In this document: piece by piece, positions 1-64,000 of the stretch
How the letters are laid out: every line of letters starts with the position of its first letter
Numbering within the stretch: the stretch's first letter is position 1
Source of the DNA: Lichina pygmaea
Lineage: Eukaryota > Ascomycota > Lichinomycetes > Lichinales > Lichinaceae
Direction: 5' to 3'
DNA: 64,000 nucleotides
NCBI GenBank assembly: GCA_963422465.1
Contig: OY730173.1
Location: 310,001-374,000 of the forward strand
Notes under the pieces: model-generated
What the model was told of the DNA's origin: nothing
Seen by the model: only the letters and a program-made list of their open reading frames with translations
The model's database searches: none
Program-made: the position numbers and the translations under genes

Positions 1-633
1 CTGTTCTAGTTGGGTCTTGGCTGAGGGAGATTCTAGAGAGATGATAATATCACCAGAAGGGAGCTTTCTGACTGCTCTGATATCTTTCTGGCAAGATGTA
101 GGGACTTTGTTCTTGATAGCCTGCACAAGCTGGGAGGGTGTTCTGTTTCCTGTCTGTGCTATTTGGACTCCAGGTCTGATAGTAATCTCACTGAAGATTC
201 TCTGGGGAACTGGAATTTCCTGAACTGTAGCTTTCTGGACTGCTTGAGCATAGGAGAGATTAGATGCTGGTGTTTGCATATTTTTCTCAATTCTGTCCAG
301 TCTCTGGAGAACTTTCTGGATCTCTTGTCCAGTGGTGGAAGGTGTAGCTATATGGCTTGCTAGCTGGGTGGTGATTTTCTTCCATGCTGTCTGTACCTTT
401 GGAGGAGCTTTAGACTGGTTTAGCCAGACTTCAACAATCTGGAATACTGGCAGTGTGTTTTCTCCAGCTTGTTGGTCTGGTGTTGCCAGAGAGGTATCTT
501 GTTGGCTTGGCTCTGGGGGAGTAGATAAAGAAGAAGAGCTGGATTGGATGTTGGGGGATCTGGGAGCCAGTATAGAGATTGGTACTCTAGAGTTGTGTTG
601 GAGATGACTGGGTTTTTTCTTTTTTGAGGCCAT
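1..633 (-). CDS. LINE ORF1 protein, N-terminal 211 residues (partial)
   Basis: This reading frame is open from an ATG at 633 to the left window edge without a stop. ORF1 proteins of Tad1-clade LINEs bind the element RNA and travel with it in a ribonucleoprotein. The visible part starts with a Lys-rich run (MASKKKKPS), continues with a Ser/Pro/Gln-rich low-complexity stretch, and contains a YAQAVQK and an AVRKLPSGDI block shared with the ORF1 at 60,035-61,315. The zinc knuckles lie further downstream and fall outside the window. Identity to the other copy is moderate, so it is not a recent duplicate of it. Confidence 0.7.
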   Translation of the reverse strand, partial: MASKKKKPSHLQHNSRVPISILAPRSPNIQSSSSSLSTPPEPSQQDTSLATPDQQAGENTLPVFQIVEVWLNQSKAPPKVQTAWKKITTQLASHIATPSTTGQEIQKVLQRLDRIEKNMQTPASNLSYAQAVQKATVQEIPVPQRIFSEITIRPGVQIAQTGNRTPSQLVQAIKNKVPTSCQKDIRAVRKLPSGDIIISLESPSAKTQLEQ

Positions 634-1224
634 AGCTCTGGGTTTCCAGTAGTGATACTTTCAGGGAGTTGAGAGAGTTGAGGGAAAGAGAAAAGTACCC
701 TGACTTCCCAGCAGTAGTGATCTAGCCCTGAGTCCAGACCTCAGAGCTAGACTTTCCTGGGCAGCTTCTTCCTTCTAAGCTCTGGGTTAGGTCTGGGAGT
801 ATTCACCTAGACTAGGGACCAGACCCTCTATCTAGACTTCCCTTGAATTCTTAGATTCTGCCAGCCAAGAGTAGAGCTCAAGTCATTCCACTTTTCCACT
901 CTCTGTTTTCCTCTTGAACTGGGAGTACTTACTCAATCCTGGGACCACACCCCAAGACTGAGTGTTCCTAGGTAATTGGGGCCTGTCTCCAGTTGTCCAG
1001 CAAACCACTGGCCTCTCTCTCTTGTTATTGGTAGTCTGTTGCTTGTTGAAGTTAAAGATCGTAGAGTCTGGGATCACAACTTTTGACAAACAGGTTGAGT
1101 TTTCCAAAGTGATGGGTTTTCACCTTAAGGTTTTGGTGGTTTGAGGGTGGAACTCGGCTGGTTTCCAGGACGTCTGACAAAATGCGGTGATTGTCAGAAG
1201 TGATGGTCCTTGGAAGGTGATCCA
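1..1224 (-). mobile_element. Tad1-like LINE (L1), 5' end
   Basis: This is the 5' part of a non-LTR retrotransposon on the minus strand, cut by the left edge of the window. It holds the 5' untranslated region (about 634-1224) and the start of ORF1. The untranslated region matches, in reverse, the leader of the LINE at 59,550-60,034: shared blocks include CCTTAAGGTGAAAACCCATC and AAGGACCATCA. The two leaders have diverged clearly, so they belong to sister subfamilies. The right border against the older gypsy element E0 is approximate. Confidence 0.8.
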
Positions 1225-1993
1225 GTGGCAACAGTGTCACAGATACTAAGGGATAGTGTCAGGCACAGTCAAGAAGTGTCTCTCTCAGACTGCAGCTTGG
1301 AAAATAACTGTCTCTTCTACAAGAACTGACTCTGGATCCCTGAGAACAATGAGCTATGCCTACACCTGTTCCAAGAAGCCTATGACCAAGCAATGGCTGG
1401 CCACACTGGGATTGCCAAGACCCACAATCTCCTGTCTTGTTGGTACTATTGGCCAAAGATGGTGAACATCATACAGCAGTACATCAGAAATTGTCATGTC
1501 TACTCTTGAGCAAAGCCTGCCCATGATCACCAAGGAGAGCTGCTGTCTCTTCCTGTACCTCAGCAATATTGGCAGGATCTGGCTATGGATTTCATTACTG
1601 ACTTGCCCAAGTCAAGAGATACCTGCTTCCTTGGTGCTAAGCATATCTGGGTTATCACTGACTGTCTCACCAAAGAACACCACTTTATGCCATGTGCTGA
1701 GATAACAACCTCACATCTTGTCTGGATGTTCATCCAGTTTGTTGTCTGTACCCATAGCTTGCCAAGGAGTATTGTCTCAGACAGAGGAGGTCAGTTTGTC
1801 AGCTCATTCTGGAAAGCACTCTGTACCCATCTTAACATCATGCTATGACTATCCTCAGAACACTACCCAGAGACAGATAGTCAGACAGAACAAGAGAATC
1901 AGGAGCTTGAACACTACCTGACATCCTTTGTCAACTATCTTCAAGATGACTAGGTCTAATAGCTTCCTCTGGCAGAGTTCACGCAGAACAACT
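1225..1993 (+). mobile_element. Older Ty3/gypsy element E0, integrase part
   Basis: This is a fossil of a gypsy element distinct from the main chromovirus family here. The stretch corresponds to integrase: the zinc-binding region lies near 1380-1510 and the catalytic core near 1585-1850 (blocks MDFITDLPKS and SIVSDRGGQF). The element continues at 8536 after the insertion of G1, with the duplicated target CAACT at 1989-1993 and 8536-8540. It is broken in several places and has lost its 5' half. Confidence 0.75.
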
Positions 1994-2592
1994 TGTTACA
2001 ACCCATGGGATGGGAGCCACTCATTTATAGGCAATCAGACTGCGGGCCAGGCAAGAGGACACCATGGAAGTCAAGTGACCAACCAACAAGGGGTCACGTG
2101 ACTGTCGAGACACACGGGAGTCTTGACGCAGCATGCATGAAGTATCAAGACAATCTCACCAGTCTTGACGCAGAATGCATGAAGCATCAAGACAATCTCA
2201 CCAGTCTTGACGCAGGATGCATGAAGCATCAAGACAATCTCACCAGTCTCAACGCAGGGTGCATAACATGGTGGGACTGTTGAGACAATCTTACCTGTCT
2301 TGACGTCAAGACTGTCAAGACAATCTTGATTGTCTTGACAGGCCAGCACTATATAGTCAGGTGATAGTTCCCTTATGGAACAATCGTTTTCAACTCATGT
2401 TGTGATCCAGACAACTAGATCTACTTCAATACAATCCTTTTGTATGAAGCCATTGATCAGGTGTCACCACCACCACGTTCCACCAAACCCCTTCGCACTC
2501 CTTGATACTCCTCTCCTGCGAGAACCAACCCACCTTCCACCTCTCACCCTAATCCTATACTCGGATAGGACAGCACAGTACAGACTGCAACA
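1994..2592 (+). repeat. 5' LTR of G1 (type A)
   Basis: It starts TGTTACAACCC and ends GCAACA. U3 holds about four tandem units of roughly 50 bp (2126-2275) with the inverted pair TCAAGAC/GTCTTGA; the sense TATA (CTATATAG) lies near 2350. The end matches the 3' LTR at 7935-8535. Confidence 0.9.
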
Positions 2593-2610
2593 CTTTGAAG
2601 ACCCTCAAGG
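2593..2610 (+). promoter_or_regulatory. Very short leader between LTR and gag
   Basis: Only 18 bases (CTTTGAAGACCCTCAAGG) separate the LTR end from the gag ATG at 2611, and the same holds in G5 (52,406-52,423). No TGG-type tRNA primer-binding site is visible here. A self-priming mode, known in the Tf1/maggy lineage, is one possibility. Confidence 0.5.
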
Positions 2611-5600
2611 ATGAGTACCTCAGGAGCAACCAACCCCAACTTCCCAGATGGAAAGATTAGTGTTGCTAAGCCAGAACTGTTCTATAGTGAAAGAAACAAG
2701 GTTGACGACTGGCTCATGCAACTCCAAGTCTACTTTCAATTCCAACCAGAGACAAAGCTGCCTAAGGAAAAGTGGCCCCTCTTCGCAACCACTTACATGA
2801 GAGGCAATACTTATTGATAGATCAAGCCCTACGTCAACAAACATCTCTCAGGAAACAGAGACCACAACAGCACAACAGAATAGATGACAAAATGGATGTG
2901 ATTCAAGGACAAGATCAAAAGAATCCTTGGACTATCTAACAAAGACAAAGTGGCTATACGAATGATCCAGCACATCAAACAACAACACTCAGCCACAGAG
3001 TACACCACGCAGTTCAAACAATACTCAGTACTGACTGACTGGGATGACAACACCCTGATAGTCATGTACTGACGTGGACTCAAGGAAAACATGAAGAATG
3101 AAATCACCTTTGACAGACGAGTGGTTGACACACTGGACAAACTCATCACACAAGCAATCAACATCAATGACAAACTATTCAAGCAAGCAATGGAGGAACA
3201 CCACGACAGAGGATACAGCCACCCTGCATAGCATGTGAGCAACCACTACAAGCTGCCTAACAAGGCACTGCCACATGACCCATATAGCTATGCACCCATG
3301 GAAGTGGATGCAGTCCACCACAAGGGAAGGTTCACAAAGGGAAGGAACAACAAAAAAGGGAAAGCACTGAAGTGCTATGCCTGTGGCAAGCTAGGCCACA
3401 TGGTGAAAGACTGTTGTTCAAAGAACAAGGTGCACCAACAGCAACTTAATACACTTGATGGAGACTGGAATGTTATCAAGCCAGAGGACCCACCAGGAGA
3501 GGCTCAGCTATTCCTCAAACAATAGGACAACTACGATCAGACATTGGAAGCAGCCCACCAACTGGCAACATCAGGAGGCAAGGACCTACCAGAACAGACA
3601 GGTCAGGACAAGGGACAGGAGCCCTTAACCACCTCTGATGGGGACTGAGACAAACCCACGTCTATCAAAGAAGAAATACCACAAGGAAGCTATACTTACA
3701 GCATGGACCCATGAAATCTACAGCATGGTGAACTACAGTGGAGGTTTTGCATGAAGCACTACTGCACCTACCACAAACAACTACAAAGGTACAGAGGACA
3801 TTCACCCTACCACACCACCTGCTACAAGCATTGGGTCAATTGCGAGAAGGATGTGTGTGAGATCCATCTTTGGGACAAACACCAACACACCGCATTCTCT
3901 GGGCACACACATGATTGGCACAAACACCTCATGTTTCTACAGCAAGGTAACAACCACAACTGCTACATCAACAATTAGCAGTACTGCCTCAAGCCTGGAT
4001 GTGACAAGCATCAGCAAGACAAATTCATAAACAGATTCCTCAGGACTGATGGGAATAGCTGGACCCATTGCCCAGTCAGTGGAAAGACACTTCAATCAGG
4101 AAAAGACTGAACTCCCTTGTCAAGGGGTGACATCAGGAGCTCAACAACATGACCCCTAGCAACACAAAGCACCTGTGATTGCCTGTGTCACTACATGCCA
4201 ACACGCCAGTACAGACATACGCACTTGTTGACTCTGGAGCCAGTGGAAACTACATCTCAAGACAACTTTACAACACCCTCAGCACTGGAAGGAGATGCAA
4301 GCAGCAGCCCTATCAGCTCACGATGGCAAATAGACAGACAGAGCTAGTCTGCTATGAGACACAGCCAATGGAAATGGTTACCAGACACTATGCTGAAAGG
4401 ATCCACCTTGATATTGTCAAGTTGGCCACTCAGGATATCTATTTGGGGATGCCTTGGCTAAAGAAGTATAACCCAGTTGTTAACTGGAGGACAGGAGTAC
4501 TCACATTTAGGAACTGCACTAACAACACAGCTCAGACCTGTTACCAGCCGTAGAAGGTGTGGACAGATAAGGGAAGGAGTCCTCAGTGGAACCTCACTAA
4601 CAGAAAGGACAACTCTCAAGAGAAGAGGTCCACCTTGACAGGCACACCCCGGAACCAGGTGGCCAAACAGTCAGAGATGAAGAGAGAGGAAGTTGTTAAC
4701 TCTCTGGAGATCTCTGAAGAGTACCAACCTGGGTATGATAACCTCTTTCAGGAAGAGACAACGACAGCAGTGTTGCCTAAGCACTAACCATAGGATCATG
4801 AGATCAAGTTGCAACCAGGGACAGAGCCAGAATTTGGACCAATTTACCAGTTATCAGAGAAAGAGCTCCAAGTACTTTGCGAGTACCTGGAGGAAAACCT
4901 GAAAAAGGGTTTCATTTGAGAATCTCAATCACCAGCAGGATACCCGATACTATTTGCACTAAAGAAAGACAGAAGTCTTCGACTTTGTGTGGATTACAGG
5001 AAACTCAACAACATTACTATCAAGAACTGATATCTGTTGCCAAACACAAACAAATTGCAAGACAGGATCAGCCAAGCTACAATCTTTACCAAGCTGGACT
5101 TGAAAGAAGCATACAACCTGATACGCATGAAAGAAGGAGAAGAATGGAAGACAGCCTTCAGAACCTGATACAGACACTACAAGTATCTGGTTATGCCATT
5201 CGGACTCACAAACACACCAGCAACATGTCAAGCATTGATCAACAACATCATCAGAGCACACCTGGACTAAACAGCTATCACCTACCTGGACAACATTCTT
5301 GTCTACTCAAACATGTAACAGGAACATACCAAACATGTGAAGGATGTTCTACGATGCCTACAAAAAGTAGAGCTCAAGCTCAACCCAAAGAAATACAAGT
5401 TCAACAAACTGGAAGTTGAATTCCTCAGATATGTCATAGGGATTGAAGGGATCAAGATTGACTCTGAGAAAATCAAAGTGATTCAGCAATAGCCAACACC
5501 GACATCAGTTAAGGAAGTACAAGCCTTCCTAGGATTTGCCAACTTTAACTGACAGTTCATAAAGAACTACTCACAGATGGCAACACCACTGACAGAACTC

Positions 5601-7529
5601 ACAAAGAAGGATGTAGAGTACTGGTGGACAGAGAGACAACAAAAAGTATTCTAACAGCTCAAGGATACTTGCGCTAAGGAACCAGTTCTCCTCAACTTCA
5701 AGACAGGCCAACCAACACAAATCAAGACAGACACTTCAGATCAAGCAGTGGGAGCATGTCTATGCCAACAGGCAGATGGCAAGTGGTACCCAGTTGCCTA
5801 CTACTCACAAAAAATGACACAAGCAGAACAAAACTATAATATCCACGACAAAGAGCTACTGGCAGTTGTCAACGTACTTGAACACTGGAGAGTGTACACA
5901 GAAAGCAGTTCTGAACTCACTATTCTCACAGACCACAAGAATCTGACAACATTTATGACAACCAAGAAGCTGAACAGACAGCAAGTCAGATGGGCTGAAC
6001 TCCTAGGGTAACACAAGTTCAAGATCTTGTACACCTCTGGACAAGACAACAGGAGAGCAGACACATTAAGCTGATGAAAAAACCACATGGAAGATGATGA
6101 ACACCAAGGAATAATCTTACAGCAGGACTAGCAAGGAAACCTGGTGCCTCAACCACAGATCAACAAGCTCACAGCAGAAGATACTGAAGAACTAATAAGG
6201 AACTACCACGATAATCCAGCACATAGTCACCCAGGAATCTCCAAGACCACAGACCTTATCCAACAGGCAGGGAACAATGTCATTAACCTCTGACAACATG
6301 TCACAAACTACATCAGCAAGTATCTACTATGCCAGAAAAACAAACATGGAAGACATAAGCTATATACAGGAGGATATCCGAACACAATACTGAGAGGCCT
6401 GTGGGAAGATATGTCAATAGACTTCATCACAAAGCTACCCAAGTCCAAAGACCCAGTCACAGGAATCACCTACAACTTGATTATGGTGATAGTGGACAGA
6501 TTCACAAAATATCTAATAGTGGTACTATTCAAGGAGACCCACACAGCAGAACAGTTGGGACACCTCTTACTGGACAGATTGGTCAGAGACCACAGAGTTC
6601 TGATCATGATCATTACAGACAGAGACAAACTCTTCACATCCAACTACTGGAAGACAATCAGTGCAGCTATGGGAACAAAACCCAAAATATCTACAGTCTA
6701 TCACCCACGAACTGACAGCCAGACAGAGTGAGCAAACCAAGTTCTGGAGACTTACTTACGGCATTACATCAACCAGACCCATAGCAATTGGGTACAGTTA
6801 TTACCAGTGGCACAGCTGGCAATCAACCAGCACAGATCAGACTCAACAAAGGAATCACTATTTTTTGCCAATTTTGGACAACATGCGAACATTGGGATGC
6901 CAAGCAGAGCTTCACCAAACACGGAGAAAGCACTTCAACATGACAAGCTCCTACGACAAACGCACACGATGATGAGGCACTACCTTCAAGAGACCTCAGA
7001 AAGAATACAACATCAAATAGACAAGAAATTGAAAATGGCACCTCAGCTAAAGAAGGGGGATAAAGTCTACCTCCTCACAAGAAATTGGAAAACAAAGAAA
7101 CCAAAGACAAAGAAACTTGACAGCATCAAGGTCAGACTATTTTCAGTCGAAGAAAAAACTGGACCAGTCAACATCAGACTGCGACTACTGAGAGATGCTC
7201 AGCTACACCCAAACTTTCACATCTCAATAATTGAATTAGCTGACCAGAGCACACCCTTGCAGGAAACATTTCATTACCAACCAGAGGAAGAATAGAAATT
7301 CAAGGTTGAACAGATCTTGAAGAGAAAAGGTCAGTGATACCTTGTCAAGTGGAAAAACTACCCAGACTCAGAAAATACCTGGGAACCACTCAGGAACCTC
7401 ATGAACTGCCAGCTCCTCCTGCAACAGTTCTGGCAGAAGCAGGACTGAACAGCTCGGCCTGCAGCGTGGACGTGTCAATAACTGTTGCTGACAAGTCTTC
7501 ACCATCCACCTTTATTTCAGCAACAAGGC

Positions 7530-7890
7530 ACTGGAGCTTCTTCTTCGCTTGACCCTCAGCACCTTCAAGAACCTTTCACTTTCGGGACACACAAGCCTGC
7601 AGCTCAGCAAGCTGCTCAACAAGAGTATCCCGCTTGGCCTCATCAACAGCCAAATCCTCACAAAGGTTATCTTGGGTCATGTTCAGTAACTCCCAAGAAA
7701 GTGACACACAGGACTTCCCACGATAAGTGCATTCAGCGCACTTCAACTTATTGTTGTTGTCAGACATTTGGAAGCAGGGCTTGTGGTTCAAAACACAGAA
7801 GTCACACAGAGCAAGCAACATGAAGTTATGATCACAGATCTGGGCTGCCAGTTGTTTTCAGTAAGCAGAGGCACGTGATTTTGCAGACAT
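7530..7890 (-). other. Antisense Zn2Cys6-like ORF region of G1 (type A variant)
   Basis: On the strand opposite to gag-pol, between the chromodomain and the 3' LTR, there is a coding-like stretch with the spacing C-x2-C-x6-C-x11-C-x2-C-x6-C (near 7680-7810). That is the spacing of fungal Zn2Cys6 binuclear-cluster DNA-binding domains. A leucine-bearing, charged helix-like stretch follows. It is part of a fossil element. Its sequence is only about 70 percent identical to the type B version in G2, E3 and G5 by eye. Confidence 0.55.
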
Positions 7891-7934
7891 ACTCAAGAAT
7901 TCATCAGGACAATGAATGAAGGAGAGGAGGGTAG

Positions 7935-8535
7935 TGTTACGACCCATGGGATGGGAGCCACTTATTTATAGGCAATCAGGCTGCAGGCCAGGCAAAAGGA
8001 CACTATGGAAGTCAAGTGACCAACCAACAAGGGGTCACGTGACTGTCGAGACACACACGGGAGTCTTGACGCAGCATGTATGAAGTATCAAGACAATCTC
8101 ACTGGTCTTGACACAGGATGTATGAAGCATCAAGACAATCTCACCAGTCTTGACGCAGGATGCATGAAGTATCAAGACAATCTCACCAGTCTCAATGCAG
8201 GGTGCATAACATGGTGGGACTGTCAAGACAATCTCACCTGTCTTGACATCAAGACTGTCAAGACAATCTTGATTGTCTTGATAGGCTAGCACTATATAGT
8301 CAGGTGATAGTTCTCTTATGGAACAATCATCTTCAACTTATGTTGTGATCCAGACAACTAGATCTACTTCAATACAATCCTTTTGTACAAAGCCATTGAT
8401 CAGGTGTCACCACCACCATGTTCCACCAAACCCCTTCGCACTCCTTGACACTCCTCTCCTGTGAGAACCAACCTGCCTTCCACCTCTCACCCTAATCCTA
8501 TACTCAGATAGGACAGCACAGTACAGACCGCAACA
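7935..8535 (+). repeat. 3' LTR of G1 (type A)
   Basis: It starts TGTTACGACCC and ends CCGCAACA and is followed by the target duplication CAACT. The U3 repeats are the same as in the 5' LTR. Read on the minus strand it offers a second TATA (CCTATAAAT, near 7968-7976) facing the antisense ORF. Confidence 0.9.
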
Positions 8536-9262
8536 CAACTCCCAGTCTGATTCCTCTGGCATGTCACTGTTCTTTGCCAACAAAGGGTTCCATCCACAGC
8601 TCAGCATCACACCTACAAGTGAAGCCTGCAACCAAGATGCTATAGAAATCTCTGGAGAAATGACGCAGATTCTGGAACAGTTGCAAGCTGAACTCTGACT
8701 ATCCCAGGAAGCTCAAGCTCACACCACCAATTTGCATCAAGTTCTGTCACTGTCCTATCAAACTGGAGATCTTGTTTGGCTGAATACAAAGAACATCAGA
8801 ACACGCCACCCATGCAAAAAGCTTGACAACAAGTGGATTGGACTATTCAAGGTGTTGAAGACAATCAGAAGCTATGCCTGCTATCTGGAGCTTCCACACA
8901 CTCTCAAGATCCACTCTGTCTTTCATGTTTCCCCTCTACGTCTGACACCTGCTAATCCTATCCCTGGCCAATCAAATGAACACCCTGGCCCTGTCATTGG
9001 TCAAGACACAGATGAAGAGTTCCAGGTTGAAGAAATCCTTGACTCCAAGCCAGCAACATCTTGACAGAAGTTCAAGTACCTGGTCAAATAGTCTGGATAG
9101 CCAATTGAAGATACCACTGAAGAGTCTATTGAGCATCTTGACAACACCAAAGACACCATCTACAACTTCCATGAGAAATACCCAAGGAAACCACAGCCAC
9201 AGAACTACACCCACGAGCGGCCTGAGGCTCACAGGAGTTCGCCATGTGAGGGAGGGGGGTAA
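8536..9262 (+). mobile_element. Older gypsy element E0, 3' end of pol
   Basis: This is the continuation of E0 to the right of G1. The stretch near 8732-9060 encodes the integrase C-terminal region (blocks TGDLVWLNTKNI and HSVFHVSPLRL), followed by a decayed chromodomain-like tail up to about 9260. It is broken in several places. Its 3' LTR follows directly at 9263. Confidence 0.75.
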
Positions 9263-9687
9263 TGTCACAGTTCTGGCCCAGTTGCATATCTGGCACAAGT
9301 CACGCACCTTGCCAGGAAGTCCTATCTGCACTGTTGCCTGCTTGCTCCGCTGTTGCCTGCTTGCTCCGCTGTTGCCTGATCCCCTGCCTATAAGAACTTC
9401 TCCTGCTCCCCCAGCTTCTTCTCTTCTTCTTTTCTCTTTTCCTTCCTTGTCTTTCGTCTTGTACATCACTCCAAGTCTCAAGTCTCAAGCCAAGTCAGGT
9501 CAAGGTTACTGGATCAGTTAGGCTTGAGTTCTGCTCTGCTATTGCCTCGTCACACAGGCAACAGTGGAGCAAGCAGGCAACAGTGCAGATGGGACTTCCC
9601 GGCAAGGTGTGTGACTTGTGCCAGATATACAACTGGGCCAGAGGTGTGTGACTTGTGCCAGATATGCAACTGGGCCAGAACTGTGAC
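9263..9687. repeat. E0 3' LTR plus inverted LTR fragment (palindromic block)
   Basis: 9263-9554 reads as an LTR (TGTCACAGTTCTGG start, CCTATAAG TATA near 9390, GTCACA end). 9555-9687 is a partial copy of the same LTR in the opposite orientation, ending AGAACTGTGACA. The inverted arms are near identical over about 110 bp, except that the right arm carries an extra tandem copy of a roughly 28-bp unit with GTGACTTGTGCCAGATAT. The arrangement is head to head. Confidence 0.7.
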
Positions 9688-9802
9688 AAAGGGCTAGTCC
9701 ACATTCACACAGAATATAGATAGTTTTTATGTCTTGACTGAGGAGGGCAGAGACTTAATAGATGAATAGCAAGTAGGGTAACTCTCTTACTATTGTTGCT
9801 TG
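9688..9802 (-). repeat. Displaced end of LTR D
   Basis: This 115-bp stretch has no coding content. Read on the minus strand it ends CTAGCCCTTTGTCACA (running into 9687), as an LTR end would. The target duplication TAATGTGTGTTC at 9803-9814 matches the edge of the LTR-like sequence at 22,914-23,136. The two pieces are therefore best read as one LTR cut by a LINE and later separated by the inversion. Confidence 0.45.
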
Positions 9803-9814
9803 TAATGTGTGTTC

Positions 9815-10571
9815 TCCACTATTTCCAGCTATGCCTCTCTCTTGAAGAAACCTTTAAAGGAATCCTCAACTATCTCTCCTAAGTGGAAATTCACTTGGTT
9901 AAGTCAAATAACTACTAACCAGGCTAGTTCAAAGAAAGAACTACAAAAGCTCTTTACTAAAGAGTGGGAAGACCAATGGGAAGAGAAGAAAAGAAGAAGC
10001 TATCCAGGCTGGCAGACTTTCTGTCAAAAGCCACACAAAAACAATCTGAAGCTCTACAAAGAGTTACAGAAAGCTGAGGCAAGTCTGCTACTGCAAATCA
10101 GGACTGGAAGAATTGGTCTGGCAAGTTTTCTTTTCAGAGCTGGAGTTCCTGACTTCCCTACCCCACTATGTGTGTGTGGCCAAGCAGAAGAAACTGCAAA
10201 ACATATCACCTCTTCATGCTCTCTTTATTCAAGACAAAGACAACAAGTCTTTTTTAATCCCCAAGACTTCACCACTATTATTTCAAACCCAGGGCTACTA
10301 CAGAAGTTCTTGTACTGGTTTATGTCTTTGAAAAGACTAAACCAGTTTAATCTAGCTTTCAAACTCCACTATTCCCAATCCAATACCTAGATTCTCTTCT
10401 CTTACCAGAAACTTCAAGATTCCTTTTGTTACATTCCCTAGTCACACCCTGCCTTCAGTTTTTATCCCTTCAAAGGTTTTCTGAAGGAGTTCACTATTAG
10501 CTAGAAGATCTGCATGGCTGTAAAGCTACTACCAGTGTAAGAATCAAATAAAAATAAAAATAAAAATAAAA
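9815..10571 (+). mobile_element. 5'-truncated Tad1-like LINE (L3)
   Basis: This is the last part of ORF2 (stop at 10,388-10,390), its 3' untranslated region and a tail of TAAAA repeats (about 10,542-10,571). The coding part holds the C-terminal zinc motif CVCGQAEETAKHITSSC and differs from L4 in only about two residues over 190, so it is young. The flanks do not match each other: TAATGTGTGTTC on the left and ATCAAAGAAGAA on the right. Each instead matches a flank of L4, which is the signature of exchange between the two copies. Confidence 0.9.
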
Positions 10572-13500
10572 ATCAAAGAAGAAATACTACAAGGAAGCTA
10601 TACTTACAGCATGGACCCACAAAATCTACAGCACGGCAAACTACAGTGGAGGTTTTGCACAAAGCACTACTGCATCTACCACGAACAACTACGAAGGTAC
10701 GGAGGACATTCACCCTACCACACCACCTGCCACAAGCATTGGGTCAATTGCGAGAAGGATGTGTGTGAGATCCATCTTTGAGACAAACACCAACACACCA
10801 CATTCCCTGGGCACACACATGATTGGCACAAACACCTCATGTTCCTACAGCAAGGCAACAACCACAACTGCTACATCAACAATTGGCAGTACTGCCTTAA
10901 GCCTGGATGTGACAAGCATCAGCAAGACAAATTCATGAACAGATTCCTCAGAACTGATGGGAATAGCTAGACCTATTGCCCAGTCAGTGGAAAGACACTT
11001 CAATCAGGAAAAGACTGAACTCTCTTGTCAAGGGGTGACATCAGGAGCTCAACAACATGACCCCTAGCAACACAAAGCACCTGCGATTGCCTGTGTCACT
11101 ACACGCCAACATGCCAGTACGGACATACGCACTTGTTGACTCTGGAGCCAGTGGAAACTACATTTCAAGACAACTTTATGACACCCTCGGCACTGGAAGG
11201 AGATGCAAGCAGCAGCCCTATCAGCTTGTGATGGCAAATGGACAGACAGAGCTAGTCTGCCATGAGACGCAGCCAATGGAAATAGTTACCAGACACTATG
11301 CTGAAAGGATCCACCTTGATATTGTCAAGTTGGCCACTCAGGATATCTATTTGGGGATGCCTTGGCTAAAGAAGCACAACCCAGTTGTTAACTGGAGGAC
11401 AGGAGTACTCACATTTAGGAACTGCACTAACAACACAGCTCAGACCTGTTACCAGCCGCAGAAGACATGGACAGATGAGGGAAGGAGTCCTCAGTGGAAT
11501 CTCACTGACAGAAAGGACAACTCTCAAGAGAAGAGGTCTGCCTTGACAGGCACACCCCAGAACCAGGTGGCCAAACAGTCAGAGATGAAGAGAGAGGAAG
11601 TTGTTAACTCTCTGGAGATCTCTGAAGAGTACTGACCTGGGTATGATAACCTCTTTCAGGAAGAGATAACAACAGCAGTATTGCCTAAGCACCAACCTTG
11701 GGATCATGAGATCAAGTTGCAACCAGGGACAGAGCCAGAATTTGGACTAATTTACTAGTTATCAGAGAAAGAGCTCCAAGTACTTCACGAGTACCTGGAG
11801 GAAAACCTGAAAAAGAGTTTCATTCAAGAATCTCAATTGCCAGCAGGATACCCAATACTATTTGCACTAAAGAAAGACAGAAGTCTTCGACTTTGTGTGG
11901 ATTACAGGAAACTCAACAACATTACCATCAAGAACTGATATCTGTTGCCAAATACAAACGAATTGCAAGACAGGATCAGCCAAGCTACAATCTTTACCAA
12001 GCTGGACTTGAAAGGAGCATACAACCTGATATGTATGAAAGAAGGAGAAGAATGGAAGACAGCCTTCAGAACCTGATACAGACACTACAAGTATCTGGTT
12101 ATGCCATTCAGACTCACAAACACACCAGCAACATGTCAAGCATTGATCAACAACATCATCAGAGCACACCTGGACTAAACAGCTATTGCCTACCTGGACA
12201 ACATTCTTGTCTACTTGAACACACAACAGGAACATACCAAACATGTGAAGGATGTTCTACAATGCCTACAACAGGCAGGGCTTAAGCTCAACCCAAAGAA
12301 ATACAAGTGCAACAAACTGGAAGTTGAATTCCTCGGATATGTCATAGGGATTGAAGAGATCAAGATTGACCCTGAGAAAATCAAAGTGATTCAGCAATAG
12401 CCAACACCGACATCAGTTAAGGAAGTACAAGCCTTCCTAGGATTTGCCAACTTCAACTGACAGTTCATTAAGAACTACTCACAGATGGCAACACCACTGA
12501 CAGAACTCACGAAGAAGGACATGGATTACTGGTGGACAGAGAGATAACAAAAAGTATTCTAACAGCTCAAGAACACTTGCACCAAGGAACCAGTTCTCCT
12601 CAACTTCAAGACAGACCAACCAACACAAATCAAGACAGACACTTCAGATCAGGCAGTGGGAGCATGTCTATGCCAACAGGCAGACAGCAAGTGGCACCCA
12701 GTTGCCTACTACTCACAAAAAATAACACAAGCAGAACAGAACTATAATATCCACAACAAAGAGCTACTGGCAGTTGTCAACGCACTCGAACACTGGAGAG
12801 TGTACGTGGAAAGCAGTTCTGAACTCACTGTTCTCACAGACCACAAGAATCTGACAACGTTCACAACAACCAAGAAGCTGAACAGACAGCAAGTCAGATA
12901 GGCTGAACTCCTAGGGCAACACAAGTTCAAGATCTTGTACACCCCTGGACAAGACAATAGGAGAGCAGACGCACTAAGCTGACAAAAAAACCACATGGAA
13001 GATGATGAACACCAAGGAACAATCTTACAGCAGGACCAGCAAGGAAACCTGGTGCCTCAACCACAGATCAACAAGCTCACGGCAGAAGACACTGAAGAAC
13101 TAATAAGGAACTACCACGATAATCCAGCACATAGTCACCCAGGAATCTCCAAGACCACAGACCTTATCCAACAGGCAGGGAACAATGTCATTAACCTCTA
13201 ACAACATATCACAAACTACATCAGCAAGTGTCTACTATGCCAGAAAAACAAACATGGAAGACATAAGCTATACGGAGAAGGAAATCTGAACACAATACCG
13301 AGAGGCCTGTGGGAAGACATGTCAATAGACTTTATCACGAAGCTACCCAAGTCCAAAGACCCAGTCACAGGAATCACCTACGACTTGATTATGGTGATAG
13401 TGGACAGATTCACAAAATATCTAATAGTGGTACTATTCAAGGAGACCCACACAGCAGAACAGTTGGGACACCTCTTACTGGACAGATTGGTCAGAGACCA

Positions 13501-14393
13501 TGGAGTTCTGATCATGATCATTACAGACAGAGACAAACTCTTCACATCCAACTACTGGAAGACAATCAGTGCAGCCATAGGAACAAAACCCAAAATATCT
13601 ACAGTCTATCACCCACGAACTGACAGCCAGACAGAGTGAGCAAACCAAGTTCTGGAGACTTACTTACAGTATTACATCAACCAGACCCACAGCAATTAGG
13701 TACAGTTATTACCAGTGGCACAGCTGGCAATCAACCAGCACAGATCAGACTCAACAAAGGAATCACCATTTTTTGCTAATTTTGGACAACATGCGAACAT
13801 CGGGATGCCAAGCAGAGCTTCACCAAACATGGAGAAAGTACTCCAACATGACAAGCTCCTACAACAAACACACATGATGATGAGGCACTACCTTCAAGAG
13901 ACCTCAGAAAGAATGCAATGTCAAATAGACAAGAAATTGAAAATGGCACCTCAGCTAAAGAAGGGGGATAAAGTCTACCTCCTCACAAGAAATTAGAAAA
14001 CAAAGAAACCAAAGACAAAGAAACTTGACAACATCAAGGTCAGACTATTTTCAGTCGAAGAAAAAACAGGACCAGTCAACATCAAGATACAACTACCAAG
14101 GGGTGCCAGAGTCCATCCAAACTTTCATATATCAATGATTGAACCAGCCGACCAGAGCACACTCTTGCAGGAAACATTCCATTATCAACCTGAAGAAGAA
14201 CAAGAGTTTGAAGTTGAACAGATCCTGGCTAGGAAAGGTCAGCAATACCTTGTCAAGTGGAAAGGATACCCAGACTCGGAAAATACCTGGGAACTACTCA
14301 AGATCCTCGCGAACTGCCAGCTTTTTCTGTGACAGTTTTGGCAGAAGCAGGACTGAACAGCTCAGCCTGCAGGAGGGATGTGTCAATAACTGA

Positions 14394-14798
14394 TCAAGTC
14401 AAATCCTCGCCATCCGACTCCATCTCTTTCACCAAGCACTGAAGCTTCTGCCTTGCACAGACCTCAGCACCCTCCAACACCTTTCACTTCTGAGACAGAC
14501 AAGCCTGCACTGTGGCAAGTTGTTCAAAGAGTGTGTCGCATGTTGCCTTGTCAGTGGCCACATCCTCACGGAGGTTGTCCTGGGACATGTTCAGAGATTC
14601 CCAGGACACAGAGACACAAGACCTTCCCCACCAAGTGCACACAGCACATTTCAACTTATCATCTTCTCCCAACATCTGGAAGCATGGATGACCATGAAGA
14701 ACACAAAAGTTGCAGGGCGTACGTGAAACAAAACCCTGATCACAGATTTGAGCAGCAAGCTGAGTTCGGCTAACAGTCGCACATGACTTTGGAGGTAT
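14394..14798 (-). other. Antisense Zn2Cys6-like ORF region of G2
   Basis: This region is collinear with the whole antisense ORF of E3 (16,029-16,433). Its second cysteine triad (KCAVCT..GKSC) is visible near 14,605-14,670. It is part of a fossil. It lies 43 bp from the 3' LTR start at 14,842. Confidence 0.55.
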
Positions 14799-14841
14799 GT
14801 CCAGATTTCATCAAGATGATGAAAGATGGAGAGGAGGATAG

Positions 14842-15473
14842 TGTTACAACCCAGGAGGAACACAGTCTTTATATACTCACAGGAAGCAGCAGACAGGATA
14901 CTGGACAGAAGTACCAGGCAGTGTGACACAGGAACCAGTCACATGACTGGCGAGACAAACCAGGGGGTGCTCACCACAGCATGCATATGCACAAACAAGT
15001 GAGCAAAGTGAGCAGAGCTCACCCAGCTCACCACAGTGTGCATGAACAAGTGAGCAAAGTGAGCAGAGCTCACCCAGCTTGCTGCAGTGTGCATGAACAA
15101 GTGAGCAAAGTGAGCAGAGCTCACCCAGCTTGCCGCAGCATACATGAACTGTGAGCAAAGTGAGTAGAGCTCACTGATCTCACTGAGTGAGCAAAGTGAG
15201 CAGAGCTCACTGTGCTCACAAACTGAGCACTATATAGTCTGGCGATAGTTCCCTTATAGAACAATCATCTTCAACTCATGTTGTGATCTAGACAACTAGA
15301 TCTACTTCAATACAATCCTTTTGTACAAAGCCGTTGATCAGGTGTCACCACCACCACGTTCCACCAAACCCCTTCACACTCCTTGACACTTCTCTCCTGC
15401 AAGAACCAACCTGCCTTCCACCTCTCACCCTAATCCTATACTCGGATAGGACAGTACAGTACAGACTGCAACA
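14842..15473 (+). repeat. 3' LTR of G2 (type B), its end exchanged with E3
   Basis: It starts TGTTACAACCC. U3 carries about three units of roughly 51 bp built on GTGAGCAAAGTGAGCAGAGC, with inverted GTGAGC/GCTCAC pairs; the sense TATA (CTATATAG) is at about 15,229-15,236. Up to about 15,345 it is G2. The last 120 bp before 15,473 probably belong to E3 and were inverted into this place, while the true G2 end lies at 21,857-21,980. Confidence 0.75.
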
Positions 15474-15985
15474 TGGTGGTGACACCTGATCAACAGCTTC
15501 GTACAAAAAGATTGTATTGAAGTAGATCTAGTTGTCTGGATCACAACATGAGTTGAAGATGATTGTTCCATAAGGGAACTATCACCAGACTATATAGTGC
15601 TCAGTTCATGAGCACAGTGAGCTCTGCTCACTTTGCTCACTTGGTGAGATCAGTGAGCTCTGCTCACTTTGCTCACAGTTCATGCACACTGCGGCAAGCT
15701 GGGTGAGCTCTGCTCACTTTGCTCACTTGTTCATGCACGCTGCGGCAAGCTGGGTGAGCTCTGCTCACTTTGCTCACTTGTTCATGCACGCTGCGGTGAG
15801 CTGGGTGAGCTCTGCTCACTTTGCTCACTTGTTCGTGTATATGCATGCTGCGGTGAGCACCCCCTGGTTTGTCTCACCGGTCACGTAACTGGTTCCCATG
15901 TCACGCTGCCTGGTACTCCTGTCCAGTATCCTGTCTGCTGCTTCCTGTGAGTATATAAAGACTGTATTCCTCCTGGGTCGTAACA
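15474..15985 (-). repeat. 3' LTR of E3 (type B), shortened
   Basis: It matches the other type B LTRs in reverse and ends on the plus strand with GGGTCGTAACA. Three to four U3 units of about 51 bp lie at 15,640-15,850. With the neighbouring G2 LTR (14,842-15,352) it forms a pair of long inverted arms around a 120-bp spacer. Confidence 0.85.
15952..15959 (+). promoter_or_regulatory. Antisense-facing TATA box in LTR
   Basis: TATATAAA-type sequence (GTATATAAAG at 15,951-15,960) at the outer edge of the E3 3' LTR, 71-77 bp before the ATG of the antisense ORF at 16,029. The same element is present at the matching place in every LTR of the family seen here, and type A LTRs have CTATAAAT instead. 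The sense promoter of the LTR uses a separate CTATATAG, so the LTR looks bidirectional. Confidence 0.5.
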
Positions 15986-16028
15986 CTATCCTCCTCTCCA
16001 TCTTTCATCATCTTGATGAAATCCAGTC

Positions 16029-16433
16029 ATGCCTCCAAAGTCACGTGCGACTGTTAGCCGAACTCAGCTTGCTGCTCAAATCCACAATCAGAGTTTTGTT
16101 TCACGTACACCCTGCAACTTTTGTGTTCTTTGTGGTCATCCGTGCTTCCAGATGTCAGGAGAAGACAATAAGTTGAAATGTGCTGTGTGCACTCAGCGTG
16201 GAAAGTCTTGTGTCTCTGTGTCCTGGGAATCTCTGAACATGTCCCAGGACAACCTCCGTGAGGATGTGGCCACTGACAAGGCAACACACAACACACTCTT
16301 TGAACAACTTGCCACAGTGCAGTCTTGTCTGTCTCAGAAGCGAAAAGTGTTGGAGAGTGCCAAGGTCTGTGCAAGGCAGAAGCTTCAGTGCTTGGTGAAA
16401 GAGATGGAGTCAGATGGCGAGGATTTGACTTGA
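16029..16433 (+). CDS. Antisense-encoded Zn2Cys6-type protein of chromovirus E3, 134 aa
   Basis: This is a whole ORF on the strand opposite to gag-pol, starting 43 bp inside the 3' LTR. Residues 29-61 have the cysteine spacing C-x2-C-x6-C-x11-C-x2-C-x6-C (C29, C32, C39, C51, C54, C61), exactly that of GAL4-type binuclear zinc clusters, with one extra cysteine at 35. The usual basic residues between C2 and C3 are weak (VLCGHP), so DNA binding is inferred, not shown. Residues 70-125 are rich in Leu/Glu/Lys and could form a dimerising coiled coil. The N-terminus (MPPKSRATVSRTQLAAQI) is basic. It is the best-preserved frame in E3. A structural or regulatory role in the element is possible; no function is known to me. 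Confidence 0.6.
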   Translation: MPPKSRATVSRTQLAAQIHNQSFVSRTPCNFCVLCGHPCFQMSGEDNKLKCAVCTQRGKSCVSVSWESLNMSQDNLREDVATDKATHNTLFEQLATVQSCLSQKRKVLESAKVCARQKLQCLVKEMESDGEDLT

Positions 16434-19400
16434 TCAGTCATTGACACATCCCTCCTGCAGACTGAGCTGTTTAGTCCTGCTCCTGCCGAAACTATCGCAG
16501 AAGAAGCTGGCAGTTCACAAGGTTCTTGAGTGGTTCCCAGGTATTTTCCAAGTCTGGGTATCCTTTCCACTTGACAAAGTATTGCTGACCTTTCCTAGCC
16601 AGGATCTGTTCAACTTCAAACTCTTGTTCTTCTTCAGGTTGATAATGGAATGTTTCCTGCAAGAGTGTGCTCTGGTCGGCTGGTTCAATCATCAATATAT
16701 GAAAGTTTGGATGGACTCTGGCATCCCTTGGTAGTCATATCTTGACATTGACTGGTCCTGTTTTTTCTTTGACTGAAAATAGTCTGACCTTGATGTTGTC
16801 AAGTTTCTTTGTCTTTGGTTTCTTTGTTTTCTAATTTCTTGTGAGAAGGTAGACTTTATCCCCCTTCTTTAGCTGAAGTGCCATTTTCAATTTCTTGTCT
16901 ATTTGATGTTGTATTCTTTCTGAGGTCTCTTGAAGGTAGTGCCTCATCATCATGTGTGTTTGTTGTAGGAGCTTGTTATGTTGGAGTGCTTTCTCCACAT
17001 TTAGTGAAGCTCTGCTTGGCATCCTGATGTTCGCATGTTGTCCAAAATTGGCAAAAAATAGTGATTCCTTTGTTGAGTCTGATCTGTGCTGGTTGATTGC
17101 CAGCTGTGCCACCAGTAATAACTGTACCCAATTGCTGTAGGTCTGGTTGATGTAATGCTGTAAGTAAGTCTCCAGAACTTGGTTTGCTTGCTCTGTCTAG
17201 CTGTCAGTTCATGGGTGATAGGCCGTAGACATTTTGGGTTTTGTTCTCATGGCTGCACTGATTGTCTTCCAGTAGTTGGATGTGAAGAGTTTGTCTCTGT
17301 CTGTAATGATCATGATTGGAACTCCATGGTCTCTGACCAATCTGTCCAGTAAGAGGTGTCCTAACTGTTCTACTGTGTGGGTCTCCTTGAATAGTACCAC
17401 TATTAGATATTTTATGAATCTGTCCACTATCACCATAATCAAGTTGTAGATGATTCCTGTGACTGGGTCTTTGGACTTGGGTAGCTTCATGATGAAGTCC
17501 ATTGACATGTCTTCCCACAGGCCTCTCAGTATCATGTTTGGATGTTCTTCTCTGTATGGCTTATGTCTTCCATGTTTGTTTTTCTGGCATAGTAGACACT
17601 TGCTGATGTAGTTTGTGACATGTTGTCAGAGGTTAATGATATTATTCCCTGCCTGTTGGATAAGGTCTGTAGTCTTGGAGATTCCTGGGTGACCATGTGC
17701 TGGATTATCGTGGTAGTTCCTTATTAGTTCTTCAGTGTCTTCTGCTGTGAGCTTGTTGATCTGTGGTTGAGGCACCAGGTTTCCTTGCTGGTCCTACTGT
17801 AAGATTGTTCCTTGGTGTTCGTCATCTTCCATGTGGTCTTTTCGTCAGCTTAGTGTGTCTACTCTCCTATTGTCTTGTCCAGGGGTGTACAAGATCTTGA
17901 ACTTGTGTTACCCTAGGAGTTCAGCCCATCTGACTTGCTGTCTGTTCAGCTTCTTGGTTGTCGTGAACATTGTCAGATTCTTGTGGTCTGTGAGAACAGT
18001 GAGTTCAGAACTGCTTTCCGCGTACACTCTCCAGTGTTCAAGTGTGTTGACGACTGCCAGTAGCTCTTTGTTGTGGATATCATAGTTCTGTTCTGCTTGT
18101 ATCATTTTTTGTGAGTAGTAGGCAACTGGGTGCCACTTGCTATCTGCCTGTTGGCATAGACATACTCCCACTGCCTGATCTGAAGTGTCTGTCTTGATTT
18201 ATGTTGGTTGGCCTGTCTTGAAGTTGAGGAGAACTGGTTCCTTGGCGCAAGTATCCTTGAGCTGTTGGAATACTTTTTGTTGTCTCTCTGTCCACTGGTA
18301 CTCCATGTCCTTCTTTGTGAGTTCTGTCAGTGGTGTTGCCATCTGTGAGTAGTTCTTAATAAACTGTCAGTTGAAGTTGGCAAATCCTAGGAAAGCTTGT
18401 ACTTCCTTAACTGATGTCGGTGTTGGCTATTGCTGAATCACTTTGATTTTCTCAGGGTCAATCTTGATCTCTTCGATCCCTATGACATATCTGAGGAATT
18501 CAACTTCTGGTTTGTTGAACTTGTATTTCTTTGGGTTGAGCTTGAGCCCTGCCTGTTGTAGGTATCGTAGAACATCCTTCACATGTTTGGTATGTTCCTG
18601 TTGCGTGTTTGAGTAGACAAGAATGTTGTCCAGGTAGATGATAGCTGTTTGGTCCAGGTGTGCTCTGATGATGTTGTTGATCAGTGCTTAACATGTTGCT
18701 GGTGTGTTCGTGAGTCCGAATAGCATAACCAGATACTTGTAGTGTCTGTATCAGGTTCTGAAGACTGTCTTCCATTCTTCTCCTTCTTTCATGTGTATCA
18801 GGTTGTATACTCCTTTCAAGTCCAGCTTGGTAAAGATTGTAGCTTGGCTGATCCTGTCTCGCAATTTGTTTGTATTTGGCAACAGATATCAGTTCTTGAT
18901 GGTAATGTTGTTGAGTTTCTTGTAATCCACACAAAGTCAAAGACTTCTGTCTTTCTTTAGTGCAAATAGTATCAGGTATCCTGCTGGCGATTGAGATTCT
19001 TGAATGAAACTCTTTTTCAGGTTTCCCTCCAGGTAATCACGAAGTACTTGGAGCTCTTTCTCTGATAACTGGTAAATTAGTCCAAATTCTGGCTCTATCC
19101 CTGGTTACAACTTGATCTCATAATCCCAAGGTTAGTGCTTAGACAATACTGCTGTTGTTGTCTCTTCCTGAAAGAGGTTATCATACCCAGGTCAGTACTC
19201 TTCAGAGATCTCCAGAGGGTTAACAACTTCCTCTCTCTTCATCTCTGACTGTTTGGCCACCTGGTTCTGGGGTGTGCCTGTCAAGGCAGACCTCTTCTCT
19301 TAAGAGTCATCCTTTCTGTTGGTGAGGTTCCACTGAGGACTCCTTCCCTTATCTGTCCACACCTTCTGCGGCTGGTAACAGGTCCAAGCTGTGTTGTTAG

Positions 19401-21326
19401 TGCAGTTCCTAAACATGAGTACTCCTATCCTCCAGTTAACAACTGGGTTGTGCTTCTTTAGCCAAGGCATCCCCAAATAGATATCCTGAGTGGCCAACTT
19501 AACAATATCAAGGTGGATCCTTTCAGCATGGTGTCCGGTAACTATTTCCATTGGCTGCGTCTCATGGCAGACTAGCTCTGTCTGTCCATTTGCCATCGTG
19601 AGCTGATAGGGCTGCTGCTTGCATCTCCTTCCAGTGCTGAGAGTGTCGTAAAGTTGTCTTGAAATGTAGTTTCCACTGGCTCCAGAGTCAACAAGTGCGT
19701 ATGTCTGTACTGGTGTGTTGGCGTGTAGTGACACAGGCAATCGCAGGTGCTTTGTGTTGCTAGGGGTCATGTTGTTGAGCTCCCGATGTCACCCCTTGAC
19801 AAGGGAGTTCAGTCTTTTCCTGATTGAAGTGTCTTTCCACTGACTGGGCAATGGGTCCAGCTATTCCCATCAGTTCTGAGGAATCTGTTCATGAATTTGT
19901 CTTGCTGATGCTTGTCACATCCAGGCTTGAGGCAGTACTGCCAATTGTTGATGTAGCAGTTGTGGTTGTTGCTTTGCTGTAGGAATGTGAGGTGTTCATG
20001 CCAATCATGTGTGTGCCCAGGGAATGCGGTGTGTTGGTGTTTGTCCCAAAGATAGATCTCACACGCATCCTTCTCGCAATTGACCCAATGCTTGTGGCAG
20101 GTGGTGTGGTAGGGTGAATGTTCTCTGTACCTTCGTAGTTGTTTGTGGTAGGTGCAGTAGTGCTTTGTGCAAAACCTCCACTGTAGTTCACTGTGCCGTA
20201 GATTTCGTGGGTCCATGCTGTAAGCATAGCTTCCTTGTGGTATTTCTTCTTTGATAGACGCGGGTTTGTCTTGGTCCCTATCAGAGGTGGTTAAGGGCTC
20301 CTGTCTCTTGTCCTGACCTGTCTGTTCTGGTAGATCCTTGCCTCCTGATGTTGCCAGTTGGTGGGCTGCTTCCAATGTCTGATCATAGTTATCCTATTGT
20401 TTGAGGGATAGCTGAGCCTCTCCTGGTGGGTCCTCTGGCTTGATGACATTCCAGTCTCCATTGAGTGTATTAAGTTACTGTCAGTGCACCTTGTTCTTAG
20501 AACAACAGTCTTTTACTATGTGGCCTAGCTTGCCACAGGCATAGCACTTCAGTGCTTTCCCCTTTTTGTTGTTCCTTCCCTTTGTGAACCTTCCCTTGTG
20601 GTGGACTGCATCCAGTTCCATGGGTGCATAGCCATATAGGTCATGTGGTGGTGCCTTGTTAGGCAGCTTGTAGTGGTTGCTCACATACCATACAGGGCAG
20701 CTGTATCCTCTGTCATGGTGTTTCTCTATCGCTCGCTTGAATAGTTTGTTATTGATGTTGATTGCTTGTGTGATGAGTTCATCCAGTGTGTCAACCACTC
20801 ATCTGTTGAAGGTGATTTCATCCTTCATGTTTTCCTTGAGTCTATGTCAGTACATGACCATCAGGGTGTTGTTGTCCCAGTCAGTCAGTACTGAGTATTG
20901 TTTGAACTGCGTGGTGTACTCTGCAGCTGAGCGTTGTTGTTTGATGTGCTGGATCATTCGTATAGCCACTTTGTCTTTGTTAGATAGTCCAAGGATCCTT
21001 TTGATCTTGTCCTTGAATTGTGTCTATTTTGTCATCCATTCTGTTATACTGTCGTGGTCTCTGTTTCCTGAGAGATGTTTGTTGACGTAGGGCTTGATCC
21101 ATCAATAAGTATTGCCTCTCATGTAAGTGGTTGCAAAGAAGGGCCACTTTTCCTTAGGCAGCTTTGTCTCTGGTTGGAATTGAAAGTAGACTTGGAGTTG
21201 CATGAGCCAGTCGTCAACCTTGTTTCTTTCACCATAGAACAGGTCTGGCTTGGCGACACTAATCTTTCCATCTGGGAAGTTGGGGTTGGTTGCTCCTGAG
21301 GTACTCATCCTTGAGGGTCTTCAAAG

Positions 21327-21856
21327 TGTTGCGGTCTGTACCGTACTATCCTATCTGAGTATAGAATTAGGGTGAGAGGTGGAAGGTGGGTTGGTTCTCG
21401 CAGGAGAGGAGTGTCAAGGAGTGCGAAGGGGTTTGGTGGAATGTGGTGGTGGTGACACCTGATCAATGGCTTCGTACAAAAGGATTGTATTGAAGTAGAT
21501 CTAGTTGTCTGGATCACAACATGAGTTGAAGATGATTGTTCCATAAGGGAACTATCACTGGACTATATAGTGCTCAGTTCGTGAGCACAGTGAGCTCTAC
21601 TCACTTTACTCACTTGGTGAGATTGGTGAGCTCTGCTCACTTTGCTCACAGTTCATGCACGCTGCGGTGAGCTGGGTGAGCTCTGCTCACTTTGCTCACT
21701 TGTTCATGCATATGCATGCTGCGGCGAGCACCCCCTGGTTTATCTCGCCGGTCACATGACTGGTTCCTGTGTCACGCTGCCTGGTACTTCTGTCCAGTAT
21801 CCTGTCTGCTGCTTCCTGTGAGTATATAAAGACTGTGTTCCTCCTGGGTTGTAACA
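21327..21856 (-). repeat. 5' LTR of E3 (type B)
   Basis: 530 bp between TGTTGCGG and GGGTTGTAACA. It has about two U3 units, fewer than the sister LTRs, which explains its shorter length. The 18-bp leader and the gag start follow at 21,326-21,306 on the minus strand. Confidence 0.88.
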
Positions 21857-21980
21857 CACCACCACGTTCCACCAAACCCCTTCGCACTCCTTGACACTCC
21901 TCTCCTGCGAGAACCAACCCGCCTTCCACCTCTCGCCCTAATCCTATACTCGGATAGGACAGTACGGTACAGACTGCAAC
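21857..21980 (+). repeat. Terminal fragment of the G2 3' LTR
   Basis: 124 bp matching the U5 end of the family LTR in plus orientation, ending GACTGCAACA. It follows E3 directly, beginning with the E3 target duplication CACCA. It is followed by AGCTT, the reverse complement of the AAGCT next to the G2 5' LTR at 27,710, so it is the true right end of G2. Confidence 0.8.
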
Positions 21981-22617
21981 AAGCTTTTTGACATTATGCT
22001 GAACCCATGGCATTAAAGAGGTTGCCAGGATATTATCACATGTTCTCTTGAACAAGCAAATCAAGAATAGTGTTGATTCCAGCTTGTCAGTAATAGCTTG
22101 CTCAGGAGGGGTGGCTGGTTGTTTGTCCTCGGGGTTCTCAGGGTTCTTGGTGTCCTTGAAATTATCGACGTCCTCCCACTCATCTGCCTCCTTCTCTTGT
22201 GTGTGTAGCTTATCCAACACCTTAGATGGGTTGTACAGATAGAGGCCAGTTTCCCGGAATGCAGAGAGAATTGTTGACTGCTTCATTATCTTGGCTCAGA
22301 TTGATCCCAGAGCTTTGAGAAATTCGATTTTGTTGAAGTCAACACACCCTGTACAAGTAGCCTTGTCAATAGCCTCAGCATACCAATGCTTGTAAGGCTG
22401 AAAGACCACAACATCCAATGGCTGTAGGATATGTGTTGTGTGTGGAGGTAGGCAGAATAGTGTGATGTCAGTACTCTCACAATAGTCTAAGAACTTGTAT
22501 GTGCAATGGGATCTATACTCATCTAGCAGTAGCATCTGCTATACTCCAACCTGAGACTTTGCACTGAATGTATCAAAGTGCTTGATCTATTCAACACTCA
22601 GCTTATTGTTTGAGAAG
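21981..22617 (-). pseudogene. pogo/Fot1-like transposase, central part
   Basis: Read on the minus strand this is the DDE domain of a Tc1/mariner-superfamily transposase of the pogo/Fot1 group. Typical blocks are MLLLDEYRSHCT (second catalytic Asp), LPPHTTHILQPLDVVVFQPYK, and STILSAFRETGLYLYNPSKVL, where family members have GFRKTGLWPFNP. The frame is interrupted by in-frame stops near 22,587, 22,538 and 22,297, at places where Trp or Arg would be expected, which fits C-to-T decay. It ends at the G2 insertion (21,981), and the frame continues without shift at 27,710. The N-terminal half is missing beyond 22,617, where an LTR begins. Confidence 0.75.
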
Positions 22618-22913
22618 TGTTACGACCCAGGAGGAACACAGTCTTTATATACTCACAGAGAGCAACAGACAGGATATTGAATAGAAGTACCCAACAGCAC
22701 GACACGGAAGGAAGTCACGTGACTGTCGAGACTGACCAAGGGTTGCTCAACACAGTGTGCATATACATTGAGCATGGCAAGCCCAACTTGACCAGCTTGA
22801 TGTAGTGTGCATATGCAGCAAGACTTGTGAGCACAGCTTGACAAGCTTGACACAGTATGCATATACATCAAGTCTTTTGAGCACAGCTTGACAGACTCAA
22901 CAGTGATGTTAAG
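22618..22913 (+). repeat. Partial LTR of a third type (type C)
   Basis: It starts TGTTACGACCCAGGAGGAAC like type B and has the same outer-edge TATATA. It then carries different U3 units with AAGCTTGACA-like inverted pairs and TATGCATATACATCAAG. It lacks the sense TATA and the whole R-U5 part, so it is cut near 22,900. Confidence 0.6.
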
Positions 22914-23136
22914 GCCCAGGCCGGAATGGCTGAGCCGACCTAAGCGAGTGTACAGAGGTACACGGAACAATGTTCACCCGACCTGGTGGCAGAGGTGGCA
23001 GAGATGTGATGAGCTCTGCCAACTCTGCCACACAGAAAAGCTGATACTCCTTGGGGAGGACCCCCCCCTCAGGCTTCTGTATATAAGAGGATCCAGATAG
23101 CTGGAGAGAATAGTTCTTCAGGCTGAACACACATTA
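22914..23136 (+). repeat. LTR D, left portion, with LINE target duplication
   Basis: It starts TGTTAAGGCCC, has a TATATAAG near 23,082, and ends at the duplicated GAACACACATTA (23,125-23,136) that borders the L4 tail. It resembles no other LTR in the window. The remainder is probably 9688-9802. Confidence 0.5.
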
Positions 23137-24906
23137 TTTTATTTATTTTATTTATTTGATTCTTACACTGGTAGTAGCTTTACAGCCATGCAGATCTTCT
23201 AGCTAATAGTGAACTCCTTCAGAAAACCTTTGAAGGGATAAAAACTGAAGGCAGGGTGTGACTAGGGAATGTAACAAAAGGAATCTTGAAGTTTCTGGTA
23301 AGAGAAGAGAATCTAGGTATTGGATTGGGAATAGTGGAGTTTGAAAGCTAGATTAAACTGGTTTAGTCTTTTCAAAGACATAAACCAGTACAAGAACTTC
23401 TGTAGTAGCTCTGGGTTTGAAATAATAGTGGTGAAGTCTTGGGGATTAAAAGAGACTTGTTGTCTTTGTCTTGAATAAAGAGAGCATGAAGAGGTGATAT
23501 GTTTTGCAGTTTCTTCTGCTTGGCCACACACACATAGTGGGGTAGGGAAGTCAGGAACTCCAGCTCTGAAAAGAAAACTTGCCAGACCAATTCTTCCAGT
23601 CCTGATTTGCAGTAGCAGACTTGCCTCAGCTTTCTGTAACTCTTTGTAGAGCTTCAGATTGTTTTTGTGTGGCTTTTGACAGAAAGTCTGCCAGCCTGGA
23701 TAGCTTCTTCTTTTCTTCTCTTCCCATTGGTCTTCCCACTCTTTAGTAAAGAGCTTTTGTAGTTCTTTCTTTGAACTAGCCTGGTTAGTAGTTATTTGAC
23801 TTAACCAAGTGAATTTCCACTTAGGAGAGATAGTTGAGGATTCCTTTAAAGGTTTCTTCAAGAGAGAGGCATAGCTGGAAATAGTGGAAAAGATACTGTC
23901 AAGAAAGTATTTGAGAGGGGAGTTTTGAATAGAAGAAAGAAAACAGGCAGTGCGAAATTTAAAGTATAGGTCTAGAGGTAGAAGAAAAAGCTCACTCTCT
24001 AATAGAAAAGAAGGAGTGGCTTTCAAGGCACCCCCAATAAGTCTCAGGCATCTGTTTTGAAATGAAACAAGAGAAGAGATATTGGAGGATTTTCTTAGAG
24101 GGTTAAACCAGATCCCCACTGCATAGCTCAGTAGAGATCTCAGTATAGCAGTGTACACCAGACGTGATGTGTGAACTGGAAAGCCCCAAGTAGAATAGGA
24201 AGTTCTAGAAAGAGAAGAGAGTGCTTTCTGTGCTTTTTGAAGAATAATCCTCTGGTGTTTGTGCCAGTGGAGCTTTGCATCTAGGTACACTCCAAGTACT
24301 CGCACTTCTTCTTTTGGTTTGAGAATCACATTCCCCAGTCTGAGCTTGAGCTGAAGATTGTCTGATCTTCTTCTGGAAAAATGAAGTATTTCATATTTCT
24401 CAGGAGAGAAGACTATTCCATGTCTTGCAGCCCATGATAGACATTTGAGGTGTGTGTTCTTTAACTTCAGAAGGTTACTTTTCAAGGAGTGACCAAAAGC
24501 AAGCAGATTTGTATCATCTGCAAACCCCAGGGCAGATACACCAGAAGAGGGAGTATGCACAGTCTCATGCAATTCAGAAATGTAGAATAGAAAAAGAATA
24601 GAGGATAATGGAGAACCTTGAGGAACTCCACAATGAATAGGAATTGAACAAGACTCAGAATCATCAAAGACAAGAGTGGTAGAGCGCTTATCACAGAAGG
24701 AGTAGATCCAGGAAGCTAGCCAGGCAGGTATTCCTTTTCTTTTCAGAATTTGCTGTAGTATCTTGGGGAGAACTCTGTCATAGGCTTCTGAGATATCCAG
24801 TGAGAGTAGGGATGCAACTATGCCTTCCTTCCAGACTTTTTCCACTTGGGAGGTTAGAAGGAAAAGTGCTGCTTCTGTGGATCTTCCTTTCCTAAAGCCC
24901 ATCTGG
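23137..24906 (-). mobile_element. 5'-truncated Tad1-like LINE (L4)
   Basis: This LINE lies on the minus strand with its 3' tail (TTTATTTTA repeats) at 23,137-23,165, its 3' untranslated region to 23,312 and the ORF2 end upstream. It is cut at 24,906, where homology to the LINE at 59,550-64,000 stops. The next 1,124 bp are not LINE sequence but lie between the LINE and the target duplication ATCAAAGAAGAA (26,031-26,042), so they were inserted together with it. Confidence 0.9.
23313..24906 (-). CDS. LINE ORF2 fragment: reverse transcriptase and C-terminal zinc motif
   Basis: An open frame of about 530 residues covers most of the reverse transcriptase. Visible motifs in order: MGFRKGRSTE, LSLDISEAYDRV (first catalytic Asp), HCGVPQGSPLSS, ALGFADDTNLLA (catalytic FADD), YEILHFSRRR, and the C-terminal CVCGQAEETAKHITSSC cluster. 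No RNase H signature (such as a DGS motif) is seen between the reverse transcriptase and the zinc motif. The endonuclease domain is lacking through 5' truncation. It differs from the copy at 61,423-64,000 at about five residues over the first 300, so both derive from a recently active source. Confidence 0.88.
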
Positions 24907-26030
24907 CCACAGTTGAGCTATGCCGAGGCATAGCGCAGAGTCGACATCCCGTGCAGGGTCTCTGCCACGCTTCCCCGCAGTCCTGAGGTCTTTTGCGCTC
25001 CGCCGTGTACGCTCACCCCTAGGTCCTGCTTTGGAGCGCCGGGTTGCCAGCCCGGAGCCCACGCTCCAACTGCAGTTTGCTCCTTGAGCCCGTCATTTGC
25101 AGCCTGAGCCTGCACTCTGTACGGACCGGCATGCGCTTCCGTCCTCTCGGGCCATATAGACAGTCTCGTAGTAGGCCCAGACCCTACTGCCGTCACTGCC
25201 ATTATATGCCACGCCCCACAGCTCTCGCTGTTTCGTGTTATCTCTGTAGATCTCTCGTACAGAGGCCGACCATGCCTCGCAGGCTCTACGGACCCTGCAG
25301 GCCATGCCAGCACCTGCAGGACTGCCTTTCCAGCCCACTAACCAAGTAGGGAGAAGTCTCCGTCTGCCCGCTGTCGCCTGTGGGACCCCGGATGTACGTG
25401 GTGGCCCACTGGAGAACCTCCAGTGCCCTAGCCCCGGTCTGTAGGTGGCCCGAAGAGAATCCGTGGCAAGACCTTAGGCAAAACCATCAAGCCAGCACTT
25501 TGACTATCACACGGCCCTTAGGTACTGGAGCGGCGGAAACCCTTCGTGCCACCTGCTCGCCTTCTTTAACACGTAGTCCCTGTTCGATTAACAACACCGC
25601 GGTACAGACATCACTCCCCTCCTAGAACAAGATCCTCGATGCATCAGCTGCTGGAGACTCTGCCAGAAGGGGGGTGTGTGATAGGAACTCCTCTCGTCTA
25701 CTCCAGAGGTGCCCTGTCGGGTGTCTAGACTTCACATCCACCAGTTGCAAGGCTGGCTTTGGGCCGTAGCGTACACGGTAGACATCTGTCGGGTGGTTTT
25801 CATAACCAGTTTGGTCGAAGTCCTCTGTTCTGCTGATGTCACTTCACGGGGGTGTCCAGGGTGCCTGCACGACACCTCCGGTGGCCCGTCGCTCCACAGG
25901 CACCAGCAGCTCGACCGGTGACTCAATTAGCTCTCGGTGCAGCGACTACAAGCAGCTTGGGAGACTGCCTGCCATCACTGCCCCGAGGTTCCCAGCCTGC
26001 ACCGCGTGGAGGTTTGAGTCTTCGCAGGCC
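24907..26030. other. GC-rich 1.1-kb segment of unknown origin
   Basis: This segment is clearly richer in GC than the surrounding repeats and has no long convincing ORF; the longest frames (about 130 and 80 codons) show no motif I recognise. It is fused to the 5' end of LINE L4 and lies inside its target duplication. It has none of the repeats seen elsewhere in the window. It could be a reverse-transcribed cellular or transposon RNA picked up by template switching, as described for chimeric LINE elements in Magnaporthe. I could not identify the donor. Confidence 0.5.
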
Positions 26031-27709
26031 TTCTTCTTTGATAGACGCGGGTTTATCTCAGTCCCCATCAGAGGTGGTTAAGGGCTCCTGTCCCTTGTCC
26101 TGACCTGTCTGTTCTGGTAGGTCCTTGCCTCCTGATGTTGCCAGTTGGTGGGCTGCTTCCAATGTCTAATCGTAGTTGTCCTATTGTTCGAGGGATAGCT
26201 GAGCCTCTCCTGGTGGGTCCTCTGGCTTGATGACATTCCAGTCTCTGTCAAGCGTATTAAGTTGCTGTCAGTGCACCTTGTTCTTTGAACGATAGTCTTT
26301 CACCATGTGGCCTAGCTTACCACAGGCATAGCACTTCAGTACTTTCCTCTTTTTGTTGTTCCTTCCCTTCATGAACCTTCCCTTGTGGTGGACTGCATCC
26401 AGTTCCATAGGTGCATAGCCATATGGGTCATGTGGCGGTGCCTTGTTAGGCAGCTTGTAGTGGTTGCTCACATGCCATACAGGGTGGCTGTATCCTCTGT
26501 CGTGGTGTTTCTCCATCGCTCACTCGAATAGTTTGTCATTGATGTCGATTGCTTGTGTGATGAGTTCATCCAGTGTGTCGACCGCTTGTCTGTCGAAGGT
26601 GATTTCATCCTTCATGTTTTCCTTGAGTCCACGTCAGTACATGACCATCAGGGCATTGTTGTCCCAGTCAGTCAGTACTGAGTATTGTTTGAACTGCGTG
26701 GTGTACTCTGCGGCTGAGCGTTGTTATTTGATGTGCTGGATCATTGGTATAGCCACTTTGTCTTTGTTAGATGGTCCAAGGATCCTTTTGATCTTATCCT
26801 TGAATCATGTCCATTTTGTCATCCATTCTGTTGTGCTGTCGTGGTCTCTGTTTCCTGAGAGATGTTTGTTGACGTAGGGCTTGATCCATTGATAAGTATT
26901 GCCTCTCATGTAAGTGGTTGCAAAGAAGGGCTACTTTTCCTTAGGCAGCTTTGTCTCTGGTTGGAATTGAAAGTAGACTTGGAGTTGCATGAGCCAGTCG
27001 TCGACCTTGTTTCTTTCGCTGTAGAACAGGTCTGGCTTGGCGACGCTAATCTTTCCATCTGGGAAGTTGAGGTTGGTTACTCCTGAGGTACTTATCCTTG
27101 AGGGTCTTCAAAGTGTTGCGGTCTGTACTGTACCGTCCTATCCGAGTATAGGATTAGGGCGAGAGGTGGAAGGTGGGTTGGTTCTCGCAGGAGAGGAGTG
27201 TCAAGGAGCGCGAAGGGGTTTGGTGGAACGTGGTGGTGGTGACACCTGATCAACGGCTTTGTACAAAAGGATTGTATTAAAGTAGATCTAGTTGTCTGGA
27301 TCACAACATGAGTTGAAGATGATCATTCCATAAGGGAACTATCGCCAGACTATATAGTGCTCAGTTCGTGAGCACAGTGAGCTCTGCTCACTTTGCTCAC
27401 GGTTCATGCACGCTGCGGCGAGCTGGGTGAGCTCTGCTCACTTTACTCACTTGTTTATGCACGCTGCGGCGAGCTGGGTGAGCTCTGCTCACTTTGCTCA
27501 CTTGTTCATGCACGCTGCGGCGAGCTGGGTGAGCTCTGCTCACTTTGCTCACTTGTTCGTGCATATGCATGCTGCGGCGAGCACCCCCTGGTTTGTCTCG
27601 CCGGTCACGTGACTGGTTCCCGTGTCACGCTGCCTGGTACTTCCGTCCAGTATCCTGTCTGCTGCTTCCTGTGAGTATATAAAGACTGTGTTCCTCCTGG
27701 GTCGTAACA
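26031..27709 (-). mobile_element. Chromovirus G2, 5' portion (5' LTR and gag)
   Basis: This is the complement of the fossil at 10,572-15,473. The 5' LTR is 27,114-27,709 and gag runs from about 27,093 down to 26,270 with the CCHC knuckle (CYACGKLGHMVKDY-like). The sequence stops at ATCAAAGAAGAA (26,031-26,042 in reverse), the same site at which the 3' portion begins. It is broken in several places. The 5-bp flank AAGCT (27,710-27,714) matches the other end of G2 in reverse. Confidence 0.85.
27114..27709 (-). repeat. 5' LTR of G2 (type B)
   Basis: 596 bp, TGTTGCGG to GGGTCGTAACA, with about three to four U3 units at 27,400-27,560. The high GC of its units (GCGGCGAGCTGGGTGAGC) suggests less transition decay than in the G2 3' LTR. 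Confidence 0.9.
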
Positions 27710-28378
27710 AAGCTACAGAAAGCTGGTGTGTTCCATGCAATGTCAGCGATGCTCAGCCAGGAGAATCTTTCTCGTACGAAGGCAGCAGAGACAGCTTGAG
27801 CTGCCCAGCAGAAACCAAGTTGTTGTTGGGTCCAGAACAGGGGAGTGATCTATGCTTGTCATATTGCATCAAAGTGACAAGTGGACAAGGAGAAGAAGTG
27901 GGAATGTGCACAAGCAAGGAAGGCAGCTGCTCAGGCACGACAGACCAGAGCTCCTCAACAGCACCAGCAGAATCAGGGAAGGTCTGGAATATCAGGAATA
28001 GGAGAGCAAGAGCAGGAGAATCAGATAGGCACATAAAATACCTTGGTTGTCTATCTGGTTGTAGAGTTATAAGTGTTATAAAATTGATGTTGTTGGGAAT
28101 CTATTCTTGAGCGATAACTACTCTAACTTCTCAGCAATGCCACAAAAATTTAGAGAAGCCTGAAAATTCACAGATTGTAGAAGAGATGTAGAGGAATCAA
28201 ACTAGCCACTTAAATTTCTATTTAGTCGCTTTGTTGTGGAGTTATGTGTATTGCAGTTGACTCTATCCAGAAAATGTATCGGACCGGTGATAGACACCCC
28301 CTCCTGGGAGGGGGTGTTCCGGACATACCGAAGGGGTGGGAGCAGGGGGGTACCGAAGTACCCCCCCAGTGGCACGGG
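27710..28378 (+). pseudogene. pogo-like transposon, 3' end with terminal inverted repeat
   Basis: The frame left at 21,981 continues here (LQKAGVFHAMSAMLSQENL), with a stop near 27,811 and later shifts, to about 28,020. The noncoding end (28,020-28,290) closely resembles 39,240-39,500 of the short element at 38,782-39,605. The terminal repeat (about 28,288-28,378) contains GGAGGGGGTGTTCCGGACATACC-type sequence and ends GGCACGGG followed by TA at 28,379-28,380, the Tc1/mariner target. The element is dead. Confidence 0.7.
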
Positions 28379-28380
28379 TA

Positions 28381-28473
28381 TTTGCGTTGGCGTGGTGGAC
28401 ACCCTTTAGAAGTTAAGCTGTCCCGACCTCGCTAGCGAGGGAAGGAGGTACGGCAGTACCTCCTCGGCACGGG
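28381..28473. repeat. Second pogo-type terminal repeat remnant
   Basis: A short stretch that also ends TCGGCACGGG followed by TA (28,474-28,475), with GTACGGCAGTAC before it and GTGGTGGACACCC at its start. It looks like the end of a related element left next to the first; its partner is not seen in the window. Confidence 0.4.
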
Positions 28474-28866
28474 TAAGACTAAGATCTGTGACTTACGTAA
28501 ACCACCCCCCCCCCCCCCCCTCTCTTGTTCCACAATATTACGAGTACGGGAGCCACCTTTTGGAGAACACAGGCGCAGCTACTGCGCAAGACAGCTTCGG
28601 AAAACAAGCTTAACCGGATGATCTTCTTCTCGCGATGGCTCCTATCGGTTCGTACCGGCCCAGGCAGTGCCAGGGTCCAGTGATGTCGTTCGTGTTTGGC
28701 GTGCGGCTGGTCACGAGAGCGGCTTGTTCTCGAAAGAATAGATCTATCCGGCACCGTCGGTTCGAGCATCTTGCGAGCTCGAACCAATCTCAGCACAGTT
28801 CTTTTCTGTTCAGTGGCGGCAGTCGTCTGGATGACCGATTGCCATGCTTATGTCCTTCGAAGAGAG
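28474..28866. other. Intergenic stretch with a poly-C tract
   Basis: No gene is seen. A run of sixteen C lies at 28,505-28,520. The remainder is the likely promoter and leader of the gene at 28,867. Confidence 0.5.
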
Positions 28867-29537
28867 ATGCGATCTCTTCAACTGCTCCTCCTTGTGCTAC
28901 CATATATCTGGGCGACAGCCGCTTATCCTTCAGCGCTCGACGCCTTGAAACGACCAGAGCCCGGCATCGAGCCAAGGAGGTCGAGAAGAATAGCCAAACG
29001 CGGACTCCTGGACGGCTTCTGGAATCGATTCTTCCGTCGCAAGAAGACAACCGTCAACAGCGGAGTGACTTGGAACGAGTTCATGCGGCAACACCCGACA
29101 TCATTCCATGATGAACTGTGGGATAGAATGGACAAGTGCTTGGAGGGGAGGATTTCGCTCGTTCGTCCCCCAGCTCAGTGTATCACTCCCGTATCCTGTG
29201 GCATACCGTTATACCCGCCCAGCAACTGTCAGCCAAGGACCTCCATCTTTGAGTCTTTGATCAAGCTGACCAGATGTCCGATCTCGAACAGTCCACGAGA
29301 GCGTGGCAAAGCTTCAACAGCCATGAGATGAGCCAAGAGACGTTGGCGCAGTGCCGGGAATTTGCCGAAGAATCGTGTCGGGTACAGTTAGGGTGGACGA
29401 AGGAGCAGCTCGCAGAGTTGAAAAGGCTGCGAGCGAGGTCGGGCGAAGGTCATGATAGCGTCCGTCAGAGGAAGCACGGGGGTCAGCGCCCTCTCCGCGG
29501 CAGAACGTACCCTGCCTCACTCCTCAACGGCGAGTGA
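28867..29537 (+). CDS. Candidate small secreted protein, two-exon model (195 aa)
   Basis: The start at 28,867 is chosen because it gives a clear signal peptide (MRSLQLLLLVLPYIWATAA, then YPS); an in-frame ATG at 28,696 would bury it. A dibasic-rich stretch follows (RRSRRIAKR, RFFRRKK), suggesting a processed pro-region. The model joins exon 28,867-29,190 to exon 29,274-29,537 across an 83-bp intron (GTATCC..CCAG). The donor is not ideal and the branch site is unclear. If the intron is not used, the frame ends at 29,329-29,331 with 154 residues. Four cysteines occur in the spliced model. I recognise no family. A secreted, possibly host-interaction protein is an inference from the signal peptide, the size and the position beside repeats. 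Confidence 0.42.
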
Positions 29538-30025
29538 AGCAGAGGCTCAGCTGAACATCCAACTTGATATGCAGGACACGACGACGGCGATTCCGGGAAC
29601 TCGTTCTCGTTCAGTGGCTTGGAAGAGGTACCTGGTACGGTTTCGAAATCAGCCTGGCGATATCTCGAGCCGAGCATTCCGGGCAAGCCTGCTCGGCCCA
29701 ACGGCCTGCCACAATCGCCGGCGCTGGCACAGCCTGTCGTGCTTTAAGGATGGCCATGTTTCCATTCTCTGAAGCCCTTGATTGGCGGAGAGCCCTTGGG
29801 CGTGACAGTTCTCAGGATGCGTGTACATACAGAGTGATGTGTATATGTTTGGCACCCTCCTCTGTTGTTTCTCCAAGCAAGGTAACCGTGTTAGATACAG
29901 TCAAGTGGGGCCAAGGCATGTTCAGCTCGACAACCTTCGTGACCTTACAGAGCTGCCTTTCTACTATCTGTCACTGGATCTTGATACTTCACTTTAGAAA
30001 AGCCAAAGTGATTTCGAGATGGATT

Positions 30026-30043
30026 GGGGGGGGGGGGGGGGGG
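30026..30043 (+). repeat. Poly-G tract, 18 bases
   Basis: An uninterrupted run of G at 30,026-30,043. Its length could be an assembly or sequencing estimate. Confidence 0.9.
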
Positions 30044-30597
30044 CTGTGCTCTTTTTCTCTCTCTTTTCACAAAAGAACCTTAAATGGCTATTCATCAACG
30101 ACGCCAGAATAAATCCCGCTATCCCTCCTCCACGAACGAGGCTGATGCTTAGCCTTGTCGCCAAGACACAAGAAGAGTGAGTGGATGAGGGCTCTTACCG
30201 TTGAGCTAATCACAACAGCAGAGAATCCGAGCAGAGATATACAAAGCCTGTCCATGAGGTACGAGTCCGACTCGCATCTGGCAGCTTGTATCTACTTACA
30301 TACCTCACGAGGCTGCTCAGAACCAGAAACAGTCGCCGGCCCCTTGAAATCACACGAGCAGGACTGTCACGCTACCATAACCCTCAAGGACAGCACAGCA
30401 CAGCACAGCACAGGACAGCACAGGACAGCAACCCTCCAGGGCAGCACAGTACAGACGGATATTGACAGTACCCTCATTTGCAAGAGAAAGGAGAGGGCAG
30501 AGCTTCAAACTGGCTCTGCCGTGATGCTTCAGAATCAGTAAAGCTCCACCTCTTCTTCAGTCTTCTTGCTGTACGATATCTTTATATTGAGTTCTCA

Positions 30598-30656
30598 GTG
30601 GGCAGCGGGCAGTGGGCAGCGGGCAGTGGGCAGTGGGCAGTGGGCAGTGGGCAGTG
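30598..30656 (+). repeat. 7-bp minisatellite (GGGCAGY)
   Basis: About eight tandem copies of GGGCAGT or GGGCAGC. The G-run spacing would allow a G-quadruplex on the plus strand. Confidence 0.9.
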
Positions 30657-31190
30657 CTGGGGTAAGGGGTGGCATGTTGAGTTCACCACTTCCAGGAGCC
30701 AGTCTTCCCCAACACCAGCTCTTCTCTCCATGGTGCAGCTGCTGCATACAGGATATATCATGTCCCCTGGTCTTTGTTGACTTGCAGCTTCCCCCCTCCC
30801 CTCCTCTACTTTTTCCCCCTCCAGTCAAAATCTCTCTCTGGCCGAGGTTCCAGGTTTCGTGATGCACCGGTGCCTCACCGTCACTCCGTCGCTACATGTC
30901 TGTTGGAATTGAAATTGTTTTGTTTTTCTTCTTCCTCTGGAAAGCTGCGTGGTCACTTCTCAAGGAAGCCCGAGTCTGCTGGTGCACCCCACTGGCTTGA
31001 TGTCTGCCTACTTCTGCGTGTGAACTCGGTCGCCGATGGACGGGCCTGAGCTTCTGCAGGACCCGCGTTTCGTGGTGCTATGTGCAAGTAATCTGAAAAG
31101 AGGTCGTATCAGGGTAGAGGAATGGTGACATGTAGGCTGGTACCCGCATGGGTTCTTCTTAGATGCCTCGCATGCTCCTCTTGGCGTACA

Positions 31191-33207
31191 TCACCAACTA
31201 TGAAAGTTCCCAAATCCCCCCGCCTTAACTTTTTTGGTCGGCGGCCCTTCGTTCCAAGCGTCTTCTTCGTCTGCGGCTTTGGAGACGGGCGCTCCCTCGT
31301 CTCCTACCCCCTGCCTGTCGACGCCACCACCGGCGCTGTCGAGATCGACCTTGAGATATTTCCCGACCGCCCCTGTCCTAGACCCTGGTGCAGATCCAGC
31401 TCGGTTGTTCGAGCCGGCCGAGACCTTCTTGCCCGTCCACGTCGTCCGGTCGTCTTCGGTGCCGCCTTTCTTACGGATCTCCTCCCGTTCGCGCTCCGTC
31501 TCGTCTCTGGCCTGACGTTCCTTCTGAAACTCTTCGAACGGATCGACAAAGACGACAATCTCGTTGACGGCCATGTCCTCGGTCGGTCGATTGCTCGACG
31601 GGTCCGTCGGCGCCTGCTCGAGCCGCGACAGTGTCTCCATGCCGCCCACGACTCGGCCGAAGATGGTGTGCTTCCGGTCGAGATGTTCAGCGGCGCGGTA
31701 GGTGATGAAACTATCGAGCGTGTCAGCTTCGTGTGCTCGAGAGAGAGGACGGGACCGTCTCCGACCCACAATTGGCTCGAGTTGGTGTTTTTGCCCTTAT
31801 TGGCCATGGAGAGCACGCCTCGACTGTCGTGGGTCAGTGGGCCGTCGATTTCGTCGTTGAAGTTCTTTCCCCAGATGCTCGTGCCTCCCTTGCCAGTGCC
31901 GGTGGGGTCTCCACCTTGGATCTACCGTGCCGCCCGTCAGCATCTAGCCTTCCGACGGCTCATCCCAAGCCGGCGAGGGAAAGGCGGACCATGAAGTTCC
32001 GGATGTTGCGGTGGAACGACACGCCGTTGTAGTACCCCTTCCTGGCTAGCTGTATAAAGTTCCAGACGGCCTTCGGTGCGTACTCGGTGTGCAGCTCGAT
32101 GTTGAGGTCGCCCATCGACGTCTGCATTCGAGCGTAGCCCTTGTTCTTCACGCGTCGTGGTCTCAGCATGTACTCCTCGTCCGTGAGCAAGGCACGTTCG
32201 CCCGAGGTGTGTGGTGTCAGGCCGGTGCTCGTGAAAGACGCCGCGGCCTTGCCTGTTGTGTGCTGCGCTGCATTGTATGGTACCGCCTTGGTTCTGGATG
32301 TGCCTTGGGCCGGGTGTGTAGACGGCGTCTCGGCACCCGACACAGCAGCCTTACTGGCGGCCAACGCAGGGTTCTTGTTCGGGTCGGTCCTCTCCCTTCG
32401 AGCCCGCGCCACGGCCTCAGTGGCCTTGAGGATCTTGGCCGCGCTTCCCAGCGCGTCCGAGTTGACAGCCTCGCTCTTTGACCGGGCCTGCTCGGGCGTC
32501 AACGTGCTTGCACCGTCCTGCAGGTAGCGGAAGCCACCGAGGTCCCTCGCTGCGACGTTCTGTGGATCCTGGAGCGTGATGATGTCGGCCCGACGGAACT
32601 CGGCGTCGTTGACCAGGTCTCGCCACGACTTGGCCTTGATATTGAGACGCTCGACGGTATCGTAGGCGAAGACATTTCCCGTGTTGCCCAAGGCGATGAT
32701 GTGGGTGTTGTCCGTGAAGACCTTGTACGTCACCGGGTCCACATATTCGTCATCCTCGTTCTTCGTCAGGTGCAGCTTGATCAGCTCCGAGCTTTTCAAC
32801 GGGGATCCGTTCACGGGATTCGTGCCGTGCTTCTTGATCCACGGCAGGATGTTGGTCAGCTCGAAGATCGTCCCCTGCGCCGTACACACCGGGTGCGCAT
32901 ATGGTTGCAGGGACAGGGCGCAGAAATTGAACGGGAGATGTTTGAAGGAGCCGCCGGAGGCTTTGGCCCTGGCCGCACCCGCGCCGATGCTGGCCGAGTA
33001 GGCGTCGTCCGATGCCCACTCCGAGTGAGTAATCTATGTCTCAACATCAGTCCGTCTCTCTGCTCGGTAAGGGTTGAAAATGCTGATGGCAGTCGACGAT
33101 GGAGGGCCTACGTAGAGTTTGTCCGTACCTAAAAGGAAACAGATTAGCTGCTTTGGTATCGTCACCCATGCATTCCGGACGCTTCCGTGTTTCCTACCTT
33201 TGCCCAT
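31191..33207 (-). CDS. cyp8: U-box/cyclophilin peptidyl-prolyl isomerase, PPIL2 orthologue (580 aa)
   Basis: Five exons on the minus strand: 33,207-33,198, 33,128-33,112, 33,033-31,990, 31,921-31,770 and 31,710-31,191, joined by introns of 69, 78, 68 and 59 bp; total 1,743 nt, in frame. The first two tiny exons give MGKGTDKLY, the conserved PPIL2 N-terminus followed by ITHSEWAS. Residues about 40-115 form the U-box ([20 protein letters not shown]), which recruits E2 enzymes. Residues about 305-465 form the cyclophilin domain ([38 protein letters not shown]). The C-terminus GGFGNFHSW matches the family. PPIL2 proteins are nuclear ubiquitin ligases associated with the spliceosome. The name follows fission yeast Cyp8. 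The gene looks whole. Confidence 0.93.
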
Positions 33208-34173
33208 GCCAACCACTGTCCAGCGCTTAACAGCAGTATTGTTCCCTTGTTGTTTTTGCGTCACGCTGACGGGATGTCACGTCCGTCTGGATCAGGCTGC
33301 GACAATCCAGTCCTCTCCGATAGATCATATGACCTGCAAGGGCGGACAATAGTTCAGTTGTGCCTTGGCAGTGCTTGGGAAGTCCTGTGATAGGGCTGAA
33401 TTCGTGTCTCGTACCGGTACCTCGTACTTGGCGGTGTCACCAAGCTGACGCAATCGTGGCAATCAGCAGGTGAACTTTTACCGTACGAGATACCGTACGG
33501 AGTCAATGTGCTGGATACATGGTGCTAGCACGATAAGATTTGCTGTTTGCGCGAGGCCTTCAATGCATGATATGCGCTTCGCTCACATTGTTTTCAAGCG
33601 CTGCTGATGCAGCCTGGAACTCGTACGTCCGTACCAGATGAGCTTATGCCAGCCTACTTACGAGTACCGTACTATAGAGCTATACAGCATCTCATAAGTA
33701 CGTTCCGTACTATGAACAGGTGTATGTACGGAAGTACTCCGTACGTCCATGCCAAGACTGTGCATGACAATACCAATACGAAGGTGTGGCGAGGAGCATG
33801 TCTCAAACAGCACGGTCGAATGCTGCCCAATGAAGGTAGGGCGCATGATGTCGTGTGTGCGCAAGGCTGATAGGCGCACAGTGTGATGGTCTTGTCTTGC
33901 GATGACCTCAGGACATGCAGTCGACCTCTCCATTTGCGCCTCTTTACGAGCCTAGAGGCGACAGATGGATCGTGTTTCGCAGACTCAGAATGCCTTGACA
34001 TTGGTTGCGGGCTCTTGCAGCTCTCCAGCTCGCAGATAAATAATGCCTTGTCCCCTCTGCATCGACAACGCTACACAACACAATCCATCCACCCCGAAAG
34101 AGAAGAGGACATCTGCTTCTTGCTCTTTTACTTCTGTGTCATCTCAGGACCTCGCCAGCAAGAGTTGGTCATC
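33208..34173. other. Intergenic with GTAC-rich palindromic motifs
   Basis: This is the divergent promoter region between cyp8 (-) and the secreted-protein gene (+). It carries many copies of TCCGTAC, CCGTACGG and related words (33,410-33,500 and 33,620-33,755). A GATAAATAAT stretch at about 34,034 could serve as TATA for the downstream gene. Confidence 0.5.
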
Positions 34174-35039
34174 ATGCGGCTCTTAGCTACTGTTCTTGGC
34201 GCTTTGTCTGTTGTGGCCGTAGTGGCTGCGCCAGAGCCGAGTGAAAATGAAAAGGGGACGCTCTATATCAGCCCGTCTGGTCAGAGCTCTCGTCTCAGCA
34301 GACAACAGCAGCAATCGTTGGTGAGTTCAGAATCACAATACGCTCCATTGGCCATGTGCCAGTTTCAACAACTTCATTCTTGCGTGGCGTCGCCACCAGC
34401 CTCATTCTCCTGACCCGAGAAACCACAGATAGATCTGATGCTGCATTTCCCTGGTTCTGACTTGAATATACCGGTCAGCTGTCGCCCTTTCAGTCTCTAC
34501 CTGGGTCTGTCGCGTTCGAGCGGTCGTCGCCAGTTGCGTTCGAGGTGATTACGATCCCGGATCCTCTCGATCAGCACGATGTCGTCAGCAACAGCAACAC
34601 CCCTCCAGGCCGTCTCCAGAAGCGCCAGAATCAGCAGTCCGGACGTCTCAAAGAAATAGTTTACTACTGTGCAGCGAATTTTGACAAGAACTGTGCCTCA
34701 TGTTTTCCCGAAAATGAAGGCACCGTCATCACAGGAGGCAGCGTGGCAAAGAAGGTATGTCAGACCTGGTCATCACGCCTGTCTCGGATTTGATGCGTCA
34801 GCGTACTAAAAGAATAAAAATACTCATGTGGATCTTGTTTACTGACGGGGCTGCTGCCAACTCAGATCTTCAGCTGCTTCACAGGGCCCCCTTGCAGCGC
34901 GAAAAAGGGCAGCTGTCGCTGTAAGAGACGCCAATATGGATTCGTTGGGAAGTGTTTGGAGAGGACTGGTGAGAACATCGGGTGGACACAGTACGTACTA
35001 CCGAAGAAGCGGCCTGCTCCGGGTACCTATTACCGTTGA
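34174..35039 (+). CDS. Cysteine-rich secreted protein with Kex2-like site (198 aa)
   Basis: Three exons: 34,174-34,320, 34,479-34,754 and 34,866-35,039. Both introns are canonical (GTGAGT..CAG with CTGAC 18 bases upstream; GTATGT..CAG with CTGAC), and both junctions are phase 0. Residues 1-19 form a signal peptide (MRLLATVLGALSVVAVVAA). A Kex2-type site LQKR lies near residue 91 and precedes QNQQSGRLKE. The mature part of about 107 residues has eight cysteines (YYC, KNC, ASC, FSC, PPC, GSC, RC, GKC), enough for four disulfides, and a basic, Tyr-rich C-terminus. This layout is common among fungal effectors and small antimicrobial proteins; I recognise no family. It lies between cyp8 and the Med2-like gene in GTAC-rich DNA. 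The splice model is firm, the function unknown. Confidence 0.75.
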
Positions 35040-36346
35040 GCTCTACCGGGAAAGGACCACCGGGACCTGACGGGTAGCTTTCTTTGCCTTCATCTTGTCA
35101 GCAGCACCAGCAGCGGCATCTGCAGCGATGGCCTCATCTCTTTGAAGGTCCAGACTAGATGTGCAGCATCTCTCTGTTTGTTCTTCCGCGCTTAGCAAAC
35201 TGCTTGATCCCAAGATGGTTCTCAAGCAAATTGAAGCCACGGTATCTTTCACAGCGGCGCCGTGTCTCTCCCTCCCTCTCTCTCTTTCACTCCCTCCCTC
35301 CCTCAGCAAGAGTCTTCGTCGCTGGACACATGTACGTTCGAGAAGTACGGTAGATATGATGAAAGTAAGTACGGTACATACTGCACGTGGCGCACATTCA
35401 CGCTACCATAATCGACTGTGTGTGTAGTACAAGTCATGCTTTCTCTGAAAACCAGCTAACAATCAGGCCTGTAATTTGTCTAGAAGCCTTTTATGACCTT
35501 ACTTTACGTCGAGATATCTCGCACGAGTGGCTTACTGTACGTATAAAGGTTCCTGCATGGTTCTAACTCTTACTGTATATGTAAAAACTCTGCATGAGCG
35601 ACATACTGCAATAGCCAGAGCCAGAGCAAGGACCAAGTGGGAAGTAAAAATTATATACATGGATATCCTGCGTGCGTAGGGTGCAAGACCCGACTAGGCT
35701 ACGACGTCCGTCATCTTCAGCCCGGCCATCGACTAGTTAGTCAAGTTACATTGTCGATGATACACTCGAGACTGCCTTTGCGGATGATCCAGGATTTCTC
35801 ACGTGAACGGGATTTAAGGAAGGGAAGGTCGAGGGCTCTCAGGACCGAGTGCCGAACGATACACTGTTGGTAGCTTCTGATATTACTCATGCTGATAGCA
35901 CCGTCCTTCTGAGAGGTCCTTGTTCTCAGGTTTGTTCTTGTCATGACTCTGCGGAGGGGTGATGGTTGGCCGTGACTTGGGCATCTGTGGATGAACTGTA
36001 GGATGTTGGCTGATTTAGCATTCCACAAGGCTTCAGATGGTACTGTACGATGGCCTATCATGAGATGTACCTTGGAGGAATGTAGGTACGGCTCTCTACG
36101 GGGATTCGAGCTCCAGACGGTGCGGAAGGATTGGAAGGTCGTTCGACTCGAGACGCTCTGCAGGGGTATCCTGTCTCAATTTTGACTGCGTAGTAGGATG
36201 ATTATGAGGGAAACGGCCGCAGATGTGCAACAACGTCAGATACCTGATGCCTCGGCATGCCCAGAGAGTTCTGCGATACGAACTCGTGTCTGGAGGTATC
36301 GGTGTCGTATTATTTTTCTCGCCTCAATTGGCCCACCGCCTGGGAA
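35040..36346. other. Intergenic, 1.3 kb
   Basis: No gene is supported. A CT-rich microsatellite lies at 35,264-35,305. The rest is unique sequence with a few GTACGG words. It separates the ends of two convergent genes, so terminators of both are expected; none is clear. Confidence 0.4.
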
Positions 36347-37041
36347 TCAAGTGCCGCTTCCGCCAAAGGTGAAGAAGACATCGTCAAAGGCGTCGCCGGT
36401 GCCATCGCCATCGGCAGGAGCGTGGCCATTGCCTAGGTCCAGCTCGAGACCGCCCATCAGCGCTGCGTCGGGCATGACAGTGTCGATGGTGTTACTGCTG
36501 TCACCCAAGACGCCGGCACCGGCGCCAAGGCCATGAACCCCGAAGCTGCCGAGGCCGCCGATGCTGGCGGCGGCGCCGTCGCCGAGAACACCTGTCGCGC
36601 CCACCGCTCCGGCATCGGGCTCAAAGCCAAAGTCGCCGGCGGCGGCGGAGCCATAGAAGAGGTCTTCGAAGTTGGTGGATTCAGGGGGAGCGAAATCCTC
36701 GCCGTGGTCGTGGGCGTCGTTGTCGTCCGCGTAGGTTACGTCGATGGCAGTGTCCGGGATAGGGTCTGCGGCATGGCTTGACGTAACCGGCTTCGCCGTC
36801 GTGGTGATCGGAGCATCTGTAGGGGGGATGAGGGCGCTGCCGGAGTCAACGGTCAGGTTGGCAGCGTCGGCGCTAGCGCTGGCGCTGGCGCGGCCCGAGG
36901 CAACGGGGTCGGGAGTGGTGATCGTATTGGCGTCGCCGATGTTGGCAGCTAGGACAGCATCACCACCGGCGGCATTGGCATAGTCTTCGAGGCCCGGGAG
37001 CAGAGCGTTGATGTCGTCCATGCTATGGTCAACGTCCGGTG

Positions 37042-37082
<41 letters not shown>

Positions 37083-38070
37083 CCGAGCCCACCGTTAGGG
37101 GGCTCGAATTCGAGCGAAGCGTCCGACGCGACGAGCTCCTGTCCTGCGCCTGCGACGACGGCCCTCGGGGATGAGTCGTGTGCAGAGGCCAAGTCGAGAT
37201 CGAGCTCATCGGAGGCCAGGGTATGAGGTTGGGGCGGGACAGAGCCAAGCTGGATCGAGTCCGCTTGTCCGGCGTCGGCCGACTGCGTTTCGGCTGCGGC
37301 ACTCTTTGCCGGCCCTCGGCCGCTGCCGCCGCCAGCAGATGTCTGCCTCAGGGATCCTGGGGTTTTGGCTGGTCGACCGGACGGAGACGAAGGCTTAGGG
37401 CTCGACCGCGCTGCGACGGCAGCCTCTAGACCAGGCTCTTGTGCTCCGACAGCAGCCATCAGCCTGCCGTTTTGTTCGAGATCATCGATCACGATGACAT
37501 CCGGTGCCTGCGATGTATCGGCTGGCGACGCTTCAACGTCTGCATTACCAGACACGGCTCCTCTTTCGGAGGCCATCGGAACGTCATGGTCCCTGCCACC
37601 ATTCTCTTGAAGCTCTTGGAGCCGTCTCTCCCGCTCTAGCCGAAACAGCCGCTCGTTTTCCGCCTCATGTGCCTTCCATAGATCAAAGTCGCGGGCGAAC
37701 GTCGACTTGGCCCTGATCTACAGTAATCAACGCTGTCAGAACCCGGCGGACCATGGAGACCAGATCCTGCAATCTAGGACGCCGGTGAACGTACTATTTC
37801 GACCTCGAGGTCGTCAAGAGCTCGATGGAACTGATCCATGGCATCGGGAAGAAAGCGGTTGAGGTGCGGACCGGCCTGTGCTAAGTCTCTCTCTTCGGCC
37901 GCGGACGCATCCCGGAAGACCTTGGCGGTGCGGATGAGCTGATGGAGAACGGGATTCAGCTTCTTGTACCATCAAAAACAAGTCTCGACCGTGACGAAAC
38001 TCACCACGGCGTTGACTACAGTCGGAAGCACCTCCAGCGATTGCTGGCGGAGCTGGGTTTGGTCCGTCAT
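36347..38070 (-). CDS. Mediator tail subunit Med2-like protein (534 aa)
   Basis: Three exons on the minus strand: 38,070-38,005, 37,962-37,795 and 37,717-36,347, with introns of 42 and 77 bp. The 42-bp intron is short but must be spliced, as it contains an in-frame stop. The N-terminal 110 residues are helical and charged. The block MDQFHRALDDLEVEI followed by RAKSTFARDF and an ERLFRLERERRLQEL coiled coil resembles yeast Med2 (FHGILDDLE and its Glu/Lys helix). The rest is disordered: a polyglutamine run (about 12 Q), a DINALLPGLEDY patch and a NFEDLFYG patch, with Ala/Gly/Asp-rich sequence. Acidic patches of this kind also occur at the end of yeast Med2. Med2 links activators to RNA polymerase II. 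The assignment rests on remembered similarity, not a search; another coiled-coil nuclear protein is possible. Confidence 0.55.
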
Positions 38071-38781
38071 CGTGTACTCGTACTGTACTGTAGTGCTGGT
38101 GGAGCTGTGGTGAGGGCGCCTTGGGGAGGAAGGTCGGAAGTTCCTGTGGCGGGTAAGATACGTACCAGCACAATGAGAACGGAAGTTCGGAGTACGGAAG
38201 TACGGAATACGGAAGTACAGTACGGAGTACGGAGTATATGCGTATGTATTTCCGTACAGTACGTACCTCCATGTGCGCTTGTACTCCTTCGACCGGCCCC
38301 GCGTCTGGCGTTCGGCTGCGATTGCCTACGGTAGACGATAACGCCCACGCTGCTGACTACAGTAGCTTGCGGCTCCTCGGAGAATATGTTCAGCCGACAT
38401 CCGGTCGATCACCCCACAACAGGCGCTGGCGGCTGGCTCGGCTGGATTCCACTACTCCTCAGACGTACAGTATCGTGGCTACGTACTCCGTACTGTACGG
38501 AGTACGTACAGTCTATGACTTCGGAGAGACCGATCCCCCTCTCGAGCTAGCCCCATGGGGGGCCTTTTATAGTCCTTTCAACCTCCACCTAAAGCTTGCA
38601 CCATCTGTCAGCAGTACGGTAGGGCTATGGGGCGTACTCGTACTGTACGTATGTACCAGAATTCGTAAGTCATGTCCGCGAGCTTCGACTGCCTAGCTGA
38701 CGCCACCGACAGGCATCGACCGGGCAGTTCATACAAGCTTATATTGGCATGTACGTACGTACAGCCTTTACGAAGGTACTA
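38071..38781. other. Intergenic dense in TACGGAGTAC-type repeats
   Basis: Head of the Med2-like gene's promoter. Between 38,170 and 38,270 and again at 38,470-38,510, words such as CGGAGTACGGAAGTACGG and GTACTCCGTACTGTACGG follow one another, giving several overlapping palindromes. No ORF is credible. Confidence 0.55.
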
Positions 38782-39605
38782 CCCGTGCCATGGGGGGGTA
38801 TTACCCCCCCCTCCCGTCCCTTCGGTACGTCCGGGACACCCCTCCACCAGGAGGGGTGTCCGACAGTTCAATGACTCGGACGGTTCAATGATCGCTAGTA
38901 AATCTGTTGATAGTCACCAATTTTAAACCACCACAACTCCACCACAACATGGCCAAATTTTACAAGGAAGCTGAGGCTCACATCACAGAAGGTGTGGATT
39001 CCATCTCTGACTGTAAAAACACTATCACCGTACCAAAGTTAGCCAGGGAATTTGATGTCCCAGTACAGCGACTTTGAGAGTAGAAAAAGCTTACTAATAT
39101 AAGAGAAGCGAGCTCTCTCATAAGAGGATTAAGAAGGAATACTCCTTAGGCAAGTCAGGCTACAATAGCTACCCAGCAACAGTATCATCAGGAGGAGCCT
39201 ACAATTTCAGGGATGATAGAAAAAGGGCAGGGAAATCAGATGGGCACATAAAAAAGACTACTTGTCTATCCAGTTATAGAGTTATAGAGGCTGTGGAATT
39301 GATGTTGTTGATACTTCATTCTCAAGTGACAACTACTATGACTTCTCAGCAACACCACAAAAATCAAGAGAGGTCTATAACTTCAGAGATGATAGTACAG
39401 AAGTATAGGAATCAAATGAGTAACTTACATCTTTATTTAGTCGTTGCGTTGTGGAGTTATAGACATTGCAATTGATCCCGACAAGAAAGTGATCATTGAA
39501 CCGTCCGAGTCATTGAACTGTCGGACACCGCTCCTGGCGGAGGGGTGTCCCGGACGTACCGAAGGGACGGGAGGGGGGGGGGGTAATACCCCCCCATGGC
39601 ACGGG
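38782..39605 (+). mobile_element. Short pogo-like element with long terminal inverted repeats
   Basis: 824 bp flanked by the target TA (38,780-38,781 and 39,606-39,607). The terminal inverted repeats are about 110-120 bp: the left starts CCCGTGCCATGGGGGGGTA and the right ends with its complement, and both contain the CGGTACGTCCGGGACACC block and end at TTGAACCGTCCGAGTC in reverse. The inside holds the start of a transposase and the 3' noncoding end, so it is an internal-deletion derivative. The family matches the larger pogo element at 21,981-22,617 and 27,710-28,378. Confidence 0.82.
38949..39077 (+). pseudogene. Start of pogo-type transposase (HTH region), 42 codons
   Basis: The frame begins MAKFYKEAEAHITEGVDSI and contains the helix-turn-helix core TVPKLAREFDVPVQRL, where pogo/Fot1 transposases carry their psq-type DNA-binding domain. 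It ends at a TGA, where an Arg codon would be likely, and decays further downstream; no catalytic domain remains. It cannot transpose by itself, but its ends could in principle be used by a full-length relative. Confidence 0.65.
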
Positions 39606-41001
39606 TACTTTGCTTCCATCAGCAGCCCGCAGGTGGGCTGGTGCCGAAGCTCTCTGCTGACATAATCCAAGCTTCCCCTCACCTGATCCGCGTTGATTAA
39701 TTTTGATTGGACAGTTGATTTTTGGTGGCCGCAGACTCCGAAAGGCATCCATCCCCTCTATTCAAATGTCGGGATACCTTCTCCACCCATCTTATTTCTG
39801 GCCAAATCCTATTCAATTCAATTTTGCTCAATCGTTCGCGGATCAATCTCTTGACAATCCGAATTCGTAGCACTCACGTTGATGTAATTGAGCTCTTGGT
39901 AGTCAATGGGACCTATGGCATTCTACTCATGTATTTCTCGTTTTTCATTCTCCATGGAAAAGCAGTTGCTCTGGCAGTGCGTCGTACAGTAAGCCTGACA
40001 CGCCTGACACGCCTGACACGTCTGGCAGGGCCAAAGGAAAATAAATCGACAATTCCGGTTCCAGCAATTAATTAACAATTGATGTTTGAATTCTGGTGGT
40101 TGGTCACCAATCGCACAAAAGCTTGAGCGCCCCGGATTCCCCCCGAGCAGCCAAGCCCGTTCTTTTCGTCGGCCCAAAGAGAACCCACCGTCTCACCAGC
40201 ATCTCCGGCTTCGTCTTCCTCCCCCTCCTCTCTCTCTCTGTCTCTTTCGTCTTCTTCTCTCCTCTGTTCACCTGTCTTCATCTCTTCCTCTGTTCCCTTC
40301 GTATTTCCAGTATCTCTGTCCTCTGTGTCCTCTGCTCTCCCTCCCCCTCCTCTCCTCTCCTCTCCTCTCCTCTCCTCCTCTCCTCCGCTCTGCAGCCGGC
40401 GTTAGGATTCGAGCAGTTTCGTCTTCTCGCCTTACCTGCCGCACTGTCACTTTCGCCGCGCTTTCCCAGCTCGTAGCTCGTGTTTCAACATTCTCCACTC
40501 CGTTCTCCTCCCATCTCGTCGTGCGGCTTTCTCGTGATCGTCTTGATATTGAACGAGAGCCGTCAACCTCTTGTGGAGCAAGACAAGAGCGTCAAAGGAC
40601 GTCTCAGGCATAAATAGCGTCGCAGAGCTGCGGAGCCGCAGCAGGCCTCCTGCTGCCAACGTCGTCTTGTTGGCCTTCGCAGACATCTATCGCCTTGGCC
40701 TTTCTGATCCCACCCCGGCGAGGCGCAACTTTGTCGACCTGAACACCCTTTACGAAAAGTACGGCCGGCACCAGGGTCCTTCCATTTTTCCGACCTCGCA
40801 AACACATCCATCGCCGTCAGTGCTTGGCGTGAGGGTACGTACGTACCGTCGGTGCCAATTGCTTACCATCACGTTCGCCGCCGCCAGCTCCTGGCCTTCC
40901 AACGACATCGATCCGTCCGTCGTATACTTCTCCGACGCGCTCTCTTGAGAACATTGGTCCTTTCCAAGCAGAATATTGACAGCGATCGTTGATCATCCGA
41001 C
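39606..41001. other. Upstream region and probable leader of pub1
   Basis: 1.4 kb without a supported gene. It contains a triple CCTGACACG-like repeat (about 39,995-40,025) and a long pyrimidine-rich tract with CTCCT repeats (40,200-40,390), typical of strong fungal promoters and leaders. Several short upstream ORFs occur in 40,570-40,950. The sequence GTACGTACG near 40,838 may be a donor of a leader intron. Confidence 0.45.
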
Positions 41002-43033
41002 ATGGCCGACACCGCACCTGCCTCTTCGGCGGCATCGCTGCCTCCACCGCAGACCGCCGCCAATGCGCCGGGCCAGCAACAATTTGGCGGCGACGGCACC
41101 AATGCGACGTCTCAGAACAACGGACAGGGGAACTCTTCCCACATGCCGCCTCAGTCGCTGCCGCCGGTCATCATTCCCCAGAACACCAATCCGATCCCGA
41201 CCGCCATCACTTCGCCGATGGGCGCTGGTTCCGGCGTCATGTCACCGAACTCCGGAGGCGGCGCCGGAGGCTTCGTACGCCGTTCCGCCCCGGAGCCGAA
41301 CAAGCGCGCTCTCTACGTCGGCGGCCTTGAGCCGCGCGTGACCGACGATGTGTTGCGGCAGATCTTCGAGACCGTAGGGCACGTGCAGAGTGTGAAGATC
41401 ATCCCGGATAAAAATGTGCGTTTGCCCCTCACGACGCGTCACTCCTCTTCTTTTCCTTTCCTCTCCTTCCATTCCCTTCCCTTTCCTTCCCTTCCTTTCC
41501 CTCCTCGCGTCTACACCTCGCTTGCTACAGCGACCGTGAATGAGACCCTTCTTCGATTCTGATATTCTACCCTTCGACGTGCAGTCTCACCACGAAGTCA
41601 GTCTCCCGTTCGACGTTCGACGTGATCCCTTTTAGGTCTGATTGGGGCCCCAGGGGGCTGACATGTGAACAGTTTCATAGCAAGGGCTATAACTACGGAT
41701 TTATCGAGTTTGACGATCCCGGGGCGGCGGAGCGCGCGATGCAGACTCTCAACGGTAGACGTGTCCATCAGTCCGTACGTGCGCCGCTGCGATCCTGTTA
41801 ATGGCTGACCGACCGACCGACCGGTCGACCGGTCGACCGGTCGGTCGGTCGGTCGATACGTTCACCTGCTGACATGTGCGCTCCTCCAGGAGATCCGTGT
41901 GAACTGGGCTTACCAGTCCAACAGCCAGAACAAGGAGGACACGTCGAACCACTTTCACATCTTCGTCGGTGATCTGTCCAACGAGGTCAACGACGAGGTG
42001 CTGCTGCAGGCCTTCTCGGCCTTCGGCTCGGTCTCGGAGGCTCGGGTGATGTGGGACATGAAGACCGGCCGCTCCCGTGGCTACGGCTTCGTCGCGTTCC
42101 GCGAGCGAGGGGATGCCGAAAAGGCCCTCAGCTCGATGGACGGCGAGTGGCTCGGGTCTCGCGCCATCCGGTGCAACTGGGCGAACCAGAAGGGGCAGCC
42201 GTCGGTGAACCAGCAGGCCCAGCTGGCGGCCATGGGCATGACCCCGTCCACGCCTTACGGTCACCACCATTTCCCGACCCACGGCGTCCAGAGCTACGAC
42301 ATGGTCGTCCAGCAGACGCCGCAGTGGCAGACGACCTGTTACGTCGGGAACCTGACGGCCTACACGAACCAGAACGATCTCATGCCGCTCTTCCAGAACT
42401 TCGGCTACGTGGTCGAGACGAGGATCCAGCCCGATCGCGGCTTCGCCTTCATCAAGATGGACACGCACGAGAACGCCGCGCTCGCCATCTGCCAGCTCAA
42501 CGGCTACAACGTCAACGGCCGTCCGCTCAAGTGCAGCGTGAGTCGCTCGCTCACCCTTCCGCTCGTCCTCTCTCCCCACGCCCAGGCGACCGGATGACGG
42601 GCTGGCTGCTGATCTCCGACAGTGGGGCAAGGATCGTCCTCCGCCAGGCCAGTTCGAGGCCTACTCGCCCCAGCAGCAGGTGCAGGGTTCCGGATATCCG
42701 CAGACCCCTGGGCCATACTTCCCTCAGTACAGCGGTCCCACAGGCCCGATGACCCCACAAGGTGGCCCTCACTCGGCTACGGCATCCTTCTCCGGCCACG
42801 CCGCGAACGCTCAGTCCCCGATCGGGCCTAGCTCGGGCGGTCCCCGCTGGGGTCAGGAACAGGCCGGCTTCGGCGGCCCCGGCATGTCTCAGGGCGGGTA
42901 CGGCCAGATGCCGGCGAGCGCGGGCGGCTACAACCGCAACCAGGGCTCCGGTCCGCAGCAATGGGGCCAGCCGAACAACAGCGGGGGCTTTGGAAACGTG
43001 AACAACGGATTCGGCGGTGGCTATCAGGGTTAG
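41002..43033 (+). CDS. pub1: Pub1/TIA1-type poly(U)-binding protein with three RRMs (524 aa)
   Basis: Four exons: 41,002-41,415, 41,673-41,774, 41,890-42,537 and 42,623-43,033; introns of 257, 115 and 85 bp, all GT..AG, with frames joining cleanly. RRM1 covers residues about 102-180 (ALYVGGLEPRV, YNYGFIEF). RRM2 covers about 193-268 (FHIFVGDLSNEV, SRGYGFVAF). RRM3 covers about 312-385 (TTCYVGNLTAYT, DRGFAFIKM, ending WGKDRPP). The N-terminus is Ala/Pro/Gln-rich and the C-terminus Gly/Gln/Pro-rich, a prion-like tail. Pub1/TIA1 proteins bind U-rich mRNA, stabilise transcripts, guide splice-site choice and enter stress granules. The first intron splits RRM1 in the usual place (PDKN|FHSKG). The gene looks whole. 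Confidence 0.94.
41807..41854. repeat. Perfect 48-bp palindrome in pub1 intron 2
   Basis: Twelve tetramers: four GACC, then GGTC, GACC, GGTC, GACC, then four GGTC. The whole is its own reverse complement with no spacer. In the transcript it would fold into a GC-rich hairpin inside a 115-base intron. Confidence 0.95.
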
Positions 43034-44441
43034 GCCAGCATGTCCCGTCGTCGAGCGTGGAGGCCGCCGCCGCTCCGCGGCCACGAGCTCTCTGTCATCG
43101 CGACAGAGACGACGACGACCACAAGGCAAATCGCACTTGCTTCTCTATCCATCTCCCTTCCCTCCATTCCTTCTCTCCTCTCAGCCATGCTTTTCTCGAG
43201 TCCGGATTATCTCTTACTCCTGAGCGCGAGACTTCGTCCTCCCCTCAGCCTGATGACAGTCTCGTAGCCTCTGCTGTCCTTCTCCTACTGTCTCTCTCTT
43301 CCAAAAGAACTTCCCACGGGCTTTCGGCGTCCATCTTTCTACCAACTCCCTCGATGATCTTCTGCGCTCGTCTCAGCGTGGAGCCTTGAGTCTTCTCACA
43401 GCGGTTCGTCACGGCCTTGCGCTCTCCCACCGTCGGGTTCTCGCTCTCTGCTCCTTTGGGGCCTGGGCGGGCTCCCGATTCGTCCTGCCGCCGCCTACCC
43501 AGTAGACCTCGTCCCTCTTTTCAACTAACGAATTCACGACCAGCAGCCGGTGTCTTCTTGAACACGGCGTTGGTGCTACCCTTCCGAAACCCAGCCACCT
43601 ACGGTGCTGACACGCGGGTGGCGTTGCCATACGGCCGGATCAAAAAAGGCAAGGATGGCTTCGGGACTTTCTCACCCACAGACCGTCCGGAACAGGGGGA
43701 GTCGACGACGTATACTCGAGCGCCCCAACTCGGGCCACGCATATCCGGACACGCCGGTCTGAAGAAGCATTCGACTTTCGAAGGCACGACGGGGATAATA
43801 CGTTGGTCTTAGAACTAAACCAAGCAGACGGTAATACGTACAGTACCCTTTCGTACAAATACACCGAAAGGCGTCACGGCATCCAGGCCCGCCAGGTGGC
43901 CGGTGGCGCCGCTGGCACCTCAGCGCTCTCGACGCGTAAAAATGTTTCGCGACGCGTTCTCCGTGGGCGTCCTTGCCCAAAGTCACGAGACGACAGACGT
44001 TGGCTCGTCGTCTCATAGGGATATTTATGATTGAATCATAAGTGGGTCCACTTAGTACGAGCACTCTTGAGGCGATCCAGCACCAGGACTTGATGGGTGC
44101 GGAAAGTCAGTACGGTACGGTATGGTACCGTATACGTCTCTGCTTTGTCATCAGAACCGCAAACATGCGCTCGGTCGTTCTCACAAGGATGCAAGCAGCA
44201 GCTCTTCGATTGCACTGCTCCTCAAGGCCCATTCTCCCTCCATCCGGCGTCTCGTCGGATTGCAGGCAGGAAGCCATCTTCAAGCTACATCCTGGAAGGG
44301 ACACGGCGCCTTGCTGTCGCAGTCCGCCAGTCTGCCATCGTCTCCCCGTCGCGTCGGTTCCCGGACTGTCTTGACTACCGGGCTCTACGCGTCCCACGAC
44401 GAGCTTCGACCACGACGTCTCTTGCCGCCCATTGGCGTTTC
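43034..44441. other. Intergenic between pub1 and pif1
   Basis: The first 350 bp are pyrimidine-rich and fit the pub1 3' untranslated region. No ORF is convincing. GTACGGTACGGTATGG at 44,111-44,126 belongs to the GTAC motif family and suggests promoter DNA for pif1. An in-frame extension of pif1 starts at 44,097 (see that gene). Confidence 0.45.
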
Positions 44442-47276
44442 ATGACGACCAACAACATGGTCTACAAGCCAGCCAGCTCCCAACAGCAAACTCGGGCCGG
44501 CTCACGGGAGGCACCGTGGTTATCTCGAGGTGCCTCTCGCGACAGCTCCATGCAGGGACGGCGCCCCAGCACGGCCACGGCTCTTGACAACTTCACCGCC
44601 AAGTCGAAGGTCGACCCCACCGTTGGAGCTCAAGCACACTCGCGTCCATTGAGACGCACTTCGCCGTCGATGCTGAATCGTGCGGTCACCAGCATGAAGC
44701 ACAGAGGTGACGAGGCCGGGAACGGCCAGCAATCCTCGGCCTTCACCCCGCAGGTGGTCCAAGGTCTTACTCAGGAGCACAAGGCTGGCATGGTAGTCAG
44801 GTCCAGTGGGACACCCGCTACTTTCTCCACTCAATCTCAGCCGGTCGTGATATTCGGAGAGGAGGATTTTGACGACGATGGTGATTTGGATTTCGATGTC
44901 GAGAACCCGTCGCTGTTGGGCTCCATACCCCAGCCGCCAGAAGCTCAAGCTCAAGATCAAACTCAAGAACATCGACCACAAGCAGGCGGACAACCAACGA
45001 CTCTTGCTGCGAGCGGTGTTGCTGTCGCTGGTGGTCCTCAATTGAAGAGTAGCGCTCCGCTGCCATGGTCTTCGTCTCCGTACCAGCACCCCGCTGTTTC
45101 GACCGGCCAATTGCCTCTGACGAGCCATGAGCCGGTCATCGGCACGACTCGTGATCTGCATCCGGCAGCTCAGGAAGACGCTCGTCCGCCCTCGAAGAGA
45201 AGAAAACTGCCCTGGGATGTGCCGAGCGAGGAACTTGTCACGCACGCTCACGACGAGGTCGATGGTGCCACCGCCACCGACAAGGATAGGGCCAAGTCTC
45301 GGAAATCGCGGGCAGCTGCTCGAGCTGGACAAGCACACGAATCCCAGGACACTCCGAATCGGACCGGATCGAAGGCGCAACCGCTCTGGGACCAGACTGC
45401 CAGCGCGATCAAGGAGAAGCAGAAGGAACTGAAGAAGGCGAGAAAGAAATCACGGGCTTCTGCAGATGCGTCGGATGCTGCAGCCAAGGCTGGCCAGCAG
45501 AAGGCAATGAAGCGTGTCGGGCGCGTTTTCCTGAGCGACGAACAAAAGGCGGTGGCCAAGTTGGTGGTCGAACAAGGCAAAAGCGTCTTCTTCACCGGCT
45601 CGGCAGGTCAGTCTAGATTTTTGGATGGATCGGAACTTCTCCCCTTTTCTTCAGAGCCGTGCTAACGGAATCGCTCAAGGCACGGGCAAGTCGGTCCTTC
45701 TGCGCGAATTGATCAAAGGTCTGCAGAGCAAACACCGGGCTGAACCTGATCGCGTCGCGGTGACGGCGTCCACTGGTTTGGCGGCATGCAACATCGGCGG
45801 AGTGACGCTTCACAGCTTCGCCGGGATCGGCCTCGGCAAAGACGAGGTCAAGGAGCTCCTCAAGAAGATCAAGAAGAATGGCAAGGCGAGCGATAGATGG
45901 AAAAAGACGCAGGTGCTCATCATCGACGAGGTGTCGATGGTGGACGGTGAGATGTTTGACAAGCTGGAGGAGCTTGCCAGGTTGCTCCGGCGAAACGGCA
46001 AGCCTTTTGGAGGCATCCAGCTCGTCATCACGGGCGACTTCTTCCAGCTGCCGCCGGTGCCGGATAGGGACAAGCCGGTTCGGTTCACGTTCGAAGCCGC
46101 GACCTGGCCGACGACGATCGAGAGGAGGATCTGCCTCACCCAGATCTTCCGGCAGAAGGATCCAGGTGGGTCGGAGCCGAGCGTTTCGAGGTCAGCGAGA
46201 TGGTGCGGCTAACCGTCCCGTCTCTGTCTCGTCCGACCAGTATTCGCCGGCATGCTCAACGAGATGCGGTTGGGCGTTCTGACACCCAAGTCAATCGCTA
46301 CGTTCAGGGGCTTGTGTCGTCCGATCAAGTACCAGGATGATCTAGATGCCACCGAACTGTGTGTCGTCATCCCACACGAGCCCCCTCACATCACGCGTGG
46401 GCTAACTCTGTTTTCCCTTCCAGGTTCTCGACTCGGGTAGAGGTGGAAAACGCCAACGGCTCGAGGCTCAGGCAGCTCGAAGGCTCAAGCATGGTGTACG
46501 AGGCGAGAGACGGTGGCACGATGACGGACAAGGTCCAACGAGACCGGCTGCTCGCAAATTGCATGGCGCCGGCCTCGCTCAGCCTCAAAAAGGGGGCGCA
46601 GGTGATGCTGATCAAGAACCTGGACGAGTCGTTGGTGAACGGCTCGCTCGGGAAGATTGTTGCGTTCTTGGACGAGAGAGAGCTCGAGACGCTCCAGAAC
46701 AAGGATCCCGAGCACGACCTGCTCGAAGGACTCGAGGTCGACTACACCATGGACTTCAGCGGCGGCCACGGGAGGCCAAAGCCGACGCTTGATGGGGACT
46801 CGGCCAAGGTGCCCGGGAGGAAGTGGCCGTACGTCCGGTTCACCAACGCCGATGGCACCGTTCGGAGCATCCTCTGCACGCCGGAGATCTGGAAGACGGA
46901 GCTTCCGAACGGCGAGATCCCGGCGTCTCGGTCGCAGGTGCCTCTGATCCTGGCCTGGGCTCTGTCGATCCACAAGGCGCAGGGCCAGACGCTCGAGCGG
47001 GTCAAGGTCGACCTCGGCCGGATCTTCGAGAAGGGCCAGGCCTACGTGGCCTTGAGCCGCGCCACGAGCCAGGAAGGCCTGCAGGTGCTGAGATTCGATC
47101 CCCGCAAGGTCATGGCGCACGAGAGGGTGCGCGAGTTCTACGATGGTCTCTACCGAGACATTGGCGTCGCCAACCCACACGCTCAGCCGGCTCCGTCGCG
47201 GCCATCGCTCTTTGTGGACGATGACGACGACGACGATGACGAAGAGGAAGAGTCGCGGAGCTTTGCATACGGCTGA
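44442..47276 (+). CDS. pif1: PIF1-family 5'-3' DNA helicase (873 aa)
   Basis: Four exons: 44,442-45,606, 45,680-46,165, 46,241-46,358 and 46,424-47,276; introns of 73, 75 and 65 bp, each with a CTAAC branch site. Residues 1-350 are disordered with an acidic patch ([13 protein letters not shown]) and Lys/Arg-rich stretches. Helicase motifs: Walker A GSAGTGKS (about 386-394, split by intron 1), [20 protein letters not shown] (about 469-475), [13 protein letters not shown], the 2B region, [13 protein letters not shown] and [10 protein letters not shown]. The tail is a run of about eight Asp followed by Glu. PIF1 unwinds G-quadruplexes, restrains telomerase and maintains mitochondrial DNA. An in-frame ATG at 44,097 would add 115 Arg/Ser-rich residues, as a mitochondrial isoform would need. 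The gene looks whole. Confidence 0.93.
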
Positions 47277-48433
47277 CGGTCTGGCCCGAGGTCGATCGCT
47301 CGGCCTGGGTGCCGTGTTCGCTGGCTCCCATTGCGAGGCTCGGCTTCTTTGGACTCGTGTTGGCCGCTTCCGGTATTCACTCAATGCGACCATCGACGGT
47401 TTATTCACGAAGCATTTTGGAGCTACCAACGTCTTCATGTCCAAATTTCGTACGGCGCTGTAACGTAGCACCCCAAGTAGTATATCTGCTCTACCGATGC
47501 CTCTTCTCCGAGCACCATCGATCGACGAGTGCCGCGTCATCTTATTCTAATCTTGTAGTGGTCCTGCTGCAGCTTCACTACAACGATGCCCGTGATGTAT
47601 TCTATCCAACCAGTCTTTTCTTTCTTTTTCCTTCCAGAGGTTGAAAGGGGGGGGGTTGTGTGTGTGCGTGAGAGCGAGAGTCCGTACCTTGATTGTATTG
47701 AGTACAGAGAAAACAGATCTCAATGTTAAGTTGATTCAGATAATAACAGTCAGCTGCCTGTTACTGTGGTATATATACCAGTGCAAAGTGAGTCACTATA
47801 TTGAGAAAAGTACTTTCTCTTTCTGATACTCAAGTGATTCTAGTGCTTTGCTATGATGAGCAAGCATGATAAAGTCTCACGCACCCACCAAGTTTTTCTC
47901 TCTCTGGCTCTTCTTCCTCTTTTCTTCCTCTTTTCTCTTCTCTTCTCCCAGACCCGAAGTACTGTAAGATCCCAACTACAGCCTACTGCATAGAATACCC
48001 GCCAAAGATGGCAAGAAAACTCTCTCAGGCAAAAATAAGCTGTCCACCTAGACAGAACTTCAGAGAAAGTTGTCGACCCAACACCACCTCACACAGAAGG
48101 GTAGCAGCTACTACCAGCTCCATCCAAGCACTAGAACATGGACACGGACATGCTCAGCCATGTTTACCTCTGTCGGATGACTTTGCCAACAGCTCTAAGT
48201 ATACAGAAGAGAGTGGAGAGTGACTTCTGTCTTACATTCTCAGCCATATTCTATGTAGCGCTCTCACGGCTTCTTTCGGAGGCTAGCAAATCATTTGCCA
48301 ATCTCTCGGCCAAGAAAACTACCTGGAGAACCTACGTACAGTACGGAAGTGTGTCCGAAACAGCTGGAGAGAAAATCTGCACGCAGGAACCGCCAACTGT
48401 ATTGTACAGTGCTGTACCAGTACTGTACCCAGT
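47277..48433. other. Intergenic right edge of the gene island
   Basis: No gene is supported over 1.16 kb. It holds the pif1 3' region, a G9 run and TGTGTG repeats near 47,647-47,665, and a CTTCTT/TTTTCT pyrimidine tract at 47,900-47,950. AT content rises to the right. Confidence 0.45.
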
Positions 48434-49035
48434 TGTTGCGGTCCGTACCGTGCCGTCCTAACCGAGTATAGGATTAAGGGCGAGATGCGGAAGGCGGGTT
48501 GGTTCTCGCAGGAGAGGAGTGTCAAGGAGCGCGAAGGGGTTTGGTGGAACGTGGTGGTGGTGACACCTGATCAATGGCTTCGTACAAAAGGATTGTATTG
48601 AAGTAGATCTAGTTGTCTGGATCACAACATGAGTTGAAGACGATCGTTCCATAAGGGAACTATCGCCGGACTATATAGTGCTGGCCTGTCGAGACGATCG
48701 AGATTGTCTCGACAGTCTCGACGTCGAGACGGGTGAGATTGTCTCGACGGTCCCACCATGTTATGCACCCTGCGTCGAGACTGGTGAGATTGTCTCGATG
48801 CTTCATGCACGCTGCGTCGAGACTGGTAAGGCTGTCTCGATGCTTCCTGCATCCTGCATCGAGACTGGTGAGATTGTCTCGATGCTTCATGCATGCTGCG
48901 TCGAGCCGCCCGTGTGTGTCTCGACAGTCACGTGACCCCTTGTTGGTTGGTCACTTGACTTCCATGGTGTCCTCTTGCCTGGCCCGCGGCCTGATTGCCT
49001 ATAAATGAGTGGCTCCCATCCCAGGGGTCGTAACA
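48434..49035 (-). mobile_element. Solo LTR of the chromovirus family (type A)
   Basis: 602 bp from TGTTGCGG to GGGTCGTAACA, flanked on both sides by CCAGT (48,429-48,433 and 49,036-49,040). Its U3 units keep intact TCGAGAC/GTCTCGA inverted pairs, which in G1 appear mostly as TCAAGAC/GTCTTGA. It is therefore less decayed than the G1 LTRs. No internal part remains, as expected after LTR-LTR recombination. Confidence 0.93.
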
Positions 49036-49050
49036 CCAGTACATGTCTGA

Positions 49051-49876
49051 TTTTATTTTTATTTTTTTTATTTGATTCTTACACTGATAGTAGCTTTTCA
49101 GCCATGCAGATCTTCTAGCTAAGAGTGATTTTCTTCAGAAAACCTTTAGAGGAATAAAAACTGAGGACTGGGGGTGACTAGAGGATGTAGCAAAAGGAAA
49201 TCTTGTAGTGACTGGTAGAAAGAAGACTTCTAGATATTAGAGTGTGAATAGTGGAGTTTGAAAGCTAGATTAAACTGGTTCAGTCTTTTCAAAGACATGA
49301 ACCAGTATAGAAACTTCTGTAGAAGCTCTGGGTTTGAAATAATAGAAGTGAAATCTTGAGAATTAAAAGGAGCTTGCTGTCTTTGACTTGAATAAAGAGA
49401 GCATGAAGAGGTGATATGTTTCACTGTCTCTTCCGCTTGACCACAGACACATAAAGGGGTAGGAAAATCTGGAACTCCAGCTCTGAATAGAAAACTTGCC
49501 AGGCCAATTCTCACAGTTCTGGTTTGTAGTAGTAGACTTGCCTCAGCTTTCTGTAGCTTTTTGTAGAGCTTCAGGTTGTTGTGGTGAGGCTTTTGACAAA
49601 ACACCTGCCACCCAGAGTAGCTTCTTCTTTTCTTCTTCTCCCATTGGTTTTCCCACTCTTTAACAAAGAGTTTCTGTAGTTCTTTCTTTGAACTAGCCTG
49701 GTTAGTAGTTAATTGGTTTAACCAAGTGAACTTCCAATAGGGGGAGATAGTTGAGGATTCCTTTAAAGGTTTCTTCACAGAAAAGGCATAGTGGGAGATA
49801 TTGGAAAAGATATTGTCCAGAAGTGTTTTCAGAGAGGTTTGAATAGAAGAGAGAAAACAGGCTGTGCGAAATTTGA
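49051..49876 (-). mobile_element. 5'-truncated LINE (L5)
   Basis: The tail of TTTTA repeats starts at 49,051, followed by the 3' untranslated region and the last 215 or so residues of ORF2 (stop at 49,230-49,232), including the CVCGQAEETVKHITSSC zinc motif. It is related to L3/L4 but a few percent different. Its truncated end abuts the tail of L6 at 49,877. Confidence 0.85.
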
Positions 49877-49878
49877 AA

Positions 49879-51811
49879 TTTTTTTTTATTTTATTCTTAC
49901 TCTGATTTGGCTGGTGAGCCATGCAGAACTTCTAGATACATGCTTTTTTTCCCAGAAAACCTTTGAAGGAATAAAAACTGAGACTTGGGTAAGACTAGGG
50001 AATTATCTGGAAGAATATGCAGTGTCTGGAGAAAATAAAATCACAGAGATGATAGGTTTTCTGGTAAGAGTTGGTGTGCTAAGTTAAACTGGTCTAGTCT
50101 TTTCAAAGACATAAACCAGAGAAGAAATTCTTTAAGCACTTTAGGCTTTTGAAGTAAAGTAGAGAAATTGTAGGAAAGAAAAGTGGCTTGCTGTCTTTGA
50201 GTAAGAAACTTGTTATAAGAGAAAGTAATATATTGAGCAGTCTCTTCTCCAAAACCACAGGAACATAGAGGGGATTGGAAGTCAGGAATATTTGCTCTGA
50301 AAAGAAAGCTGGCTAGTCCTATCCTTGCTGATAGAATCTACAAGTAAAGACTAGCTTCAGCTTTTCTCAAGTCTTTGAAAACTTTGAGATTTTTCTTTTG
50401 GGGTAGTCTGCAAAATAGCTCCCAGACTGAAGAACATTTCTGTCTGTTTGCCTGCCATCTGGCTTCCCACTCTTTCTGAAACACTTCTTGAAATTGTTTC
50501 TTAGAGTAATCTTGGTTAGTGGTTAGTTCTTCTAGCCATCTTGCTTTCCAGTTAGGTGTGATAGTAGACAGAGACTTTGGAGGTGTTCTCAGAGTAGAAA
50601 CAAAAACAGTGATCTGGGAAAAGAGCTTATAGAGAAGTGAGGAGAGAGGATTAGAAGAAGTATTGGAAAAATAGAAAGATTGTAGGAAAGTTGCTGTTCT
50701 AAATTTGAAATAAAGATCAAGAGGTGGTAGGAATAGTTCTCCTTCAATAAGAAATGTAGGAGTAGCTTTGAAGACACCTCCTATAGTTTTTAGACACTTA
50801 GTCTGGAAAAGATTTAGAGAAGAAATATTAGAAGGTTTTTTGTGGGGATAGAACCAGACTCCTACTGCATAGCTGAGAAGTGATCTCAGTATTGCAGTGT
50901 AGACAAGTCTAGCAGAGAGAACAGGTAGACCCCATGTAGAAAAAGTAGTTCTGGAAAGTGCTGAGAAAAACTTGGAAGCTTTCTGTAACATGATTTTCTG
51001 GTGTTTTTTCCAGAGAAGCTTGGAATCATAGTGTAGTCCCAGAATACGCACTTCTTCCTTAGGCTGTAGTACCACTTCTCCAAGTCTTAGACTGAGCTGA
51101 AGATTATCTGTTCTTCTTCTAGAAAAATGGAGAAGTTTATACTTTTCAGGTGCAAACTTCATTCCATGTTTTCTTGCCCAGTCTAAACACTTGGAGTGAG
51201 TAGACTTTAGCTTCAGGAGATTGCTTTTAAGAGAAGGGGAAAATGCCAGAAGGTTTGTGTCATCTGCAAAGCCCAGAGCTGATACACCTTTCTCTGGTGT
51301 ATGAACAGTATCATGAAGATCTGAAATATAGAAAAGAAATAAAATAGGAGAGAGAGGTGAACCTTGAGGGACTCCACAGTGTACTGGAAAAAAAGAAGAC
51401 TCTGAATCATCAAAGACAAGAGAGGTTTTTCTTTGGGTAGTGAAAGAAAAGATCCAGTTAACAAACCAGCTGGGGATTCCTTTTCTCTCCAGGATTTTCT
51501 TGAGAATTTCTGGCAGAACTCTATCATAAGCTTCTGAGATATCCAGAGAAAGAAGACTCGCTACCATTCCTTTCTTCCAGACTTTTTCAACTTGGGAAGT
51601 GAGTAGAAATAGTGCAGACTCAGTTGATCTTCCTTTTCTAAAGCCCATCTGGATTTCTGGTAGTAGGTTTTCTTTCTCAGCCAGTTCACTTAGCTTTGTG
51701 GCTGCCAGAGCTTCCATCAGCTTCCCAGTTGTGTTGAGAAGTGCTATTGGCCTCCAAGCTTTGGCATAGCAATAGGATCCTTTGCTAGACTTTCTCAAGC
51801 ATATTGTTCTG
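49879..51811 (-). mobile_element. LINE L6, 3' part (reverse transcriptase to tail)
   Basis: This LINE lies on the minus strand with its tail at about 49,879-49,895. ORF2 runs on the reverse strand from 51,811 with KAWRPIALLNTTGKLME, IQMGFRKGRSTE, LSLDISEAYDRV, HCGVPQGSPLSP and ALGFADDTNLLA. An in-frame TAG lies at 50,338-50,340, and the C-terminal zinc motif has lost its last His and Cys (CSCGFGEETAQYITFSY). It is a sister subfamily, clearly divergent from L3/L4/L7, with a more AT-rich sequence. It continues at 58,346 after the insertion of G5. Confidence 0.88.
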
Positions 51812-52405
51812 TGTTACGACCCAGGAGGAACAGAGTCTTTATATACTCACAGAAAGCAGCAGACAGGATACTGGACAGAAGTACCAGACAGCGTGACACG
51901 GGAACCGGTCACGTGACCGGCGAGACAAACCAGGGGGTGCTTGCCGCAGCATGCATATGCACGAACAAGTGAGCAAAGTGAGCAGAGCTCACCCAGCTCG
52001 CCGCAGCGTGCATGAAAAGTGAGCAAAGTGAGCAGAGCTCACCCAGCTCACCACAGCGTGCATGAAAAGTGAGCAAAGTGAGCAGAGCTCACCCAGCTCA
52101 CCGCAGTGTGCATGAAAAGTGAGCAAAGTGAGCAGAGCTCACTCTGCTCACAAACTGGGCACTATATAGCCAGGCGATAGTTCCCCTATAGAACAATCGT
52201 CTTCAACTCATGTTGTGATCCAGACAACTAGATCTACTTCAATACAATCCTTTTGTACAAAGCTGTTGATCAGGTGTCACCACCACCATGTTCCACCAAA
52301 CCCCTTCGCACTCCTTGACACTCCTCTCCTGCGAGAACCAACCCGCCTTCCACCTCTCGCCCTAATCCTATACTCAGATAGGACAGTACAGTACAGACTG
52401 CAACA
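51812..52405 (+). repeat. 5' LTR of G5 (type B)
   Basis: TGTTACGACC to GACTGCAACA; four U3 units of roughly 50 bp with GTGAGC/GCTCAC pairs at 51,967-52,145; sense TATA CTATATAG at 52,162-52,169; antisense TATATA near 51,840. Confidence 0.95.
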
Positions 52406-55400
52406 CTTTGAAGACCCTCAAGGATGAGTACCTCAGGAGCAACCAACCCCAACTTCCCAGATGGAAAGATTAGTGTCGCCAAGCCAGACCTGTTCTACAG
52501 CGAAAGGAACAAGGTCAACGACTGGCTCATGCAACTCCAAGTCTACTTTCAATTCCAACCAGAGACAAAGCTGCCTAAGAAGAAGTGGCCCCTCTTCGCA
52601 ACCACTTACATGAGAGGCAATGCTTATCGATGGATCAAGCCCTACGTCAACAAACATCTCTCAGGAAACAGAGACCACAACAGCACAACAGAATGGATGA
52701 TGAAATGGACACGATTCAAGGACAAGATCAAAAGGATCCTTGGACTATCTAACAAAGACAAAGTGGCTATACAAATGATCCAGCACATCAAACAACAACA
52801 CTCAGCCGCAGAGTACACCACGCAGTTCAAACAATACTCAGTACTGACTGACTGGGATGACGACGCCCTGATGGTCATGTACTGACGTGGACTCAAGGAA
52901 AACATGAAGGATGAAATCACCTTCAACAGACAAGCAGTCAACACACTGGACAAACTCATCGTACAAGCAATTGACATCGATGACAAGCTATTTGAGCGAG
53001 TGATGGAGAAACACCATGACAGAGGATACAGCCACCCCGCATGGCATGTGAGCAACCACTACAAGCCACCTAACAAGGCACTGCCACATGACCCATATAG
53101 CTATGCACCCATGGAACTGGATGCAGTCCACCACAAGGGAAGGTTCATGAAGGGAAGGAACAACAAAAAGAGGAAAGCACTGAAGTGCTATGCCTGTGGC
53201 AAGCTAGGCCACATGGTGAAAGACTGTTGTTCAAAGAACAAGGTGCACTGACAGCAACTTAATACGCTTGACAGAGACTGGAATGTCATCAAGCCAGAGG
53301 ACCCACCAGGAAAGGCTCAGCTATCCCTCGAACAATGGGATAACTATGATCAGACATTGGAAGCAGCCCACCAACTGGCAACATCAGGAGGCAAGGACCT
53401 ACCAGAACAGACAGGTCAGGACAAGGGACAGGAGCCCTTAACCACCTCTGATAGGAACTGAGACAAACCTGTGTCTATCAAAGAAGAAATACCACGAGGA
53501 AGCTATGCTTACAGCATGGACCCACGAAATCTACAGCACGGCGAACTACAGTGGAGGTTTTGCACAAAGCACTACTGCACCTACCACGAACAACTACGAA
53601 GGTACAGAGGACATTCACCCTACCACACCACCTGCCACAAGCATTGGGTCAATTGTGAGAAGGATGTGTGTGAGATCCATCTTTGGGACAAACACCAACA
53701 CACCGCATTCCCCGGGCACACACATGATTGGCACGAACACCTCATGTTCCTACAGCAAGGCAACAACTACAACTGCTACATCAACAATTGGCAGTACTGC
53801 CTCAAGCCTGGATGTGACAAGCATCAGTAAGACAAATTCATGAACAGATTCCTCAGAACTGATGGGAATGGCTGGACTCATTGCCCAGTCAGTGGTAAGA
53901 CACTTCAATCAGGAAAAGACTGAACTCCCTTGTCAAGAGGCAACATCGGGAGCTCAACAACATGACCCCTAGCAAGGCAAAGCACCTGCGATTGCCTGTG
54001 TCACTACACGCCAACACGCCAGTACAGACATATGCACTTGTTGACTCTGGAGCCAGTGGAAACTACATCTCAAGACAACTTTACGATACCCTCAGCACTG
54101 GAAGGAGACGCAAGCAGCAGTCCTATCAGCTCGCGATGGCAAATGGACAGACAGAGCTAGTCTGCCATGAGACGCAGTCAATGGAAATAGTTACCGGACA
54201 CTATGCTGAAAGGATCCACCTTGATATTGTCGAGTTGGCCACTCAGGATATCTATTTGGGGATGCCTTGGCTAAAGAAGCACAACCCAGTTGTTAACTGG
54301 AAGACAGGAGTACTCACATTTAGGAACTGCACTAACAACACAGCTCAGACCTGTTACCAGCCGCAGAAGGTGTGGACAGATGAGGGAAGGAGTCCTCAGT
54401 GGAACCTCACTGACAGAAAGGACAACTCTCAAGAGAAGAGGTCTGCCTTGACAGGCACACCCCAGAACCAGGTGGCCAAACAGTCAGAGATGAAGAGAGA
54501 GGAAGTTGTTAACCCTCTGGAGATCCCTGAAGAGTACTGACCTGGGTATGATAACCTCTTTCAGGAAGAGACAACAACAGCAGTGTTGCCTAAGCACCAA
54601 CCTTGGGATCATGAGATCAAGTTGCAACCAGGGACGGAGCCAGAATTTGGACCAATTTACTGGTTATCAGAGAAAGAGCTCCAAGTACTTCGCGAGTACC
54701 TGGAGGAAAACCTGAAAAAGGGTTTCATTCAAGAATCTCAATCGCCAGCAGGATACCTGATACTATTTGCACCAAAGAAAGACAGAAGTCTTCGACTTTG
54801 TGTGGATTACAGGAAACTCAACAACATTACCATCAAGAACTGATATCTGTTGCCAAATGCGAACAAATTGCAAGACAGGATCAGCCAAGCTACAATCTTT
54901 ACCAAGCTAGACTTGAAAGGAGCATACAACCTGATACGCATGAAAGAAGGAGAAGAATGGAAGACAGCCTTCAGAACCTGATACAGACACTACAAGTATC
55001 TGGTTATGCCATTCGGACTCACAAACACACCAGCAACATGTCAAGCATTGATCAACAATGTCATCAGAGCACACCTGGACCAAACAGCTATCACCTACCT
55101 GGACAACATTCTTGTCTACTCGAACACGCAACAGGAACATACCAAACATGTGAAGGATATTCTACGATGCCTACAACAGGCAGGGCTCAAGCTCAACCCA
55201 AAGAAATGCGAGTTCAACAAACTGGAAGTTGAATTCCTTGGATATGTTATAGAGATTGAAGGGATCAAGATTGACTCTGAGAAAATCAAAGTGATTCAGC
55301 AATGGCCAACACTGATGTCAGTTAAGGAAGTACAAGCCTTCCTAGGATTTGCCAACTTCAACTGACAGTTCATTAAGAACTACTCACAGATGGCAACACC

Positions 55401-57298
55401 ACTAACAGAACTCACAAACAAGGATGTGGAGTACCGGTGGACGGAGAGATAACAAAAAGTATTCCAACAGCTCAAGGACACTTGCGCCAAGGAACCAGTT
55501 CTCCTTAACTTCAAGACAGGCCAACCAACATGAATCAAGACAGACGCTTCAGATCAGGCAGTGGGAGCATGTCTATGCCAACAGGCAGACGGCAAGTGGC
55601 ACCCAGTTGCCTACTACTCACGAAAAATAACATAAGCAGAACGAAACTATGATATCCATGATAAAGAGCTACTGGCAGTTGTCAACACACTCGAACACTG
55701 GAGAGTGTACGCAGAAAGCAGTTCTGAACTCACTGTTCTCACAGACCACAAGAATCTGACAACGTTCACGACAACCAAGAAGCTGAACAGACAGCAAGTC
55801 AGATGGGCTGAACTCCTAGGGCAACACAAGTTCAAGATCTTGTACACCCCTGGACAAGACAACAGGAGAGCAGACACACTAAGCTGACAAAAAGACCACA
55901 TGGAAGATGATGAACACCAAGGAACGATCTTACAGCAGGACCAGCAAGGAAACCTGGTGCCTCAACCACAGATCAACAAGCTCACGGCAGAAGACACTGA
56001 AGAACTAATAAGGAACTACCACGATAATCCAGCACATGGTCACCCAGGAATCTCCAAGACCACAGACCTTATCCAACAGGCAGGGAATAATGTTATTAAC
56101 CTCTGACAACATGTCACAAACTACATCAGCAAGTGTCTACTATGCCAGAAAAACAAACATGGAAGACACAAGCCATACAGAGAAGGACACCCGAACACAA
56201 TACCGAGAGGCCTGTGGGAAGACGTGTCAATGGACTTCATCACAAAGCTACCCAAGTCCAAAGACCCAGTCACAGGAATCACCTACGACTCGATTATGGT
56301 GATAGTGGACAGATTCACAAAATATCTAATAGTGGTACCATTCAAGAAGACCCACACAGCAGAACAGTTGGGACACCTTTTACTGGACAGATTGGTCAGA
56401 GACCACAGAGTTCCAATCACGATCATTACAGACAGAGACAAACTCTTCACATCCAACTACTGGAAGACAATCAGTGCAGCCATGGGAACAAAACCCAAAA
56501 TGTCTACAGCCTATCACCCACAAACTGACAGCCAGACAGAGTGAGCAAACCAAGTCCTGGAGACTTACTTACAGCATTACATCAACCAGACCCACAGCAA
56601 TTGGGTACAGTTATTACCGGTGGCACAGCTGGCAATCAACCAGCACAGATCAGACTCAACAAAGGAATCACTATTTTTTGCCAATTTTGGACAACATGTG
56701 AACATCAGGATGCCAAGCAGAGCTTCACCAAACACAGAGAAAGCACTCCAACATGACAAGCTCCTACGACAAACGCACACAATGATGAGGCACTACCTTC
56801 AAGAGACCTCAGAAAGAATGCAACATCAAATAGACAAGAAATCGAAAATAGCACCTCAGCTAAAGAAGGGGGATAAAGTCTACCTCCTTACAAGAAATTG
56901 GAAAACAAAGAAACCAAAGACAAAGAAACTTGACAACATCAAGGTCAGACTATTTTTAGTCGAAGAAAAAACAGGACCAGTCAACATCAAGATACGACTA
57001 CCAAGGGATGCCAGAGTCCATCCAAACTTTCATATATCAATGATTGAACCAGCCGACCAGAGCACACCCTTGCAGGAAACATTCCATTACCAACCCGAAG
57101 AAGAACAAGAGTTTGAGGTTGAACAGATCCTGGCTAGAAAAAGTCAGCAATACCTTGTCAAGTGGAAAGGATACCCAGACTCAGAAAATACCTGGAAACC
57201 ACTCAAGAACCTCGCGAACTGCTGGCTTCTTCTGCGACAGTTTCAGCAGGAGCAGGACTGAACAGCTCAGCCTGCAGGAGGGATGTGTCAATGACTGA

Positions 57299-57703
57299 TC
57301 AAGTCAAATCCTCACCATCCGACTCCATCTCTTTCACCAAGCACTGAAGCTTCTGCCTCGCACAGACCTCGGCGCCCTCCAACACCTTTCACTTCCGAGA
57401 CAGATGAGCCTGCACTGTGGCAAGTTGTTCAAAGAGTGCATCGTGTGTTGCCTTGTCAGTGGCAACATCCTCACGGAGGTTGTCCCAGGACATGTTCAAA
57501 GATTCCCAGGACACAGAGACACAAGACCTTCTGCGCCGAGTGCACGCAGCACATTTCAACTTATTGTCTTCTCCCAGCATCTGGAAGCACAGACAACCAC
57601 GGAGAACACAAAAGTCGTAGGGTGTACGTGAAACAAAACCCCGATCGCAGATTTGAGCAGCCAGCTGAGTTTGGCTAACAGTCGCACATGACTTTGGAGG
57701 CAT
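57299..57703 (-). other. Antisense Zn2Cys6-like ORF region of G5
   Basis: It starts with MPPKSCATVSQTQLAAQI 43 bp from the 3' LTR and is collinear with the E3 version. The antisense-facing TATATA of the LTR lies about 70 bp upstream (near 57,774-57,781). It is part of a fossil and is not whole. Confidence 0.55.
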
Positions 57704-57746
57704 GACCAGATTTCATCAAGATGATGAAAGATGGAGAGGAGGATAG

Positions 57747-58340
57747 TGTTACAACCCAGGAGGAACACAGTCTTTATATACTCACAGAAAGCAGCAGACA
57801 GGATACTGGACAGAAGTACCAGACAGCATGACACGGGAACCGGTCACGTGACCGGCGAGACAAACCAGGGGGTGCTTGCCGCAGCATGCATATGCACGAA
57901 CAAGTGAGCAAAGTGAGCAGAGCTCACCCAGCTCGCCGCAGTGTGCATGAAAAGTGAGCAAAGTGAGCAGAGCTCACCCAGCTCACCGCAGCGTGCATGA
58001 AAAGTGAGCAAAGTGAGCAGAGCTCACCCAGCTCACCGCAGCGTGCATGAAAAGTGAGCAAAGTGAGCAGAGCTCACTCTGCTCACGAACTGGGCACTAT
58101 ATAGCCAGGTGATAGTTCCCCTATGGAACGATCGTCTTCAACTCATGTTGTGATCCAGACAACTAGATCTACTTCAATACAATCCTTTTGTACGAAGCTG
58201 TTGATCAGGTGTCACCACCACCACGTTCCACCAAACCCCTTCGCACTCCTTGACACTCCTCTCCTGCGAGAACCAACCCGCCTTCCGCCTCTCGCCCTAA
58301 TCCTATACTCAGATAGGACGGTACGGTACGGACCGCAACA
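57747..58340 (+). repeat. 3' LTR of G5 (type B)
   Basis: 594 bp, the same length as the 5' LTR, ending ACCGCAACA and followed by TTCTG. Sense TATA CTATATAG at 58,097-58,104. It keeps more G and C than the 5' LTR at nearly all differing sites near its end. Confidence 0.95.
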
Positions 58341-58345
58341 TTCTG

Positions 58346-59538
58346 GCTGCTTTGTATCTGTCAGGGAAATATTCTAGCTTCCAGCAGGCCTCCAGAACTT
58401 TGGCTATCTTTTCATTGAAAGAGTCTCCTAATACCTTTAGAAATCCATTGGGTAGAGTGTCTTTCCCAGGAGCTGTAAAAGGTTTTTTCTTTTTCAGAAT
58501 ATTGTGGATATCTTCTTTGGAGATTTCCTGAGATAGCTGGTGTTGTTGGTGGTTGGCTGGCTGGTCCTGGGATTCTGGTACTGGCTGGAGAGGTAGAGGG
58601 AAGAACTGGGTTTTGAATACTTCTACCTTTTCTGTGAAAGTTCTGGCAGTTTCTCCATCTTCCTTTGTGAGCTCTGGAACAATTGGAAGTTCTGGTAGTT
58701 TGCCAGCTTTTTCTTTATCCCACTTGGCTATTTTCCAGTGCTTTTGTGTTTCAGCCAGGTTCTGGAGTTGTTCTCTGAATGTCTTTCTTTTAGCATTCTT
58801 GATCAGGTGTTTCTTTTCCTTTATTACCTTTTCAAGTTTGTAGACTGGTTCTTGGTTTTGGAAGACTTTTCTTCTTAGTTTTCTTTCCTCTTTAATTTTC
58901 TCTTTAATCTCTTGGTTCCACCAGGGAACAGTGTACTTTGAGTCTCTCAGAGGTCTTGTTGTCTTGTCAGCCAGTTCTTGAAGAGCTTTGTCCAGATTCT
59001 CCAGATAGTTGTCCACTTCCTCTCTGTTAAGTAGTGGTGGAATAGGGGGAAGATTCTTAGCTTCTTTCTTGACTTGGTCCAGATCTAGTGTTCTCCAGTT
59101 TCTTTGGTGGGTTCTGGCTTTCTTTGGTGTTTCCAGACTTAGAATTGTCTGAACTGGTCTATGGTCTGAACCTGTGTGGAAGTCTAGGTTAATCTGGGAA
59201 GAAATAAAGGAATTAAGAAGTGATATAGAAATAAAAGATAAGTCAATAGCAGAGGAGGGAGGCTCTGCCAGTGTTCTTGCTCTTGTTGGTGTGAAAGGTG
59301 CTATTGCCAGCTCTAGTCCTTGATCATCTGTGAGTTCTTTGAACTTAGTAGCTAGTTCAGAGTAGAGTTGGGAGGATTTTGACCAGGATGGGTGGTGGAG
59401 GTTTGAGTCAGTCAGAAGAATATGTTCTCCTTCTTTCTCCAGTGCCTGGGCCAGTACATCCAGTAGAGCTTCTGCTGATACTCTGTAGTTTTCCTGGCTT
59501 GTGGGTGTGAAGTACAGGTTATGTACCCAGAACGAACA
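58346..59538 (-). mobile_element. LINE L6, 5' part (endonuclease and start of reverse transcriptase)
   Basis: An open frame on the minus strand encodes the C-terminal part of the AP-like endonuclease (LLTDSNLHHPSWSK, SSAIDLSFISISL, TGSDHRPVQTIL), the linker, and the thumb-side entry to the reverse transcriptase up to RYKAAR, where G5 cuts it. Across G5 the frame continues at 51,811. ORF1 and the endonuclease start are lacking: the copy is truncated at about 59,538, where a second LINE begins head to head. Confidence 0.88.
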
Positions 59539-60034
59539 AACTCTTCCCAGAACCACGTTCTTCAAGGACCATCATTTTTGACAAACACCACAATTTGTCA
59601 TATATTCTGGAAAACAGCCGAGTTCCTCTCTGAAACCACTCAAACCTTAAGGTGAAAACCCATCACCTTTGAGAACCACGCCTGTTTGTCAAAAGTTGTG
59701 ATCTTGAATCCACGATCTTCTTCTTCAACAACCAGCAATCTACCCACAACCAGAGAAAGAGTCTCAGGATAAGAGGAATAGTTAGAGTCTGACTGACTCT
59801 GGAGCTAGCAGAGTCTTTGGCTCAAGGAAAGTCTAGATAGGGGGTCTGGTCCCTAGTCTAGGTTAATACTTCTAGCTTTGCCCAGAGCTTAGTTGGAAAA
59901 AGCTGCCCAGGAAAGTCTAGTCTTGGGGATTGGTCCCAGGACTAGATTATTACTGCTGGGAAACCAGGTGACTCTTCTTTCTGGCAGTACTCTGCAGACA
60001 GAAAACACCAAACCAGTGCCAAACAATCTCTAAC

Positions 60035-61315
60035 ATAGCTCCCAAGAAGAAAAAACCCACCTCTTCAGAAAGTAACACCAGAGCTACACCAGCTATACTC
60101 TCCCAACCAGCTTCCAGTCTGCCTAGCACCCAGTCCAGCTCTCCTACCCTCCAACCAGCTCTCCAGAATGACTACAAACTAGTAGACTCCTGGATCAAAA
60201 CCCAACCAGTCCCAGAATCTATTCTGAAAAGCTGGGAAAATATCAAAAAGAACTCCTTCTCTACAGAAGCCCAGTCTAGCTCTACTGGCCTCACCAACAG
60301 AATCTTCCAGGAGCTGGAGAATATCAACAAGCGGCTAGACAAACAAGAAGCCAAGCCATCATATGCCCAGGCTGTCCAAAAATCTATTCCAGCGCAAATC
60401 CCTCTACCTGCAAGAATTCTCAAAGAAGTTCTTGTACATCCTGGTATCCAGCCACCTGACATAGCTAATAGAACTCACATCCAGCTTTTCCAGACTCTTC
60501 AAGACAGACTACCCAGCCCCTACAACAAGCAGGTCAGAGCAGTAAGGAAACTTCCTTCAGGGGATATCCTTATTAACACAGAAAGCCAAGAGACTAAAGT
60601 CTTCCTAGAGAAAAACCCTGCCTGGGTATCAGCTATCTTCACAAAGGAAGCAACCATCCAGCCCAAGAGATTCCCAGTTCTGATCCATGGAGTCAGAACA
60701 GAAGATATCCAACCTGAAGACCTGGAGAAAACCTGCCAGATAATCCAGAACAGCAACCCATCTCTGAGCAAACAAATCACCATCCTGAGAGCCTACTGGT
60801 CTAAGAAGGCTATAGCTCAAAAGAAGCCAGTTACCTCTCTCCACCTGGATCTGGCTACCCCTGAACAAGCCAATCTTTTGATTGAGAGTGGGCTAGTGCT
60901 GGGGCACAGGATGCATGAAGCAGAACCTTTTCTGGCAGACACAGTTATTGCACAATGTTTCAAGTGCTTTGGCTATAGGCACCAAGCACGCTTCTGCAAG
61001 AACAAAGCTGTGTGTGGTGCCTGTGGAGGCCAGCATGAAAGGAGAGCCTGCCAAGTTCCTGAACAGCTTCTCAAGCCAAAATGCTGCAACTGCAGAGGAG
61101 CTCACCCAGCCTGGGCCAGTGTCTGTCCAGTACACCAGGAAGCAGCCAAGAAGGCAAGAGAAGCATGGAACACACGCCCAGGAAAATATGAGATCCCAAC
61201 AGCTACCTCTGTTCCAGCTCTACAACCCCCCCCAGTTATGTCTTTCCCTCTCTCTCAGTCTCTACCAGGAGGGAAAAAACGTAAAACAGCTGAGCCAAGC
61301 AGAAGCTCAGAGTGA
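60035..61315 (+). CDS. LINE ORF1 protein, CCHC zinc knuckles (426 codons)
   Basis: The frame is open over 426 codons. The expected start at 60,035 reads ATA, where L1 has ATG in the same context (A[TC]..AAGAAGAAAAAACCC), so the start codon is probably lost, or a later start is used; the next in-frame ATG is at 60,878. The N-terminus is Lys-rich, then Ser/Pro-rich. Residues about 310-365 hold three knuckle-like motifs: CFKCFGYRHQARFC, CGACGGQHERRAC and CCNCRGAHPAWASVC. The C-terminus ends with a GGKKRK basic patch. ORF1 proteins package LINE RNA. ORF2 follows after 107 bp. Confidence 0.8.
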   Translation: MAPKKKKPTSSESNTRATPAILSQPASSLPSTQSSSPTLQPALQNDYKLVDSWIKTQPVPESILKSWENIKKNSFSTEAQSSSTGLTNRIFQELENINKRLDKQEAKPSYAQAVQKSIPAQIPLPARILKEVLVHPGIQPPDIANRTHIQLFQTLQDRLPSPYNKQVRAVRKLPSGDILINTESQETKVFLEKNPAWVSAIFTKEATIQPKRFPVLIHGVRTEDIQPEDLEKTCQIIQNSNPSLSKQITILRAYWSKKAIAQKKPVTSLHLDLATPEQANLLIESGLVLGHRMHEAEPFLADTVIAQCFKCFGYRHQARFCKNKAVCGACGGQHERRACQVPEQLLKPKCCNCRGAHPAWASVCPVHQEAAKKAREAWNTRPGKYEIPTATSVPALQPPPVMSFPLSQSLPGGKKRKTAEPSRSSE

Positions 61316-61422
61316 CTCAGAGGTGCACTCCCAGAAGTGCAAATTCTTTCTTCAAGATCAGCCAACTCTGGAGGAAAGCTACCAGCTAACTCCTTCAAGA
61401 TCTTTGATGCTGAGATGTCTGC

Positions 61423-64000
61423 ATGAAAGACACAAAGCTGACACTTCTCCAGTATAATGTGCAAAAAAGCCAATCAGTCCAAGAGCTACTGCTAGCAACC
61501 TCAGCTCTCCAAGAGGTGGACATTATTGCACTTCAAGAGCCCTGGAAAAACCCTCACCTAGAAACAAGCACTTCAACTGTTTTCTCTTCCTTTCTTCCTC
61601 TCTACTGTTCAGAGATTGGCAGAACACTTTTTCTTATTAATAAAAATCTGAAACTCTCTTCTCTTCATCCTACCTTCTGGAATAAAGACTTTGTTTCTCT
61701 GGAAATCTACTTGGAAAACTCTCCTACTTCTCTTTGGGTACATAATCTCTACTTCACCCCATCAAGTCAAGAAAACTACACAGAGGCATCAGAAGCTCTT
61801 CTCTGTTTACTCCAAAATGCTTTACAAGAACAAGGACAACATATTCTTCTCACAGACTCAAATCTTCACCACCCAGACTGGTCAAAGAAAAGAAGATTGT
61901 ACTCTGAGACTGCAAACAAGTTTCAAGACCTAATGAAAGATTTAAATCTGGATTTAGCTATTACACCTTTCACCCCTACCAGAGCAAGATCTCTTTCTGA
62001 AAAACCATGTTCTGCTATTGATCTGTCTTTTATTTCTTCTTCTCTTTCTAACTCTCTGATTTTCTCTAAAGTGGCTCTTCAGTTCTTTCATGGGTCTGAC
62101 CACAGACCTGTACTAACCTGCCTGGACCTGGATCCTCCAAGGAAAATCTGGAAACCAGAAAGAAACTGGAGAACACTGGACTCAAACCTTGCAAGAGTAG
62201 AGTGTGAGAAGCTACACCTGCCCTTCCACTTCCAAGACAAATATGAAGTGGATGAGTACTTGGAGTATCTTGACAACTTTCTCCAAGAAATAGCAAGCAA
62301 ATCCACACAGCTCCAGAAGCAATCTGGCCACTCAGTTCCCTGGTGGAATCAAGAGATCCAAAACAAAGTTAAAGAGGAAAGAAGAGTAAGAAGAAAAGTG
62401 CAAAAAAGGCAAGCAAGTCAAGAGGAACTTGAGCAAGCAACTAAGCTCAAGAAAAAGGCAGTCAGAGATGGAAAACAGAACACTTTCAGACACCAAATCC
62501 ATGAGCTGGCCAGCTCTTCAAAGTTCTGGAAGCTTGCAAAGTGGGGAAGGTCCAAAGCCAACAAGACTCCTGATCTTCCTCTGGTTCCTGACCTGGAAAC
62601 ACAAGAAGGAATAGCCAAAACCTTTGAGGAAAAGACTAAAGCCTTCTCACAGCAGTTCTTTCCAAAAGCTCTAGTTCCAGAACCAGGCTCAGAAAGCTCC
62701 CAGACTATCTCTGAGATACAGCTCTCCCAGGAGGTAACATGTGAAGAAGTGGAGCAAATTCTGGCCAAGAAGAAACCTTTCACAGCAGGAGGGAGAGATA
62801 AGCTGCCAAATGGATTTCTGAGAGCTCTGGGGCCTAGGTTCTGCCAAGCTCTAGCTATTCTGACTTCAACATGCTGGAAACTGGAGTACTTCCTTGAAAG
62901 ATTTAAGAGTGCAAAAACAGTCTGCTTGAGGAAACCTGGCAAGGGAACCTACAATCAAGCTAAAGCCTGGCGCCCTATAGCTCTGCTAAACACAACAGGC
63001 AAGCTGATGGAAGCTATTGCTGCAGCCAGACTAAGCAAGATAGCAGAAGAAGCTGGACTATTGCCAGATATCCAGATGGGCTTTAGGAAAGGAAGATCCA
63101 CAGAAGCAGCACTTTTCCTTCTAACCTCCCAAGTGGAAAAAGTCTGGAAGGAAGGCATGGTTGCATCCCTACTCTCACTGGATATCTCAGGAGCCTATGA
63201 CAGAGTTCTCCCCAAGATACTACAGCAAATTCTGAAAAGAAAAAGAATACCTGCCTGGCTAGCTTCCTGGATCTACTCCTTCTGTGATAAGCGCTCGACC
63301 ACTCTTGTCTTTGATGATTCTGAGTCTTGTTCAATTCCTATTCATTGTGGAGTTCCTCAAGGTTCTCCATTATCCTCTATTCTTTTTCTATTCTACATTT
63401 CTGAATTGCATGAGACTGTGCATACTCCCTCTTCTGGTGTATCTGCCCTGGGGTTTGCAGATGATACAAATCTGCTTGCTTTTGGTCACTCCTTGAAAAG
63501 TAACCTTCTGAAGTTAAAGAACACACACCTCAAATGTCTATCATGGGCTGCAAGACATGGAATGGTCTTCTCTCCTGAGAAATATGAAATACTTCATTTT
63601 TCCAGAAGAAGATCAGACAATCTTCAGCTCAAGCTCAGACTGGGGAATGTGATTCTCAAACCAAAAGAAGAAGTGCGAGTACTTGGAGTGTACCTAGATG
63701 CAAAGCTCCACTGGCACAAACACCAGAGGATTATTCTTCAAAAAGCACAGAAAGCACTCTCTTCTCCTTCTAGAACTTCCTATTCTACTTGGGGCTTTCC
63801 AGTTCACACATCACGTCTGGTGTACACTGCTATACTGAGATCTCTACTGAGCTATGCAGTGGGGATCTGGTTTAACCCTCTAAGAAAATCCTCCAATATC
63901 TCTTCTCTTGTTTCATTTCAAAACAGATGCCTAAGACTTATTGGGGGTGCCTTGAAAGCCACTCCTTCTTTTCTATTAGAGAGTGAGCTTTTTCTTCTAC
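61423..64000 (+). CDS. LINE ORF2: AP-endonuclease and reverse transcriptase (partial, 859 codons)
   Basis: The frame is open from ATG 61,423 to the window end. Endonuclease, residues 1-235: LLQYNVQKSQSVQE, IIALQEPWKNP, LLTDSNLHHPDW, SAIDLSFISS and GSDHRPVL (S225-D226-H227), a complete set of catalytic motifs. Reverse transcriptase, from about residue 500: AWRPIALLNTTGKLME, QMGFRKGRSTE, LSLDISGAYDRV, GVPQGSPLSS, FADD at 678-681, and RRRSDNLQLKLRLG. The C-terminal zinc motif should follow outside the window, as in L4. Nothing in the visible part is damaged. By comparison with L4, about 220 residues remain beyond the edge. Confidence 0.9.
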   Translation, partial: MKDTKLTLLQYNVQKSQSVQELLLATSALQEVDIIALQEPWKNPHLETSTSTVFSSFLPLYCSEIGRTLFLINKNLKLSSLHPTFWNKDFVSLEIYLENSPTSLWVHNLYFTPSSQENYTEASEALLCLLQNALQEQGQHILLTDSNLHHPDWSKKRRLYSETANKFQDLMKDLNLDLAITPFTPTRARSLSEKPCSAIDLSFISSSLSNSLIFSKVALQFFHGSDHRPVLTCLDLDPPRKIWKPERNWRTLDSNLARVECEKLHLPFHFQDKYEVDEYLEYLDNFLQEIASKSTQLQKQSGHSVPWWNQEIQNKVKEERRVRRKVQKRQASQEELEQATKLKKKAVRDGKQNTFRHQIHELASSSKFWKLAKWGRSKANKTPDLPLVPDLETQEGIAKTFEEKTKAFSQQFFPKALVPEPGSESSQTISEIQLSQEVTCEEVEQILAKKKPFTAGGRDKLPNGFLRALGPRFCQALAILTSTCWKLEYFLERFKSAKTVCLRKPGKGTYNQAKAWRPIALLNTTGKLMEAIAAARLSKIAEEAGLLPDIQMGFRKGRSTEAALFLLTSQVEKVWKEGMVASLLSLDISGAYDRVLPKILQQILKRKRIPAWLASWIYSFCDKRSTTLVFDDSESCSIPIHCGVPQGSPLSSILFLFYISELHETVHTPSSGVSALGFADDTNLLAFGHSLKSNLLKLKNTHLKCLSWAARHGMVFSPEKYEILHFSRRRSDNLQLKLRLGNVILKPKEEVRVLGVYLDAKLHWHKHQRIILQKAQKALSSPSRTSYSTWGFPVHTSRLVYTAILRSLLSYAVGIWFNPLRKSSNISSLVSFQNRCLRLIGGALKATPSFLLESELFLL

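Follow-up and report, generated by a model that had tools for sequence, protein, structure and literature searches.

A chromovirus of Lichina pygmaea carries an antisense Zn2Cys6-type gene beside its 3' LTR and may regulate itself through it

HBZ, the bZIP protein of the animal retrovirus HTLV-1, acts on host transcription. An antisense promoter is mentioned for the HTLV 3' LTR and, in plants, antisense ORFs located between pol and the 3' LTR (aORF-3R), such as maize Grande gene23 and those of rice RIRE2 and Silene Retand, are present in all or most copies of their elements (PMC7264820). In Grande, an antisense promoter lies just upstream of the gene and the product is localised to the nucleus; in the available part of that source, no clear similarity of the plant aORF-3R proteins to other proteins is described and the role of antisense genes in plant LTR elements is given as not determined (PMC7264820). 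Among fungal elements, crapaud of Podospora anserina is a chromodomain LTR element whose LTRs vary chiefly in U3, ahead of the TATA box, R-U5 and most internal sequence being shared; its figure legend names gag and pol ORFs only, and the words 'antisense' and 'zinc' occur zero times in the available text (PMC10787394). A survey of Tcn1-like elements in fungi and plants marks an extra ORF with no known function, the word 'antisense' being absent from the available text (PMC2864245), and the available text of a paper on lichen transposable elements has antisense in its reference list only (PMC8773270).

The elements described here are fungal chromodomain LTR elements, as is crapaud, and their antisense ORF has the position of the plant aORF-3R genes, from which it differs by a recognisable Zn2Cys6-type pattern and by its chromodomain host element. 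Expression of an antisense regulator out of the 3' LTR would be shared with HBZ, but HBZ is a bZIP protein and homology between the two is not claimed. The initial annotation of this locus treated an antisense zinc-cluster protein of a fungal LTR element as not known to be described. No fungal case was found in searches of the open-access literature, but this novelty is narrowed by the antisense ORFs described at the same position in plant elements (PMC7264820).

The window, a stretch of 64,000 nucleotides, belongs to a genome of 32.5 Mb in 8 contigs and holds four copies of the antisense frame (Table 1). E3, itself on the minus strand, was annotated as keeping a whole antisense frame although its gag-pol is broken, and this was borne out: between its LTRs, ATG-started sense ORFs of at least 120 aa are reduced to pieces of 156 and 135 aa, whereas the opposite strand runs stop-free from ATG to TGA, the 3' LTR directly adjoining as proposed. 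The C-x2-C-x6-C-x11-C-x2-C-x6-C spacing is also correct in E3 (Cys 29, 32, 39, 51, 54 and 61). That all four copies carry this motif holds for E3, G2 and G1 but not for G5; likewise, the frame is present in all four, but is interrupted by stops in G2, G5 and G1 (codons 11 and 105 in G1) and lacks its start in G2. The gene length of 134 codons stands for E3 but not for a second subfamily, which includes G1 and whose intact copies have 166 codons ending in ...GSSRGS. In most E3-type copies codon 135 is a TGA stop; P0003 reads through to the ...GSSRGS end, and the open-frame figure was 166 or 169, not 137, in 13 of 150 places (best 150 of 502 candidates). As a whole the initial annotation is partly confirmed, and its reading as an antisense zinc-cluster gene is supported.

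Table 1. Positions within the window of the antisense gene, its copies and the neighbouring features.
Feature	Position	Strand
E3 antisense ORF, 134 codons + TGA, Zn2Cys6-type cysteines at residues 29-61, then predicted long helix	16029..16433	+
E3 sequence beyond the TGA, homologous to the final 31 residues (...GSSRGS) of the 166-codon form	16434..16529	+
G2 copy of antisense ORF: ATG lost (ATA), one stop, six Cys kept	14394..14798	-
G5 copy of antisense ORF: one stop, first Cys replaced by Tyr	57299..57703	-
G1 copy, second cassette type, 166-codon form, internal TGA stops, six Cys kept	7393..7890	-
3' cassette, G5 coordinates: pol end (chromodomain), antisense ORF and U3; approximate borders	57000..58100	
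3' cassette, other version, in G1; approximate borders	7101..8287	
Chromodomain at G5 pol end (residues 135-180 of the stretch 56710-57258)	57112..57249	+
E3 3' LTR, directly upstream of antisense ORF	15474..15986	-
TATATAAAG, antisense-directed TATA-like box in U3, 77 nt before antisense ATG	15952..15960	+
Tandem array in E3 U3, 51-bp unit, 3.6 copies, GTGAGC/GCTCAC half-sites	15653..15834	
CTATATAG in E3, likely sense-directed TATA at U3/R border	15590..15597	-

The antisense gene is under selection. Between 32 E3-type sequences (G2 counted twice) and 21 G1-type sequences, fixed transversions by codon position 1/2/3 were 15/7/27 (p 0.0014), and the Nei-Gojobori dN/dS of the antisense frame was 0.10 with dS saturated, the four other frames giving 0.92-1.67. 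Synonymous change also exceeded nonsynonymous change, the sign of coding that the initial annotation had looked to, in uncorrected counts from 31 versus 7 copies (pN/pS 0.28, 0.21-0.38), a ratio raised by the post-insertion decay it takes in. Within types the ratio was weaker (0.50 and 0.38), as expected since copies decay after insertion. A chance ORF, or the shadow of sense-strand coding, might be suspected because the sense frame sharing the wobble position also has a low dN/dS (0.22) and because another sense frame is stop-free in 11/21 G1-type sequences. However, the wobble-sharing frame is stop-free in 0/53 sequences (mean stops 5.4 and 4.0 in the two types), the other has a dN/dS of 1.67 and is stop-free in 0/32 E3-type sequences, and the ORF was placed between the pol end and the LTR in the window elements: in G5, pol ends at 57261, ahead of ORF codons 1-134 (57302-57703). 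We consider this explanation practically negligible. In G5 coordinates, the stretch following the TGA and pol overlap at their ends, in tail-to-tail orientation. Other elements are reported to make antisense transcripts that lack coding capacity (PMC7264820), and an antisense RNA could matter here, for example by pairing with gag-pol RNA, the ORF being incidental; the codon-position pattern, the pN/pS and the retention of six cysteines across distant relatives make this very improbable.

The genome contains 502 candidate places for the E3 ORF, and the best 150, which were scored, all match over residues 1-134 or 2-134 with 78-100% identity, 41 of them being stop-free. Each list of ORF places (E3-type, G1-type and a third) comprises the best-scoring 150 of 495-506 candidates, and 20 G1-type copies were selected for open frames within the scored stretch. 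Since these lists were picked by score, an additional sample was picked by pol-end matches (best 150 of 1023 candidates), and an antisense ORF collinear over 134 codons, stops allowed, was found beside 142 of these 150 places. An E3-type ORF place occurs at 122 and a G1-type at 8, 2 further places matched in an additional ORF list, and the last 18, which were fetched, gave 10 collinear ORFs, 5 with a changed start (alignment from codon 14-28), 1 frameshifted and 2 cut short. Because the G1-type query spanned codons 12-104 only, the 8 G1-type places were rechecked over the full ORF; all match over the 134 codons in full or from codon 2 onwards (6 by sequence, 2 in the additional ORF list). Five loci (L095, L096, L103, L104 and L106) have an altered N-terminus ahead of the first cysteines, with VTCEP, VTCKP or VMCKP in all five, and are perhaps a further sublineage. 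L111 and L112 are old relics with a third ORF variant, open across 165 codons in L112, and their adjoining LTR features are in reversed order with TCGAGC repeats.

These copies are decaying. Pure transitions account for 108 of 114 variable sites in the E3-type (62 in CpG context) and 92 of 95 in the G1-type (46 in CpG context). TGA at codons 11 and 105, mostly CGA in other copies, makes up 25 of the 26 stops in 32 E3-type sequences; the same two codons hold 12 of 18 stops in 21 G1-type sequences. An extra cysteine in E3, Cys35, is Arg in other copies and fits CpG decay; in P0003 both this position and that of His37 are Arg. The intactness of E3 is partly luck.

Zn2Cys6 domains (PF00172) follow the rule C-x2-C-x6-C-x(5-12)-C-x2-C-x(6-8)-C, with which E3 agrees exactly. 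The spacing is kept in relatives, a second check that the initial annotation had set, all six cysteines being present in 53 of the 56 aligned rows covering the six columns (E3 included), and the central loop alone varies (8-12). A Pfam scan of the E3 protein returned no family at E<=10; across 74 aligned sequences, 11 matched Zn_clus at E<=0.1 (best 3.6e-4), with bit scores of 11.7-14.5 for P0089, P0036, P0076 and P0138, below the 21-bit gathering score. Profile-profile comparison with Zn_clus gave a probability of 51, up to 67.5 with a deeper profile, and structural alignments to GAL4/HAP1/PUT3-type domains had low Z, so that the annotated GAL4-type reading draws on several supports, each modest. 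The possible coiled coil annotated after the cysteines corresponds to a long helix predicted on a relative, P0003, at residues 71-130 (block-mean pLDDT 92-99). The predicted protein resembles GAL4, HAP1 and PUT3 in its six-cysteine spacing and in a short helix per CxxC followed by a long helix, but differs from them by its size of about 134-166 residues, its weak basic loop and its being encoded by a retroelement, on the antisense strand. The Cys2-Cys3 loop, which contacts bases in the Zn2Cys6 fold, is VLRGRP in P0003, VLNHKP in the other type and VLCGHP in E3.

DUF3716 (PF12511), a fungal cysteine-rich domain of similar layout, fits less well: its weak match to P0003 (E 0.055) is the best among the matches listed at 13.8 bits against a gathering score of 22, its probability drops from 25 to 8 with the deeper profile while that of Zn_clus rises, and it is absent among the 25 families listed for the 74 aligned sequences. 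No bZIP family is among the matches listed in the Pfam scans, and P0087 bears the precomputed label PF27583.1. A DUF3716-type ORF family is repeated in the genome to which the window belongs (L033, L035, L036, L037 and L039), and at L035 the ORF converges with an opposite-strand ORF that looks integrase-like by eye; a second cysteine-rich domain of fungi may thus likewise be carried by a mobile element.

Recognition of a chromodomain at the G5 pol end (Chromo, 50.5 bits, cut-off 25.1), as well as of gag and protease, identifies the elements as chromoviruses. The window also contains an LTR of E3/G5 type at 27234-27709 (88% identity), probably solo, and long minus-strand ORFs at 23313-24902 and 50338-51717 that look by eye like LINE reverse transcriptases. 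Upstream of the antisense gene there follow, in order, the TATA-like box, CACGTG, the half-site array and CTATATAG. The box lies at -77 in 32/32 E3-type sequences (31 separate copies), as TATATAAAG in 30 and TATATAAGA in 2, and as TATAAATRA at -79/-80 in 18/19 G1-type copies scored. CACGTG, at -147 in 23/29 E3-type copies (E3 itself being without it) and at -150/-151 in 6/6 of the G1-type, is common to both types though U3 differs, and is possibly a host bHLH site. The arrays themselves are type-specific: E3-type units measure 50-51 bp with GTGAGC/GCTCAC, and the G1 unit 42 bp with TCAAGAC/GTCTTGA inverted repeats. The 32 E3-type records (30 separate copies) contain TGAGC 4-23 times per 480 bp and lack TCAAGAC; 7/8 G1-type copies contain TCAAGAC 2-11 times and lack TGAGC, the eighth having other sequence there. 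Array length varies by copy among E3-type LTRs, often in steps near 50 bp. CTATATAG, the likely sense TATA at the U3/R border, is present in 27/29 E3-type and 6/6 G1-type copies, usually 18 bp past the far end of the array; its E3-type position ranges from -251 to -540, with differences often of ~50 bp, one array unit.

G1 is gapless and 88-98% alike to E3 or G5 in 200-base bins from 2501 to 7100, after which identity falls to 80-85% in the pol end, 61-67% in the ORF and 55-68% in U3 before returning to 87-94% in the final LTR part. Fixed differences between types per 50 bp (31 vs 7 copies) number 0-4 up to G5 56999, 3-8 in the pol end, 9-15 in the ORF and 0-1 from 58100. Transversion distances in pol 55870-56500 are 0.011 between types, 0.012 within the E3-type and 0.003 within the G1-type, those of the ORF being 0.127 between and 0.002 and 0.001 within. 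Types are split with support 1.0 in the ORF tree but not in the pol tree, in which 6 of 7 G1-type copies nevertheless group together; all-site pol distances are 0.08 between types, slightly above the 0.05-0.07 within. From the identity, fixed-difference and distance profiles, the ORF and U3 diverge together as a single block, set in a backbone that the types nearly share. Such a cassette could be made by template switching in reverse transcription, as the 3' end gets copied to both LTRs; this route has been discussed for crapaud LTRs (PMC10787394).

The cassette also holds the chromodomain end of pol, which diverges by type (transversion distance 0.027 between, 0.0025 and 0.0009 within). The protein might then be a DNA-binding accessory of integration, choosing targets with the neighbouring chromodomain or acting on cDNA, the U3 array being a host-driven enhancer. 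We hold this to be quite unlikely, because differences in this pol stretch are mostly synonymous (pN/pS 0.15, 0.08-0.26), so that the chromodomain protein changes little, and because the antisense gene, if expressed, is expressed separately from gag-pol.

We lean, with little more than even confidence, towards an accessory gene of a fungal chromovirus, opposite to gag-pol, whose Zn2Cys6-type protein binds the half-site array of its own U3 and regulates transcription of its own gene as well as the gag-pol promoter in own-type copies. The gene would probably be transcribed from a U3 promoter of the 3' LTR that faces inwards, and its small product, presumably zinc-binding, would probably dimerise through the long helix and bind the tandem array between the antisense TATA and the likely sense TATA. 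From there it would act on both promoters, repression being a more likely sign of regulation than activation, since an array between two promoters and a high copy number would suit copy-number control. Both the Cys2-Cys3 loop and the half-sites differ between types, which fits specificity; ORF and U3 co-variation is explicable by linkage alone and is thus no proof of binding. Alternatively, the protein may act on host genes or host silencing, as HBZ does on host transcription, rather than chiefly on the LTR: proteins of the GAL4 type are regulators of the host kind, the family is widespread, and counter-defence would pay for an element whose numerous copies bear changes that are mostly transitions, often at CpG. 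The dense type-specific arrays next to the gene would be a target closer at hand, and we judge a host role unlikely.

Taken further, the element may regulate itself via an antisense zinc-cluster protein in the manner of an immunity region. Tentatively, and with more doubt than confidence, we suggest that an antisense Zn2Cys6 repressor and its cognate LTR operator array are exchanged as a unit between near-identical elements, that subfamilies defined by their cassettes are thereby controlled separately within one nucleus, and that this drives U3 diversification in fungal chromoviruses such as crapaud. No description of such a cassette arrangement was found in searches of the open-access literature.

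A very common fungal retrotransposon thus harbors an opposite-strand gene that adjoins the control region of the element and is exchanged with it, and that resembles a known transcription-factor domain with a likely target array alongside. With well over 100 natural copies, two cassette versions and a likely adjoining target, function and specificity are directly testable. If the proposed regulation is true, retrotransposons would carry their own regulators and matching operators, as temperate phages do, and the rapid U3 turnover in fungal elements would gain a possible cause.
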